A stretch of DNA of 64,000 nt from Buchnera aphidicola (Mindarus keteleerifoliae) (GTDB taxonomy: Bacteria; Pseudomonadota; Gammaproteobacteria; Enterobacterales; Enterobacteriaceae): contig NZ_CP135027.1 in assembly GCF_039392895.1 (NCBI RefSeq), positions 310,001-374,000 on the forward strand. Direction: 5' to 3'. Numbering within the stretch: the first letter of the stretch is position 1; every line of letters starts with the position of its first letter. Shown one piece after another: positions 1 to 64,000 of the stretch. The notes below the pieces were generated by a model. The model saw only the letters and a list, made by a program, of their open reading frames with translations. It made no database searches and was not told the origin of the DNA. The position numbers and the translations under genes are program-made.

Positions 1-1
1 A

Positions 2-97
2 TTTAAAAATAATCCTAAATCTCAATTAGAAGACTCTAATATTGTTAATAAATTTTATACTAAAAGAATATTCATTACCATTTCAAATATTTTTTAA
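2..97 (+). pseudogene. C-terminal remnant resembling a flagellar rod/hook protein (FlgG-like)
   Basis: An open frame enters from the left edge and stops at 95-97. Its residues resemble the conserved C-terminal helix of FlgG/FlgE-type axial proteins: a LEDSNI stretch, then VN-x3-T-x-R-x-F-x-I-x-S spacing, as in the family pattern VN-x3-T-x-R-x-Y-x-I-x-S. Compared with E. coli FlgG, several residues between the SNI and VN motifs are missing and about a dozen terminal residues are lost. It lies immediately upstream of flgH, where flgG sits in E. coli and Buchnera. I infer a truncated or decaying flgG. Only about 31 codons are visible, so the assignment is tentative. Confidence 0.4.
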
Positions 98-269
98 CAA
101 AACTTATTTTGCACAAAAATTTAATAGAAAATTAGTTAATAAAACAAAAAATGTGAATGATTAATTTTTTAATATAATATTTACAAATATGGAAAATTCG
201 TAATAATATATTATTATTAATTTAAAAAATACGTATAAATATACTATATAAAAATTTTTATATTTAAAA

Positions 270-979
270 ATGAAAAAAAAAATAATACTTAAAATTTTTT
301 TTACAATATTTTTATTATTTTTAATAATTTTTTTTTCTTTATTAAAAACATTAAAAAAAAAACACGATTTATTCCTGAAAAAAACATAATTTTTACTATC
401 GATTGTAAAAGAAAAAAATTTTTTTATTCTAAAAAAAATATTAATTTAATTAAAAATAATTTCTATTCAATTTTAAAAAATTGTCCGAAAGAATATTTTG
501 TTGGAGATCTATTGATCATGGTTTTACATGAAAATATTAAAATTGGAAAAAGTTCTACTCTAAATATTATAAAAAATAATAATCATTATACTAAATTAGG
601 AGCTTCTGGATTAAATATTTTTCTTAAAAATTTATTTAAAAAAAATCAAATTAATTTATATAAAAATAAAAAAATTAGAAAACTAAAAAATAAAAAATTA
701 TTTATTAATAATGTTTTTATAAACACATTAACAGTCACAATTAGCAAAATTTTATCCAATGGAAATTTTATTATTATAGGGGAAAAAAAAATTTTTATAA
801 ATAATCACAAAGAATATCTTCATGTTTCAGGAATTGTGGATCCTAAAAATATAAATAAGAAAAAAATCATTAATTCAGCTCAAGTAGCTAACTTAAATAT
901 TAAATATTTTAAATCTAAAAAAAAATATAGTAAAAAATACACTTGGTTTAAAAAATTTTTTTATTTTTTAAAAAAATAA
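270..979 (+). pseudogene. flgH: Flagellar L-ring protein FlgH, frameshifted in a poly(A) tract
   Basis: FlgH builds the outer-membrane L-ring of the flagellar basal body. ATG at 270 opens a hydrophobic N-terminal segment of about 20 residues, but the frame ends at TAA near 390. The second frame, entered at the A10 run 353-362, carries the conserved remainder: GDLLIMVLHENI, TLTVTI, NGNFIIIGEK, VSGIVDP and QVA, all matching E. coli FlgH in order. One extra A would join the halves into about 236 residues (E. coli FlgH 232). No lipobox cysteine is evident after the signal-like segment, which is unusual for this lipoprotein. It is either rescued by transcriptional slippage or recently inactivated. 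The neighbourhood looks eroded (truncated flgG-like tail before it, no flgI after it), so I favour decay. Confidence 0.8.
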
Positions 980-1590
980 AAATATATTCTGATGCTAATA
1001 AATTTAGAATAAAAAGATCTTGATTTTATTTACACTGATATACATTTTAATAATTTATACTACATAAACTATATCTATTTTAAATGTAAAAGAAAAGATT
1101 TAAACTTTATAAAAAATGATATTCTTTCTATATGATAGATTAATTAATTACATACCCTATGTTTAAAAAGATAAAGATATAAAATAATTTATCCTTTTTT
1201 AAGATATTTTAAAAAATAGAAATTTAAAATAAATTACTATAAATAAGAATAAAATGTTTTTTAAGAAAATGTTAAGTTTAAAAATAACTTTTTTTAGAAA
1301 TGAGTAAGTTGCTCATATCTTAATGTTTGATAAAAAACATTAATTTAAATATAAAATTTAAAAAATTTTCAATAAAATTGTTCTATTAAATTTTTAAAAA
1401 AAAATAATAAAATTGATATTTTTTATCAAGAAAAAACAAAATTAAAAATTATTTAATTTTAATAAAATTAATTCTAAAATGTTAAAAACTACTTTTTCAA
1501 GTAAGAAAAAAAACTTTTTTAAAAAAATAAATAATTTGTTTTTTAGAAGAAAATTAATATAAAACTATTAATAGTTTTATATTAATTTTT
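980..1590. other. Gene-free stretch between flgH and rne
   Basis: About 610 bases with stops in every frame. In E. coli and Buchnera flgI and further flagellar genes follow flgH. I looked for the conserved FlgI and FlgJ motifs on both strands and recognised none. It is probably the fully eroded site of those genes plus the 3' flank of rne, but no relic can be demonstrated by eye. Confidence 0.5.
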
Positions 1591-4479
1591 TTATTTTATA
1601 TTAATGTTTTCAGGTTTACACATAGGAGAATTAGAAATATTTTTTGCCATATGAACACCTGCTGCAGTTTTTTTTTGATTTTTTTTACGGATATTTTGAT
1701 TGGTTTTACTAGAAAATAAATTACTATCTTTAAATGAAAAAGATGCTTTTGTAACTGGAGAATTTGAATAATTTTTTTGTAAAAAAATATTTTTATATTT
1801 AGAAGAAAAATTCTTTTTTAAAACAGAAATTTTTTTATTTTTTTTGACTGATATTAAATCAACAACTTGATCTTTTTTATAAAAAAAATTTTTTTTATGC
1901 GAACATTTAACTGTTCTTTTAATATATTTAATATATTTTTTTATAAAAATTTTATAAAAATAAATACTTTTAATATTTAAAAAACTTAAATTTATTTCAA
2001 TTATTTTTTTATTTTTATCTTTCAAAAAAATGTTATGTACTTTAAGTAAAATATTGTTTTCTGAAAAAAAAGAAATAAAAGTTTTTCCCTTTATTTTTTT
2101 TAAAAAAACATTTTTTTTAAAAAATATTTTTTTTACATAAAAATATTGAATTAAAAAATTTTTATTTTTTTTTTCTTTATTGTTATTTTCAAGAAAAATG
2201 AAAAATTTATTTAGAACCCAAATAGGAAAATTATAATAAAAAAAATAAGAATCATAAAAAATATTATATAGTTGAAAACTAAAAAATATTTTTCTAAAAA
2301 TTTGGTATTCTGAAACATTCTGTAATTTATATCTTTTTACTGCATCTATATTTTTTTTAATAAGAAAAAAAAGTTCAGAGCATTTTTTTAAAAAAAAAGA
2401 ATTCTTATAAAATAAAGATTTTTTTTTTGTATTAATTCCAAATAAAAAATTTTTTTCTATTTTTTTAAAAATATTTTTATTATTTTTTTTTAAAAAAAAA
2501 TCATTTTTACAATTTTTATAAATTTTATTTTTTAAATTAACCAATTCTTTAGTTATAAAAAGAAAAAAATTTTCATTTCCAAAATATTTATTAACTTTAA
2601 CCAATTTTTCTTTATTACTAAAAAAACTTTTCTTTAAATTAAACTTACTTTTTTTATTTTGATTTGAATAAATTGGAATTACTTTTTTAACAATTTCTGT
2701 CTTAAAGTTATTTTTTCTCAGCACGCACTTTTGTGATCTATTAATTATATTAGTAGTGCTAAAAACAGAATAACCTATATATGATACTAAATCTTTTTTT
2801 ACTTTGTTTTTTGAATTCATTTCCTTGGTATTTTTTTTATAAAAATTAAAGGAATTTTTTTTTAATTCATTATTAACTAATATAGATTTTCTGAAATTTG
2901 AAAATTCATTTTGTTTTTTCTCGACATTTTTTATTTGTAAAGCATTTAAGAAATTAATGCGATGAAAATTTGGTAAATGATAACTAGTTGATTTTATTTT
3001 TTCTCCTTTTCTAATTCTTAATACTGAATAATTAGGAGTTTTCATTTTATTATTAGGAATAATAATTATTTTTCCTGAAAATTGACGTTTTTCTATTGAA
3101 TTAACAGCTGCTCTTTTTTCATTTAATAAATAACAAGCAATTTCTATAGGAACAATAGCATGAATTTCACATGTGTTTTCTTTCAATGATTCTTCTTCAA
3201 TAATTCTTAAAATAGATAAAGATAACGACTCATTATCTCTAATAGTACCAGTTCCTGTACATCTAGGACAAATATGATGAGTAGATTCTTTTAATGAAGA
3301 ACTTATACGTTGCCTAGACATCTCTAATAAACCAAATTTAGAAATAGATCCTATCTGAATGCGAGCTCTATCATGAGATGCTAACTCTCTTAATTTATTT
3401 TCAATTTTCTTTTGATTTTTTAATACTAACATATCGATAAAATCAATTACTATTAGTCCTCCTAAATCTCTTAATCTCAACTGTCTAACTATTTCTTCAA
3501 CAGCTTCAATATTAGTATGAAATGCTGTTTCTTCAATATCTGTTCCTTTTGTAGAACGAGAAGAATTAATATCAATTGCTGTCAATGCTTCAGTAGTATC
3601 AATCACAATTGATCCTCCTGAAGATAATCGAACCTCTCTTTGAAAAGCTGAACTAATTTGTGATTCTATTTGATAATAACTAAATAAAGGAACATCCCCG
3701 GTATATAATTTAATTTTATTTTTAAAATCAGGCCTTCCTAAAAAACTAATATGTTGTCTAGCAACATCAACTACATTGGGATTGTCAATGACTATCTCTC
3801 CTATCTCTTGACATAAATGATCTCTAAATGCCCTCACCATTATATTACTTTCTTGATGGATTAAAAAAGGAGCAGATTTATTTTTCGAAGATTTAATGAT
3901 AGCATCCCAATGTTTCATTCTAATACTTAAATCCCACTGTAATAATTCTAAAGATTTTCCTAATCCAGCTGTTCTGATGATTAATCCCATATTTTTAGGC
4001 AAATTCAATAAAGATATTAATTTCTTCATTTCTATTCTATTAGAACCTTCAATTCTTCTAGAAATTCCAGTTATATTAGGATTATTTGGCATTAATACCA
4101 AATAACTTCCTGCTAAACTGATAAAGGTTGTTAAAGCAGCGCCTTTGTTTCCTCTTTCTTCTTTAGTAATTTGAACGATTATTTCTTGTCCTTCTCTTAA
4201 TAAATCTTTAATATGTGAATTAGCAGAAAAAGAAGTATTAGAAAGAAAATAATCCTTAGAAACTTCTTTAAAAGGTAAAAAACCATGTTTTTTTGAACCA
4301 TAATCTATAAAAACTGCTTCTAAACTAGGTTCAATTCTAGTAATTTTCCCTTTGTAAATACAGGATTTTTTTTGTTCATGACCGAAATGTTCTATATCAA
4401 GATCATATAATCGCTGACCATCGACAAGTGCAACTCTCAGTTCTTCTTGTTGAGTAGCGTTAATTAACATTCTTTTCAT
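1591..4479 (-). CDS. rne: Ribonuclease E
   Basis: Essential endoribonuclease for mRNA decay and for rRNA and tRNA maturation. Its N-terminal half is very close to E. coli RNase E with essentially colinear numbering: an S1 domain around residues 35-125, the 5' sensor/RNase H-like region, catalytic aspartates in AIDINS (about 303) and IDFIDM (about 346), and the CPRC zinc-link near 404. After about residue 520 the protein becomes Lys/Asn/Phe-rich and poorly conserved (962 residues against 1061), and the RhlB and enolase sites are not recognisable. The last 55 residues again resemble E. coli's C-terminal PNPase-binding microdomain (SPVTKA, then AAGVHMAKN). The start MKRMLINATQQEELR matches the family exactly. 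The gene is divergent from rluC, as in E. coli. Confidence 0.98.
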   Translation of the reverse strand: MKRMLINATQQEELRVALVDGQRLYDLDIEHFGHEQKKSCIYKGKITRIEPSLEAVFIDYGSKKHGFLPFKEVSKDYFLSNTSFSANSHIKDLLREGQEIIVQITKEERGNKGAALTTFISLAGSYLVLMPNNPNITGISRRIEGSNRIEMKKLISLLNLPKNMGLIIRTAGLGKSLELLQWDLSIRMKHWDAIIKSSKNKSAPFLIHQESNIMVRAFRDHLCQEIGEIVIDNPNVVDVARQHISFLGRPDFKNKIKLYTGDVPLFSYYQIESQISSAFQREVRLSSGGSIVIDTTEALTAIDINSSRSTKGTDIEETAFHTNIEAVEEIVRQLRLRDLGGLIVIDFIDMLVLKNQKKIENKLRELASHDRARIQIGSISKFGLLEMSRQRISSSLKESTHHICPRCTGTGTIRDNESLSLSILRIIEEESLKENTCEIHAIVPIEIACYLLNEKRAAVNSIEKRQFSGKIIIIPNNKMKTPNYSVLRIRKGEKIKSTSYHLPNFHRINFLNALQIKNVEKKQNEFSNFRKSILVNNELKKNSFNFYKKNTKEMNSKNKVKKDLVSYIGYSVFSTTNIINRSQKCVLRKNNFKTEIVKKVIPIYSNQNKKSKFNLKKSFFSNKEKLVKVNKYFGNENFFLFITKELVNLKNKIYKNCKNDFFLKKNNKNIFKKIEKNFLFGINTKKKSLFYKNSFFLKKCSELFFLIKKNIDAVKRYKLQNVSEYQIFRKIFFSFQLYNIFYDSYFFYYNFPIWVLNKFFIFLENNNKEKKNKNFLIQYFYVKKIFFKKNVFLKKIKGKTFISFFSENNILLKVHNIFLKDKNKKIIEINLSFLNIKSIYFYKIFIKKYIKYIKRTVKCSHKKNFFYKKDQVVDLISVKKNKKISVLKKNFSSKYKNIFLQKNYSNSPVTKASFSFKDSNLFSSKTNQNIRKKNQKKTAAGVHMAKNISNSPMCKPENINIK

Positions 4480-4940
4480 TAAAAATCTCTTGTTTTATAT
4501 ATAATTTAAAAGTTTTTTAAATTATATTTAAATTAAAGTGAAAATGTGAATATATTTGTACAAAATGTCTTTATATTCAAAAAAAAAGTAAAAAATTCAT
4601 TTTTTAAATGTTTTTAATATTTCATTGATTATTTTCTAAAGTTAGAAATATAATTTTTTACGTTTAATGAATTAAAAAAAAATAACAACTATTAATAAAA
4701 AAAATTACAATAATCAATTGCTTTTTAATAACTAATTTTTAACTTTAAAAAATTATTTTCTATGTAAAATACGAAAAATATTTTCATGCTCTTTACCTAA
4801 AAAATAATAAAACTACTTATTAACATTTTAAACAATTTTTTTTAAATAACATATTTATATTTTTATAATACATAAAACATATTAAAATAATTGCAATTGT
4901 CCTAAGTTTTTTAAAATATATATAAATATTTAGAGGAAAA
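4480..4940. other. Divergent rne-rluC intergenic region
   Basis: Gene-free spacer of 461 bases holding the promoters and 5' leaders of the divergent genes. In E. coli the long rne 5' leader mediates autoregulation by RNase E cleavage. The length here would allow a similar leader, but I see no hairpin that I can align with the E. coli one. An AGAGGA ribosome binding site precedes rluC at about 4931. Confidence 0.45.
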
Positions 4941-5891
4941 ATGAAAAAAAATATCGTACCTATACAAACAATACTTATATCAAAAAATATGATAGAACAA
5001 AGAATTGATAATTTTTTAATTAAAAAAATTAAGAAAATTCCTAAAAGTTTTATTTATAAAATTATACGAAAAGGAAAAGTAAAAATTAACGAAAAAAAAA
5101 TCCTTCCCAAATATAAATTAAAAATTGGAGATGTAATTAAAATTCCTTCAATGAAAATGGAGAAAAAAAATGAAAATTCTATTTCAATTGAAAAAATGAG
5201 AGAAATCTTTAATTTAAAAGGAAAAATTTTATACGAAGATAATTTTCTTTTAATTATTAATAAACCTTCAGGAATAGCAGTACATGGAGGCACCGGATTA
5301 CGTTTTGGAATTATAGAAAATCTTCGATTACTATATCCTAATTATTCTTATTTAGAATTAGTTCATCGAATCGACAAGCTTACTTCAGGAGTCTTAATGA
5401 TAGCTAAAAAAAGATCTACTCTTCGTAATTTACATAAACAAATAAGAGAAAAAAAAATAAAAAAACAATACTTAGCATTAGTTCACGGACATTGGAAAAA
5501 ATATAAATCTATCATATCCGTTCCATTACAAAAGAAAAAGAATAAAAATGTAAAAAATCCAGTTTTTGTACATAAACAAGGAAAAATTTCAGAAACAAAA
5601 TTTCAAGTAAAAAAATATTATAAAAATTGCACCTTAATGATAATAACACCAAAAACAGGAAGAACCCATCAAATTAGAGTACATTCTGCCCATGCTGGAC
5701 ATCCTATTATTTTTGATGAATGTTATGGAAAACCCGAATTAGATAAAAATTTTTTGTTTCTAAATGAAAAAAAAAGTTTATTTCTTCATGCTAAAAAAGT
5801 TTGTTTTTTGCATCCTAATATTAAAAAAAAACTTTTTATCTCAGCTCCTATTGAAAAACGCTTTCAATCAAGTTTATTAAAACTTATTTAA
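4941..5891 (+). CDS. rluC: 23S rRNA pseudouridine synthase RluC
   Basis: Converts uridines 955, 2504 and 2580 of 23S rRNA to pseudouridine (E. coli numbering). An N-terminal S4 RNA-binding domain (about residues 20-75) is followed by the RluA-type catalytic domain. The signature HRIDKLTSGV carries the catalytic aspartate at residue 145, and TGRTHQIRVH is the second conserved motif. At 316 residues it is near the E. coli length (319), and it aligns throughout with RluC rather than RluA or RluD. The start follows an AGAGGA ribosome binding site. It is divergent from rne and followed by rpmF, as in E. coli apart from lost intervening genes. Confidence 0.96.
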   Translation: MKKNIVPIQTILISKNMIEQRIDNFLIKKIKKIPKSFIYKIIRKGKVKINEKKILPKYKLKIGDVIKIPSMKMEKKNENSISIEKMREIFNLKGKILYEDNFLLIINKPSGIAVHGGTGLRFGIIENLRLLYPNYSYLELVHRIDKLTSGVLMIAKKRSTLRNLHKQIREKKIKKQYLALVHGHWKKYKSIISVPLQKKKNKNVKNPVFVHKQGKISETKFQVKKYYKNCTLMIITPKTGRTHQIRVHSAHAGHPIIFDECYGKPELDKNFLFLNEKKSLFLHAKKVCFLHPNIKKKLFISAPIEKRFQSSLLKLI

Positions 5892-6087
5892 CTAAATTTA
5901 AAATTAACCATTTAATTTTTTTATCAAAATAAAAATATATCTTTTGTTCAAAACATTGTATAAAATTAGATATTTTATTATTTTAAAGATATTAACTGTA
6001 TTTTATCATATAAAAATAATAAATAGCTATTTATAGAAAAATATTTTATTATTAAGATAATATTTAAACCTTTTAAAGGAAAAAATT

Positions 6088-6267
6088 ATGGCAGTTCAAA
6101 AAAATAAACCTTCTAGATCAAAAAGAGGAATGAGAAGATCTCACGATTCATTGAAAGATAATTGTATTTCCGTAGATAAAACATCTGGAGAACATCATTT
6201 GAGACATAACATAACTAAAAATGGTTTTTATAAGGGGAAAAAAATAATTTTTAACAAAAAAAAATAA
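6088..6267 (+). CDS. rpmF: 50S ribosomal protein L32
   Basis: Small basic ribosomal protein of 59 residues. It begins [20 protein letters not shown], the invariant L32 N-terminus, and contains the SGEHHLRH segment found in gammaproteobacterial L32. The ATG has an AAAGGA ribosome binding site seven bases upstream. In E. coli rpmF is followed by plsX-fabH-fabD-fabG-acpP. Here it is followed directly by fabD, so plsX and fabH are absent from this locus. Confidence 0.97.
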
Positions 6268-6401
6268 TATTTGTTATTTTTCATAAATATAAAAAATAAT
6301 TATTAATAAAATTTAATTATTTATACGTATGAATGTTTCAAACATTCAAAAAACTTTAATTTTAAAAAAAATATTTTTTATATTAATTTAAAGGAATTTT
6401 T

Positions 6402-7326
6402 ATGAATAAATATGCTATGATTTTTTCAGGACATGGTGCTTATTCTAGTTACATGCCGGAAATTTTTAAAAAAAATAACCCAATAATTAAAAAAACATTT
6501 GATTTAGCTTCTTCTTGTATTAAATATAATCTGTGGAAAGGCTTAAATAATAACGAAATTTCAAATCAAAAAAATCAAAAATATTTACAACCTTTATTGC
6601 TAACTATTTCAGTAACTCTATTTAAATTATGGATAAAAAAAAAATTTTCCTATTCTTGCAGCAGGACATAGTTTAGGAGAATATTCTGCTTTAGTTTGTT
6701 CTGGAGTAATAAATTTTACTAATGCTCTTAAATTAATTAGATTACGATCTTTTCTTATGTATAAAATAACTAAAAAATATCCAAGTGCAACACAAGCTAT
6801 AATAGGATTAGATAAAAAAATTATAATAAATCTTTGCTTAAACCTTTCTAAAAATAAAATTGTTTCACCAATAGCTTTTAATTCAAACAACCAAACTATT
6901 GTTTCTGGAGATAAAAAACTAGTAAAAAAAATAGTTTTTTTATGTAAAAAACTAGGTGCGAAAAGAACAATTAATTTAAACATCAATATTCCTTTACATT
7001 CCTTACATATGAAAAAAATTTCAACAAAAATGTTCTTAGCTTTAAAAAAAATAACTTTTAATGTTCCTACTTTTCCAATTATAAATAACGTAGATGTAAA
7101 ATGTGAATTTTCTTCAAAAAATATTAAGGATGCTTTGATTCGTCAGTTGTATAATCCTGTAAGGTGGGATGAAATCATGAAATTAATTATTTCCTATAAA
7201 ATAAAAAACATAATAGAAATTGGCCCGGGAAAAATACTGAGCAATATAAATCAAGAATTTAAAGAAATACAATCAATCTCTCTATATAAAAATAAAAACT
7301 TTTTTTCGAATATAGGAAATAAATAA
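6402..7326 (+). CDS. fabD: Malonyl-CoA:ACP transacylase FabD, frameshifted in a poly(A) tract
   Basis: Transfers malonyl groups from CoA to acyl carrier protein for fatty-acid elongation. The first frame (6402-6671) covers the N-terminal quarter. From the A10 run at 6635-6644 homology continues in the next frame with the nucleophile motif AAGHSLGEYSALV, the IPLHSLHM segment with the second catalytic residue (His), INNVDVKCE, and QLYNPVRW, all matching E. coli FabD. Removing one A (or adding two) would give about 307 residues, the normal length (309). The N-terminal GQG oxyanion motif reads SGHGAY, a Gln-to-His change at a usually invariant site. An AAAGGA ribosome binding site precedes the ATG. 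Nine bases separate it from fabG. It may be rescued by slippage or newly decaying. Confidence 0.9.
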
Positions 7327-7335
7327 CAAAAAATT

Positions 7336-8062
7336 ATGAATAAAAAAATTGTTCTAATTACAGGTGCTACTAAAGGAATTGGAAAATCAATCGCAAAAGA
7401 ATTTATAAAAAAAAAAATTTAGTAATTGGAATATGTTCTTCGAACAAAAATAAAAAAACAATGGAAAAATATTTAAAAAAAAATGGAATTGCAATTGTAT
7501 GTGATATTAAAGATTCTATTTTATTAAAAAAATGTATTGAAGATATAAACAAAAATTTTAATTCAATCGACATATTAATAAATAATGCAGGAATAACTCA
7601 AAACAAATTAATTTTTAATACTAGTTTGTCAGAATGGTCTTCTATTCTATCAACTAATTTAACATCTGCATTTATTTTATCTAAATCGGTACTACCAAAC
7701 ATGATAAAAAAAAAAATGGTAGAATTATTACAATAGGTTCTATAATAGGACAAATAGGAAATTTAGGACAAACCTGTTATGCTGCTTCTAAATCAGCATT
7801 AACTGGATTTAATAAATCTTTAGCTTTGGAAGTTGCTAGATTTGGAATTACTGTAAATTTAATATTTCCAGGTTTTATAAAAACAAAAATGACTGCTAAT
7901 TTAAGTGAATCTATGTTAAAAAAGTACTTATTTGAAATACCTGTTCGAAAATTTGGAACACCTTCAGATATTGCTAATGCAGTCTTATTTTTAGCTTCAG
8001 AAAAATCGTCATACATAACTGGACAAACACTTCATGTAAATGGAGGAATGTATATGATATAA
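7336..8062 (+). CDS. fabG: 3-oxoacyl-ACP reductase FabG with two poly(A) frameshifts
   Basis: NADPH-dependent reductase of the fatty-acid elongation cycle, short-chain dehydrogenase family. Three consecutive frames carry one conserved protein. Frame one holds the nucleotide-binding motif TGATKGIG. After the A11 run at 7407-7417, frame two holds the NNAG motif. After the A11 run at 7706-7716, frame three holds GSIIG with the catalytic Ser, CYAASKSAL with the YxxxK pair, and the end LHVNGGMYMI. One added A at each run gives about 242 residues, against 244 in E. coli. Conservation outside the two runs is excellent, with no other stops. Loss of a gene usually needed for membrane synthesis would be surprising, so poly(A) slippage is a plausible rescue, but this is inference. 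Confidence 0.9.
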
Positions 8063-8094
8063 TCACTCTAAAATAATTTTAAAAAAGTAATTAT

Positions 8095-8340
8095 ATGTTT
8101 AATATTGAAAAGAGAATTAAAAATATTATATCTATACAATTAGACAAAAAAAAAGAAAAGTTAAAACCATTTACTAGATTTGTAGAAGATCTTGGAGCTG
8201 ATTCTTTAGATATGATTGAACTTTTTATGTCTTTAGAAGAAGAATTTAATGTTCATATTCCTGATGAAGATATGGAAAAAATAATTGATATACAATCAGC
8301 TTCATTATATATCCAAAAAAAATGTAAAAAAAATATTTAA
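8095..8340 (+). CDS. acpP: Acyl carrier protein
   Basis: Carries growing acyl chains on a 4'-phosphopantetheine arm. The 81-residue acidic protein has the attachment site DLGADSLDMIEL with the modified serine at residue 37, followed by EEEFNVHIPDED, as in E. coli ACP. The C-terminus is more basic than usual (KKCKKNI). It lies 32 bases after fabG, preserving the fabD-fabG-acpP order. Unlike its two upstream neighbours it is uninterrupted. Confidence 0.97.
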   Translation: MFNIEKRIKNIISIQLDKKKEKLKPFTRFVEDLGADSLDMIELFMSLEEEFNVHIPDEDMEKIIDIQSASLYIQKKCKKNI

Positions 8341-8415
8341 GTTTTATAAACTATAGGTCTATTAAAAATACAAAAAATTTTTTAAATAAATTTATATTTA
8401 AAAATCGGAAAAATT

Positions 8416-9048
8416 ATGATAAAAGGAAAATTTATTGTTCTTGAAGGAATAGAAGGATCTGGAAAAACTCTAGCATGTCAAATAGTATTAAAAACTTTAA
8501 AAAAACATAATATTAAAAATATTAAATTAGTTAAAGAACCAGGGAGTACCTACTTAGGAGAAAAAATTAGGAAAATAATAAAAAATTATAATAACAAACA
8601 AAATTTAAACAATAGTGCTGAACTTTTATTATTTTATGCTGCAAGAATACAGCTTGTAGAAAGTATTATTAAACCTGCTTTAAATAAAGGAATTTGGGTG
8701 ATCAGTGATCGATATCAATTATCTTCTTTTGCCTATCAAGGTGGAGGATACAATATACCTTTAAAAAAAATTAAAATATTAAAAACCATGTTTTTAAAAA
8801 AAATTGATCCAGATCTTACTTTTTACCTCGATGTTTTTCCAAAAGTTGGATTAAAAAGAGCTTCTAGAAGAAGTTCTTTAGATCGAATTGAAAAAAATTC
8901 AATAAATTTTTTTAATAAAATTAGAAACACTTACTTAAATATAATTTCTAAAGAAAAAAAAATAATAAAAATTAACGCTAATCAAAAAAAAGATCTAGTT
9001 AAAAAATCTATAAAAAATGAACTTTATATTTGGTTAAAAAGTAACTAA
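8416..9048 (+). CDS. tmk: Thymidylate kinase
   Basis: Phosphorylates dTMP to dTDP. The P-loop GIEGSGKT lies at residues 11-18, followed by KEPGST, the DRYQLSSFAYQGGG substrate region and LDRIE in the lid. Its 210 residues match the E. coli enzyme (213). It is followed after one base by holB, the same pairing as in E. coli tmk-holB, and the two are probably translationally coupled. Confidence 0.96.
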   Translation: MIKGKFIVLEGIEGSGKTLACQIVLKTLKKHNIKNIKLVKEPGSTYLGEKIRKIIKNYNNKQNLNNSAELLLFYAARIQLVESIIKPALNKGIWVISDRYQLSSFAYQGGGYNIPLKKIKILKTMFLKKIDPDLTFYLDVFPKVGLKRASRRSSLDRIEKNSINFFNKIRNTYLNIISKEKKIIKINANQKKDLVKKSIKNELYIWLKSN

Positions 9049-9049
9049 T

Positions 9050-10039
9050 ATGAATAAATATCCTTGGTTAACCCACACTTATAAAAAAATAATTCATCAA
9101 TACACTATTAATAAATTACATCATACCATTTTAATTAATTCTGTTAAAGGAATAGGTATACCTTATTTAATAAGATTAATTGGTTATTGGCTTTTATGTA
9201 TGAATAAAAAAGATTATAAAAATTGCAAAAAATGTAATGGATGTAATCTAACAAAATCTTTAAACCATCCTGACTGGTATTTTTTAACACCAGAAAAAGA
9301 AAAAAAAAGTATAAATATTGAGAAATTAAGAAAATTAAGTAAAAGAGTTGTTATGTCTCCTCAACAAGGTAAAATTAAAATTATTTGTTTTTTAAATACA
9401 GCCTTTCTAAATGATTATACTATTAATACTTTATTAAAAATATTTGAAGAACCACCTAAAAATACTTTTTTTTTATTAGTTAGTTATAATTTAATTGAAC
9501 TTCCTCTCACTCTAAAAAGTAGATGTTTTTTATTAAATATAAAAAGTCCTTCTAAAAAAAAATGTTTAATTTGGTTTAGAAAAAACAACTTTATTATTGA
9601 TGAAAAAAAGTTTTTAATTGCTCTTAACATATCAGAAAACGCTCCTTTAACAGCAATAAAATTAATTAAAAGTCAATTATGGGAAGAAAGAAATAATTTC
9701 TACGAAAAATTTATTTACTTTCTTCAAAAAAAAAAATTAATACTATTTCTTCCTTATTTAACTGGAAAAAATGCGTTATTTAAAATAAATTGGATTTATT
9801 CAATTTTATTAGATTCTATTAAATATAAAAACAATATGTCAAAAACTATATCAAATTTAGACAAAAAAGATTTTATAAACTTAATTTCTTCTAAATACTC
9901 TTATCGTACATTAGATAAAAGTCTACGTTTGTGGTTAAAATGTAAATTTTACTTATTAAATGTATCTAATATTAATCAAGAATTATTATTCGCTAAAAAA
10001 TTGTTAAATTGGGAACTTTTTTTAAATAAAAAATTTTAA
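9050..10039 (+). CDS. holB: DNA polymerase III subunit delta prime
   Basis: A clamp-loader subunit that helps load the sliding clamp in replication. Its 329 residues compare with 334 in E. coli. It keeps the Zn-binding cysteines at residues 50, 59, 62 and 65, the segment HPDWYFLTPE, and the AAA+ motif LLKIFEEPPKNTFFLLVS. The C-terminal third is strongly diverged and Lys/Leu/Ile-rich. It contains an A11 run at 9726-9736 that is in frame, a useful contrast to the frameshifted runs elsewhere. It overlaps nothing but sits one base after tmk. Confidence 0.93.
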   Translation: MNKYPWLTHTYKKIIHQYTINKLHHTILINSVKGIGIPYLIRLIGYWLLCMNKKDYKNCKKCNGCNLTKSLNHPDWYFLTPEKEKKSINIEKLRKLSKRVVMSPQQGKIKIICFLNTAFLNDYTINTLLKIFEEPPKNTFFLLVSYNLIELPLTLKSRCFLLNIKSPSKKKCLIWFRKNNFIIDEKKFLIALNISENAPLTAIKLIKSQLWEERNNFYEKFIYFLQKKKLILFLPYLTGKNALFKINWIYSILLDSIKYKNNMSKTISNLDKKDFINLISSKYSYRTLDKSLRLWLKCKFYLLNVSNINQELLFAKKLLNWELFLNKKF

Positions 10040-10054
10040 AAAAGAGAAAATAAT

Positions 10055-10858
10055 ATGTTTTTAATAGACTCTCATTGTCACCTACATAATTTAACATGTA
10101 GAAAAGAAAAAAACGGAATTAACAATATCATTAAAAGAGCAAATAAAAAATATGTAAAAATGATTTTAGTAGTATCAACTTCTATTAAGGATTACTATGT
10201 ATCTCAAACCTGCATAACAAAAAATCCTAATATTTTGTATTCTTGTGGAATTCATCCAAATAATATAAAAAATTATAAACATAATATTAAAAAATTAAAA
10301 GATATTACTATGAATAAAAATGTTGCTGCCATAGGAGAAACAGGTCTAGATTATTTATATTCTTTAAAAACAGCTTCTATACAGAAATTATTATTTCGTG
10401 AACATATAAAAGTAGCTAAAAAATTAAAAAAACCTATTATTATTCATTGTAGAAAAGCTATACATGATGTTTTGCATATACTAAAAGAAGAAAATAATCA
10501 ACCGTACAAGGGAATTATACATTCTTGTACTGAAGATTCTAATACCGTTAAAAAATTAATAGATTTAGGTTTTTATATATCATTTTCTGGAATCGTTACT
10601 TTTAAAAATGCATCTTTATTAAGAAATGTAGTTAAAACTGTTCCAGTTGAAAAAATTTTGATTGAAACGGATTCGCCTTATTTGTCTCCAGAACCTTATA
10701 GAGGAAAAGAAAACGAACCTTCATATTTATATGAAATAGCAAAATTTATAGCAAAACTAAAAAAAATTAATGTAGAAACATTAGCAAAAAAAACAAAAAA
10801 AAATTTTTTTAAATTATTTAATTTATCAACTAATAAAAAAAATACTAATTTTAATTAA
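10055..10858 (+). CDS. ycfH: TatD-family metal-dependent hydrolase (YcfH)
   Basis: Member of the TatD family of metal-dependent DNases or hydrolases. Visible metal-site motifs are DSHCHL near the N-terminus (His7, His9), GETGLDY, IIHCRKA, IIHSCTED and ETDSPYLSPEPYRG. At 267 residues it has the size of E. coli YcfH (265). It follows tmk-holB exactly as in E. coli, which favours YcfH over the paralogues TatD and YjjV. The physiological substrate is not known from sequence. Confidence 0.92.
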   Translation: MFLIDSHCHLHNLTCRKEKNGINNIIKRANKKYVKMILVVSTSIKDYYVSQTCITKNPNILYSCGIHPNNIKNYKHNIKKLKDITMNKNVAAIGETGLDYLYSLKTASIQKLLFREHIKVAKKLKKPIIIHCRKAIHDVLHILKEENNQPYKGIIHSCTEDSNTVKKLIDLGFYISFSGIVTFKNASLLRNVVKTVPVEKILIETDSPYLSPEPYRGKENEPSYLYEIAKFIAKLKKINVETLAKKTKKNFFKLFNLSTNKKNTNFN

Positions 10859-11007
10859 TATCAAATTTAAATTCATTTATAGTTAAATAATCAATTTTAT
10901 TAATTAAGCAATAAAGTACCTTTTTTTAAAATACATTTTTTATTTAAAAATATTATTAATGATAACTTATCTCAAAAAATCCTGATAATATTTAGGAGTT
11001 TTAAAAT

Positions 11008-12441
11008 ATGTTAAAAAACGTATTTTCAAATATGCAAAAAATAGGAAAGTCATTAATGTTACCCGTTTCTGTACTTCCCATAGCTGGTATATTATTGGGA
11101 ATAGGATCAGCTCATTTTAATATAATTCCAATAGCAATATCTAATATTATGGCAGAAGCAGGAGGATCAGTATTTTCTAATATGCCTTTAATATTTGCTA
11201 TTGGAGTTGCATTAGGATTTACAAAAAATGATGGAGTATCAGCTTTAGCGGCAGTAATAGCTTATGGGATAATGATAAAAACATTATCAATAGCAATGCC
11301 TATTTTTTCAGATATGAACATAATAAAAATTCCTCAAAAAAATTTAATAGATACTGGAATAATAGGAGGAATTATTGCTGGTTCAATTTCAGCTTTTATG
11401 TTTAATGCATTTTATCAGATTCAATTACCAGAATATTTAGGTTTTTTTGCCGGTAAAAGATTTGTACCTATTGTTTCCGGGTTAATGTCAATTTTTGTTG
11501 GATTACTATTATCTCTAATATGGCCTCCTATTGGAAATATTATACAACATTTTTCCGAATGGGCTGCTTATCAAAACCCTATATTTGCATTTGGAATGTA
11601 TGGATTTATTGAAAGAATTCTAGTTCCTATTGGATTGCATCATATCTGGAATGTACCTTTTCAAATGCAAATAGGAGAGTATACTAATTCAATTGGACAA
11701 ATTTTTCACGGAGATGTAGCCAGATATATGGCAGGAGATGATACAGCAGGAAAACTTTCAGGTGGATTTTTATTCAAAATGTATGGTTTACCAGGTGCTG
11801 CTCTAGCTATTTGGCATACAGCAAAAGCAAAAAATAAAGTTAAAATAGGTAGTATGATGTTCTCTGGTATGCTTACAGCCTTTCTAACTGGTATTACTGA
11901 ACCTATAGAATTTTCATTTTTATTAACTGCTCCTATATTATATGGAATTCATTCAATTTTAGCTGGATTATCTTTTCCTATTTGTATTTTGTTAAATATG
12001 AGAGCTGGAAATAGTTTTTCTCATGGATTAATAGACTTTATCATCTTAAGCGGAAATGGAAATAATATCTGGATGTTTCCTTTAATCGGCGTATTTTACT
12101 GTTTACTGTATTACTTTATTTTCTATTTTTTCATTATAAAGTTTAATTTGAAAACACCAGGAAGAGAAAATCTTAAAAATATATTGAATAATCTTAGTAA
12201 TTCTGAACTTGCACCTTATTTAGTAAAAGCATTAGGTGGGAAAAAAAATATAACTAACTTAGACGCTTGCATTACTCGTCTTCGCATTTCTGTTTTGAAT
12301 ACATCAAACGTAAATATTTCAAAACTAAAAAAAGCTGGAGCTGTTGGAGTATTTATTTCTGGATTAGGTGTACAAGTAGTTTTTGGAACGAAATCAGATA
12401 ACTTAAAAACTGAAATAGAAAAATATATTAAAAAAAACTAG
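11008..12441 (+). CDS. ptsG: Glucose-specific PTS permease EIICB
   Basis: Imports glucose while phosphorylating it through the phosphotransferase system. It has 477 residues, the E. coli length. The membrane EIIC domain (about residues 1-385) has many hydrophobic helices and the conserved segments [11 protein letters not shown] and [11 protein letters not shown]. The cytoplasmic EIIB domain (about 400-477) has the phosphorylated cysteine in LDACITRLR, near residue 420. The EIIA domain is absent, as normal for enterobacterial PtsG. A GGAG ribosome binding site precedes the ATG. It is followed by a hairpin and hinT. Confidence 0.95.
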
Positions 12442-12449
12442 TTTTTTAC

Positions 12450-12489
12450 TAAATTAAGGAGAGTAAAAAAAATAACTCTTCTTAATTTA
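12450..12489 (+). terminator. Stem-loop between ptsG and hinT
   Basis: Arms 12450-12464 and 12475-12489 form a 15-bp stem with one G-U pair around an A-rich 10-base loop, eight bases after the ptsG stop. No U-run follows on the plus strand, so it may be a weak terminator or a 3' stabilising hairpin. Confidence 0.45.
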
Positions 12490-12522
12490 ACATAAAATTA
12501 ATTATTTGAGAGACAAAAAATT

Positions 12523-12864
12523 ATGAAAAAAAATAACGTTTTTAAAGACATAGTAGAAAAGAAAATTCCATCTGAAATTTTGTATCAAGATAAAAAAATT
12601 ACTGTTTTTTCAGATATTTCACCTAAAGCACCTGTTCATTTTCTTGTTATTCCAAATAAAATTATTCCTTCTTTAAACTACATTAAAAAAAGAGATAAAA
12701 ATCTAATTTTTCATATGTTAAGAACAGCAATAGCTATTGCAAAGAAAAAGAAAATTTATCGAACAGGTTATAGATTAATTATTAATTGCAACAAAAATTC
12801 CGGACAAGAAGTACCTCACTTACATATCCATATATTAGGTGGAAAAAAATTACCATCAATTTAA
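12523..12864 (+). CDS. hinT: HIT-family purine nucleoside phosphoramidase
   Basis: Hydrolyses AMP-lysine and related phosphoramidates; histidine-triad family. The signature HLHIHILGG contains His99, His101 and His103 of the triad, and the FSDISPKAPVHFLVIP segment matches E. coli HinT. Its 113 residues compare with 119. The C-terminal tail is shortened to KKLPSI, losing the last residues of E. coli HinT that reach the partner active site. It is downstream of ptsG, as in E. coli after loss of the intervening genes. Confidence 0.94.
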   Translation: MKKNNVFKDIVEKKIPSEILYQDKKITVFSDISPKAPVHFLVIPNKIIPSLNYIKKRDKNLIFHMLRTAIAIAKKKKIYRTGYRLIINCNKNSGQEVPHLHIHILGGKKLPSI

Positions 12865-12870
12865 AATTAA

Positions 12871-12899
12871 TCAATTAACTATTTGTATTAGTTAATTGA
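12871..12899. terminator. Inverted repeat after hinT
   Basis: A perfect 10-bp stem (12871-12880 with 12890-12899) around a 9-base loop begins seven bases after the hinT stop. It is A+T-rich and lacks a following U-run. It could be the hinT 3' hairpin; chance pairing is possible at this base composition. Confidence 0.35.
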
Positions 12900-13100
12900 A
12901 CAACTTAATGTTTTTAAAAAATTTATTTTGATTTTAAATTTTGAATTTTAAATAACAAATATATTCTATTTCTTTTCATATTTAAAATTTATAGAAACAC
13001 CAAAAAAATCTTCTTGCTTCCTAATATTCTAGTACATGTACGTTTTTTAACTTATTTTAAAAAATTTAAAATAATTTAGTTATTAAATTAATTTGAAAAG

Positions 13101-14498
13101 TTAAAACTGACTATTTCGAATAGTTCTAGGAAAGGGTATTGCATCTTTAATATTACTTATTCCTGTAATATATTGCAATAATCGTTCAAAACCTAAACCA
13201 AATCCAGAATGTGGTACTGTTCCATATTTTCTTAAATCTCTATACCACCAATAATTTTTTTTATTTAATTTTAGCTCAAAAAAACGATCATCTAGAATTT
13301 CTATTCTTTCCTCTCTTTGAGATCCTCCTACAATTTCACCAATTCCTGGTACTAACATATCTATACTTGCAACAGTTTTATTATCTTTATTTAATCTCAT
13401 ATAAAAAGCTTTTATCTCCTTAGGAAAATTTTTAATTATTACAGGAGAATCAAAATATGTATCTACAATGTACTTTTCATGTTCTGAATTTAAATCTAAT
13501 CCAAAAAAAACTGAGTTGGAAAATGATTTTTTGCTTTTTTTAAGAATTTGAATAATTTCAGAATATTCTACTTCAATTATTTTTTCGCTCAAAACTTTTT
13601 CTAATTTATTAATTATTTTCAAATTATATTTTTTTTCAAAAAACATTATTTCTGAAATACAAGAGTTTAAAACAACCTTAATTGAATGTTTAAAGATTTT
13701 TTTTACTAACTTAATGAGATCTGAAAGGTCAAAAAATGAAGCTTCAACTTCCAACATCCAAAATTCCGACAAATGACGTTTAGTATTAGAATTTTCAGCA
13801 CGAAAAGTAGGACCGAATGTGTATACTTTTGACATAGAACATGCATATGTTTCTAATGTTAATTGTCCTGAAACAGTTAAAAAAGTTTCTTTTCCAAAAA
13901 AATCTTTAGAAAAATCAACTTCTCCTGATTTTTTTTTCGGAGTTTTACTAAAATCAAACGTAGAAACTTTAAACATATCTCCTGCTCCTTCTGCATTAAT
14001 AGCAGTAATAATTGGGGTAGGAACCCAATAATATTTTTTGCTATTTAAAAAAGCGTGTAAAGATTGAAATAAACAATTTCTAATTCTACTTACTGATCCA
14101 ATAAAATTGCTTCTTGAACGCAAATGAGATACAGATCTAAGATATTCATTAGTATGTTTTTTTAAAGATAAAGGATATTGATTAGGATTTTCAATCCATC
14201 CTATAACTTTTATATTAAGAGCAAATATTTCAACTTTTTGTTTTTTTCCAAAAGAATCCACTAATTTTCCGGTTACAATTATTGAACATCCAGTTGTTAA
14301 CATTAAAATTTCATTTTCATAATTAAATAATTTTTTGTTTGCTATTATTTGTACAGGAGATAAATGTGAACCATCATACAAATGAATAAAACAAATACCT
14401 AATTTAGAACTTCTTTTACTTTTAACCCATCCTTTAATAGTAATAATACTATTAATTACTATTTTTTTTTGATGAATATCAATAACAGAAACTAACAT
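13101..14498 (-). CDS. asnS: Asparaginyl-tRNA synthetase
   Basis: Class IIb aminoacyl-tRNA synthetase charging tRNA-Asn. It has 465 residues, against 466 in E. coli. The N-terminal OB-fold anticodon-binding domain (about 1-110) includes IKGWVKSKRSSK. The catalytic domain has the motif 2 loop FGPTFRAENSNTKRHLSEFWM, quoted here across its core, and motif 3 GFGLGFERLLQYITG near the C-terminus. The start MLVSVIDIHQ resembles the E. coli N-terminus. No ompF homologue follows on the minus strand as it would in E. coli. Confidence 0.96.
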   Translation of the reverse strand: MLVSVIDIHQKKIVINSIITIKGWVKSKRSSKLGICFIHLYDGSHLSPVQIIANKKLFNYENEILMLTTGCSIIVTGKLVDSFGKKQKVEIFALNIKVIGWIENPNQYPLSLKKHTNEYLRSVSHLRSRSNFIGSVSRIRNCLFQSLHAFLNSKKYYWVPTPIITAINAEGAGDMFKVSTFDFSKTPKKKSGEVDFSKDFFGKETFLTVSGQLTLETYACSMSKVYTFGPTFRAENSNTKRHLSEFWMLEVEASFFDLSDLIKLVKKIFKHSIKVVLNSCISEIMFFEKKYNLKIINKLEKVLSEKIIEVEYSEIIQILKKSKKSFSNSVFFGLDLNSEHEKYIVDTYFDSPVIIKNFPKEIKAFYMRLNKDNKTVASIDMLVPGIGEIVGGSQREERIEILDDRFFELKLNKKNYWWYRDLRKYGTVPHSGFGLGFERLLQYITGISNIKDAIPFPRTIRNSQF

Positions 14499-14585
14499 TT
14501 TAACTATTTCCTATTAAAATAAACCAAACTTATTTTTATCTTTTTAAAAAATTAAATTCTAAAAATTATTCAGTTTAATAAAGAA

Positions 14586-15527
14586 TTAAGCTTCTATTTT
14601 TCTTTTGCATTTTGAAGAACAGCAATTACTTAGTTTTTCTGAACACTTTTGACATTGAATCATAAGAATATGACAAGAATCATTATAACAATTTGTATAT
14701 GAATCATTTGGAGTATTACAATTTTTACAATTTGATAAAATATCTTGAGTAACTTTTTCCTCCATTCTTGAATCAAAAACAAAATTTTTTCCTTTAAAAT
14801 TTACAGATAAATTATTCAAAACTGCATCTTTAACATAACCTATAATACCATTTTTAATTTGATACACATTTTTAATTCCATTGAAAATTAACCAAGAAGC
14901 AACCTTTTCGCAACGAATTCCTCCCGTACAATAAAGAATGATATTTTTTTCTTTGAACTTACTTAAATAATTTAAAATTAATTTTATTTGTTGTCTAAAA
15001 GTACTTCCTGGAAATTTAACTGAATTTTTAAAATAACCAATTTTATGTTCATAATTATTTCTAACATCCACTAAAACAGAATTTTTTTCTTTCAACATTT
15101 TATTTACTTCTTTAGCATTTAAATATTTTTGGGAAAAATTCATAAAAAAATTTTTATTTGAAATACCATCAGCTACTATTTTTGTTTTAACTTTAACTAC
15201 TAAAACCCAAAATGATTTTTTATTTTCCTCAAGACATTTATTGAGATATATACATTTAAAATTTTTATCTATTTTTTTTAAAAAATTTTTTACTGTATGA
15301 AAAAAATTATAAGGAACACTAATCTGAGCATTAATCCCTTCTTCAGCAATATAAACTCGTCCTAAAATTTTTAATTTATTAAAATTAATATAAATTAAAT
15401 TCCTAAAATAAAATGGATCTTTTATAAAAAAATACTTGTAAAAAGAAAGAGTAATTCTTTTAACATTATCACTAAATATTTCTTTTTTTAATTTTTTTTT
15501 AGATTCAATGTTATGTAAAACATTCAT
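14586..15527 (-). CDS. trhO: tRNA uridine(34) hydroxylase TrhO (YceA)
   Basis: Rhodanese-family enzyme that introduces the 5-hydroxyl of 5-hydroxyuridine at wobble position 34 of some tRNAs. It aligns along its length with E. coli TrhO: ISFYKYF-like start, VYIAEEGINAQISVP, KSFWVLVVKVK, the rhodanese loop YCTGGIRCEKVASWL with the reactive cysteine, and a C-terminal cysteine-rich region (CKNCNTPND, CQKCSEKLSNCCS) suggesting metal binding. At 313 residues it is shorter than E. coli (350) because the basic C-terminal tail is missing. It lies 87 bases upstream of asnS on the same strand. Confidence 0.93.
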   Translation of the reverse strand: MNVLHNIESKKKLKKEIFSDNVKRITLSFYKYFFIKDPFYFRNLIYINFNKLKILGRVYIAEEGINAQISVPYNFFHTVKNFLKKIDKNFKCIYLNKCLEENKKSFWVLVVKVKTKIVADGISNKNFFMNFSQKYLNAKEVNKMLKEKNSVLVDVRNNYEHKIGYFKNSVKFPGSTFRQQIKLILNYLSKFKEKNIILYCTGGIRCEKVASWLIFNGIKNVYQIKNGIIGYVKDAVLNNLSVNFKGKNFVFDSRMEEKVTQDILSNCKNCNTPNDSYTNCYNDSCHILMIQCQKCSEKLSNCCSSKCKRKIEA

Positions 15528-15655
15528 AAAATGATCTTCCTTATCTCATTAACAACGTTAACTTAAAATATTCATTATAAAAAAAACTATTAAACATTTT
15601 TAATTAAATTGTAAAAAATAAAGAAATGCTACCTATTAATTTTGTGAAAAATTTA

Positions 15656-18511
15656 TTAAATTTTTTTTATTAATTTTTGATAATTTAATAAATCTCTTTT
15701 TTCCATTTTTAAAAAAGAAAGCATCTCTTCATTTTTTTTTATAACAACTTTAGGAGCATTTAAAAGAAAATTATTGTTTTTAAGTTGCAACTGAACTTTT
15801 TTTATTTTTAATACTATTTTTTTTAATTTAACAGAAGTTTCTAAAAATTCTTTTTTTTTGTTAATTAAACCTAAAATTGGTACCATTATCTCTGTTTTAT
15901 CAATATTTTTTTTAATACAAACAGGAATATTTTTATTTGAAGGTAAAATTTTGATGCTACGTAGACCTACAGAAAAAAGTATATATTTTTCATATTTTTC
16001 AATAATGTACTTAATAACATCACTAGGTTTGTAAAACATTACAGAAATTAAAATTTTATTAGATAATTTCATAGAAAGTCGAATTTTTCTAATTATAGAA
16101 ATAATTTTTTTCATATTTATGACATACAAAATCGAATCATGATCAACTAATTTAAAGTTAAACTTAGGAAAATTTGATACCATAATACTAGTAGAATCTA
16201 TTTCTAAAATATTTTTTATTTTTTTCCAAATACATTCAGTTATAAATGGAATAACAGGGTGAGAAAGTCTTAACAAAATTTCTAAAACTGTAATTAAAGT
16301 ATATCGATTTCCTTCTTTTTCTTTTTTAGAACCATGTATCAAAGTTATTTTTGAAAATTCTATGTACCAATCACAAAATTGATTCCAAATAAAATTGTAT
16401 AATATGTTGGCTGCAATATCAAAACGATACTTTTTTAAAGCTTGAGTAAATGATTTAATAGTATTATGTAATTCTGAAAAAATCCATTTATCTATTTCCG
16501 ATAAAACATTATTTTTAATAGAATCATTTTGTGTATTTTTAATGTTTAAAAAAATGAATCTACTTGCATTCCATAATTTATTACAAAAATGTTTATAACC
16601 TTTTAGACGACTCATATCCCAATTAATTTCTCGATTTAAAGATGCTAATGCCGCGCAGGTAAATCGTAAAGCATCAGCTCCAAAACTTTTTATACCTAAG
16701 GGAAACTCTTTTTTTGTAAGTTTAGTTATTTTTTTAAATAAATTTGATTTGATTAAATTCTTTGTTCTTTTTATTAACAACTCATCAAATGAAATCCCAT
16801 CGATCATATCTATCGGATCTATAATATTTCCTTTAGATTTAGACATTTTTTTCCCAGATTCATCTCTAATTAATCCTGTTATATAAACTTTTTTGAAAGG
16901 TACTTGAGGAACATTATTTTTGTCTTTAAGAATAAACATCGTCATCATAATCATTCTAGCAATCCAAAAAAAAATAATGTCGAAACCGCTAACTAAAATA
17001 TTTGTTGGATGAAAATAAATTAATTCTTTTGATAATTTGGGCCAACCTAATGAAGAAAAACTCCATAAAGCTGAAGAAAACCAAGTATCTAAAACATCTT
17101 TTTCCTGAAATAAAAAAATTTTTTCTGAAAGACCATATTTTTTTCTTACATTTTTTTCATCATATCCAGCATAAATATTATTTTTTTTATCATACCAAAT
17201 TGGAATTCTATGTCCCCACCATAATTGCCTAGAAATACACCAATCTTTAATGTTTTCCATCCAATAAAAATACAATTTTTTATACTTAGAAGGTAAAAAT
17301 TGAATTTTTCCATTTTTAACAGCTTCTATTGCAACTTTTGATATCTTTTTTGTCTTTAAATACCATTGATTAGTTAAAATAGGTTCTATGATTGAATTAC
17401 TTCTTTCACTTATAGGAACACTATGTTCATATTCTTTTACACATTTCAAAAAATTATTTTTCTTAATTTCTTGAATTATTTTTTTTCTAACTAAAGATTT
17501 TTCCAAATTTCTAAATTTTTTAGGTATATAATTACTATATGTATTGGACAATTTTCCTTTTATATCTTGTATTTCCAATAAATTAAGAACTTTACCTTCG
17601 AGTGTAAAAATATTAATTAAAGGTAAATTATGAGAAATAGCAATATCATAATCTTGAAAATCATGAGCTGGTGTAATTTTTACACATCCTGTTCCCTTTT
17701 TAATATCTATTCTTTTATCCGAAATTATAGGAATAGTTCTATTAATTAAAGGGACTGAAACTTTTTCACCAATATACTCTTTATAACGTTCATCCTCAGG
17801 ATGAACAGCTATTGCTGTATCTCCTAATAATGTTTCAGGTCTTGTAGTAGCTACAACTAAATATTTTTTTTTTAATGAACATTTTCTTTCAGGAACGAAA
17901 AAATATTTTATATACCACATTTTCCCTATTTGAACCCTGTTATTAACCTCTAGATCTGAAACAACAGTTTTTAAATTAAAATCCCAATTAGATAAACATT
18001 TTTTTTTATAAATTAATTTTTTTTCATAAAGATAAATAAATACTTTTTTTACAGCAATCTTCATGTCTTGGTCTAAACTAAATCTTTCACTAGACCAATC
18101 TACTGAACAACCTAAACGTCGTATTTGATATGAAATTCGTTCATGTGATTTTTTTTTCCATTTCCAAATTTCATTAACAAACTTTTTTCTCCCTAATTCT
18201 CTACGAGTTTTTTTAAATTTTTTTATGCATATATTTCGTTCTACTATCGCTTGCGTTGCAATACCAGCATGATCAGTACCTACTTTCCATAAAGTATTTT
18301 TTCCTTTCATTCTATTGTATCGAACCAAAATATCCATGATAGTTTGTTGAAAAGCATGTCCCATATGCAAACTTCCCGTTATATTAGGAGGAGGCATAAT
18401 AATGCAAAAATTTTTCTTATTTTTGTTGTTAGTTGGTTTAAAAAAATTACTTTTTTCCCAAAAAGAATATATTTCCTTTTCAATATCTTTAGGATTATAT
18501 TGCTTGTTCAT
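15656..18511 (-). CDS. valS: Valyl-tRNA synthetase
   Basis: Class I synthetase charging tRNA-Val, with an editing domain that removes misactivated threonine. It has 951 residues, identical in length to E. coli. The HIGH signature is HMGH at 49-52 (ITGSLHMGHAF), the CP1 editing domain contains TTRPETLLGDTA, and the KMSKS loop is present near 555 (GKKMSKSKGN). The C-terminal coiled-coil arm is Lys-rich and diverged. It follows pepA on the minus strand, the E. coli pepA-valS order after loss of holC. Confidence 0.97.
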   Translation of the reverse strand: MNKQYNPKDIEKEIYSFWEKSNFFKPTNNKNKKNFCIIMPPPNITGSLHMGHAFQQTIMDILVRYNRMKGKNTLWKVGTDHAGIATQAIVERNICIKKFKKTRRELGRKKFVNEIWKWKKKSHERISYQIRRLGCSVDWSSERFSLDQDMKIAVKKVFIYLYEKKLIYKKKCLSNWDFNLKTVVSDLEVNNRVQIGKMWYIKYFFVPERKCSLKKKYLVVATTRPETLLGDTAIAVHPEDERYKEYIGEKVSVPLINRTIPIISDKRIDIKKGTGCVKITPAHDFQDYDIAISHNLPLINIFTLEGKVLNLLEIQDIKGKLSNTYSNYIPKKFRNLEKSLVRKKIIQEIKKNNFLKCVKEYEHSVPISERSNSIIEPILTNQWYLKTKKISKVAIEAVKNGKIQFLPSKYKKLYFYWMENIKDWCISRQLWWGHRIPIWYDKKNNIYAGYDEKNVRKKYGLSEKIFLFQEKDVLDTWFSSALWSFSSLGWPKLSKELIYFHPTNILVSGFDIIFFWIARMIMMTMFILKDKNNVPQVPFKKVYITGLIRDESGKKMSKSKGNIIDPIDMIDGISFDELLIKRTKNLIKSNLFKKITKLTKKEFPLGIKSFGADALRFTCAALASLNREINWDMSRLKGYKHFCNKLWNASRFIFLNIKNTQNDSIKNNVLSEIDKWIFSELHNTIKSFTQALKKYRFDIAANILYNFIWNQFCDWYIEFSKITLIHGSKKEKEGNRYTLITVLEILLRLSHPVIPFITECIWKKIKNILEIDSTSIMVSNFPKFNFKLVDHDSILYVINMKKIISIIRKIRLSMKLSNKILISVMFYKPSDVIKYIIEKYEKYILFSVGLRSIKILPSNKNIPVCIKKNIDKTEIMVPILGLINKKKEFLETSVKLKKIVLKIKKVQLQLKNNNFLLNAPKVVIKKNEEMLSFLKMEKRDLLNYQKLIKKI

Positions 18512-18603
18512 ATAGATAAACCTTTAAATTTTATTCAAATTTCTGAAATATTCAAAATAATATTTTTAAAAATAAATATTAGTAATTGATTAATTCGTTG
18601 AGA

Positions 18604-20100
18604 TTAATAATTATATCCAGATTTATTTAACAAAAATTGACATAATAAAGAAACTGGACGACCAGTTGAGCCTTTTTTACTATTCCATGCAGTTCCAGCA
18701 ATATCTAAATGCGCCCACTTATATTTTTCAGTAAAAAAAGATAAAAACATACCAGCACTTATAGCCCCTGCTTGAAAACCCCCTGAACTAGAAAAATCTG
18801 CTATACTAGAATGTAATAATTTTTTATATTCTGCATATAAGGGAAGTTGCCATATTTTATCTTCTGTTAATTTTCCTGCATAAATTAAATCATTAGCCAA
18901 ATTTTCATTATTAGACATTATTCCACTTGCAACATTCCCTAAAGCAACAACACAAGCACCTGTTAAAGTTGCAATATCTATGACAATATCAGGATTAAAT
19001 TTTTCAACATAACTTAAAATATCACATAGAATTAATCTTCCTTCTGCATCTGTATTTAATATTTCAACAGTTTTTCCAGAAAATGTCTTAAGAATATCTC
19101 CTGGTCTGAAAGAGTTTCCTCCTGGCATGTTTTCACAACCAGCCATTATTCCAATTATGTTTAAAGGTAAATTTAGTTTAGCTATTGCTAAAATTGTTCC
19201 ATACACTACTGCTGCTCCTGACATGTCGTACTTCATTTCATGCATATTTTTTGAAGGTTTAATTGAAATTCCTCCAGAATCAAAGGTTACTCCTTTACCT
19301 ATTAAAACTATTAATTTTTCTTTTAATTTAATTTTTTTTCTATAACTTATTACTGACATATAAGAAAGATTTTTAGAACCTTTACCTACTGAAAAATAAG
19401 CATTCATTCCAAGTTTTTTAATTTGATTACCATCAAATATAGTAGTACTAATTGTAGATTTATATGTTTCTGCTAATAGTTTGGCTTTTTCTGTTAAATA
19501 TAAAGGTGTACAAATATTAGGAGGTGTATTAGATAAATCTTTAGCAACATTTTTACCTTTTAAAATTGATAAAGAATGTTTTAATGCAATTTCCGCCTTT
19601 TTAACATAACGTTTATTAAAAATATAGAAAATAATTTTTTTAATTTTAAAAATATTCATTTGAATATTTTTAAATTTATTAAAATTGTAGATCCTATCTC
19701 CTATAATATCTACAGCTATTCTAATTTTCCAATACAAATTCATTTTCTTTACTAATAATTCTGTTAAAAACCAAGAAGAATTCTGTATCTTATTTAATTT
19801 TAAAAAATTAATTACATTTGAAATTATTTTAATAAATTCTTGTTTGCTTAATTCTATTTTTTTTCCACACCCAACTAATAAAATAGAATCAAAACCAATA
19901 TTTGGAACATTATTTAGCAATGTTAATCTTCCTAACTTACATATAGATTTATTTTTTAAAAAAAAATTATTAATGTAATTACTAGTATATTTATCAACGA
20001 AACAAAATAATTCGGAAAATTTTTTTGTTTCTGAAATTCCAAAAATTTTACATGGAGAAGAAAAACATTTGTAACTTATATTATTTATTCTTAGTTTCAT
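18604..20100 (-). CDS. pepA: Leucyl aminopeptidase PepA
   Basis: M17 di-metal aminopeptidase, also a DNA-binding accessory protein in E. coli. The 498-residue protein has a diverged N-terminal domain and a well-conserved catalytic domain: GKGVTFDSGGISIKPS with metal-binding and catalytic Lys/Asp residues, the NTDAEGRLILCD signature, and IDIATLTGACVVALG. Length matches E. coli (503). It is divergent from argF across a 229-base spacer and upstream of valS. Confidence 0.96.
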   Translation of the reverse strand: MKLRINNISYKCFSSPCKIFGISETKKFSELFCFVDKYTSNYINNFFLKNKSICKLGRLTLLNNVPNIGFDSILLVGCGKKIELSKQEFIKIISNVINFLKLNKIQNSSWFLTELLVKKMNLYWKIRIAVDIIGDRIYNFNKFKNIQMNIFKIKKIIFYIFNKRYVKKAEIALKHSLSILKGKNVAKDLSNTPPNICTPLYLTEKAKLLAETYKSTISTTIFDGNQIKKLGMNAYFSVGKGSKNLSYMSVISYRKKIKLKEKLIVLIGKGVTFDSGGISIKPSKNMHEMKYDMSGAAVVYGTILAIAKLNLPLNIIGIMAGCENMPGGNSFRPGDILKTFSGKTVEILNTDAEGRLILCDILSYVEKFNPDIVIDIATLTGACVVALGNVASGIMSNNENLANDLIYAGKLTEDKIWQLPLYAEYKKLLHSSIADFSSSGGFQAGAISAGMFLSFFTEKYKWAHLDIAGTAWNSKKGSTGRPVSLLCQFLLNKSGYNY

Positions 20101-20329
20101 AAATTTCTTAGTTTTGAATATTTCGATTTTATTTAGTTAAATTATTTTTTATATCATTACAATAATTAATTTATTAGAATCATAAACATATTAAAAATAA
20201 CAGTGGACGTAATTAAAATAAACTAATAACATTATAATATCAATTTAATCGTTTGAAAATTTATTCATAAAAATTTTTAATAATTAATAAATAATACTAA
20301 TATTTATTTACTTTATCTATAGGAAAAAG

Positions 20330-21352
20330 ATGTCTAATTTATATCAAAGAAACTGTACTAGATTATTGGATTTTTCCGATATTGAAATACAAAAAATAAT
20401 TAACTTAGCTTCTGTATTAAAAAAGTTAAAAATAGAAAAAAAAGAAATTCCATATCTAAAAAATAAGAAAATTGCCTTGATTTTTGAAAAAGAATCTACA
20501 AGAACAAGATGTTCTTTTGAAGTAGCTGCATTTGATCAACAAGCAAATGTCACATATTTAGGACCAGGTTCAACACATTTAGGAAACAAAGAATCATTAC
20601 AAGATTCTGCAGAATTTCTATCTTCTATATATGATGGCATTCAATATAGAGGACATGAACATAATAATGTCATTACTTTGTCAAAACATTCAAAGGTTCC
20701 AATTTGGAATGGATTAACCAACAAATTCCATCCAACTCAATTGTTAGCCGATCTATTAACTATGCAAGAAATAACAAACAACAAATCTTTAAAGAGAAAA
20801 AAACTTGTTTATATTGGCGATGCTAGTAATAATATTGCTAATACAATATTAGAAGCATCAGCAATAATGGGTTTAAACTTAACTATTATTGCTCCTAAAA
20901 AATATTGGCCAGAAAAAAAACTTTTTCTTGATTGTCAATCAATTGCAAAAAATAAAGATATCAAAATAGAATGTACAGATTCGATATCTGAAGGAATTAA
21001 AAATTCAGATTTTATTTACACTGATGTATGGATATCAATGGGAGAATCCAAAAAGACTTGGGAAGAAAAGATTGAAACTTTACTTCCTTATCAAGTTAAT
21101 GAAAAATTGATTAAATTATGCAATAAAAAAAATGTGGAAGTTTTACATTGTTTACCTGCTTTTCATGATAATAAAACTATTATGGGAAATATTTTACTAA
21201 AAAAAATGGGACTGAAATATGGATTAGAAATTACTAAAAAAGTTTTTAATACATACAGAAAAACTATTTTTAAACAAGCTGAAAATAGAATTCATACTAT
21301 TAAAGCTTTAATGATTACTACATTATTAAAAGAAAAATCATACAAAAACTAA
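20330..21352 (+). CDS. argF: Ornithine carbamoyltransferase
   Basis: Condenses ornithine and carbamoyl phosphate to citrulline in arginine biosynthesis. The 340-residue protein shows the carbamoyl-phosphate site [21 protein letters not shown], and the ornithine-binding HCLPAFHD motif. It corresponds to E. coli argI by position (near pepA-valS and ridA); argF and argI are paralogous names. A TAGGAAA ribosome binding site precedes the ATG. It fits amino-acid provisioning by the symbiont. ridA begins 41 bases downstream, with no pyrB or pyrI between. Confidence 0.96.
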
Positions 21353-21393
21353 AAAATTTGTATATATATTGATTTTAGAAATACGAGGAAAAA

Positions 21394-21792
21394 ATGAAAT
21401 TTAATCAAATAATTTCAGAAAATGCGCCAGAAGCACTAGGTCCCTATTCACAAGGTGTGTTATTTAACAATACTTTGTTTACATCTGGACAAATTCCTAT
21501 TGATAGGAAATCAAATGAAATACCCAATTGTATATTTAAACAAACAACTGTTTGCCTACAAAATATTCAATTTATTTTAAATGAGTCTAAGTTTCACATA
21601 AATGAAATTATTAAAATAACTATTTTCACAACTAAATTAGAAAAACTAAATGTAATTAACGAAGCATATAAAAAATTTTTTGATTGTCATCAAAGTGTTT
21701 TACCAGCAAGAACATGCATAGGCGTATCCAAATTGCCTAAAAACGTAAATATTGAAATTGAGGCTATAGCTTTTAAAACAAAAAAAGAATAG
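21394..21792 (+). CDS. ridA: Reactive imine deaminase RidA (YjgF family)
   Basis: Hydrolyses reactive enamine/imine intermediates produced by PLP enzymes such as threonine dehydratase, protecting branched-chain amino-acid synthesis. It has 132 residues. Conserved features are APEALGPYSQG at the N-terminus, LFTSGQIPID, and the signature PARTCIGVSKLP with the substrate-binding arginine, then EIEAIAFK. A GAGGAA ribosome binding site precedes the ATG. A strong hairpin follows immediately. Confidence 0.95.
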   Translation: MKFNQIISENAPEALGPYSQGVLFNNTLFTSGQIPIDRKSNEIPNCIFKQTTVCLQNIQFILNESKFHINEIIKITIFTTKLEKLNVINEAYKKFFDCHQSVLPARTCIGVSKLPKNVNIEIEAIAFKTKKE

Positions 21793-21822
21793 AAAGAGGA
21801 AAGAATAATCCTCTTTCTTTTT
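21792..21822 (+). terminator. Rho-independent terminator after ridA
   Basis: A 9-bp G+C-containing stem (21792-21800 with 21809-21817) around an 8-base loop is followed by T5. It starts at the last base of the ridA stop codon and should end the argF-ridA transcript. Confidence 0.8.
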
Positions 21823-21914
21823 CAAAAAAACATTTGAATGATGTCACTTATACAATAAATTTGAATGAAAAATAAATTATGTTAATGAACTATTCATTAT
21901 TATATGAAACTAAA

Positions 21915-23717
21915 TTAAACGGTTTTTTCTTTAGAAAAAAAAACTGAACCAACAGATTTTTTAAAACTTTTAAACTTTTTTTTTCGTTCTTTCAAAAATT
22001 TTAATTTCTTATTTTTTTCATAATTAAAAAATGTTTTTCCTATCGTTCTTTTTATATATAAATTATTTTTTTTAAATAAACGAATATTTATTAATTTATT
22101 TAATATTTTAGTATTAGAAAATCTATTTAATATTTCTTTAGATAGCTCTTTAGGTAATTCAATAATAGAATATTTTTCATATAACCTAATATTACCTATT
22201 TTTTTGTTACTAATATCTCCTTCATTTGCAATTGCTCCTACTATATGTCGAACTTCTACTCCATCTTCTCTACCAACATCAATGCGATATAAATCAGCGT
22301 TATTTATTTCTCTTCTTTCTCTATTAAACCTTCTTTTTTTAATATCTTCATATTTATTCTTTTTTCTAAAAGTTGAACGAATAAAGGTCTTTTTATAAAC
22401 ATCAGGTTCAACAATCAAAGGTCTTTCTCCTTGAGCCATTTTTAATAAAGCAGCCGCCAATGTTTCAAGATCAAAATTTTCTTCAGAAAATAATTTTGGC
22501 AATAAAGATCTATACTCTTTTAAATCTTTACTTTGTATTTGTTTTTCAATTTTTTTAGAAAATTTTTCAAGACGACGTTTGCTTAATAACTCTTGATTTG
22601 GAAGATTAACCTCTGGTATCCTTGATTTTACAACTCTTTCTATATTTCGAAGTAATCTACGTTCTCTATTTTCTACAAATAATAAAGCTCTTCCTGTCCT
22701 ACCTGCTCTTCCTGTACGACCTATTCGATGAACATAAGACTCAGCATCCATAGGAATATCATAATTTATTACCAAACTAATTCGATCAACATCTAATCCT
22801 CGAGCTGCTACATCAGTTGCTATTAAGATGTCTAATCGGCCATTTTTTAATCTTTCTAAAGTTTGTTCCCTAACTGATTGATTCATATCTCCATTTAATG
22901 CTGCACTATTATAACCACTTCTTTCTAAAGCTTCTGAAACCTCTAAAGTAGCGTTTTTTGTACGAACAAAAATAATTGTTGCTGAAAAATCTTCTACCTC
23001 CAAAAAACGAATCAAAGCATCTGTTTTTTTTCCATAAACTATCCAATGACTCTGTGAAATATCAGGACGTGTCGTTATATTAGATTTTATTCGAATTTCT
23101 TTAGGATTATTCATAAACCTTTTTGAAATTCTTCTAATAATTTCAGGCATAGTAGCAGAAAATAAAGCTGTTTGATGATTTTTAGGAATTTCTGCCATAA
23201 TATTTTCTACATCTTCTATAAAACCCATTCTTAACATCTCATCTGCTTCATCTAAAACTAATGCTTGTAAATGAGATAAGTTTAGTGTTCCTCTTTTTAA
23301 ATGATCTAAGAGTCGACCTGGAGTTCCAACAACAATTTGAGGACCTTTTTTTAAAGCTCTTAATTGCAATTCGTATCTTTGTCCTCCGTATAGCGGTAAA
23401 ACTTGAATTTCTCTAATATATTGAGCAAAATTAGAAAATGCTTCTGCAACTTGCACAGCTAACTCTCTTGTAGGAGCTAAAACTAAAATTTGAGGAAATC
23501 TCAATTTTTTATTTATATTATGCAATAAAGGTAAAGCAAAAGCTGCTGTTTTTCCACTTCCAGTTTGAGCCATGCCTAAAACATCTCGACCTGATAAAAG
23601 TAAAGGTATACATGTTAATTGTATTGGAGAAGGTTTTACGTATTCCATTTTATGTAAAGCTTGAATAATAAAAGGATTTAAACCAAAAGTAGAAAAATTT
23701 GTTTCTGTATGAGTCAT
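21915..23717 (-). CDS. deaD: Cold-shock DEAD-box RNA helicase DeaD (CsdA)
   Basis: ATP-dependent RNA helicase for ribosome assembly and mRNA decay at low temperature. Helicase motifs are all visible: AQTGSGKT (motif I), PTRELA (Ia), DEAD (II), SAT (III), ARGLD (V) and [11 protein letters not shown] (VI). The C-terminal RNA-binding domain contains [24 protein letters not shown], conserved in DeaD. The E. coli Arg/Gly-rich tail is replaced by a Lys/Phe-rich one. I chose ATG 23717 ([12 protein letters not shown]), which aligns with the accepted E. coli start and has AAGAGG upstream, giving 600 residues. The frame stays open to ATG 23768, described separately. Confidence 0.95.
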
Positions 23718-23768
23718 GCAGTAGATTTGCCTCTTAAGTTGCAGGAGCCAGTCTACATAACTCATCAT
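23718..23768 (-). promoter_or_regulatory. Conserved in-frame leader upstream of deaD
   Basis: Seventeen codons in frame with deaD read MMSYVDW, then [10 protein letters not shown]. From memory, the E. coli sequence before the accepted DeaD start also encodes MMSYVDW and ends in a Tyr-rich stretch before the Met. The block is about 43% G+C, roughly double its surroundings. No ribosome binding site precedes ATG 23768. It may be a protein extension, a leader peptide or a structured mRNA element; sequence alone does not decide. Confidence 0.5.
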
Positions 23769-24126
23769 AAAAATAGTTAATTTTATTTATTCTCATTGAA
23801 AAGTATGAACTGGCTTAAATTATATGATTAATTAAAACAATAATAGAATAAATTTATTAAATCTTAAAATTTAATAAAAAAATTTATATACTATTTTACT
23901 TATATATATCGAAAAAAATAGAATTTTTATTCTAATTTTTTAAACAAAAAATATTTTTTTAAAAAATGTTTTTAAAATATTTTTTCTAAAAATTTCTTTC
24001 CTTTTTTAAAATAAAATAATTGTTAGTGTACCTTAATATAAAGCAAACAACAAAAATATAAATTAAATTTATAAACATTTATTATATAATAAATGTTTAT
24101 TTAAAAAAATAAATTTTATTTTCAAA
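23769..24126. other. Gene-free spacer between pnp and deaD
   Basis: A 358-base A+T-rich spacer. In E. coli nlpI lies between pnp and deaD; no NlpI-like sequence is recognisable here. It contains the hairpin at 24071-24100 near the pnp end and presumably the deaD promoter and leader. Confidence 0.5.
24071..24100 (-). terminator. Stem-loop 3' of pnp
   Basis: A perfect 13-bp stem (24071-24083 with 24088-24100) around an ATAT loop lies 26 bases after the pnp stop. It is entirely A+T-rich apart from one C and one G pair, and no clear U-run follows on the minus strand. It could stabilise the pnp mRNA end or act as a weak terminator. Confidence 0.45.
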
Positions 24127-26247
24127 TTAAATATTTAAATTGAATATTTCTTTTTTTGATAAAACTTTTTTTACTTCTTTAATACTTAATCGAATCCGAC
24201 CTTGACGATCTACTTCTAGTACTTTTACCGGCATGGTTTGATCAATTTGAAGATGATCAGCAACTTTTTCAACACGTTTATCCGAAATTTGAGAAATATG
24301 CACTAATCCTTCTTTTCCAATACCAATAGAAACAAATGCTCCAAAATCAACAATTCTTGTTACTTTTCCTACATAAATTCTTCCTACTTTAATTTCTGCA
24401 GTTATTGCTTCAATACGACGAATTGCATTTTTAGCTTTTTCTTGAAGATTAGCAGAAATTTTAATCGTTCCATTATCTTCAATTTCAATAGTAGTTCCTG
24501 TTTCTTCAGTAAGCATTCGAATAACAGAACCTCCTTTTCCTATAACATCTTTAATTTTTTCTGGGTTTATTTTAATAGTATGAATTCTTGGAGCAAGTCT
24601 AGAAATTTCATTTCTTGCTGAAGATAAGGCTTCATTCATAACTTTAAGTATATGCAATCTGGCACTTTTAGCTTGATAAAGAGCAATTTTCATAATTTCA
24701 CTAGTTATACCTTCTACTTTCATATCCATTTGTAAAGCAGTAATACCTTCTGAAGTTCCTGCTACTTTAAAATCCATATCTCCTAAATAATCTTCATCAC
24801 CTAATATATCTGATAAAACTACGTATTTTTTCGAACCTTTAACCAAACCCATAGATATACCAGCAACTGCTGATTTTATCGGAACTCCTGCATCCATTAA
24901 AGCTAAAGAAGCAGCGCATACAGAAGCCATAGAAGATGACCCGTTAGATTCAGTAATTTCAGAAACAACTCTAACAGTATAAGGAAATTCTTCTATTTTA
25001 GGCATAACTGCTAATAAACTTCTTTTAGCTAATCTTCCATGACCAATTTCTCTTCTTTTCGGAGAACCAACCATTCCTATTTCTCCTACCGAATATGGTG
25101 GAAAATTATAATGAAATAAAAAATTTTCTGTTCTATCTCCTAAAAGCTCATCTAAATTTTGGGCATCTCTAGCAGTGCCTAAAGTAGTAGAAGCTAATGA
25201 CTGAGTCTCTCCTCGAGTAAATAATGCTGATCCATGTGTTCTAGGTAATATTCCAGTTCGTATATCCAAAGCTCGAATCATATCCTGATCGCGACCATCT
25301 ATACGTGGCTTTCCATTTAAAATTCTGTCCCTAACAATTTTTTTTTCAATAGATTGAAAAATACTTTCAACTTCATAATCATCTAAATTTGAATATTCAT
25401 TAATCAGCTCTTCTACAATTTCAGCCTTAATAAAATTTAATTGTTCATACCTTTTTTGTTTATCTTTAATAAGGTAAGCATTTCGAATTTTAGATTCTGA
25501 TAAAATTGAAATTTTAGAAGACAAAATTCTATTTATAGGAGGAATATAGAATTCAAAAGGTAATTTATTTACATCATTTTGTAATTTTAAAATATTTTTA
25601 ATAACTATTTGTTGTTTTTCGTATCCTATAGATATAGCTTTTAACATTTTTTCTTCACTTAAAATTTTTGCTTCTGCTTCAACCATAAGTACAGCATTTT
25701 TAGTTGCTGAAACAATTAAATCTAATTTACTGTTTTTCATATCTTCCATATCAGGATTTAAAATATATTTTCCATCTATATATCCCATTCGAGCTGCACT
25801 CAAAGGTCCTTGAAATGGAATTCCTGACAAACTTAATGCTGCTGATGTTCCTATTATTGAAATAATATCCGGATTAATTTTTGGATTTACTGATACAACA
25901 GTGGCAATAACTTGTACTTCATGTAAAAATCCACTAACAAAAAGCGGTCTAACAGGTCGGTCTATTAATCTTGCTATTAGAATTTCATTTTCAGTTGGTC
26001 TTCCTTCCCTACGAAAAAAACCTCCAGGAATTTTTCCTGCTGCATATGTTCGTTCTTGATAATTAACTGTAAGAGGAAAAAATTTCTGACCAGTTTGAAC
26101 TTTTTTTTGTACAACAACAGTTACAAAAACTGCTGTATCGTCCATACTTGCCATAACAGCTGCTGTAGCTTGACGAGCCATTACTCCTGTCTCTAAAGTT
26201 ATAGTATGCTTTCCATACTGAAATTTACGTATAATAGGGTTTAACAA
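24127..26247 (-). CDS. pnp: Polynucleotide phosphorylase
   Basis: 3'-5' phosphorolytic exoribonuclease, partner of RNase E in the degradosome. It has 706 residues, close to E. coli (711). Two RNase PH domains are joined by a helical linker; the second carries [10 protein letters not shown], the [15 protein letters not shown] stretch and [19 protein letters not shown] with active-site acidic residues. A KH domain ([17 protein letters not shown]) and an S1 domain ([18 protein letters not shown]) follow. It is downstream of rpsO, as in E. coli, behind a terminator hairpin, and the spacer probably contains its own promoter. Confidence 0.98.
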
Positions 26248-26430
26248 AATATTTTCCTTAAAAAATAATTAAATTATAATATATATAATTTTATCAGTTA
26301 TAAAAAATTAAAAATAGCTATACATGACCATCACTAATTTTATATGATATATTATATCATCGAGTATAAACTATCTTGAATATATAAGATTCAATTATTT
26401 AAAAGAAAAAATTTTAAGTGCACATTTTAA

Positions 26431-26454
26431 AAAAGAGCTTTCAAAAGCTCTTTT
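26431..26454 (-). terminator. Terminator between rpsO and pnp
   Basis: A perfect 10-bp stem (26431-26440 with 26445-26454) with a four-base loop and central AGAGCTT pairing is followed on the minus strand by a T-run. It lies about 45 bases after the rpsO stop, where E. coli has its rpsO terminator. The plus-strand reading also ends in T4, so it could act both ways. Confidence 0.8.
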
Positions 26455-26500
26455 GCATGTTCCATCAAAATAAAAAATCCATCTTTATAATTTAAGTATG

Positions 26501-26770
26501 CTATTTTCGTAAATTTAATCTCTCTATTAAATTAGAATATTTTAAAATACTTTTATGTTTTAAATAATCTAATAATTTTCTTCTTTTAGAAACCATTTTT
26601 AATAAACCTCTTCGACTACAATGATCTTTAACATGTACAGAAAAATGATTTTGAAGATAATTAATTTTATGAGTTAATAATGCTATTTGAACTTCTGAAC
26701 TTCCGCAATTTCTATTAGTATTTCCATATTCTAAAACTAATTTTTCCTTATTAACTTTTTTTATAGACAT
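26501..26770 (-). CDS. rpsO: 30S ribosomal protein S15
   Basis: Primary 16S rRNA-binding protein of the small subunit platform. It has 89 residues, the family length. Recognisable segments are [21 protein letters not shown] and the basic [22 protein letters not shown] helix region, each matching E. coli S15 almost residue for residue. It sits between truB and pnp on the same strand, as in E. coli, and is followed by a terminator hairpin. Confidence 0.97.
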
Positions 26771-26861
26771 ACTTAGAATCCTTTTAATTTAATTAAAATT
26801 ATTTGTTTAATAAATTCATTATAATTAATTTGAATTAAATATTCTTAACTTTCTCTAAATT

Positions 26862-27797
26862 TCAATTTTTTAAAGAATTATTAAATGATATTAAACGAAT
26901 AGGGAATAAATTTCCAAATTTATCATTTTTTCCAACCCCTACAAAAATTTTATTTTCTCCTTCTGTAACTCTAACTAATCCAGAATAATTAATAAAAGAA
27001 AAAATTTTTCTTCCTAATTTAAACCAGTAAATATTTTTTGAAGAAAGATTTATTGTTGGAAAAGTAGATAAAGCACTATCCATAGGCATCAATAATTTAT
27101 TCAACAAATAATTTGAAACAAATTTATTCTTATTTTTTTTATAAGTATATAAAGTATTTAAATCGACTAATTTTGACTTTGAAAAAAGACCTACTTGAAA
27201 CCTTCGTAAATATGTAACATGTGCTCCACAACCAAGACGTTCTCCCAAATCATCTATTAAGGTTCTAATATACGTTCCTTTAGAACAGATAACCTCTAAC
27301 TGTAATATTTTTTTATCATAAAAAACATATTTAAGATCATATATAAATATTTTTCTTTTTTTTCGATTTATTTCAATTCCTTTCCGAGCATATTTATATA
27401 ATTCCAATCCCTTATGTTTTACTGCTGAATACATTGGAGGAATTTGATAAATTTCACCTACAAACTCTTTTAAAACATTTTTTATGCAACTAGAAGAAAC
27501 GTTAACTGAACGAATAGAAATGATTTTTCCTGTAGAATCTAAAGTAGATGTTTTTTCTCCAAATTTAGCAATAACTTGATAATGTTTATTAGAATTTAAC
27601 AAATACGTTGAAAATTTAGTTGCTTCTCCTATACAGATTGGCAACATTCCAGTTGCCAAAGGATCTAGTGATCCACTATGTCCTGCTTTTTTAGCTCCAA
27701 AAATTTTTTTTACTTTCTGAAGAACAAAATTCGAAGAATAACCTTTTGGTTTATCTAATAACAAAATACCATTTTTCTTTAACTTAAAAAAAGACAT
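26862..27797 (-). CDS. truB: tRNA pseudouridine(55) synthase TruB
   Basis: Makes the universal pseudouridine 55 of the tRNA T-loop. It has 311 residues (E. coli 314). Motifs are GILLLDKPKGYSSN at the N-terminus, GHSGSLDPLATGMLPI with the catalytic aspartate, YQIPPMYSAVKHKG, and CSKGTYIRTLIDDLG. The C-terminal PUA domain is diverged but ends in ENKIFVGVG. It starts 12 bases after rbfA, in the nusA operon order. Confidence 0.96.
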   Translation of the reverse strand: MSFFKLKKNGILLLDKPKGYSSNFVLQKVKKIFGAKKAGHSGSLDPLATGMLPICIGEATKFSTYLLNSNKHYQVIAKFGEKTSTLDSTGKIISIRSVNVSSSCIKNVLKEFVGEIYQIPPMYSAVKHKGLELYKYARKGIEINRKKRKIFIYDLKYVFYDKKILQLEVICSKGTYIRTLIDDLGERLGCGAHVTYLRRFQVGLFSKSKLVDLNTLYTYKKNKNKFVSNYLLNKLLMPMDSALSTFPTINLSSKNIYWFKLGRKIFSFINYSGLVRVTEGENKIFVGVGKNDKFGNLFPIRLISFNNSLKN

Positions 27798-27809
27798 TTT
27801 CTACCTTTT

Positions 27810-28184
27810 TTATTTTTTATTAATTCTTTTTTTTATAATGTTATTAATTACTTTGTCTATTTTTAATCCTTTTTTTAACGAATCATCATAAATAAAAAAA
27901 AGTGACGGTATTTTTCTTAAATATATATGTTTAACTAATATTTTTTGAATATATTTTGATGCAGATTGCAAAATCTTAATATTTCTTTTAATATCAATAG
28001 TTGAATTTAATTCTAAAAAACTTATAAATACTTTTGCATTACTCAAATCTTTAGAAACTTTTACTTGAGAAATTGTAAATATTTTATTAATTCTAACATC
28101 ATCAATATGAAACCGAAGAATCAATGCTATTTTTTTAATTAATTCTTTTTCTACTCTGTCTAATCTTATAGATTGAAAAAGCAT
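27810..28184 (-). CDS. rbfA: Ribosome-binding factor A
   Basis: Late 30S assembly factor binding near the 5' end of 16S rRNA. The 124-residue protein starts LFQSIRLDRVEKELIKKIA-like and has the conserved block ITISQVKVSKDL-type (here FTISQVKVSKDLSNAKVFIS), then the KIPSLFFIYDDS segment near the C-terminus, where the family has P-x-L-x-F-x-x-D. E. coli RbfA is 133 residues. It lies 40 bases after infB and 12 before truB. Confidence 0.93.
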   Translation of the reverse strand: MLFQSIRLDRVEKELIKKIALILRFHIDDVRINKIFTISQVKVSKDLSNAKVFISFLELNSTIDIKRNIKILQSASKYIQKILVKHIYLRKIPSLFFIYDDSLKKGLKIDKVINNIIKKRINKK

Positions 28185-28224
28185 GACGAATATTCTCTTA
28201 ATTAATTTTATATATTACTGAATA

Positions 28225-30780
28225 TTAATTAACAACTTTAGTTTTTTTAAATGTTTCTATTTTATCTCCTATACGAATATCATGGTAATTTTTAATACCA
28301 ATACCACATTCCATTCCACTTCTTACTTCGTTAACATCATTTTTAAATCTTTTTAAAGATTCTAACTCTCCATGATGTATAACTTTTCCATTTCTAAATA
28401 TTCGAACAGAATTTTTTCTTTTAATTAACCCCTCTGTTACCATGCATCCTGCAATAGTACCGAATTTAGGTAAAGTAAACATATTTCTTACCTCTGCAGA
28501 ACCAATAATTTCATTTTTATATTCAGGCGAAGATTGTTCTTTAATCATATCTTTTATGTCATTAATTAACTTATAGATAACCGAATAGTATAAAAAAGTT
28601 ATACTTTCTAATTCAATCATTTTTTTCGCAGGCACATCGGGTTTAACATTGAATCCTAATATTATCGAATTGGATGTAGCCGCTAAAGAAACATCGGTTT
28701 CAGTAATTCTTCCCACACCTTCACCAACTATTTTAAATTGAACTTCATTTTTTTTAGGTAATTGAATCAACGAATTTTTAATTGCTTCTAATGAACCTTG
28801 TACATCTGATTTTAAAATAATATTTAATCCAAAATTAACATTTTTATCTATAGATTCAAACATTTTTTCAATTTCAATTTTATTTTTTTTGATAAATCTT
28901 GATTGTCTATATTTTAACTTTCTTTGAAAAGCAAGTTCCTTTGCTTTTTTTTCTTCTAAAACCACTAAAATTTTTTCTCCTACTACTGGCATTCCCGATA
29001 ATCCCAAAATTTCTACAGGTAAAGAAGGTTCTGCAAACATAATATTTTTTCCTTTTTCATTCCTTATAGCACGAACCCTTCCATATTCAAAACCACATAA
29101 AATTGAATCACCTTTTCTTAAAGTTCCCTCTTTTATTAAAACACTAGCTATAGGACCTGTTCCTTTATCTAATCTTGATTCAATTACTACTCCATTTGCT
29201 AATCCTTCAAAAGCAGTTTTTAATTCCAAAATTTCTGCTTGCAATAAAATTGAATCTAATAAATTTGAAACACCTTCTCCAGATTTAGAAGAAAATTTTA
29301 CAAATATGTTTTCACCTCCCCATTTTTCAGGAACTATATCATATTTGTTTAATTCTTTAATAATATTTTCAATATTTCCACTCACTTTATCAATTTTGCT
29401 AATTCCTACGATAATTGGAACTTTAGCTTCTTTTGCATGATGAATTGCTTCAATAGTTTGAGGTTTAACACCATCGTCAGCTGCCACTATTAAAACTACT
29501 ATATCAGTAGTTTGAACCCCTCTAATTCTCATAGAAGTAAATGCTGCATGACCTGGAGTATCTAAAAAAGTTATTTTTCCTTTTTTAGTCTTTACTTGAT
29601 AAGCTCCAATATGTTGAGTAATTCCCCCTGCTTCTTTTAAAACAATTCGAGTAGATCGTATATAATCTAATAAAGATGTTTTTCCATGATCTACATGTCC
29701 CATTATAGTTACAATAGGAGGTCTTGTTCTTATTCCCTTTTGACTAATGAATCCATCTTGAATTATCAATTTTTCTAATTTGTCTTCATGTATAACATCA
29801 ACCTTATGTCCCATTTCTTCTGCTATCAATTGACTGGTTTCTAAATCTAAAATTTCATTTCTAGAAACCATTATCCCCATCTGATTTAATTTTTTTATAA
29901 CAAGTTCACTTTTTACTGCCATTTTATTTGATAAATCTGATACTGAAATACTTTCATTAATAACTATATCTCTATTAACGATTTTAGCAGGTTTTCTAAA
30001 AGATTGTTGTAAAACACTTTTTTTCTTGTTTTTCTTTTGATAAGGAAATTTATTCTTTTTACTTAATTGAATATTTTCACTATTAGATTTAGATAAAAAA
30101 ATTTTTCTTTTTTTATTATTTTTAATAAATTTATTCTTTTTTTCATTTATTTTAGTGTTTTCTTTTTTGTTCTTATATAAAAAGTTTTTTTTTGAATTAA
30201 CATCTTTTTTTCTTTTTTTGTTTGTACTCTGATCTGAAGAATCATTAATATTATTTTTCTTTTGAGAAAAACTTTTTGATTTTGAATAATTTAAGTTAAG
30301 TTTATTATTCGAACGATTTATGTTTTTTTTTTGAACAAATTGATTAGAATTTTTTTTTAAATTATTTAAATTATTTTTTTTAATATAAACTTTAGCATTC
30401 AAGCTTATTTTTTTTTTAATTTTTACTTTATTATTATCAACAATATTTTCTGATTTAATAATTTCATTTTTATTTAAAACATTATTTTTTTTATTATTCA
30501 AAATATTTCTTTTATATTCTCTTATTTTAATAGGAATAGTTTTGTTTTTTTTATTAATATTTAAAATGTTCAATTTACTTCTTTTGTTTCTTTTCAAAAT
30601 AACTTTTTCTAATTTAGAACTTTTTTTTTCATTAAAAAAATTTAATAAATTTTTTTTTTCATCTTTAGTAATTAATGTTTTTTCTGTTTTTTTTATTCCT
30701 AAATTAAAAAAATATTCTAATATTTCCTGCACTGATATTTTAAGTTCATCAGCTAAATTTTTTAATATTACATTTCTCAT
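28225..30780 (-). CDS. infB: Translation initiation factor IF-2
   Basis: GTPase that brings initiator tRNA to the ribosome. It has 851 residues (E. coli alpha form 890). A small N-terminal domain (NVILKNLADELKISVQEIL) is followed by a long Lys/Asn-rich low-complexity linker (about 50-270). The G domain then starts with GHVDHGKTSLLDYI near residue 359 and continues with DTPGHAAFTSMR and SKID. Domains II-IV complete the protein, ending MECGIGIKNYHDIRIGD. It lies between nusA and rbfA as in E. coli. The linker is the region most distorted by A+T bias. Confidence 0.98.
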   Translation of the reverse strand: MRNVILKNLADELKISVQEILEYFFNLGIKKTEKTLITKDEKKNLLNFFNEKKSSKLEKVILKRNKRSKLNILNINKKNKTIPIKIREYKRNILNNKKNNVLNKNEIIKSENIVDNNKVKIKKKISLNAKVYIKKNNLNNLKKNSNQFVQKKNINRSNNKLNLNYSKSKSFSQKKNNINDSSDQSTNKKRKKDVNSKKNFLYKNKKENTKINEKKNKFIKNNKKRKIFLSKSNSENIQLSKKNKFPYQKKNKKKSVLQQSFRKPAKIVNRDIVINESISVSDLSNKMAVKSELVIKKLNQMGIMVSRNEILDLETSQLIAEEMGHKVDVIHEDKLEKLIIQDGFISQKGIRTRPPIVTIMGHVDHGKTSLLDYIRSTRIVLKEAGGITQHIGAYQVKTKKGKITFLDTPGHAAFTSMRIRGVQTTDIVVLIVAADDGVKPQTIEAIHHAKEAKVPIIVGISKIDKVSGNIENIIKELNKYDIVPEKWGGENIFVKFSSKSGEGVSNLLDSILLQAEILELKTAFEGLANGVVIESRLDKGTGPIASVLIKEGTLRKGDSILCGFEYGRVRAIRNEKGKNIMFAEPSLPVEILGLSGMPVVGEKILVVLEEKKAKELAFQRKLKYRQSRFIKKNKIEIEKMFESIDKNVNFGLNIILKSDVQGSLEAIKNSLIQLPKKNEVQFKIVGEGVGRITETDVSLAATSNSIILGFNVKPDVPAKKMIELESITFLYYSVIYKLINDIKDMIKEQSSPEYKNEIIGSAEVRNMFTLPKFGTIAGCMVTEGLIKRKNSVRIFRNGKVIHHGELESLKRFKNDVNEVRSGMECGIGIKNYHDIRIGDKIETFKKTKVVN

Positions 30781-30792
30781 TTTTCTTCCTTA

Positions 30793-32280
30793 CTATTTTA
30801 CGCTTTTATTAAACCAACAAATATTTCTAGCAGCCATAATTAACTTTCCAGCTTTTTTACCATCTAAATCATAGATATCAACTAAATCATTAATACTTTG
30901 ATCCGCTAAATTTTCTAGAGTACATATATTTTTTTTAGCTAGCTTTTTTGCTAAATTAATATTCATACCTTTCAAATTTAAAAGATTTTCGTCAATTTTA
31001 GGAAATACTTTTTTATCTTTATACAACATCTTATTTTCAAAAATCTCTTTTGCTGTTTTTCGAATAGAAATTGCTTCTGATTTTTTTAAACCCGAAATTT
31101 GAAACAACTCATTTAAAGATACATGAGCCAATTCTTCTATTGAAGAAAATCCTTCATTTATTAATAAATAAACTAATTTATCACTAATTAACAATTTTTT
31201 TTTAAACAAACAAAAAATAGTTTCTTCTTCTTTTTTATATTTGTTATTTAAATCTTCAGTAGTCATCACATTTAACTCCCAAGAAGTTAATTGACTTGCT
31301 AGTCTAATATTTTGTCCGTTTCGACCAATTGCTTTAGCAAGATTTTTAGCTTCAACAGCAATATCCATGATATGATCTTCTTTATTTACAATTATTGATG
31401 AAACTTCAGATGGTGCCATAGCATTAATGACAAATTGAGCTGGATTTTCATGCCACAAAATAATATCTATTTTTTCACCACACAACTCGTTAGAAATTGC
31501 TTGTACCCGAGCTCCTCTCATACCAACACAAGCACCTATAGGATCTATTCTTTTATCATTTGTTCTAACAGCTATTTTTGAACGTAATCCAGGATCTCTA
31601 GCAGCTGCCTTTATTTCTATAATTTCTTCTCCAATTTCAGGCACTTCAATTTTAAATAATTCAATCAACATTTCAGATTTTGATCTAGTGATATACAATT
31701 GAATTCCTTTTTGTTCAGGATTTACTGAATATAGAACTCCCCTGATTCGATCACCTAATCTAAAATTTTCCCTTGGTAACATATCTTCTTTAGTAATAAC
31801 TCCTTCTGCATTATTACCTAAATCTAATATGACATTATCTCTATTATTTTTTTTAACTATTCCAATAACGATTTCTCCTATATATTGAGTAAATTGATTT
31901 ACAATCATGAATCTTTCTGCTTCCCTTACCTTTTGTACTATTACTTGTTTAGCGGTTTGTGTAGTAATTCGATCAAAAGTTACAGAATCAATTTGATCTT
32001 CTACATAGTCACTGACTTTAACATTAACATTTTCAAATTTTGCGGCATCTAAAGTTATTTCTTTTGTTGGATAAACTACTTCATTAACTACCTTCCATCT
32101 TCTAAATGTTATAAAATTTCCATTTTTTCGATTAATTTTTACCCTGACATCAATTTCTTGTTCATATTTTTTTTTAGTCGCTGTAGCTAATGCGATTTCT
32201 AAAGCTTCAAAAATTTTTTCTCTTGGTAAAGCTTTTTCATTTGAAACAGCTTCGACAACAGCCAAAATTTCTTTATTCAT
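30793..32280 (-). CDS. nusA: Transcription termination/antitermination factor NusA
   Basis: Binds RNA polymerase and nascent RNA to control pausing, termination and antitermination. I start it at 32280 ([20 protein letters not shown]), which matches E. coli residue 1, has a GAGG ribosome binding site 9 bases upstream, and gives exactly the E. coli length of 495. The frame extends 18 codons further upstream without similarity to NusA. Domains in order: N-terminal RNA polymerase-binding, S1 ([17 protein letters not shown]), two KH domains ([26 protein letters not shown]), and C-terminal acidic repeats. It heads the nusA-infB-rbfA-truB-rpsO-pnp cluster. Confidence 0.97.
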
Positions 32281-32303
32281 TTTGTTTAACCTCAATTTAT
32301 ACA

Positions 32304-32400
32304 TTAAAAATGTACAATTAGATTTAATTTTCAAATCTATTTAAAAATAAAAGCTTTATTAAAACTGTACGATACATTATCATCTTCAACAGAAACATTA
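32304..32400 (-). pseudogene. rimP: Relic of the rimP 3' end
   Basis: Immediately upstream of nusA, where E. coli has rimP, the minus strand reads VSVEDDNVS, then an interrupted segment with two in-frame stops, then KLNLIVHF followed by TAA at 32304-32306. E. coli RimP ends KANLVPHF, preceded by VFALSNIQ; aligning backwards, the stops fall at the Asn and Gln of SNIQ. The 23-base spacing to nusA resembles E. coli. I infer a dead rimP of which only the tail is discernible. RimP aids 30S maturation. The match is short. Confidence 0.5.
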
Positions 32401-32570
32401 ATGAACAATCAATTTAAATATTATAAAAATTTAAATAAATATTTTTTTATATATTTGTCTGTTTTTAAAAAAAAATTTTAAAATAGTAAATTTCCTACAT
32501 AATTTAATTAACTAAATTATACAGAAAAACGATTTAATTTATTTTTAAATATGATTAGTATATATTTTTA

Positions 32571-32657
32571 TACCGAGGATGGGACTTGAACCCATAAACT
32601 CATTAAACGAGTACTACCTCCTCAAGATAGCGTGTTTACCTATTTCACCACCTCGGC
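32571..32657 (-). tRNA. leuU: tRNA-Leu (anticodon GAG)
   Basis: Class II tRNA of 87 bases with a long variable arm. Acceptor GCCGAGG pairs with CCTCGGT (a first-pair G-U, shared with E. coli leuU), discriminator A, and anticodon loop CTTGAGG with GAG. The TTCAAGT T-loop is intact. CCA is not encoded. Its position between secG and nusA is that of E. coli leuU, and it is probably cotranscribed with secG. Confidence 0.96.
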
Positions 32658-32733
32658 AAAAAATATTTTAATATTGTTTTTTATTATTTACGTTGTGATT
32701 AAATTATTTTAACAACAATTTTAAAAGCTACGA

Positions 32734-32964
32734 TTAAAGACTACTAACATTAGAAAGTATTAAACTAAATATAAAAAACAAAATAGCCGTAAAACCTGTA
32801 ATTATAACAACTACATCACTATTAATATTCATAGATAAAGATTTTTTTTCACTATTATTATTTAATGAACTAATTATTTCAGAACCATTTTCTGATTGAA
32901 ACATAATTAAAAAAATTAAGAAAAAAGATGATAAAATAAAAGAAATTAAATAAAAATTTAACAT
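32734..32964 (-). CDS. secG: Protein translocase subunit SecG
   Basis: Auxiliary subunit of the SecYEG channel in the inner membrane. The 76-residue protein has two hydrophobic helices (about 4-22 and 50-70) joined by a polar loop, the conserved IMFQSENGSE after the first helix (E. coli IMLQQGKGAD), and TAILFFIFSLIL in the second (E. coli TALLATLFFIISLVL). The hydrophilic C-terminal tail of E. coli SecG (110 residues) is missing. It is located next to leuU, as in E. coli. Confidence 0.92.
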   Translation of the reverse strand: MLNFYLISFILSSFFLIFLIMFQSENGSEIISSLNNNSEKKSLSMNINSDVVVIITGFTAILFFIFSLILSNVSSL

Positions 32965-33166
32965 AAAAATATTCCTTCTTTCTTCGAAAGATCAGATTTT
33001 TTAGTAAAAAATCATATTTTTTAAAAAAAATAAAATTAAAATAATTATTGTTACCAGGAATAAAACTAATTTAACCTGGCAACAAATTTACATTTTAACA
33101 TTTTACAGCAATCATTTAAATTATAAATAAATAAAACCTTTTATTTTTAAAAAATAAAAATTTCTA

Positions 33167-35017
33167 CTAACAATTTTTTATTTTCGTTTCTTTGCTCTTT
33201 AATGTTTTTCTATTCATTAAATTATTTATCTGCACTGAATCAAGGGTTTCGTATTCTATTAATGCATCTTTCATGGCATGTAAAATATCTAAATGATCAT
33301 GAAGAATTCTCTTCGCACGATTATAATTTTTTTCAATTAAAACTTTTACTTCTTCATCAACAATTCTTGCAGTTTCGTCAGATATATGTTTCGATTTAGA
33401 AACTGTTCTTCCTAGAAATATTTCTTCTTCTTCTTCGGCATATAATAATGGTCCTAACTTTTTTGAAAAACCCCATTGAGTTACCATATTTCTAGCTAAA
33501 TTAGTAGCTACTTTAATATCATTATGTGCTCCAGTTGATACAAAATTTTCACCGTAAATTATTTCTTCTGCTAATCTTCCTCCATATAATGTAGAAATTT
33601 GACTTTCTAACTTTTGTTTACTTATACTTAAAAAATCTTCTTCTGGTAAAAAATAAGTAACTCCTAATGCCCTTCCTCTTGGAATAATAGTTACCTTATG
33701 TGCTGGATCGTGTTGGGGAACTAATCTACCAACAATTACGTGACCGGCTTCATGAAATGCTGTACTTTCCTTTTGTAAATCACTCATTACCATAGATTTT
33801 CTTTCTGAACCCATAATCATTTTATCTTTAGCTAATTCAAATTCGTTCATAGAAACGACTTTGTAATTAAATCTAGCTGCAAATAATGCTGCTTCATTTA
33901 CTAAATTAGCTAAATCAGCTCCAGAAAAACCAGGAGTACCTCTTGCTATGATTTTAGAATCAACATCATTATTTATTAATATTTTTTTAATATGAACATT
34001 TAAAATTGCTTCTCTTCCTTTTATATCTGGAAGAGATACAATAACTTGACGATCAAATCTACCTGGTCGTAATAAAGCTGGATCTAAAACATCAGGACGA
34101 TTAGTAGCTGCTATTAATATAATCCCTTCATTTCCATCAAAACCGTCCATTTCTACTAACATTTGATTTAAAGTTTGTTCTCTTTCATCATGTCCCCCGC
34201 CTAATCCTGTTCCTCTTTGACGACCAACTGCATCTATTTCATCTATAAAAATTATACAAGGTGCTACTTTTCTAGCATGTTCAAACATATCTCTTACCCT
34301 AGAAGCACCTACACCTACAAACATTTCTACAAAATCAGAACCTGAAATTGTAAAAAAAGGAACCTTAGCTTCTCCGGCAATAGCTTTAGCTAATAATGTT
34401 TTTCCTGTTCCAGGTGGACCTACCATTAATACACCTTTAGGTATTTTCCCTCCTAATTTCTGAAATCTAATTGGTTCTTTTAAATATTCAACTAATTCAC
34501 TAACTTCTTCTTTTGCTTCATCGCATCCTGCAACATCGGAAAAAGTTGTTTTTATCTGATCTTCTGTAAGCATCTTTGCTTTACTTTTTCCAAAAGACAT
34601 TGCTCCTTTTCCTCCTCCAAGTTGCATCTGTCTCATAAAAAAAATCCAAATCCCTATTAATAAAAAAGTAGGAAACCATGAAATTAAAACGGACATAATT
34701 ATTCCAGGTTCATTAGAACCTTCTCCTATAACCCGAACATTTTTTATTAAAAGTGTATCTAATAATCTCGGATCATTGATAGGAATGTATGTAACATATC
34801 GATTATTATCTTTTTTAATAACATTTATTTCTCTACCATTAATACGCGCTTCTCTAACTTGATCTTGATTGACTTCAGATAAAAATGTTGAATATTCAAT
34901 TTTTCTATTATTTAAATTATTTGTGGTAAAATTTTGAAAAATAGACATTAATATAACAGCAACAACTAACCAAAGAATTAAGTTTTTAACCATATCACTC
35001 AAAATACTACCTCGCAT
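33167..35017 (-). CDS. ftsH: ATP-dependent zinc metalloprotease FtsH
   Basis: Membrane AAA+ protease degrading misassembled membrane proteins and regulators such as sigma-32 and LpxC in E. coli. It has 616 residues; the unstructured C-terminal tail of E. coli (644) is mostly missing. Two N-terminal transmembrane segments (about 9-27 and 105-125) precede the AAA domain with Walker A GPPGTGKT (about 200), Walker B FIDEID and the SRH region. The zinc motif HEAGH lies near 420, followed by the protease domain. It lies 30 bases after rlmE, the same operon order as E. coli. Confidence 0.98.
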
Positions 35018-35047
35018 TACAACTAAGTTAACAAAAAACTTAGACTA

Positions 35048-35668
35048 CTATATTTTTCGTCCAACCGCTACAATGAAAACTTCTCTAGAAGAAGAACGAG
35101 AAGAATTTGGTTTATATATATATACTTTTAAAAAAAGTAAACGCAATCTATGAATATAATCAGAAAATCCACTTCCTTGAAATAATTTAATTAAAAAAAT
35201 CCCATTTTTTGTTAAAATTTTTTTAGTTAAATTTAAAGCTGATTCAGACAATTTTAATATTTTAACCATATCAATATCAAAAAAACCAGATATATTTGGT
35301 GCCATATCCGACATTACTAAATTTACCTTTTTAATATTTTTATTTTTATAAAAAAAATTTAAAATCTTTCCTTTATTAATATCCTTTTGAAAAAAATCTA
35401 CACCAGGAATGGGTTTCATAGGTAATATATCAAATGCCAAAAAAAAACTTTTTTTCCCTACTATCTTTATTGCATATTCAGACCAACTACCAGGAGATGA
35501 TCCTAAATCAACTAATGACATTCCTTTTCTAAGAATCTTAAACTTTTCTTGAATTTCTTTCAGTTTAAACCATGCCCTAGAACGAAAATTATATTTTTGA
35601 CATTCTCTAACATAAAAATCTCTGAAGTGATTTTTTAACCATTTTTTTTTTACATTTCTTCTTGACAT
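35048..35668 (-). CDS. rlmE: 23S rRNA 2'-O-ribose methyltransferase RlmE (RrmJ/FtsJ)
   Basis: Methylates U2552 in the A-loop of 23S rRNA using S-adenosylmethionine. It has 206 residues (E. coli 209). It shows RSRAWFKLKEIQEKF with the catalytic lysine, the SAM-binding VDLGSSPGSWSEYA, VMSDMAPN with the catalytic aspartate, and FLIKLFQGSGF with the catalytic Lys. In E. coli rlmE and ftsH form a heat-shock operon; the pair is kept here, though I cannot identify a sigma-32 promoter by eye. Confidence 0.96.
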   Translation of the reverse strand: MSRRNVKKKWLKNHFRDFYVRECQKYNFRSRAWFKLKEIQEKFKILRKGMSLVDLGSSPGSWSEYAIKIVGKKSFFLAFDILPMKPIPGVDFFQKDINKGKILNFFYKNKNIKKVNLVMSDMAPNISGFFDIDMVKILKLSESALNLTKKILTKNGIFLIKLFQGSGFSDYIHRLRLLFLKVYIYKPNSSRSSSREVFIVAVGRKI

Positions 35669-35708
35669 GATTAATTATTACCATATTTTTAAAAAAATTA
35701 AAAAAACT

Positions 35709-35742
35709 AAAAGGGAATAAAATTCTTTTTTTATTCCCTTTT
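35709..35742 (-). terminator. Terminator between greA and rlmE
   Basis: A perfect 13-bp stem (35709-35721 with 35730-35742) containing GGG/CCC and a short loop of eight bases lies about 44 bases after the greA stop. On the minus strand it is followed by T-rich sequence. The plus-strand reading also has flanking T's, so it may work in either direction. Confidence 0.75.
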
Positions 35743-35785
35743 TATTTTTCTAATCTATTCGCATATTTTAAATTTTCTAAAAATG

Positions 35786-36265
35786 TTATATGTACTCTAC
35801 ATTTAATATTTTATAACTTACAATTCCTGAAGGAGTTATAACATCAACAATATCATTTTTACATTTTCCTATTAAACTTCTTGCAACTGGAGAATTAATT
35901 GAAATTAAATTTTTTTTAAAATCTGCTTCATCATCTCCAACAATTCTATAAGTAGAAGATTTAGATTTTATTACATTAACAATGGTTACAGTTGAACCAA
36001 AAATTACCCTACCGGTATTTTTTATTTTTGTTACATCGATTATTTGAGCAATAGATAATTTAGTTTCAATATCTTGAATTCTTCCTTCACAAAATCCCTG
36101 TTCTTCTCTAGCTGCATGATATTCAGCATTTTCTTTTAAGTCACCATGTTCTCTAGCATTAGCTATAGAAGCAATGATTTGAGGACGTTTTACTTTTTTT
36201 AATTTTTCAAGTTCTTTTTTAAGTTTTTCAACACCTGTTAAAGTCATTGGAACATGCGTTATCAT
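35786..36265 (-). CDS. greA: Transcription elongation factor GreA
   Basis: Rescues backtracked RNA polymerase by stimulating transcript cleavage. It has 159 residues (E. coli 158). The N-terminal coiled coil contains [32 protein letters not shown], of which the tip residues GDLKENAEY include the catalytic acidic pair. The C-terminal globular domain ends in [20 protein letters not shown]. The start has an AGG-type ribosome binding site (GAGG reads upstream). Confidence 0.97.
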
Positions 36266-36622
36266 ATAAATACCTCACAGTAATTTGTGATAGGACTGTA
36301 TCTCCTATGTAACACTTTATGAATATAAAAATTATATATTTAATCAAATAAAAAAATTCTTTTTTTTAAAGAAATCTAAAAAATAAATAAATTTCAAAAA
36401 ACCAGTTGTTTTAAATAATAATATACCAAAGATTTTATTTATAAAGATCTATTTATCTAATTTTTATTTATTATATTTATAATGTAAAACATACATTTTA
36501 ATAATTTTTTTAAAAATTATTCTTAAAAAATCAAAATTAATTAAATAAAAAATTATTATTAAGCAAAGAAAATTGAACTTATTTATTGTATAATGAAGTA
36601 AATATTAAACAACCGAATTAAC
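36266..36622. other. Divergent greA-ibaG intergenic region
   Basis: A 357-base spacer between divergent greA and ibaG. It must hold both promoters. I see no reading frame, RNA gene or convincing relic in it. Confidence 0.45.
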
Positions 36623-36874
36623 ATGATGAAAAAAACAATAAAATCATTATTATTAAAAGAAAAATTTTTAGAAAAAGTTTATATAAAAGGAGATAATTAT
36701 CACTTAAAAATAATAGCAATTAGTAAAAAATTTATTACAATGGAAGAAAAGAACAAACAACAAATTATCTATTCTCCTTTAACTAAATTGATTACAAGCA
36801 ATAAAATACATGCTCTTACAATTGAAACATATACTCCAAAAGAATGGGAAATTTACAAAAAAAAAACAAATTAA
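36623..36874 (+). CDS. ibaG: BolA-family protein IbaG (YrbA)
   Basis: Small BolA-like protein; E. coli IbaG partners with monothiol glutaredoxin in iron-sulfur trafficking and is linked to acid stress. The 83-residue protein has the BolA fold pattern: a variable N-terminal helix, VYIKGDNYHLKIIAISKKF in the KH-like core, and the C-terminal IHALTIETYTPKEWE, matching E. coli IbaG's IHAVSIKAYTPAEW-like end. It is immediately upstream of the murA relic, as ibaG precedes murA in E. coli. It is intact although murA is dead. Confidence 0.9.
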   Translation: MMKKTIKSLLLKEKFLEKVYIKGDNYHLKIIAISKKFITMEEKNKQQIIYSPLTKLITSNKIHALTIETYTPKEWEIYKKKTN

Positions 36875-36894
36875 TTTAAAAAATATCTTTTAAA

Positions 36895-38186
36895 ATAAAA
36901 AAACTTCGCATATTAAGACATGAAAAATTTAATGGAAAAGTTAAAATTTCTGGAGCTAAAAATTTTAAATTATCTGTAGTATTTTTATCTTTCAGTTAAA
37001 CATCTAATAAAAATTAAAAATCTGCTAAAAATAAAAGATATAAAAATAGCAATTAGATTATTAATCAAATTAAGTTCTTAAATTGAATTTAAAAATTTTA
37101 TATACTTTAATACTAGTTCTATAACCAATATAAAAATACCTTATAATTTAAGAATTTCTATTAGAAGATTCAATATAGACAAAAAAACTTTTATTAATTC
37201 ATTTTAAAAATACTAAAATTTTTTTCCAGGAGGATATAAAATTAAAAAAAACTCATAGATTTTTATTCAATTACATTAAAAAAATGAAAGTTTTCATTAC
37301 AATTAAAATATGAATATATTTTAGAAAAAATATCTAAAAAATTTATAGAAAATAAAATTACTTTAAAAAAAACAGTATCAAAACTACTGGTGTCATTGTT
37401 AGTATTACTGTTTTAGTAAAATAAATATCCGTAATTAATTGTGCTACTTAAGAACTTTAAATACAGCGTATTACTAATTTTCTAAATTATTGAAATGCAA
37501 AAATTATAGAAGTTGAAATGAAAAACATTCATTCAAAAGGTATGCTATCTAATGAGAAAAAATTAGAGAATATCTACTGATAAAATGAATGGAAACGGGA
37601 ACTTTTTTAAATAACTAGTTCAATTTAAAGAGGATGTATTATATATCATAAAACTAATCCTTTTTTATTTTAAAAAACTTTAGAAATTTTAAATAAAACA
37701 GGAGATAAAATCAATATTAAAAAAGACTGAAATTACCTTAAACATGAAAGAAAAAAGACCAAATTTAGTCAGTATTAATATTGCCTCGCGCATTCTAAGT
37801 GAGTTTCCAACTGATCTATAAGTAAATTTCACTTTATTAAATATAACATCTTTAGGAAAAAGCAAGATAACTGAAACTATGTTTAAGAACAAATTTCTTT
37901 GTATATTTAAATTAATCAAAATGGGTTCAAACATCATCATTAAAAATAAAAAAATGATATTTTTAGAAATTAAAAACTATTTTATTCAAAATTAATAACA
38001 ACAGATTTTAAATTATCGGCTAATTTAGTTTTAGTTAGTTATATTGCTAAATAAACTTCCTTAATTAATAAAGTTTTTATATCAAAAAAATGTGAAAACT
38101 TAACAAAAAATTTAATGTTCTTAGAACAAATATTATATTACTTAAAAACAATTAATTTAAATAAAATTATTTTTTGTACTCACTAA
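36895..38186 (+). pseudogene. murA: Degraded murA (UDP-GlcNAc enolpyruvyltransferase)
   Basis: MurA commits UDP-GlcNAc to peptidoglycan synthesis. Across about 1.29 kb, fragments match E. coli MurA in order but in shifting frames with many stops. They are: KLRILRHEKFNGKVKISGAKN (read in two overlapping parts), FFPGGYKI at the active-site loop, TTGVIVSITVLVK, TDKMNGNGNF, NMKEKRPN, SEFPTDL, VNFTLLNITSLGKSKITET and TTDFKLSANLVLVSYIAK. The start codon position is ATA (36895), and the catalytic cysteine of PGGC is Tyr (TAT 37235-37237). E. coli murA is 1,260 bp, so little length has been lost. It is clearly inactive, and recent enough to remain legible. Confidence 0.93.
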
Positions 38187-38350
38187 AAAATAAAAATATT
38201 CAAATATTTTAAATAGAATTAAATTTATTAAAACGAAAATCTGTATTTTAATTAAAAAAATTAATATATAATTAATTATCAAATAATTTTTTATATATAT
38301 AAAAAAACAATTTATATATTTAAATATTTTTAATATAATTGGAGTAATAT

Positions 38351-38689
38351 ATGCATGCAGTTTTTAAAACCGGGGGGAAACAATATAAAGTAAATGTCGG
38401 ACAGATAATTCGAATAGAAAAATTAAACATTTCTGCCGGAAATAATATCATTTTCAAAAACATTTTACTTATTACTGACACTTCAACAATTAAAATAGGT
38501 TCTCCTAATATTTTAGGAAGTACAATTGAAGCTAATATTTTGCGTCATGGGAAATCTAAAAAAATTAATATAATCAAATTTAATCGTAGAAAACATTACA
38601 AAAAAAAACAAGGACACCGACAATTTTTCACCGATATAAAAATTTTAAATATACATTATCCGGAAAGAGATATCAAAAATGGCACATAA
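38351..38689 (+). CDS. rplU: 50S ribosomal protein L21
   Basis: Large-subunit protein binding 23S rRNA. Conserved segments are [36 protein letters not shown] (in two parts) and [11 protein letters not shown]. The protein is 112 residues, against 103 in E. coli. The extra C-terminal residues ([10 protein letters not shown]) run past the normal stop and overlap the rpmA start by 11 bases. A GGAG ribosome binding site precedes the ATG. It is cotranscribed with rpmA and probably obgE. Confidence 0.96.
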
Positions 38690-38933
38690 AAAAGCAGGTG
38701 GTTCTACTAGAAATGGAAGAGATTCTCATTCCCAGAGACTGGGTATAAAACGTTTTGGAGGAGAATTTATATTAGCTGGAAGTATCATAGTACGTCAAAG
38801 AGGAACTAAATTTCATCCTGGGAAAAATGTTTCTTGCGGAAAAGATCATACTATTTTTGCTATCAAAAGTGGAATAGTGAAATTTGAAACTAAAGGTTTA
38901 AAAAAAAGAAAATTTGTAAGCATTTTAAATTAG
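38679..38933 (+). CDS. rpmA: 50S ribosomal protein L27
   Basis: Large-subunit protein whose N-terminus reaches the peptidyl-transferase centre. It has 84 residues. [16 protein letters not shown] is the invariant start, followed by [23 protein letters not shown] (in parts), [16 protein letters not shown] and the end. Its ATG lies inside the rplU 3' end, so the two are probably translationally coupled. Confidence 0.97.
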
Positions 38934-39057
38934 TTTAAAAAAAACCTTTTTACCTAAATATTTAACTTATTAAAAATTAATTTTTAAAAATTAAATTTTT
39001 ATTTAAGTTGAATTTACAATTTTAATAATTAATACATTTAAAACTAAAAATTATTGA

Positions 39058-40116
<1,059 letters not shown>

Positions 40117-40165
40117 GTTTAATCGTGTATATTTTTGTATATTCATAAAATGCCTATAAGATAAT

Positions 40166-40199
40166 TTAATAATCTAATCAAAGAAGATTAGATTATTAA
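40166..40199. terminator. Bidirectional terminator between obgE and rpsI
   Basis: A perfect 14-bp inverted repeat (40166-40179 with 40186-40199) around a six-base loop sits between the convergent ends of obgE (40116) and rpsI (40210). It has G+C only in the inner stem and no strong U-run. Its position makes a shared terminator likely. Confidence 0.65.
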
Positions 40200-40209
40200 A
40201 CAATTTAGA

Positions 40210-40605
40210 CTATCTTTTAGAAAATTGAGGACGTCTTCTAGACTTTCTAAAACCTACTTTCTTTCGTTCAACTTTTCGAGAATCTCTCGTTACAAACCCC
40301 GCTTTTCTCAACTCTATTCTAAATAAATTATCATAAACAATTAATGCTTTGGTAATGCCTTGTCGAATAGCCCCAGCTTGTCCTGAAATTCCTCCGCCTT
40401 TAACAGTAATATAAAGATCAAATTTATTTTCCATATTAATTAAATTTAAAGGTTGTAAAACTACCATACATGACGTTTTTCTACCAAAATATTTTTTTAA
40501 AGAAAAATTATTAATTGTTATATTTCCTGTTCCTTTTTTTAAAAAAACTCTCGCTGAAGAACTTTTTCTTCTACCTGTACTATAATAATTTTTTTCTCCA
40601 CTCAT
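40210..40605 (-). CDS. rpsI: 30S ribosomal protein S9
   Basis: Small-subunit protein whose C-terminal tail contacts P-site tRNA. It has 131 residues (E. coli 130). Conserved features are [38 protein letters not shown] and the basic tail ending RRRPQFSKR with terminal Lys-Arg. It follows rplM after 13 bases, the universal rplM-rpsI pair. Confidence 0.97.
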
Positions 40606-40618
40606 CTTTTTTCCTTAA

Positions 40619-41047
40619 TTAAATCATTAATTTTTTTGGATTTTGAGCTATATGTCTATGTTGACTTTCATTATAGACTTTTAATTTTTTTAACATACCC
40701 CTTCCTAAAACCCCTTTAGGTAACATTCCCTTAATTGCATTTTTTAATATTTTTGACGGATTAATAGACATTACCTGTTTAAAACTTTTTTTCTTTATTC
40801 CTCCAACATAACCTGTATGATTATAATAGATTTTATTTTCATATTTATTTCCTGTTATTTTTATTTTATTTGCATTCAATATAATTACATAATCACCAGT
40901 ATCCACATTAGGAGTATAAATTTCTTTATGCTTTCCTCTAAGTAATTTGGAAATTTGACTAGCAAATCTTCCTAAAATTTTATTTGAAGCATCTACAACA
41001 TACCAATCAGGAGAATAATTTTCTTTTTTAACTAAATAAGTTTTCAT
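40619..41047 (-). CDS. rplM: 50S ribosomal protein L13
   Basis: Early-assembly large-subunit protein. It has 142 residues, the E. coli length. Recognisable segments are DWYVVDASNKILGRFASQIS, LRGKHKEIYTPNVDTGDYVI (in part), and GMLPKGVLGRGMLKKLKVY near the C-terminus, all matching E. coli L13. It is first gene of the rplM-rpsI pair. A 298-base spacer separates it from divergent pheA; I saw no other feature in that spacer. Confidence 0.97.
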   Translation of the reverse strand: MKTYLVKKENYSPDWYVVDASNKILGRFASQISKLLRGKHKEIYTPNVDTGDYVIILNANKIKITGNKYENKIYYNHTGYVGGIKKKSFKQVMSINPSKILKNAIKGMLPKGVLGRGMLKKLKVYNESQHRHIAQNPKKLMI

Positions 41048-41345
41048 AAAATACCTAAGATTAATAAAAATTAATAAAAATTCAAAAAAAATACATTTTT
41101 ATTATATAATAATAACTAATTTTTTATAAAAATTATAATAATTACTACTTTTAATAAATATATTTTTTTACTCAAATTTATATCTATATAAAAATGTAGA
41201 TTTTGTTTATCTACAAAATTTAATTTTTAAAGAATATTTAAATAAAAAAATTAACCAAAATATTTTCATAAATTTTTTTTAATTTTAATATATAAAATAT
41301 CGTAAAAAATTTTCTTTTTAACTAACATATTAAGAGTAATAGAAT

Positions 41346-42479
41346 ATGAATTCAAACGATCCATTATTAACGATACGAAATAAAATTAATTTAATAAATA
41401 AAAAATTAATAATTTTATTATCAAAAAGACAATCTTTAACAATAAAAATAGCTAAAATAAAATTAGCTATTAATCATTCGATAAAAGATAAAAATAGAGA
41501 AAAAAATATGATCAAACAATTGATCAACACAGGACAAAAATATGGAATTAAAGAAAAATATATTTCGGATATATTTAACATTATAATTAATCAATCAATA
41601 TCAATACAAAAAAAACTTTTAGAAAAAACAAAAAAATCATCAAATAAAAATTTATCTGCATCTTTTCTAGGACCTAAAGGATCTTATTCTTATAATGCTA
41701 CCCTCGAATACGAGACAAAAAAAAACAAAAAATTATTAAAAAAAAATTGTTCTAATTTCAAAAAAGTATTTCAAAATGTAGAGAACAATTATTCTGATAT
41801 CGGTATTGTTCCTATAGAAAATAGTTGTACTGGACCTATTTCTGAAATTTATAATTTATTGAGTCAATATAACCTGTTGGTTATTGAAAAATTTTCGATT
41901 CCCATTGAACATTGTTTATTAGGTATATCTACTGCTTCTCTTAATAAAATTGAAACGATTTACAGTCATTCTCAACCGTTTAAACAATGTAAAAAATTTA
42001 TTTCTCTATTCTCTAATTGGGCAAAAAAATATGTTGAAAGTACAGCAATAGCCATGAAGCAAGTTTCTTCTTTAAATCTAAACAACATAGCAGCTATAGG
42101 AAGTCCTATAGGAGCTAATATTTACAATTTAAAAATTATAAAAAAAAATATTTCTAACAAAATTAATAATTTTACCAAATTTGTTGTTCTTTCTAAAAAA
42201 AAACCTTTAAGTTTAAACATTTTTTTTGAGAAAATAATGATAACATTCATTATAAAGAATAAATCTTATTATTTTATATCTTTGTTTTCGTTATTAGAAG
42301 AACACAATATTATCGTTAACAAATTTGAATTATTTTGTTTTCAAAATTCTTCAAAAGAAAAAAAAATGTTTTTAGATATTAAATCTGATTTGAAAAATTT
42401 TCAAATAGAAAAATTTTTTCAAAAAATTAAAATTTTTGTAAAAGATTTTAAAATCGTAGGAACTTATAAATCAATATAA
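41346..42479 (+). CDS. pheA: Bifunctional chorismate mutase/prephenate dehydratase
   Basis: Converts chorismate to prephenate and then phenylpyruvate for phenylalanine. It has 377 residues. The mutase domain (1-95) keeps the active-site Arg11, Arg28, Lys39, Asp48, Arg51, Glu52 and a Gln near 88 by alignment with E. coli. The dehydratase domain has FLGPKGSYS, VPIENSCTG and NFTKFVVL; the usual catalytic TRF is TKF here. The C-terminal ACT regulatory domain lacks both Phe-binding motifs: GALV is replaced around KSYYFIS, and ESRP by ELFC. This predicts loss of feedback inhibition by phenylalanine, consistent with host provisioning. No leader-peptide attenuator was seen. Confidence 0.96.
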   Translation: MNSNDPLLTIRNKINLINKKLIILLSKRQSLTIKIAKIKLAINHSIKDKNREKNMIKQLINTGQKYGIKEKYISDIFNIIINQSISIQKKLLEKTKKSSNKNLSASFLGPKGSYSYNATLEYETKKNKKLLKKNCSNFKKVFQNVENNYSDIGIVPIENSCTGPISEIYNLLSQYNLLVIEKFSIPIEHCLLGISTASLNKIETIYSHSQPFKQCKKFISLFSNWAKKYVESTAIAMKQVSSLNLNNIAAIGSPIGANIYNLKIIKKNISNKINNFTKFVVLSKKKPLSLNIFFEKIMITFIIKNKSYYFISLFSLLEEHNIIVNKFELFCFQNSSKEKKMFLDIKSDLKNFQIEKFFQKIKIFVKDFKIVGTYKSI

Positions 42480-42607
42480 AGAATTATACTTTGTTCAAAA
42501 ATATTTTTTATGATTAATCTATTTAAAACTTATTACATGCTAGTATTTAATTTGTCGAAAATTATAAATTTTAACATAAATTATTTTAAATAAAATTGGA
42601 GAAAGAA

Positions 42608-43957
42608 ATGTTCGAAAATTTAAGTAAAAAATTGTCTTTTATTTTAAATAAGATTAGAAGCAAAGGAAGATTGACTAAAGAAAATATTACTGATGCTTTA
42701 AGAGAAATTAGAAAAACACTATTAGAAGCTGATGTTTCTTTATCAGTTATTAAAACTTTTATTAATTCAGTACTAAAAAAATCTATTGGTCAAAAAATTA
42801 ATATCAATTTAACTCCTGGACAAGAATTTATAAAGATTATTAAAAATGAACTAATTGAAATAATGGGTAAAAAAAATGATGAATTAAATTTTTCTGTTCA
42901 ACCTCCCGCAATATTTTTTTTAGTTGGTTTACAAGGGACAGGAAAAACTACTACTGTAGGAAAATTAGCAAAATTTATTAAAAAAAAATACAAAAAAAAA
43001 ATACTTATAACTTCTTTAGATATATACCGACCTGCTGCTATTCAACAGTTACATACTTTATCAAAAGAAATAAATGTTGATTTTTTCTTTACTTCCATAG
43101 ATGAAAAACCAATTGACATAGCTCGAAAATCTTTAGAATATGCAAAAAAAAATTTTTATGAAGTATTATTAATAGATACAGCAGGAAGACTTCATATAGA
43201 TAAAGAAATGATGAATGAAATTATTCAAATTAAAGAAACTATATCTCCAATTGAAACATTATTGGTATTAGACGCTATGACAGGACAAGAAGGAATGAAT
43301 ATATCAAAAACATTTAATGATCTTCTATCAATATCAGGAATTATTATAACAAAAATTGACGGAGATTCTAGAGGAGGAATAGCTCTATCAGCTAGATTTT
43401 CAACTAAAAAACCAATTAAGTTTATAGGAACAGGAGAAAAACTAAATGATTTACAGCCTTTTTTACCCGAAAAAATAGCCGAAAGAATTTTAGGAATGAA
43501 AAATGTCATTTCATTTATTAAAAATGTTGAAAAAAAAATCATTCATTCCAAAAAACCATTGTTTAACGAAAATATAGCTAAAAACCCTAAATTTGATTTG
43601 AATGACTTTTATAATCAAATTGATAAAATTCAAAAAATAGATGGTGTAAAATCTTTTATTAAAAATTTTCCAAATAAAACAAATATTCCTAATGTTGGAA
43701 ACATTCAAGAAATAAACGAAAACACATTATTAAAAATGAAAAATATTATTAACTCTATGACAAAAAAAGAAAAAAAAACACCTAATATCATTAAAGGATC
43801 TAGAAAAAAAAGAATTGCTAATGGTTCAGGAACAAGTGTACAGGATATAAACAAATTACTCAAACAATTTGAAATCATGAAAAGAATGATCAAAAAAATT
43901 AAAAAAAATGGAATTCATAATATTTGGAAAAATATAAAAAATTATTTAATTCATTAA
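42608..43957 (+). CDS. ffh: Signal recognition particle protein Ffh
   Basis: GTPase and 4.5S RNA-binding subunit of the signal recognition particle, targeting membrane proteins to SecYEG. I start at ATG 42608 (MFENLSKKLSF), matching E. coli MFDNL, with ribosome binding site GGAGAAAG at 42598-42605. A TTG at 42596 in the same frame lies inside that site. It has 449 residues. The N domain is followed by the G domain with GLQGTGKTT (G1), DTAGRL, and the TKIDGDSRGG motif. The M domain retains INSMTKKEKKTP and IKGSRKKRIANGSG; its methionine content is reduced compared with E. coli. Confidence 0.97.
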   Translation: MFENLSKKLSFILNKIRSKGRLTKENITDALREIRKTLLEADVSLSVIKTFINSVLKKSIGQKININLTPGQEFIKIIKNELIEIMGKKNDELNFSVQPPAIFFLVGLQGTGKTTTVGKLAKFIKKKYKKKILITSLDIYRPAAIQQLHTLSKEINVDFFFTSIDEKPIDIARKSLEYAKKNFYEVLLIDTAGRLHIDKEMMNEIIQIKETISPIETLLVLDAMTGQEGMNISKTFNDLLSISGIIITKIDGDSRGGIALSARFSTKKPIKFIGTGEKLNDLQPFLPEKIAERILGMKNVISFIKNVEKKIIHSKKPLFNENIAKNPKFDLNDFYNQIDKIQKIDGVKSFIKNFPNKTNIPNVGNIQEINENTLLKMKNIINSMTKKEKKTPNIIKGSRKKRIANGSGTSVQDINKLLKQFEIMKRMIKKIKKNGIHNIWKNIKNYLIH

Positions 43958-44059
43958 TTAAATATTAATAAACATATTTTTGTTAAAAAATGAATATTTT
44001 CTTCTAAAAAAAAGATATGATATAATTAAAATATTTACTAAAGATAGAGAATAAAAACT

Positions 44060-44302
44060 GTGGTTAAAATTAGATTAATTCGAAATGGGGCTAAAAAAAA
44101 GCCATTTTATCAAATAGTTATTACAGATAGTCGAAAATCAAGAAATGGGAAATTTATTGAAAAAATTGGTTTCTTTGATCCGATTCATAATAATAAAGAA
44201 AAAAATGCTAATATTAATTTAGAAAGGTTAACTTATTGGAAAAAACAAGGTGCTCAATTATCAGAAAGAGTAAAATATATAATTAACCAAAAAAATTCCT
44301 AA
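44060..44302 (+). CDS. rpsP: 30S ribosomal protein S16
   Basis: Small-subunit assembly protein of 80 residues (E. coli 82). It reads MVKIRLIRNGAKKKPFYQ, then DSRKSRNGKFIEKIGFFDP, as in the family. The start codon is GTG at 44060, chosen because the following Val-Lys-Ile aligns with E. coli residues 2-4. It begins the rpsP-rimM-trmD-rplS operon. Confidence 0.96.
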   Translation: MVKIRLIRNGAKKKPFYQIVITDSRKSRNGKFIEKIGFFDPIHNNKEKNANINLERLTYWKKQGAQLSERVKYIINQKNS

Positions 44303-44316
44303 AAAAATAAAATTTT

Positions 44317-44844
44317 ATGAATAAAAAAAATATAAATTCTTTTTTGATAGTAGGTCGAATTGGATCACCTTATGGAATAAAAGGATTTATTAAAATTTTT
44401 TCCTATACCGAAAAAAAGGAAAATATTTTTAAATATTTTCCTTGGTTTATAAAACCTAAATTTTTTGAAAAAATTTTGGTAATTTGTTTTAAAAAAATAA
44501 AAAATAATTTTTTAGTAAAATTTAAAAATTTTTCTGATCGAGAAAAGATAAAAATTTTGACTAATGAAAATATTTGGATAAATAAAAGTCAATTACCTGT
44601 TTTAAAAAAAAATGAATATTATTGGAATCAAATGATTGGAATATCTGTTTTTAACTTAAAAAAAGAAAAAATAGGTAAAATAATAAATTTAATTGATAAT
44701 AATTTTTACGATATTTTGATAATTGAAGATATTTCAAGAAGTTTTAAACCTACTCTTTTTATTCCTTTTATTGAAGATAAAATCATTAAAGAAGTTAACA
44801 TTATGAAAAATTATGTTTTAGTTGACTGGGACTATCATGTTTGA
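44317..44844 (+). CDS. rimM: Ribosome maturation factor RimM
   Basis: Binds S19 in the 30S head and assists 16S rRNA processing. It has 175 residues. The N-terminal RimM barrel shows VGRIGSPYGIKGFIKIFSYT, and the C-terminal PRC-barrel shows YYWNQMIGISVF, IGKIINLIDNNFYDIL and LFIPFIEDKII with the end VLVDWDYHV. All are typical of RimM. Its TGA overlaps the trmD TTG start by 3 bases, suggesting coupled translation. Confidence 0.95.
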   Translation: MNKKNINSFLIVGRIGSPYGIKGFIKIFSYTEKKENIFKYFPWFIKPKFFEKILVICFKKIKNNFLVKFKNFSDREKIKILTNENIWINKSQLPVLKKNEYYWNQMIGISVFNLKKEKIGKIINLIDNNFYDILIIEDISRSFKPTLFIPFIEDKIIKEVNIMKNYVLVDWDYHV

Positions 44845-45611
44845 AAACAAAAAATAAAAAAAAAATTTGGTTTGGAATCATAACTATTTTCCCAGAAATG
44901 TTTTCATCGATTATCAAATTTGGAATTATAAATAAAGCTATTAAAAAAACTATATTACAAATAAATTTCTGGAATCCAAGAGATTATAGTAAGAAAAAAA
45001 ATAGATCTGTAGACGATTATCCTTATGGAGGAGGAGTTGGAATGATTATGAACATAGAACCTATCTATTTAGCTATCCAAGCTGCTAAATGTTTTATTAA
45101 AAATAAAACTAAAATAATTTATTTGTCTCCTCAAGGAAAAAAAATGAATCAAAAGGACATTTTGAAATTGTCCTTAAATAGAAATTTAATTCTAGTATGT
45201 GGAAGGTACAAAGGAATAGATGAAAGATTAATCAAAAATTGTGTAGACGAAGAATGGTCAATAGGAGATTACATTCTTAGCGGAGGAGAATTACCAGCAA
45301 TGGTACTAATAGACTGTCTAGTTAGAGTTATACCTGGTGTTTTAGGAAAAATTCAATCGGCTGAAGAAGATTCTTTTTCTAAAAATTTATTAGAACATTC
45401 TCAATATACTCGACCAAAAAAATTCTTAAATTACAATGTTCCCGATATTTTGTTGTCTGGAAATCACGCTAAAATAAAAAAATGGAAATTAAAGCATTCT
45501 CTTGGAAAGACATGGAAAAAAAGACCAGATTTATTAAAGAACATAACACTAACTAAGGAAGAAAAAAAACTTCTTCTGGAATACCAAAATAAATATAAAA
45601 AAAAAATCTAA
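44841..45611 (+). CDS. trmD: tRNA (guanine-N1-)-methyltransferase TrmD
   Basis: Methylates G37 next to the anticodon, preventing frameshifting. It has 256 residues. The knotted SPOUT core is clear: YPYGGGVGMIM, IYLSPQGKKM, LVCGRYKGIDER and EEWSIGDYILSGGELPAM (SAM and tRNA site). The protein begins with a TTG at 44841, overlapping rimM, giving nine residues before the GIITIFPEMF block that starts near residue 3 in E. coli. No in-frame ATG is available closer. The leader includes an in-frame A10 run (44856-44865). Confidence 0.95.
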   Translation: MKTKNKKKIWFGIITIFPEMFSSIIKFGIINKAIKKTILQINFWNPRDYSKKKNRSVDDYPYGGGVGMIMNIEPIYLAIQAAKCFIKNKTKIIYLSPQGKKMNQKDILKLSLNRNLILVCGRYKGIDERLIKNCVDEEWSIGDYILSGGELPAMVLIDCLVRVIPGVLGKIQSAEEDSFSKNLLEHSQYTRPKKFLNYNVPDILLSGNHAKIKKWKLKHSLGKTWKKRPDLLKNITLTKEEKKLLLEYQNKYKKKI

Positions 45612-45663
45612 TTGAATAAAATTGTTGTAAACTATATCTATACTTACAAAAAAAAAAAATAAA

Positions 45664-46011
45664 ATGCATAAAATTATTCAAAAAATAGAAGAATCTCAAC
45701 TTAAAAAAAACATACCTAACTTTAGACCTGGAGATACTCTTAAAGTAGAAGTATGGGTAGTAGAAGGTTCTAAAAAAAGATTACAATCTTTTGAAGGAAT
45801 AGTAATAGCTATTCGAAAAAGAAATTTGAATTCTAGTTTTACATTACGTAAAATATCTAATAATGAAGGGATTGAAAGAGTATTTCCTACTCATTCTCCT
45901 ATAATTGAAAAAATTATTGTTCAAAGAAAGGGATTTGTGAAAAAATCTAAATTATATTATTTACGAAGTAGAATAGGAAAATCAGCTCGTATTAAAGAAC
46001 GAATAAACTAA
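45664..46011 (+). CDS. rplS: 50S ribosomal protein L19
   Basis: Large-subunit protein at the 30S-50S interface. It has 115 residues, the E. coli length. Segments are [53 protein letters not shown] (in part), and the end [16 protein letters not shown]. It is last gene of the rpsP operon and followed by a hairpin. Confidence 0.97.
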
Positions 46012-46036
46012 CTTTTTATTTATAAAAAATAAAATT

Positions 46037-46074
46037 TTGAAAGCATACATAATATATACATCGTATGCTTTCAA
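46037..46074. terminator. Bidirectional terminator between rplS and tldD
   Basis: A perfect 12-bp stem (46037-46048 with 46063-46074), containing GAAAGCATAC, surrounds a 14-base loop between the convergent ends of rplS (46011) and tldD (46111). Minus-strand sequence after the stem is T-rich. It probably terminates both transcripts. Confidence 0.7.
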
Positions 46075-46110
46075 AGATAAACATCAATTTTTTATATTTA
46101 ATAAAAAAAA

Positions 46111-47556
46111 TTAATTAATTCCTCCTATTGTTAATTTTTTTATTTTAATTGTCGGTAATCCAACTCCAACTGGAATATTTTGTCCATCTTTTGAACATGT
46201 TCCCGTTCCTGAGTCCATTTTTAAATCATTACCTACCATAGAAATACTTTGCATTACTTCAATACCTGATCCTATTATCATAGCACCTTTGATAGCTTCT
46301 TTTATTTTCCCTTTTTTAATTAAATATGCTTCAGAAGTAGAAAAAACAAATTTTCCAGACGTTATATCTACTTGACCTCCCGAAAAATTTTTTGCATAAA
46401 CTCCATAATCAACACTATTAATAATATCGTCAGGTTCAGAAGTTCCTGGCAACATATAAGTGTTTGTCATTCTAGGCATCGGTAAATGCGAATATGATTC
46501 TCTTCTTCCATTACCTGTACTTTCTAAACCCATTAACTGAGCATTAAATTTATCTAACATATATTTTTTTAATACTCCATCTTTAATTAGGATATTGGAT
46601 TGTCCAGGAACCCCTTCATCATCAACAGATAATGACCCTCTTAAATTAAGTAAAGTAGCATCATCTATAACAGTGCATAACTTAGACGCCACTTTCTTGC
46701 CGATTTTTTTTGAAAAAACTGAAGTTCCTTTTCGATTAAAATCTCCTTCTAATCCATGTCCAACAGCTTCATGTAATAAAACTCCTGGCCAACCTGATCC
46801 CAATACTACTGGTAATGATCCTGCCGGAGCTAATTTAGCAGAAAGATTGATCAGAGCTGAATTAACTGCTTCATGTATCCAATTAAATACTCTATTATTT
46901 CCTAATGTATCTTTCTCTAAAAAAAAATCATAATTTCCTCTACTTCCTCCACCACTGTATCCCTTTTCACGATTTCCATTTTCTTCTACTAATATAGTAA
47001 TGGAAAGATGTATTAATGGACGTATATCTGAAACTAAAACTCCTGAAGAAGAAGAAATTAAAACTTCTTCATGAATTCCAGTTAAAACTGCATTAACTTT
47101 AGTTACTCGTCTATCGATTTTTCTAGCAATTTTGTCAATGTAATATAAAATTTCAATTTTTTCATTAGTGTTCTTTTGATCGATAGGATTTTCAGAGGGA
47201 TATCTTTTTTTTATTTTTTCGGGAGAAAAATTATATATTTTTTTATATGAAGGGTTTTTCAAAGTATTAATAATAATATCTGCACTATTTTTTAATCCTT
47301 CTAAATTAATGGTGTCTACATAAGAAAAAAAAGTCGTATTTCTTTTAATTGTTCGTATTCCAATTCCTTGATCAAACAAATATATCCCATTTTTTATAAT
47401 TCTATCTTCTAATATCCATGATTCCTTTAATTTAGACTGAAAATATAAATCAGTATAATCAACTTTTTTTTCGAAAATATCACTTAAAATATTAAATAAA
47501 TCTTGATAATTAATATTGTTATTGAATAATAAATTTTTAGAAACAACATTTAACAT
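46111..47556 (-). CDS. tldD: Metalloprotease TldD
   Basis: Catalytic subunit of the TldD/TldE (PmbA) metalloprotease, which in E. coli matures microcin B17 and degrades CcdA. It has 481 residues, the same as E. coli. The zinc motif HEAVGHGLEGDF, the SGGGSRG-type loop (YSGGGSRGNYDFF), SVDDEGVPGQ, and PRMTNTYMLPG are all conserved. The partner pmbA is not in this window. Why a reduced symbiont keeps it is not obvious from context. Confidence 0.95.
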   Translation of the reverse strand: MLNVVSKNLLFNNNINYQDLFNILSDIFEKKVDYTDLYFQSKLKESWILEDRIIKNGIYLFDQGIGIRTIKRNTTFFSYVDTINLEGLKNSADIIINTLKNPSYKKIYNFSPEKIKKRYPSENPIDQKNTNEKIEILYYIDKIARKIDRRVTKVNAVLTGIHEEVLISSSSGVLVSDIRPLIHLSITILVEENGNREKGYSGGGSRGNYDFFLEKDTLGNNRVFNWIHEAVNSALINLSAKLAPAGSLPVVLGSGWPGVLLHEAVGHGLEGDFNRKGTSVFSKKIGKKVASKLCTVIDDATLLNLRGSLSVDDEGVPGQSNILIKDGVLKKYMLDKFNAQLMGLESTGNGRRESYSHLPMPRMTNTYMLPGTSEPDDIINSVDYGVYAKNFSGGQVDITSGKFVFSTSEAYLIKKGKIKEAIKGAMIIGSGIEVMQSISMVGNDLKMDSGTGTCSKDGQNIPVGVGLPTIKIKKLTIGGIN

Positions 47557-47827
47557 TTTTCTCTCACTTATTGCGTTTATTTTAAATTAAAAAATTATAT
47601 TTTTTATATTTAAGATATATAAAAAAAAATAATTTTTGTTATAATTAAATATAAATTTAAAAAAATTTGAATAGATATTAAATACCTTTTAAAAAAAAAT
47701 TTTTCTATATTTTTTTAAAAAAAGATGTCATCTATATAATTAATTGGTAAAGTTGTCTACTTTCATCAAAAAAACTTTAATAATAAACATTAACTACTTT
47801 TTTAACTTTTAAAACAACATAAAAAAT

Positions 47828-48289
47828 ATGAAAAAAAAATTTAATCTTTTGATATTAAATGGACCTAATTTAAATTTATTAGGAACTAGAGAACCTAAAA
47901 AATATGGAAATACAACGTTAGAAGAACTAACACATTTACTAAATAAAAAAGCATTAGCATTAAATGCAAATTTATATCATTATCAATCTAATGCAGAACA
48001 TTCTATTATTGAAAAAATACATAAATCAAAAAAAAAAATTAATTATATAATTATTAATCCAGCAGCATTCACACATACAAGTATAGCAATTCGAGATGCT
48101 TTATTAGCAGTAAATATTCCTTTTATTGAAGTTCACATTTCAAATATTCATGCTAGAGAAAATTTTAGATCTAACTCTTGGTTATCGGATATATCTCAAG
48201 GCGTAATTACCGGTTTTGGAACAGATGGATATTGTTGGGCATTAAAAACAGCTATAAAAAGATTATCAAATTTTTCTAATAAAAAATAA
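47828..48289 (+). CDS. aroQ: Type II 3-dehydroquinate dehydratase
   Basis: Third enzyme of the shikimate pathway. It has 153 residues, typical of the dodecameric type II family. Motifs are [19 protein letters not shown] with the catalytic tyrosine, [30 protein letters not shown] with the catalytic histidine, and [10 protein letters not shown]. Buchnera uses this type II enzyme; E. coli K-12 has the type I AroD instead. Supplies chorismate for PheA in this window. Confidence 0.95.
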
Positions 48290-48352
48290 TTTTTTTTTAA
48301 ATTAAGGAATTAAAAAAATCTATTATTTTAAATACGTAAAAGATTTATATTT

Positions 48353-49309
48353 TTATTTATTAAAAAATTTTAAAAATTCAATTAAATTAGCTATATCTTT
48401 AGGCAAATTTGTTTTCCAACTCATAAATGTATTTTTGATTGGATGAAAAAAAGATAACTTTTTTGCATGTAATGCTTGTCTCGGAAAATTTTTTATTTTA
48501 TTCAAAATAATGGAATCAATTCCTTTTTTTAAAAATTTTTTTCCTCCATAAATTTGATCTCCAACTAAAGGATGTCTAATATACGACATATGAACTCTGA
48601 TTTGATGTGTTCTTCCAGAATTTAACTTAACTTTAACGTGAGTAAAATCATTAAAATTTTCAATTATTTTATAATAGGTAACAGCTGATTTTCCATTTTT
48701 ATTTACTGCCATTTTCGTTCTTTTATAAATATTTCTTGAAATTGGAGCACTAATTACTCCTCCTGAAATTACGTTTCCTATAATAATAGCTTCATATTCT
48801 CGATGAATGTCTCTTGATTTAAATAAATTTTTTAATTTTTTATATACAATCAAACTTTTTGCTATTACCATCAAACCAGTAGTATCTTTATCCAATCGAT
48901 GAACTATTCCAGATCGAGGTATATTTTTAAAAATTTTATTATTATGTAACAAAGCGTTAAATATTGTTCCATTTTTATTACCAGCGCCTGGATGAACTAC
49001 CATATTTGTTTGTTTATTTAAAATAAGAAGATGCTCATCTTCATAAATAATATTTAATGGAATGTTTTTATCTAAAATTTCCACTTCATTTGATTTAAAA
49101 AAAAATACAGTAATCAAATCTCCATAATATATTTTCTTCTTAGGAATATTAACTTTTTTATTATTAATAAAAACTTGATTTGATAAAATGCATTTTTTTA
49201 AGTAAGTTCGAGAATATGATTTAAAAAATTTTGTTATCGCTTGATCTAATCGAGTGTTTAAAAAACACATAAAAGAAAATTTCTTTTCAAATTTTAAAAA
49301 TTTATTCAT
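48353..49309 (-). CDS. rluD: 23S rRNA pseudouridine synthase RluD
   Basis: Makes pseudouridines 1911, 1915 and 1917 in helix 69 of 23S rRNA, important for ribosome assembly and termination. It has 318 residues (E. coli 326). The N-terminal S4 domain (LDQAITKFFKSYSRTYLKK) is followed by the catalytic motif GIVHRLDKDTTGLMVIAKS, with the nucleophilic aspartate, then SGRTHQIRVHMSYIRHPLVGD. Residues HRLDKDTTG and the end of the domain fit RluD better than RluC, which is elsewhere in the window. Confidence 0.95.
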   Translation of the reverse strand: MNKFLKFEKKFSFMCFLNTRLDQAITKFFKSYSRTYLKKCILSNQVFINNKKVNIPKKKIYYGDLITVFFFKSNEVEILDKNIPLNIIYEDEHLLILNKQTNMVVHPGAGNKNGTIFNALLHNNKIFKNIPRSGIVHRLDKDTTGLMVIAKSLIVYKKLKNLFKSRDIHREYEAIIIGNVISGGVISAPISRNIYKRTKMAVNKNGKSAVTYYKIIENFNDFTHVKVKLNSGRTHQIRVHMSYIRHPLVGDQIYGGKKFLKKGIDSIILNKIKNFPRQALHAKKLSFFHPIKNTFMSWKTNLPKDIANLIEFLKFFNK

Positions 49310-49397
49310 AATTTTATTTATAAAAATTTAACTACTATAAGTAATAGTATATAACATATTTATAAATTTTTTTTAAATGTATATTAATTAACTAAAA

Positions 49398-49426
49398 TTG
49401 ACAAAATTTAACAAACTTAATATTTT
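49398..49426 (+). promoter_or_regulatory. Sigma-70-type promoter candidate for alaS
   Basis: A perfect -35 hexamer TTGACA at 49398-49403 is spaced 17 bases from TATTTT at 49421-49426 (4 of 6 matches). It lies about 70 bases upstream of the alaS ATG. In such A+T-rich DNA the -10 means little; the -35 with exact spacing is the supporting point. Confidence 0.45.
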
Positions 49427-49498
49427 ATTATTATAAAATAAAAAGCAATTTTTTTTGTTTTTTACAATTAAAAATTAAATTTACTTAAAAAGGAAAAT

Positions 49499-52129
49499 AT
49501 GAAAAAAAGCATTAACGATATACGAGCAATGTTTTTAGAATTTTTTAAAAAAAAAGATCATACTATTATTTCTGGAAGTTCAATTATTCCGAAAAATGAT
49601 TCCTCTTTACTATTTACTAATGCTGGAATGAACCAATTTAAAGATGTTTTTTTAGGAAAAGAAAAAATAACTCATAAAAAAATAGCTACTGTTCAAAATT
49701 GTTTACGTACAGGAGGAAAACACAATGATCTTAATAATGTAGGTTTTACTCCTTATCATAATACTTTTTTTGAAATGCTTGGAAATTTTAGTTTTGGAGA
49801 ATATTTTAAAAAAGAAGCTATAAAATACGCTTGGGAACTTTTAACATCAAATAAATGGTTTAATTTACCTGCTGAAAAACTAATAGTAACTGTTCATGAC
49901 TCCGATGAAGAAACATATGATGTTTGGAAAAACATCATCAAAATGCCTCTCTCACAAATTATCCGAATAGAAAAAAAAGAAAAAATATTTTTATCTGAAA
50001 ATTTCTGGAAAATGGGATCTAGTGGACCATGCGGGCCCTGCACTGAAATTTTTTTTAATACTGAAAAAACTGCTTTAAATAAAAAAAATTTTTTTAATAA
50101 CGACAAATATATAGAAATATGGAATATTGTATTTATTCAATTCAACCTTCTTTCAAATGGAACTATAATTGATTTACCTTACAAATCTGTTGACACTGGG
50201 ATGGGATTAGAAAGAATCACTTCAATTTTACAAAAAAAAAATTCAAACTATAAAATTGACTTGTTTAAAAAATTAATTTTTTATTTATCAAATACTTATA
50301 ATATTCAAGATTTGAACAACCAATCACTTTACATAATAGCTGACCATATAAGAACTAGTTTATATATCATTTCCAATGGAATTCAGCCTTCTAACGAGGG
50401 AAGAGGATATGTACTTAGAAGATTAATTAGAAGAGCTTTACGCCATGGATTAAAAATTGGAATAAAAAATGCATTTTTATATAAAATAATACCTTATTTA
50501 ATTAAATTAATAGAAAATTCTGGTTGTAAATTTATAAAAGAAGAAAAAAAAATAAAAAAAATATTAAAATCAGAAGAAATTCAATTTTTAAAAATACTAA
50601 AAAAAGGAATTATCATACTAAATAAAAATATTCTTAAAATAAACAATAATGTTCTTCCCGGAGAAATTGTTTTTAAATTACATGACACGTACGGTTTTCC
50701 GGTGGATCTAATAGATGAAATTTGTAAAGAAAAAAAAATAATATTAGATTATCAGAATTTTAATAAATTAATGGAAAATCAAAAAAAGAAATCAAAAAAA
50801 TCAAATAAATTTTCTTTTATTAAAAACTACCTAATGTCTAAAATAAAACCTACCATTTTTTTAGGTTATGAAAAAAAAGAAATTACAACAACTATATTAG
50901 GTATATTTTTAAATGAAATTAATGTTGAAAAAACTCAATCTAAAAGCGAAAAAATTGTTTTAGTTTTAAAAGAAACTCCTTTTTACGCTGAATCTGGGGG
51001 ACAAATTGGAGACTCCGGAGAAATATATAACGAATGTTTTAATTTTTTGGTTGAAGACACCAAAAAAAATGGATCGGTAATCATTCACTTTGGAAAATTG
51101 ATTAAAGGAACAATACAAAATAATTCTATTGTCAAAGCTAAAATTAATATTAAAAAAAGAAAGGCAATAGAAATAAATCATTCCGCTACTCATTTATTGC
51201 ATAGTGCATTAAAAATTGCTTTAAATCAAAATATTATACAAAAAGGATCACTAATAACTCAAGAATATTTTCGTTTTGATTTCTTATATCCGGGATCTAT
51301 TTCTGAAAAAAAAATAAGAAAAATTGAAAAAATAATAAATAATAAAATTTGGGAAAATTTAAAAGTTAAATTTAAAATAATTTATTTTGAAGAAGCGAAA
51401 AAAAGAAATATCATTTTTTTAGAGAATAAAAAATACGATACAAAAGTAAGAGTTTTGTCCATAGATAACTTTTCTCATGAATTATGTGCTGGAACTCATG
51501 TCAAAAAAACCAAAGAAATTGGAATATTAAAAATTACTTCCTGTAATAGTATTGCTTCTAACATTCATCGAATAGAAGCGGTTACAAAAAATAAAGCATT
51601 GCTATTAATTCAAAAAAAAGAATCTATTCTTAATCAAATAAAAACAATTTTAAAAGAAAAAGAAGAAGAAATAATTAAAAAAATTAATTTTTTATCAAAT
51701 AAACATTTATATTTTAAATCAATAAATAAAAAATTTGAAAAATATGAAATTAAAGAAATAGCTAAAAAAATACTTAAAAAGGGTATACTAATTGATACTA
51801 CTAGGTTAATTATTTATCAATTTCAAGAAAGAGAATTAAGTTTCATAAAAAATTTAATTAATTATTTTAAAAATCATTTAAGTTCATTTATAGTTATATT
51901 AACTAACAAGAAAAATAAAAAAATTTCTATTTTAGTCAATGTTACAAATGTGTCAAAAACATTAATTTCAGCGTTAAAAATAATAAATTTTATAACTAAA
52001 AAAATAAATGGAAAAGGAGGAGGAAATGAAAAAAGCGCACAAGGTGGAGGAACAAACCCCAAAAATAATAATCTTTTTATAAAAGAAGTTAAAAATTGGA
52101 TTTTATCTGTTCTTAAGCAAAATAATTAA
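49499..52129 (+). CDS. alaS: Alanyl-tRNA synthetase
   Basis: Class II synthetase charging tRNA-Ala, with editing of mischarged Ser and Gly. It has 876 residues, equal to E. coli. The catalytic core has FTNAGMNQFKDVF and VQNCLRTGGKHNDLNNVG. The tRNA-recognition region follows, then the editing site HSATHLLHSA (zinc-binding HxxxH) with the later CAGTHVKK. The C-terminal domain has the glycine-rich GKGGGNEKSAQGGGTNP. An AAAGGAAA ribosome binding site precedes ATG. It precedes csrA as in E. coli after loss of recX and recA. Confidence 0.97.
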   Translation: MKKSINDIRAMFLEFFKKKDHTIISGSSIIPKNDSSLLFTNAGMNQFKDVFLGKEKITHKKIATVQNCLRTGGKHNDLNNVGFTPYHNTFFEMLGNFSFGEYFKKEAIKYAWELLTSNKWFNLPAEKLIVTVHDSDEETYDVWKNIIKMPLSQIIRIEKKEKIFLSENFWKMGSSGPCGPCTEIFFNTEKTALNKKNFFNNDKYIEIWNIVFIQFNLLSNGTIIDLPYKSVDTGMGLERITSILQKKNSNYKIDLFKKLIFYLSNTYNIQDLNNQSLYIIADHIRTSLYIISNGIQPSNEGRGYVLRRLIRRALRHGLKIGIKNAFLYKIIPYLIKLIENSGCKFIKEEKKIKKILKSEEIQFLKILKKGIIILNKNILKINNNVLPGEIVFKLHDTYGFPVDLIDEICKEKKIILDYQNFNKLMENQKKKSKKSNKFSFIKNYLMSKIKPTIFLGYEKKEITTTILGIFLNEINVEKTQSKSEKIVLVLKETPFYAESGGQIGDSGEIYNECFNFLVEDTKKNGSVIIHFGKLIKGTIQNNSIVKAKINIKKRKAIEINHSATHLLHSALKIALNQNIIQKGSLITQEYFRFDFLYPGSISEKKIRKIEKIINNKIWENLKVKFKIIYFEEAKKRNIIFLENKKYDTKVRVLSIDNFSHELCAGTHVKKTKEIGILKITSCNSIASNIHRIEAVTKNKALLLIQKKESILNQIKTILKEKEEEIIKKINFLSNKHLYFKSINKKFEKYEIKEIAKKILKKGILIDTTRLIIYQFQERELSFIKNLINYFKNHLSSFIVILTNKKNKKISILVNVTNVSKTLISALKIINFITKKINGKGGGNEKSAQGGGTNPKNNNLFIKEVKNWILSVLKQNN

Positions 52130-52345
52130 AGTTACAAATAAACATAATAAATTTTTATATACCAATATATTAATATATAATTGAATATTACCTTTATTTA
52201 AAAAATCTTTTCTTATTTAAGAAGAAACTTATATAAAAAACTGTGAAAATATTATTTTATAATTTTAATTTATAGCATATTTTTAAATGAGTCCATAAAT
52301 AAGATTGGATTACTTACTTTATTTTATTTTTTTTAGGAGCATAGA

Positions 52346-52531
52346 ATGTTAATTCTAACTCGTCGAGTTGGGGAATCATTAATTATTGGAGATGAAGTCA
52401 CAGTTACTGTGTTAGGAGTTAAAGGAAATCAAGTTAGAATTGGTGTCAATGCTCCAAAAAAAGTTTCTGTTCACAGAGAAGAAATTTATCGAAGAATTCA
52501 ATCAGAAAAAACACAAACATCTTCTTATTAA
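52346..52531 (+). CDS. csrA: Carbon storage regulator CsrA
   Basis: Dimeric RNA-binding protein that blocks translation or stabilises mRNAs by binding GGA motifs. It has 61 residues, the E. coli length. It begins [18 protein letters not shown], with Leu4 and the Arg44-region residues conserved ([13 protein letters not shown]). The gene has a TTAGGAG ribosome binding site. Its targets cannot be inferred here; CsrB/CsrC-like RNAs were not seen in the window. Confidence 0.97.
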
Positions 52532-52534
52532 GAA

Positions 52535-52576
52535 TAATTGCGCCTTGCTATACTTTAATTATACTGGGCGCAATTA
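52535..52576 (+). terminator. Hairpin after csrA
   Basis: A 10-bp stem (52535-52544 with 52567-52576) with the G+C-rich core TTGCGCC encloses a 22-base loop. It begins four bases after the csrA stop. Moderate T-richness follows. Its G+C content stands out locally, supporting a real terminator or regulatory hairpin. Confidence 0.5.
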
Positions 52577-52629
52577 AATTAAATTAAATTTATTCTATTT
52601 CTTAAAAAAACACTATAAATAAAAAATGT

Positions 52630-52657
52630 TTGACTTATAATTTAAAAAAAGTAAGAT
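52630..52657 (+). promoter_or_regulatory. Promoter candidate for the tRNA-Ser/tRNA-Arg operon
   Basis: TTGACT (52630-52635; 5 of 6 to consensus) is separated by 16 bases from TAAGAT (52652-52657; 4 of 6). The inferred start would be about 30 bases before tRNA-Ser. Confidence 0.45.
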
Positions 52658-52694
52658 ACAAGTTACAAAGGAAATTTTTTAATTAAAAAAATTT

Positions 52695-52784
52695 GGAGAG
52701 ATGGCCGAGCGGCTGAAGGCGCTCCCCTGCTAAGGGAGTATGTATAATACTATTACATCGAGGGTTCGAATCCCTCTCTCTCCG
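52695..52784 (+). tRNA. serV: tRNA-Ser (anticodon GCT)
   Basis: Class II tRNA of 90 bases with acceptor GGAGAGA pairing with TCTCTCC, discriminator G, anticodon loop CTGCTAA with GCT, and a long variable arm. T-loop TTCGAAT is intact and CCA is not encoded. The csrA-serV-argV order is that of E. coli. Confidence 0.97.
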
Positions 52785-52807
52785 CTGTCTTATAAATACA
52801 TAAAAAT

Positions 52808-52881
52808 GCATCCGTAGCTCAGTTGGACAGAGTACTCGGCTACGAACCGAGCGGTCGGAGGTTCGAATCCTTCCGGATGCA
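52808..52881 (+). tRNA. argV: tRNA-Arg (anticodon ACG)
   Basis: A 74-base tRNA with acceptor GCATCCG pairing with CGGATGC, discriminator A, and anticodon ACG in GGCTACGAACC. The A34 would be edited to inosine by TadA. One T-stem pair is G-U. CCA is not encoded. It lies 23 bases after tRNA-Ser, likely in one transcript. Confidence 0.97.
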
Positions 52882-52955
52882 GGATGCTTTTATTTCTGAA
52901 AAACATTTCAAAAAAAGTATTTTTTTTAATCAAATATATTCTATATAAGGGTTGA

Positions 52956-54518
52956 ATGTTGATCTCAAATATTTCTAAAAAATTAAATTGGTTAAAAAAA
53001 AATAGAATTCTATTAAATGGTATATCTAGAGGAATTGAAAGAGAAGCAATTAGAATTAAAAAAAATGGAAATTTTTCATTATCTCAACATCCAAAGAATC
53101 TAGGATACCCACTAACTCACTCCTCAATTACTACTGATTTTTCTGAAAATTTATTAGAACTTGTTACGCCAAAATGCAACGATATAAATCAATTACTTGA
53201 TATACTAATTGATATACATAGTTATGTTTCCAAAAATATTAACGATGAATACCTTTGGCCACTAAGTATGCCTTGTTTTAAAGAAAAAAAAGATCGCGTT
53301 CTATTAGCTCAATATGGAAATTCAAATTTTGGGAAAATTAAAACTTTATATAGAAAGGGATTGCAAACTCGTTATGGTCTTGCAATGAATCTAGTATCTG
53401 GTATACATTATAATTTTTCAATGCCAATAAAATTTTGGAGACAATGGATAGGAAGAGAAAAAAAACAAAAAGAAAAAAAAATAATTTCTGATAAATACTT
53501 ACATATAGTAAGAAATTTTTATCAATTTGGATGGATAATTCCTTATTTTTTTGGTGCTTCTCCAGCAATATACAAAAATTTTTTAATTCATAAAAAAGAA
53601 AGTATCTTTTCAAAAACTAAAACAAGTAAAGATATAGAATATTTACCCTGGGCCACCTCATTAAGATTAAGTGAACTAGGCCATTCAAATGAATCAATTC
53701 GAAGTTTGCCTTTAACATTTAATAATTTAAATGAATATTTAAGCGCAGTAAAATATGGAATTAAAACACCTTCAAAAAAGTTTAAAAAAATGAATCTGTT
53801 CGATAAAAAAGGAAATTTTCAACAAATTAACACCAATATTTTACAAATGGAAAACGAATTCTATGCTTATATAAGACCAAAATGTAAAATAAAAAATAAA
53901 ATCCCTTTTGTTGATTCTCTTAAAGAAAACGGGATTGAATACTTAGAAATAAGAGCACTTGATATTAATCCATTTTCTTCAATTGGAATTAATAAAATAC
54001 AAATATTTTTTTTGGATATATTTATATTATGGTGTTTATTTAATGAATCTCCTAATCTAACGAATTCCGAATTAATAAAATTAAATGAAAATTGGGAAAA
54101 AATTAATCTAGAGGGAAGAAAACCAAACAAAAAAATAAGATTATTAAATTCAGATAAAAAAACTTGTTTTAAAAAAATTGCTTTTTCTTTATTTAAAGAA
54201 TTTAAAAAAATAGCAAAAATTTTTGATTTAAACACCTTAAACAATCCTTATCAGAAAACCTGTAAAATTTTGTTACAATATTTAAAAAATCCAAATTTAA
54301 CTTATTCTTCTAAAATTTTAAATTTTATAGTTCAAAACGGATTTAAAAAGACCGGGATTATTCTATCCAAAAATTATAAATCTCAACTAAAACAAAAAAA
54401 ATTTAAGATTCTTAACAAAAATTTTTTTTTGAAAGAAAAAATAAAATCAAAAAGAAATCAAAAAGAAATTAAAAATAATGATATTATCAATTTCAGAAAA
54501 TATCTAAAAAATATTTAA
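52956..54518 (+). CDS. gshA: Glutamate-cysteine ligase
   Basis: First enzyme of glutathione synthesis, joining glutamate and cysteine. It has 520 residues (E. coli 518). Visible conserved blocks are RGIEREAIRI, TTDFSENLLELVTP with metal-binding glutamates, GIHYNFSMP, the FGASPA motif, and YLEIRALDINPFSSIGI. The start is ATG 52956 with a GGG-type ribosome binding site. It follows the csrA-serV-argV cluster as in E. coli. Glutathione would serve redox defence in this aerobic symbiont. Confidence 0.95.
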   Translation: MLISNISKKLNWLKKNRILLNGISRGIEREAIRIKKNGNFSLSQHPKNLGYPLTHSSITTDFSENLLELVTPKCNDINQLLDILIDIHSYVSKNINDEYLWPLSMPCFKEKKDRVLLAQYGNSNFGKIKTLYRKGLQTRYGLAMNLVSGIHYNFSMPIKFWRQWIGREKKQKEKKIISDKYLHIVRNFYQFGWIIPYFFGASPAIYKNFLIHKKESIFSKTKTSKDIEYLPWATSLRLSELGHSNESIRSLPLTFNNLNEYLSAVKYGIKTPSKKFKKMNLFDKKGNFQQINTNILQMENEFYAYIRPKCKIKNKIPFVDSLKENGIEYLEIRALDINPFSSIGINKIQIFFLDIFILWCLFNESPNLTNSELIKLNENWEKINLEGRKPNKKIRLLNSDKKTCFKKIAFSLFKEFKKIAKIFDLNTLNNPYQKTCKILLQYLKNPNLTYSSKILNFIVQNGFKKTGIILSKNYKSQLKQKKFKILNKNFFLKEKIKSKRNQKEIKNNDIINFRKYLKNI

Positions 54519-54665
54519 ATATAAACTTGAATTAAGTAAAAAAAATATAATAAATTTTAAAAATTAATATATTTTATATTAAAAAATAATTGTTATTTTC
54601 TATATAAATTTTTTTTAAACAAAAATTAAATTTTTTAACAAATTGGATTTTATAAAATCAAAAAT

Positions 54666-55405
54666 ATGAAAAAAAAAAACATAGAATTTTCTACGAAAGG
54701 AAAATTAAAGAAAAACAAAATGTACTTTTAACAAAAGAAAATATTCATTATTGTAAAAATGTTTTAAGAATGAAAATAAATGAAAAAATCAAAATTGTTA
54801 ACAATACAAATTGTGTTTTTACAGGAAAAATAACTAAAATTGAAAATAATTCAATCCATGTATACATAGAAAAAAAAGAAAAAAAAAACTTAGAATCTTC
54901 TATTAAAATACACCTTGCTCCTATTATTTTAAATCAAAAAAAAATGAATTTTGTAATTCAAAAATCTACTGAACTAGGAGTCAATTCTATTACACCCTTA
55001 TTGCCTACCAACTATCATAAAAAGAATGATAATAATGAATTATCAATTAAACAAAAACGATGGACTAAAATAGCTATATCTTCTTGTTTACAATGTAAAA
55101 GAAATATTGTTCCTAAAATAAATTTTCCTGAAAGAATAAACTTATGGTGCAAAAAAATAAATGTTAATGAATTAAATTTAATTTTTGACCCTTGTGCAAA
55201 AAAAAAAATAAGTTCTTTAAAATTGTTTCAAAAAAAAATAAATATTATAATTGGATCTGAATCGGGGTTTTCAAAAAAAGAAATTGAAAATTTAAAAAAA
55301 AAATATGGATTTATAAATGTATCTTTAGGAAAAAGGACATTACGTTCTGAAACCAGTTCTATAGCTGCTGTAGCTATTTTACTTTATAAATATGAAAAAG
55401 AATAA
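54666..55405 (+). CDS. rsmE: 16S rRNA m3U1498 methyltransferase RsmE, frameshifted after the start codon
   Basis: SPOUT methyltransferase that modifies U1498 of 16S rRNA. The conserved protein starts RIFYERKIKEKQ, then LTKENIHYCKNVLRMK, and continues to GSESGFSKKEIE, LGKRTLRSETSSIAAVAIL, the SAM-binding knot, as in E. coli. However, the only plausible ATG (54666) is followed by an A11 run (54669-54679) that puts it out of frame. One extra A gives about 246 residues (E. coli 243). No in-frame ATG exists before 54770, which would delete the N-terminal PUA-like region. It follows gshA and converges with fau. Confidence 0.88.
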
Positions 55406-55414
55406 AATATTCAT

Positions 55415-56001
55415 CTAATAATAATTTTTATTCCAATACCAAATTTTTTTAGGAGTAACGATATAAGGCAATGGAATATCTAAGGAATTAATTTGTATTT
55501 CTTTAACTAATTGAAAATTATAAGCTATACCTACAGGTATAATTTTTTTTTTTTCCAATTTCTTAATAAAAGATCATAAAAACCAAATCCCATCCCTAAT
55601 CTGTTTCCATCTTTATCAAATGCTACTAATGGAACTAAAATCATCTCTAAATCATCAATAAAAAACTTTCTTTTACTTATTTTTTCAGGTTCAAAAATAT
55701 TAAATTTATTTAATTTTAAATTGGTATTTCTTTTATATTTTAAAAAATAAATTGTTCTTTTAAAAAAAGAATTTATTTTAGGTAAAAAAACTTTTTTATT
55801 GTTTTTCCAAAGTAAATTAGCTAAAGGAAATGTATCTATCTCTCCGTCAAATGAATGAAACAAAGCCACATTTTGAATGTTTTTAACTTTTATGAAATTA
55901 AATACCAAATTAGCAACTTTTATAGCAGCATCTATTTTTATTTTTTGATTAAGATTTCTTCTTTTAATTCTAATATTTTTTCGAATTACATTATTTTTCA
56001 T
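55415..56001 (-). CDS. fau: 5-formyltetrahydrofolate cyclo-ligase (YgfA), frameshifted in a poly(A) tract
   Basis: Recycles 5-formyltetrahydrofolate to 5,10-methenyltetrahydrofolate using ATP. The first frame covers 156 residues, with HSFDGEIDTFPLA and PLVAFDKDGNRLGMGFGFYDLLL, then stops at 55531. At an A12 run on the coding strand (55543-55554) homology switches frame and continues as PVGIAYNFQLVKEI, DIPLPYIVTPKKIWYW, ending at a TAG at 55415-55417, as E. coli YgfA does. One extra A yields about 195 residues (E. coli 182). Its end lies only nine bases from the end of rsmE. It may be rescued by slippage or be freshly broken; the lost tail contains conserved residues. Confidence 0.88.
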
Positions 56002-56110
56002 GAAAATATTTTAAATATAAATTTTTTTAAAAAACTCTATTTATAAAATAGAAACCATGTATAAGTTACAAAATGAATCATTTTATTCTAAAACACCAAA
56101 TTATAAATTT

Positions 56111-56779
56111 TTATGACATTTGATTAAACACTGTTTTTACTCCTGATTTAGTTCCAATAATTACAATATTTGCTTTTATTTTAGAAAACAATCCTACTGT
56201 AACTACTCCTGGAAAAGAATTAATTTTATCTTCTAAAAAAATAGGATTTAATATTTTTAAACCATAAATGTCTAAAATAATATTACCGTTATCTGTAATT
56301 AAATTTTTTCTTAATTTTGGAACCCCTCCTAATTCAATTACCTTTTTTTTAATATAAGAATAAGACATAGGTATAATTTCTACAGGTAGTGGAAAATTTC
56401 CTAAAACTTTTACTTGTTTAGATTCATCAACTATGCAAATAAATTGACTGGAAGAGGCTGCTATTATCTTTTCTTTAGTTAAAGCAGCTCCACCGCCTTT
56501 AATCATTTGTAACTCAAAATTAATTTCATCTGCACCGTCTACATACGTAATAGGAGAATCAACTTTATTTAGATCTAAAATTTTTAGTCCGTATTTTTTA
56601 ATTTTCTTAGAAGAAGAAGATGAACTTGAAATTACTCCGAATATTTTTTTTTTGATAGTACTTAATGCCTGAATAAAATAAGAAACAGTGGATCCAGTTC
56701 CAATTCCAACAACTGAATTAGTTCTAATATATTTTATTGCTTCTAAAGCAGCTTTTTTTTTTAATTGATTTGTTGTCAT
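56111..56779 (-). CDS. rpiA: Ribose-5-phosphate isomerase A
   Basis: Interconverts ribose-5-phosphate and ribulose-5-phosphate. It has 222 residues (E. coli 219). Motifs are VGIGTGSTVSYFIQAL, VDGADEINFELQMIKGGGAALTKEKI (in parts, with catalytic Asp and Glu), IVDESKQVKVLG, and the end. It starts 57 bases after the tRNA-Gln array on the same strand, so it may be read from the tRNA promoter as well. Confidence 0.96.
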   Translation of the reverse strand: MTTNQLKKKAALEAIKYIRTNSVVGIGTGSTVSYFIQALSTIKKKIFGVISSSSSSSKKIKKYGLKILDLNKVDSPITYVDGADEINFELQMIKGGGAALTKEKIIAASSSQFICIVDESKQVKVLGNFPLPVEIIPMSYSYIKKKVIELGGVPKLRKNLITDNGNIILDIYGLKILNPIFLEDKINSFPGVVTVGLFSKIKANIVIIGTKSGVKTVFNQMS

Positions 56780-56836
56780 TATTTTTAAACCCTGCTTAAA
56801 AATAAAAAATCAGAAAATCATTTTTTAATACTTTTT

Positions 56837-56908
56837 CTGGGGTACCTGGATTCGAACCAGGGAATGCCGGTATCAAAAACCGGTGCCTTTCCACTTGGCT
56901 ATACCCCA
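56837..56908 (-). tRNA. glnU: tRNA-Gln (anticodon TTG), copy 2 in transcription order
   Basis: A 72-base tRNA with acceptor TGGGGTA pairing with TACCCCA, discriminator G, and anticodon loop TTTTGAT with TTG. It is identical to the copy at 56959-57030. CCA is not encoded. E. coli also carries adjacent identical glnU and glnW after metT-leuW. Confidence 0.96.
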
Positions 56909-56958
56909 TTAACTTTAATAAAAATAAAAAATCAGAAAATCATTTTTTAATACTTTTT

Positions 56959-57030
56959 CTGGGGTACCTGGATTCGAACCAGGGAATGCCGGTATCAAAA
57001 ACCGGTGCCTTTCCACTTGGCTATACCCCA
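56959..57030 (-). tRNA. glnU: tRNA-Gln (anticodon TTG), copy 1 in transcription order
   Basis: Identical in every base to the downstream copy and read in the same direction after tRNA-Leu (57053-57134). Acceptor, D, anticodon and T arms are intact, with T-loop TTCGAAT. It belongs to a Met-Leu-Gln-Gln transcript. Confidence 0.96.
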
Positions 57031-57052
57031 AAAATTTCAAAACTTATTTTTG

Positions 57053-57134
57053 TACGGAAGGCGAGACTTGAACTCGCAAACTTTTAAGTGCCAGAACCTA
57101 AATCTGGTGCGTCTACCTATTTCGCCACTTCCGC
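57053..57134 (-). tRNA. leuW: tRNA-Leu (anticodon TAG)
   Basis: An 82-base class II tRNA with acceptor GCGGAAG and CTTCCGT (first pair G-U), discriminator A, anticodon loop ATTTAGG with TAG, and a shortened variable arm. It corresponds to E. coli leuW in the metT-leuW-glnU array. CCA is not encoded. Confidence 0.95.
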
Positions 57135-57176
57135 TAATTTTTTTTATATTAAATTTTTTCTTAACTAAAAAAATAT

Positions 57177-57251
57177 TGGCTACGATGGGACTTGAACCCA
57201 TGACCCCAGCGTTATGAGTGCTGTGCTCTAACCATTCTGAGCTACATAGCC
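57177..57251 (-). tRNA. metT: tRNA-Met elongator (anticodon CAT)
   Basis: A 75-base tRNA with acceptor GGCTATG pairing with CGTAGCC (one G-U pair), discriminator A, anticodon loop CTCATAA with CAT, and T-loop TTCAAGT. It matches E. coli metT in position and sequence and has none of the initiator features. An anticodon-modified tRNA-Ile(CAT) is unlikely given this position. Confidence 0.93.
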
Positions 57252-57266
57252 TTCCTTCTTTTATAT

Positions 57267-57295
57267 GTTATAAATACTGTATTATTCCCATTCAA
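57267..57295 (-). promoter_or_regulatory. Promoter candidate for the tRNA Met-Leu-Gln-Gln operon
   Basis: On the minus strand TTGAAT (57290-57295) is spaced 17 bases from TATAAC (57267-57272), each close to the sigma-70 consensus. The predicted start is a few bases before tRNA-Met at 57251. Confidence 0.5.
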
Positions 57296-57432
57296 AAAAA
57301 TTATTTTAGATAAAAATATCTACATCATTACTAATATTATTAATATATCATGAAATATTACTAAAATAAACCTGTAAAAACTGTTATATATTTTATATTA
57401 TAATATAATTACTCAAAAATAAAAAAATAAAA

Positions 57433-59079
57433 ATGAAAAAAAATATTTCTAAAAAAAAATCCTATTTAAACTTTATTCAAAAAATAGTATCGAAAGATTT
57501 AAAAAGTAAAAAATTTACTCGAATACAAACTAGATTCCCTCCTGAACCTAATGGTTTTTTACATATTGGACATGCTAAATCTATTTACTTAAACTTTAGC
57601 ATTGCTGCCGAATATAACGGAATTTGCAATTTAAGATTTGATGATACTAATCCTAAAAAAGAAAGTATCGAGTATATAAATACTATCAAATCCAATGTAA
57701 AATGGCTAGGTTTTAAATGGGAAAAAATATTCTTTACTTCTCAAAATTTCGAAAAAATTTATGAATGTGCAATTATTTTAATTAAAAAAAACCTGGCTTA
57801 TGTAGATAGATTAAACAAAGAAGAAATAAAAAAATATAGAGGAACATTAACTACCCCAGGTAAAAATAGTCCTTTTAGAAATCAAACAATTGAAGAAAAT
57901 ATAGCACTTTTTAAAAAAATGAAATCTGGTTATTTCTCAGAAGGAGAAGCTTGTTTAAGAGCAAAAATTAATATGCAATCTCCTCTAATCATTATGAGAG
58001 ATCCAGTTCTATATAGAATAATGTTTATAAAACATCATCAAACCAAAAAAAAATGGTGCATATATCCTCTATATGACTTCTCACATTGTATTTCTGATTC
58101 GTTAGAAGGAGTAACTCATTCTCTATGTACTCTTGAATTTCAAGAAAATAAAATGTTATATGAATGGATTTTAAAAAATATAAATCTTAAAAATACACCA
58201 ATTCAATATGAATATTCTAGATTAAATTTAGAATATTCTATTTTATCTAAAAGAAAGTTATCTATATTAGTTCAAAAAAAAATTGTTTCAGGATGGGACG
58301 ATCCTAGAATGCCAACTATTTCAGGTTTAAAAAACAGAGGATATACTCCTAATTCTATTAAAGAATTTTGTAAAAAAATAGGTTTTACCAAAAAAGAACA
58401 TTATATAGAATTAGATTTATTAGAAAATTGCATCAGAAATGACTTAGAAAAAAATACACCTAGAACTATGGCAATTATCGATCCTATAAAATTAATTATA
58501 ACCAACATATCTAAAAATTATGAAGAAAAAATTCTTGTTCCATACCATCCTAAAAATAGCTCTATGGGAATGAATAAAATTACTTTAAGTAAAGAGATAT
58601 ACATCGATAAATCAGATTTTTCCGAAACTTATATTCCTGGATATAAGCGATTAATACTTGGAAAAACAGTAAAATTAAGATACAGTTTAATAATAAAAGC
58701 AATAGCAATTAAAAAAGATAAAAATGAAAAAATTGATAGTATTTTTTGTACATATGAAAAAAAACCTAATATGAAAAAAAATAATGGTATCATTCACTGG
58801 ATTTCAAAAAAAGATGCATTTCCAGCAAAATTTTTTTTATATAATCCTATATTTACCGTTAAATTTCCCGACCTTAAAAAAGATTTTTTAAATTACATTA
58901 ACAAAAAATCATTAATTGTTAAAAATGGGTTTGTTAATAACAATATTACAAAAAATGAAAAATTTAATACCTATCAATTTGAAAGAGAAGGTTACTTTTA
59001 TAACACTAACAAAACAACAAATAATAAGTTATTAATGTTTAATAGAATTGTTTCATTAAAAAACAAATGGAAACTTTAG
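57433..59079 (+). CDS. glnS: Glutaminyl-tRNA synthetase
   Basis: Class I synthetase charging tRNA-Gln, whose gene is duplicated just upstream. It has 548 residues (E. coli 554). The HIGH motif is in PNGFLHIGHAKS, the active-site loop includes FDDTNPKKE, and the KMSKS equivalent is LSKRKLS, as in E. coli VMSKRKL. The two C-terminal beta-barrels for anticodon binding are diverged but present. The ATG at 57433 gives an N-terminus with extra Lys/Asn. The gene is divergent from the tRNA array. Confidence 0.96.
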   Translation: MKKNISKKKSYLNFIQKIVSKDLKSKKFTRIQTRFPPEPNGFLHIGHAKSIYLNFSIAAEYNGICNLRFDDTNPKKESIEYINTIKSNVKWLGFKWEKIFFTSQNFEKIYECAIILIKKNLAYVDRLNKEEIKKYRGTLTTPGKNSPFRNQTIEENIALFKKMKSGYFSEGEACLRAKINMQSPLIIMRDPVLYRIMFIKHHQTKKKWCIYPLYDFSHCISDSLEGVTHSLCTLEFQENKMLYEWILKNINLKNTPIQYEYSRLNLEYSILSKRKLSILVQKKIVSGWDDPRMPTISGLKNRGYTPNSIKEFCKKIGFTKKEHYIELDLLENCIRNDLEKNTPRTMAIIDPIKLIITNISKNYEEKILVPYHPKNSSMGMNKITLSKEIYIDKSDFSETYIPGYKRLILGKTVKLRYSLIIKAIAIKKDKNEKIDSIFCTYEKKPNMKKNNGIIHWISKKDAFPAKFFLYNPIFTVKFPDLKKDFLNYINKKSLIVKNGFVNNNITKNEKFNTYQFEREGYFYNTNKTTNNKLLMFNRIVSLKNKWKL

Positions 59080-59228
59080 TTTAAAAAAATGATTGATTTA
59101 TACATTTTTTATATTATTTTCAATCATTTAAATAAAAGTTAATAATTGCTATTAAATATTTTCTAAGATATTATATTATTCCTATCTATGTTATTCCATT
59201 CATGCGATATATTTTATACTCCTGGTAA

Positions 59229-60875
<1,647 letters not shown>

Positions 60876-60900
60876 TTTTAAATTTTATTAAAGGAAAAAA

Positions 60901-62166
60901 ATGTACAAAATAAAAAAAACTATCTGTAGAGAAATAATAGATTCTAGAGGATTTCCAACAATTGAATCAGAAATACATTTAGAAGGAGGAGCAATTGGAA
61001 TAGCTTCCGTTCCTTCTGGTGCTTCAACTGGTTCTAAGGAAGCTATGGAATTAAGAGATAATGATCAGAAATACTTTTTAGGTAAGGGGGTAAAAAAAGC
61101 AGTATTAATTGGTAACTCTTTAATTTCTAAAAAAATTTATGATAAAGATGCTAGAAACCAAGAAGAAATGGATGATTTATTAATTCAATTAGATGGAACA
61201 GAAAATAAATCTAAATTAGGTGCAAATACAATTCTATCTATTTCTCTAGCAATAGCTAAAGCTACAGCCATTGAAAGAAAAATTCCATTTTATCAATATA
61301 TATCTGAGATTAATAACACTCCCAAAGAATATTTAATGCCTATGCCTATGATAAACATTATTAATGGAGGAAAACATGCCAATAATAATATTGATATTCA
61401 AGAATTTATGATACAACCTAAAAAAACTAAAAATATTAAGCATGCTATTCAAATAGGAGCAGAAATTTTTCATAATTTAGGAAAAATATTAAAATCACAT
61501 TCGCTCAGTACATCCGTAGGAGATGAAGGAGGATATGCTCCAAATTTAAAATCTAATGAAGATGCTTTAAATATAATTCAAAAGGCAATAAGAAAATCCG
61601 GATATAAAGTTGGAACAGATGTAACAATAGCAATTGATTGTGCTGCTTCTGAATTATATAACCAAGATACAAAAAAGTATTATTTAAAAAAAGAAAAAAA
61701 AGAGTTTAATTCTTTTGAATTTACAAACTATTTAAAAAATTTAACTGATCTTTATTGCATTTCTTCTATTGAAGATGGACAAGATGAAAATGATTGGGAA
61801 GGATTTAAATATCAAACTAAAAAATTAGGGAACTCAATTCAACTTGTGGGTGATGATATATTCGTTACTAATCAAAAAATACTAAAAAAAGGAATTGAGA
61901 ATAAAGTAGCTAATGCTATTTTAATTAAATTGAATCAAATTGGAACATTATCTGAAACGATAAAAACAATACAATTAGCTAAAAGCTCTAACTATAAAGC
62001 GATTATTTCACATCGTTCTGGAGAAACAGAAGATACGACTATTGCTGATTTATCTGTAGGAACCTCTTCAGGACAAATTAAAACGGGTTCAATATGTCGT
62101 TCTGAAAGAACTTGTAAGTACAATCGTCTTATTAGAATTGAAGAAGAAATAAAAAGTTTTTTTTAA
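60901..62166 (+). CDS. eno: Enolase, C-terminally truncated
   Basis: Glycolytic 2-phosphoglycerate dehydratase, also a degradosome component in E. coli. It has 421 residues (E. coli 432). Conserved motifs are [37 protein letters not shown]-like, [44 protein letters not shown] with the catalytic lysine, [15 protein letters not shown]. The last 11 or so residues, including the usual YNG segment, are missing: the protein ends [11 protein letters not shown]. No frame beyond the stop restores that tail. An AAAGGAAA ribosome binding site precedes the ATG. Confidence 0.97.
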
Positions 62167-62199
62167 AAAACATTTTTTATTTAAAATAGACATGCCGTT

Positions 62200-62232
62200 C
62201 TGCTATTTATTTAATATAAATAGCAGTTTTTT
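62200..62232 (+). terminator. Rho-independent terminator after eno
   Basis: A perfect 11-bp stem (62200-62210 with 62216-62226) with a five-base loop is followed immediately by T6. It lies 33 bases after the eno stop and should end the pyrG-eno transcript. Confidence 0.88.
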
Positions 62233-62301
62233 ATAAAAATAAATTAATTTATTTTTATATTTTTTTTAACTTATTATTTATTTAGGATAAAAATTAGACT
62301 A

Positions 62302-62970
62302 ATGAAATATCCAATTAATGAAATATACGAAACTATACAAGGAGAAGGATTCTATGCCGGACAACCTTCTATTTTTATCCGAATACAAGGTTGTCCTATT
62401 CATTGTAGTTGGTGCGATACTAAATATACATGGAATTTATTAAAACAAAATGAAACTGATACTGAAAATGTAATTAACAAAAAAAAATCAACGAAAAATT
62501 GGGCTTTTTTTAATGTCTTTGACATCATTAATATCATTCAAAAACGTCGATGGAAATCAAACCATATAGTTATAACAGGCGGCGAACCTTGTATTTTTAA
62601 TCTTACTTTTCTTACTAAAAAACTAGAAAAAATGGGATATTCCTGTCAGATTGAAACTAGTGGAACGTATACTATTTATTGTTCTAAAAAAACCTGGGTA
62701 ACAGTATCTCCTAAAATAAATTTTTCTAATAAAATAATCAAAAACTCTATTCTTAGAGCCAATGAAATTAAATATCCTGTGTTAAAAAATACTGACATAT
62801 CCGAATTAGAAATTCTTTTAAAAAATTCAAAAAATGATCTTAAATCTAAATTAATTTTTTTACAACCTGTTGATCAAAATAAAAAAGCTACTGAACTTTG
62901 TATTAAATTATGCTTAATAAAAAACTGGAGATTATCAATACAAATACAAAAATATTTGATGATTCCTTAA
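62302..62970 (+). CDS. queE: 7-carboxy-7-deazaguanine synthase QueE
   Basis: Radical-SAM enzyme in the synthesis of queuosine, a wobble-position tRNA nucleoside. It has 222 residues (E. coli 223). It reads YPINEIYETIQGEGFYAGQPS, then the iron-sulfur motif CPIHCSWCDT (Cys-x3-Cys-x2-Cys), ITGGEPCIF, CQIETSGT and WVTVSPKINF. The start ATG at 62302 matches E. coli. It follows eno, as in E. coli, and faces queD. Confidence 0.95.
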   Translation: MKYPINEIYETIQGEGFYAGQPSIFIRIQGCPIHCSWCDTKYTWNLLKQNETDTENVINKKKSTKNWAFFNVFDIINIIQKRRWKSNHIVITGGEPCIFNLTFLTKKLEKMGYSCQIETSGTYTIYCSKKTWVTVSPKINFSNKIIKNSILRANEIKYPVLKNTDISELEILLKNSKNDLKSKLIFLQPVDQNKKATELCIKLCLIKNWRLSIQIQKYLMIP

Positions 62971-62976
62971 TGTTTT

Positions 62977-63336
62977 TTATTCTTTATAAATACATCCAGA
63001 TTCAAAAGTTTCATTAATTTTAACTAAATATAATGCATTTAACCGAGGTTTTAATTTTTTCCAAATCCATCTAGATAATATTTCTACAGTAGGATTTTCT
63101 AAGCCCTTTATTACATTGAGATAAGAATGATTTAACTGCAATCTAATAGGTTTAAATGCATTATCTATTTCATCATAATCAATTACCATACCTGTCTCTT
63201 CATTAATTTTACCTTTTACATATATACGAACTAAAAAAGAATGACCATGCAAAAAATAGCATTTATGTTCTTTTTTAACATAAGGTAACTTATGTGCAGC
63301 TTCAAATCGAAAGTTTCTAAATAAAGTAGTACTCAT
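62977..63336 (-). CDS. queD: 6-carboxy-5,6,7,8-tetrahydropterin synthase QueD
   Basis: Pterin synthase of the queuosine pathway, acting just before QueE. It has 119 residues (E. coli 121). The protein reads FRFEAAHKLPYV, HKCYFLHGHSF with the catalytic cysteine and zinc-binding histidines, GMVIDYDEI, LNHSYLN, NPTVEILSRWIW, and the end ETFESGCIYKE. Its convergent end lies six bases from queE. The pair shows queuosine synthesis is maintained despite reduction, though queC and queF are not in this window. Confidence 0.95.
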   Translation of the reverse strand: MSTTLFRNFRFEAAHKLPYVKKEHKCYFLHGHSFLVRIYVKGKINEETGMVIDYDEIDNAFKPIRLQLNHSYLNVIKGLENPTVEILSRWIWKKLKPRLNALYLVKINETFESGCIYKE

Positions 63337-63599
63337 TATTAGTTTTCTCTAAAAAATTATGATAATTTTTAATTGATTTATTTTTAAATTTCATTCATAT
63401 GTTATGCTTATTTCTACATATATTTGATGAATATATTATATAAAAAATAAACTTTAAAATATTTTTTATTTGTACAAAATTGTTTTCTAAAAAATTTACG
63501 ACGTATTTTTGTAAAAAATCTAATTAAATAAATGTTAAATATTTAGCCATTTTATTCAAAATAAACACTTAATTTATCAATACGATTTATGATATTTTT

Positions 63600-63760
63600 A
63601 TTTCTTCAATTCAATTTAAAATTTTTTTATCATTAATTACATTTATTTACTTATATAAAAATAATTAATCAATCCATTTTTTCTAAACTAAATAGGAGTT
63701 TAAAACCAAAAAAAATTAATAATATTAAAAATAACTTAACTATTAAAAAAACCTTCTCAT
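63600..63760 (-). pseudogene. ftsB: Relic of cell-division gene ftsB
   Basis: Just after cysC on the minus strand, where Buchnera and E. coli carry ftsB nearby, an ATG (63758-63760) leads into a decayed frame. In the frame reached at the T7 run it reads VFLIVKLFLILLIFF, then KLLFSLEKNGLINY. This resembles the single transmembrane helix and the YSLWFGKNGI segment of FtsB with a two-residue deletion. Several stops follow, and the coiled coil is lost. FtsB links FtsQ and FtsL in the divisome. The remaining 63337-63599 shows nothing recognisable. Confidence 0.5.
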
Positions 63761-63774
63761 ATATAAAAAGTTAT

Positions 63775-64000
63775 TTAATTAACATTTTTAAGAAAAATTT
63801 TATTTTTAATAAAAAAAAATATTTTTTTTAATATGATTTCTAGAGACTCTTCTCCATTTATGTGTAAATCTGGAGATTTTGGAGGTTCGTAACTGGAATC
63901 AAATCCTGTAAAATTATCAATTTTTTTATAAACGTTTTGTTTATACAATCCTTTTGGATCTCTTAATTTACATATTTCAAAAGGTGTATCGACAAAAATC
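63775..64000 (-). CDS. cysC: Adenylylsulfate kinase (C-terminal part, cut by window edge)
   Basis: Phosphorylates adenylylsulfate to PAPS in sulfate assimilation. The last 75 residues are present: IFVDTPFEICKLRDPKGLYK, then NFTGFDSSYEPPKSPDLHING, matching E. coli CysC. The protein ends with a Lys/Phe-rich extension and stops at 63775-63777. The start lies beyond the window. Presence of cysC implies retained sulfate reduction, but neighbouring cys genes are not visible. Confidence 0.93.
   Translation of the reverse strand, partial: IFVDTPFEICKLRDPKGLYKQNVYKKIDNFTGFDSSYEPPKSPDLHINGEESLEIILKKIFFFIKNKIFLKNVN

Follow-up and report, generated by a model that had tools for sequence, protein, structure and literature searches.

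The window, by which we mean the whole stretch of 64,000 nucleotides analysed here, corresponds to C1:310001-374000 in a genome made of a 542,511-bp chromosome and two small plasmids. The chromosome (sample 19, CP135027) is that of the Buchnera of Mindarus keteleerifoliae (PMC11193766), and one of the plasmids, of 6,435 bases, shares 99.8% identity with a plasmid from Buchnera aphidicola of the same aphid. The segment of interest carries the following features, in window positions.

36623..36874, + strand: ibaG (BolA family), intact, 83 aa
36895..38134, + strand: murA pseudogene, opening with ATA; a frameshift-aware profile finds about 12 in-frame stops and 10 frameshifts
37226..37243, + strand: remnant of the PGGCKI active-site loop, reading PGGYKI, with Tyr in place of the catalytic Cys
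38351..38689, + strand: rplU (ribosomal protein L21), intact, right flank of the murA slot
38679..38933, + strand: rpmA (L27), intact
39097..40116, + strand: obgE, intact; functional control, also used for finding relatives

MurA catalyses the first step in making the cell wall. Where the start of its gene is expected, at 36895-36897, the window reads ATA, a rare start codon in NCBI table 11. This is by itself a weak sign of decay; it is the stops and frameshifts that make the case for a pseudogene. A frameshift-aware alignment with a profile built from 14 intact MurA sequences places MurA residues 1-414 at 36895-38134, with a score of 409 against 26 +/- 2.7 (maximum 33) for 40 dinucleotide shuffles. 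A functional MurA (TIGR01072) has an open frame of about 417 codons and a cysteine in its PGGC loop. Here the frame is broken by 12 stops and 10 frameshifts, the best single-frame piece spans only positions 270-354 of the model and scores below its cut-off, and the loop, PGGCKI in intact Buchnera MurA, is encoded as PGGYKI (CCA GGA GGA TAT AAA ATT). Invariant MurA residues are left at 54 of the 112 aligned positions; the same test applied to the functional neighbour obgE gives 98 of 101.

These results bear out the preliminary description, which had reported a near-complete murA with an ATA start, a Cys to Tyr change and many stops and frameshifts. Of the extent that it proposed, 36895-38186, the start stands, while the end lies about 50 bases past the alignable part. 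Its statement that ibaG is intact also holds: the product shares 40% identity with E. coli IbaG (E 2.8e-17), and each of the other two Mindarus genomes has the gene too, with 71-73% identity. Intact murA occupies the ibaG-rplU slot in G195, G179, G020, G046 and G032, and in the Buchnera of Artemisaphis, Baizongia, Melaphis and Nipponaphis the gene order is identical, with murA intact in exactly that slot. Full-length homology and syntenic position thus agree, and 36895-38134 is a murA pseudogene between intact ibaG and rplU.

The preliminary description had made its reading depend in advance on there being no second murA, and the whole genome yields none. The curated MurA model matches only the relic and aroA, a second member of the family that is not murA, in an assembly whose completeness of 98.5% by marker genes stops short of proof that nothing is missing. 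A plasmid search with the murA region gave no match. In the two Mindarus genomes used for comparison, G001 (Mindarus japonicus) and G002 (assigned to Mindarus since it groups with G001), the same model matches aroA alone.

In two related small symbiont genomes of one genus, G158 and G008 (loci L112 and L113), murA is split by an identical frame break at a AATTTTTTG run, at about locus position 1505. The protein is otherwise well conserved on either side of the break, which points to rescue by slippage or to an early lesion common to both.

The remainder of the peptidoglycan pathway

The rest of the pathway was sought by tblastn with E. coli proteins and intact Buchnera homologues, and by domain profile searches. 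Three further relics were recognized, each scoring above 50 shuffles.

C1:50442-49702: murB relic, up to 16 stops
C1:207701-207072: murC relic, 15-17 stops
C1:206918-206258: ddlB relic, many stops

The second of these was named murC because it lies directly before ddlB, besides the match itself. With tblastn, the genome gives no accepted match to mraY, murE, murF, murG or murI, nor to ftsI, ftsW, ftsL, ftsQ, mrcB, mrdA or mrdB, and murD has no match as a separate gene. Likewise no match was found to dacA, dacB, amiB, amiC, mltA, emtA or mepM, nor to alr, ddlA, glmS, glmM or glmU. The transpeptidase domain (PF00905) and the MraY-type transferase (PF00953) are absent from all three Mindarus genomes in the profile searches. 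Thus the mur, mra, mrcB and ddl genes whose inspection had been recommended are all either absent or relics.

Some candidates were set aside. The sole Mur ligase domain detected by profile, at C1:161504, belongs to a FolC-like protein, and the other two Mindarus genomes also have no Mur ligase beyond a FolC-like one. Judged from their sequences, a weak murF match (C1:499122-498166) is an exonuclease I-like protein and a weak ftsW/mrdB match (C1:255652-255236) a YciC-like membrane protein.

The interval between rsmH and ftsA measures about 13 kb in E. coli, 2.8 kb in the M. keteleerifoliae Buchnera, 0.7 kb in G001 and 1.8 kb in G002. ftsA and ftsZ themselves are intact in the M. keteleerifoliae Buchnera. 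Its gene content is that of a peptidoglycan-less Buchnera, both in lacking functional genes for lipid II synthesis (murA-G, mraY) and in the loss of every polymerase or transpeptidase looked for (PF00905, ftsI, ftsW, mrcB, mrdA, mrdB).

A cell that has neither a polymerase nor any enzyme for making lipid II should be unable to produce peptidoglycan. The earlier suggestion that peptidoglycan synthesis has ceased is therefore well supported by gene content, although by that of the whole pathway rather than by murA alone, because gene content taken by itself has been misleading in Moranella and in the Buchnera of Rhopalosiphum maidis. Escapes of either type are unlikely here, since none of the pathway is left in the symbiont. 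We consider it very likely that murA became a pseudogene when selection on wall genes lapsed, and that neither lipid II nor peptidoglycan is made. The wall would no longer have been needed inside the host cell; the peptidoglycan genes would then have escaped selection, to be progressively erased by point mutations and frameshifts, by deletions and by AT-drift. Of these genes murA, murB, murC and ddlB are still readable as relics, the others having passed beyond recognition. The data show the relic, the lack of another murA and the lack of the remaining pathway; that the living cell has no wall, and that relaxed selection and drift are the cause, we infer from them.

Could the cell nevertheless build a wall with help from outside? 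MurA and the other enzymes of precursor synthesis might come from the aphid or a co-symbiont, in the way that the mealybug provides for Moranella; the Planococcus citri/Moranella precedent, described in PMC12176269, speaks for such a mosaic, as does the continued presence of MurJ and UppS. However, the membrane steps that a mosaic symbiont needs for itself (MraY, MurG and penicillin-binding proteins in a mosaic of the Moranella type) are gone: mraY, murG, all SEDS polymerases and all penicillin-binding proteins are missing, in keeping with the lack of PF00953 and PF00905. By contrast, G085 (538,294 bases), which we take to be probably Moranella, has mraY and three transpeptidases despite lacking murA and the Mur ligases. 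The transferred aphid genes that Smith et al. discuss encode putative hydrolases of peptidoglycan and no mur synthesis enzymes (PMC9116674). A mosaic wall is thus extremely improbable.

Two other explanations concern the slot itself. Long homopolymers in AT-rich genomes are error-prone, and the stops and frameshifts might be sequencing or assembly errors in a working murA; yet half of the invariant MurA residues are substituted, the adjacent genes have conserved open frames, the remaining wall pathway is missing too, and the two other Mindarus genomes have no murA in the same slot, so that errors are scarcely conceivable as the cause. Alternatively, the relic may now serve another role, for instance in front of the rplU-rpmA-obgE operon as its leader or spacer, as the persistence of about 1 kb of non-coding DNA at the slot in all three Mindarus genomes might suggest. 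We find this very unlikely, given that the three slots show hardly any alignment away from the start of rplU, have unequal lengths (1476, 1092 and 985 bases), fall to 9-10% GC in the sister genomes and match no Rfam family. Decay of murA under lapsed selection is the reading retained below.

MurJ and UppS

One point against loss of the wall is that MurJ and UppS are intact, which is unexpected with nothing left to flip. MurJ flips lipid II across the membrane, and UppS makes the lipid carrier. The murJ gene lies on the - strand at C1:308500-309999, so that the window begins right after it. Eleven Buchnera genomes that lack both murA and MraY have an intact murJ, namely that of M. keteleerifoliae and G075, G094 (Thelaxes), G188 (Anoecia), G065, G054 (Ceratoglyphina), G183 (Chaitoregma), G061 (Sarucallis), G186 (Therioaphis), G102 (Greenidea) and G012 (Cinara confinis). 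The cavity residues are conserved: in E. coli numbering, none of the 11 deviates at R18, D39, R270 or E273, one deviates at R24 and two at R52. These charged residues matter for MurJ function. Two wall-less pairs give murJ dN/dS ratios of about 0.21 (0.130/0.625) and 0.20 (0.143/0.705).

Retention of murJ is patchy, the gene being gone from both other Mindarus genomes and from several more. It does not track the flagellar export apparatus, as a test with FlhA fails both ways: FlhA occurs without MurJ in G001, G002, G121, G093 and G160, and MurJ without FlhA in G065 and G020. Nor does it track UppS, which is lost in 8 of the 11 murJ-retaining wall-less Buchnera. The retention of murJ in wall-less Buchnera is already partly documented, by the tabulation for Lachninae described below, but the open papers searched gave no explanation for it. 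There is perhaps an even chance that selection keeps MurJ for some function that is not lipid II export, in lineages unable to make lipid II, and this poses a testable question as to the job of a lipid II flippase where no lipid II exists.

The uppS gene (C1:219503-220183) is intact and kept in all three Mindarus genomes, though no undecaprenyl-linked wall precursor is possible there; it is lost in most other wall-less Buchnera checked.

Age of the loss

At invariant MurA positions, the decay exponent of the relic is 0.56 (0.42-0.73) under an F81-type model, a value that hangs on a simple model and one alignment. It may overestimate the decay, as the real relic outscores simulated relics of that age. 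Four-fold sites in ten genes give 0.93-1.04 between the M. keteleerifoliae Buchnera and the other two, or about 0.5 per lineage. Constraint would therefore have lapsed at about the time when the Mindarus lineages parted. The earlier claim of a recent loss is in this light only partly supported: the relics are still readable and the loss thus late enough for them to persist, but it did not happen yesterday, the decay being about as deep as the divergence of the Mindarus species.

The slots of G001 and G002 (1092 and 985 bases) bear no murA trace, their scores being at shuffle level. In simulations, a relic dating from the species split usually remains detectable, with or without a 400-base deletion, unlike what these two slots show; the branch lengths of the Mindarus Buchnera are similar. 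Losses at different times and unequal erosion are both possible explanations; a murA loss shared by the three and datable to their common ancestor would be possible as well.

Two Buchnera of one genus, G020 and G165 (Taiwanaphis), offer a good pair for dating wall loss. They have sharply different wall gene sets: G020 has murA, Mur ligases, transpeptidases, MraY, MurJ and UppS, and G165 has none of them, its weak Mur ligase-domain match being probably FolC.

Comparison with other symbionts

Loss of peptidoglycan genes has been published for the Buchnera of several aphid subfamilies outside Aphidinae (PMC9116674). No paper was found that reports wall loss in Mindarinae Buchnera; the present case adds this subfamily to the list and is otherwise an ordinary instance of a known pattern. 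It would also provide one more natural example of FtsZ and FtsA being retained without any wall. In the Lachninae, another aphid subfamily, murA, mraY and ddl are absent from all 15 Buchnera genomes, ftsZ and ftsA are kept, and murJ is retained in 40%, none of them with murA, according to passages of a survey of division genes (PMC10591338) that tabulate murJ retention and contain no discussion of it.

Partial pathways can still yield a wall. The Buchnera of Rhopalosiphum maidis (Aphidini) lacks some mur genes, and its wall was seen by D-alanine labelling (PMC9116674); it retains much of the pathway, whereas the M. keteleerifoliae Buchnera has neither lipid II synthesis nor polymerisation. Moranella, in Planococcus citri, makes peptidoglycan using host-supplied precursor enzymes (PMC12176269, citing Bublitz et al. 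2019). Like the M. keteleerifoliae Buchnera it has no murA and misses other precursor genes, but it keeps much of the pathway, the membrane steps and the last ones included, and its wall is completed by the host.

The closest likeness is to the lineages of Smith et al. 2022 (PMC9116674), in which genes for lipid II synthesis, polymerases and remodelling are nearly all lost, as here, and some of which also keep ftsA and ftsZ. Unlike them, the M. keteleerifoliae Buchnera has four readable relics, and two related genomes show no trace at the places checked, so that the loss is caught part-way.
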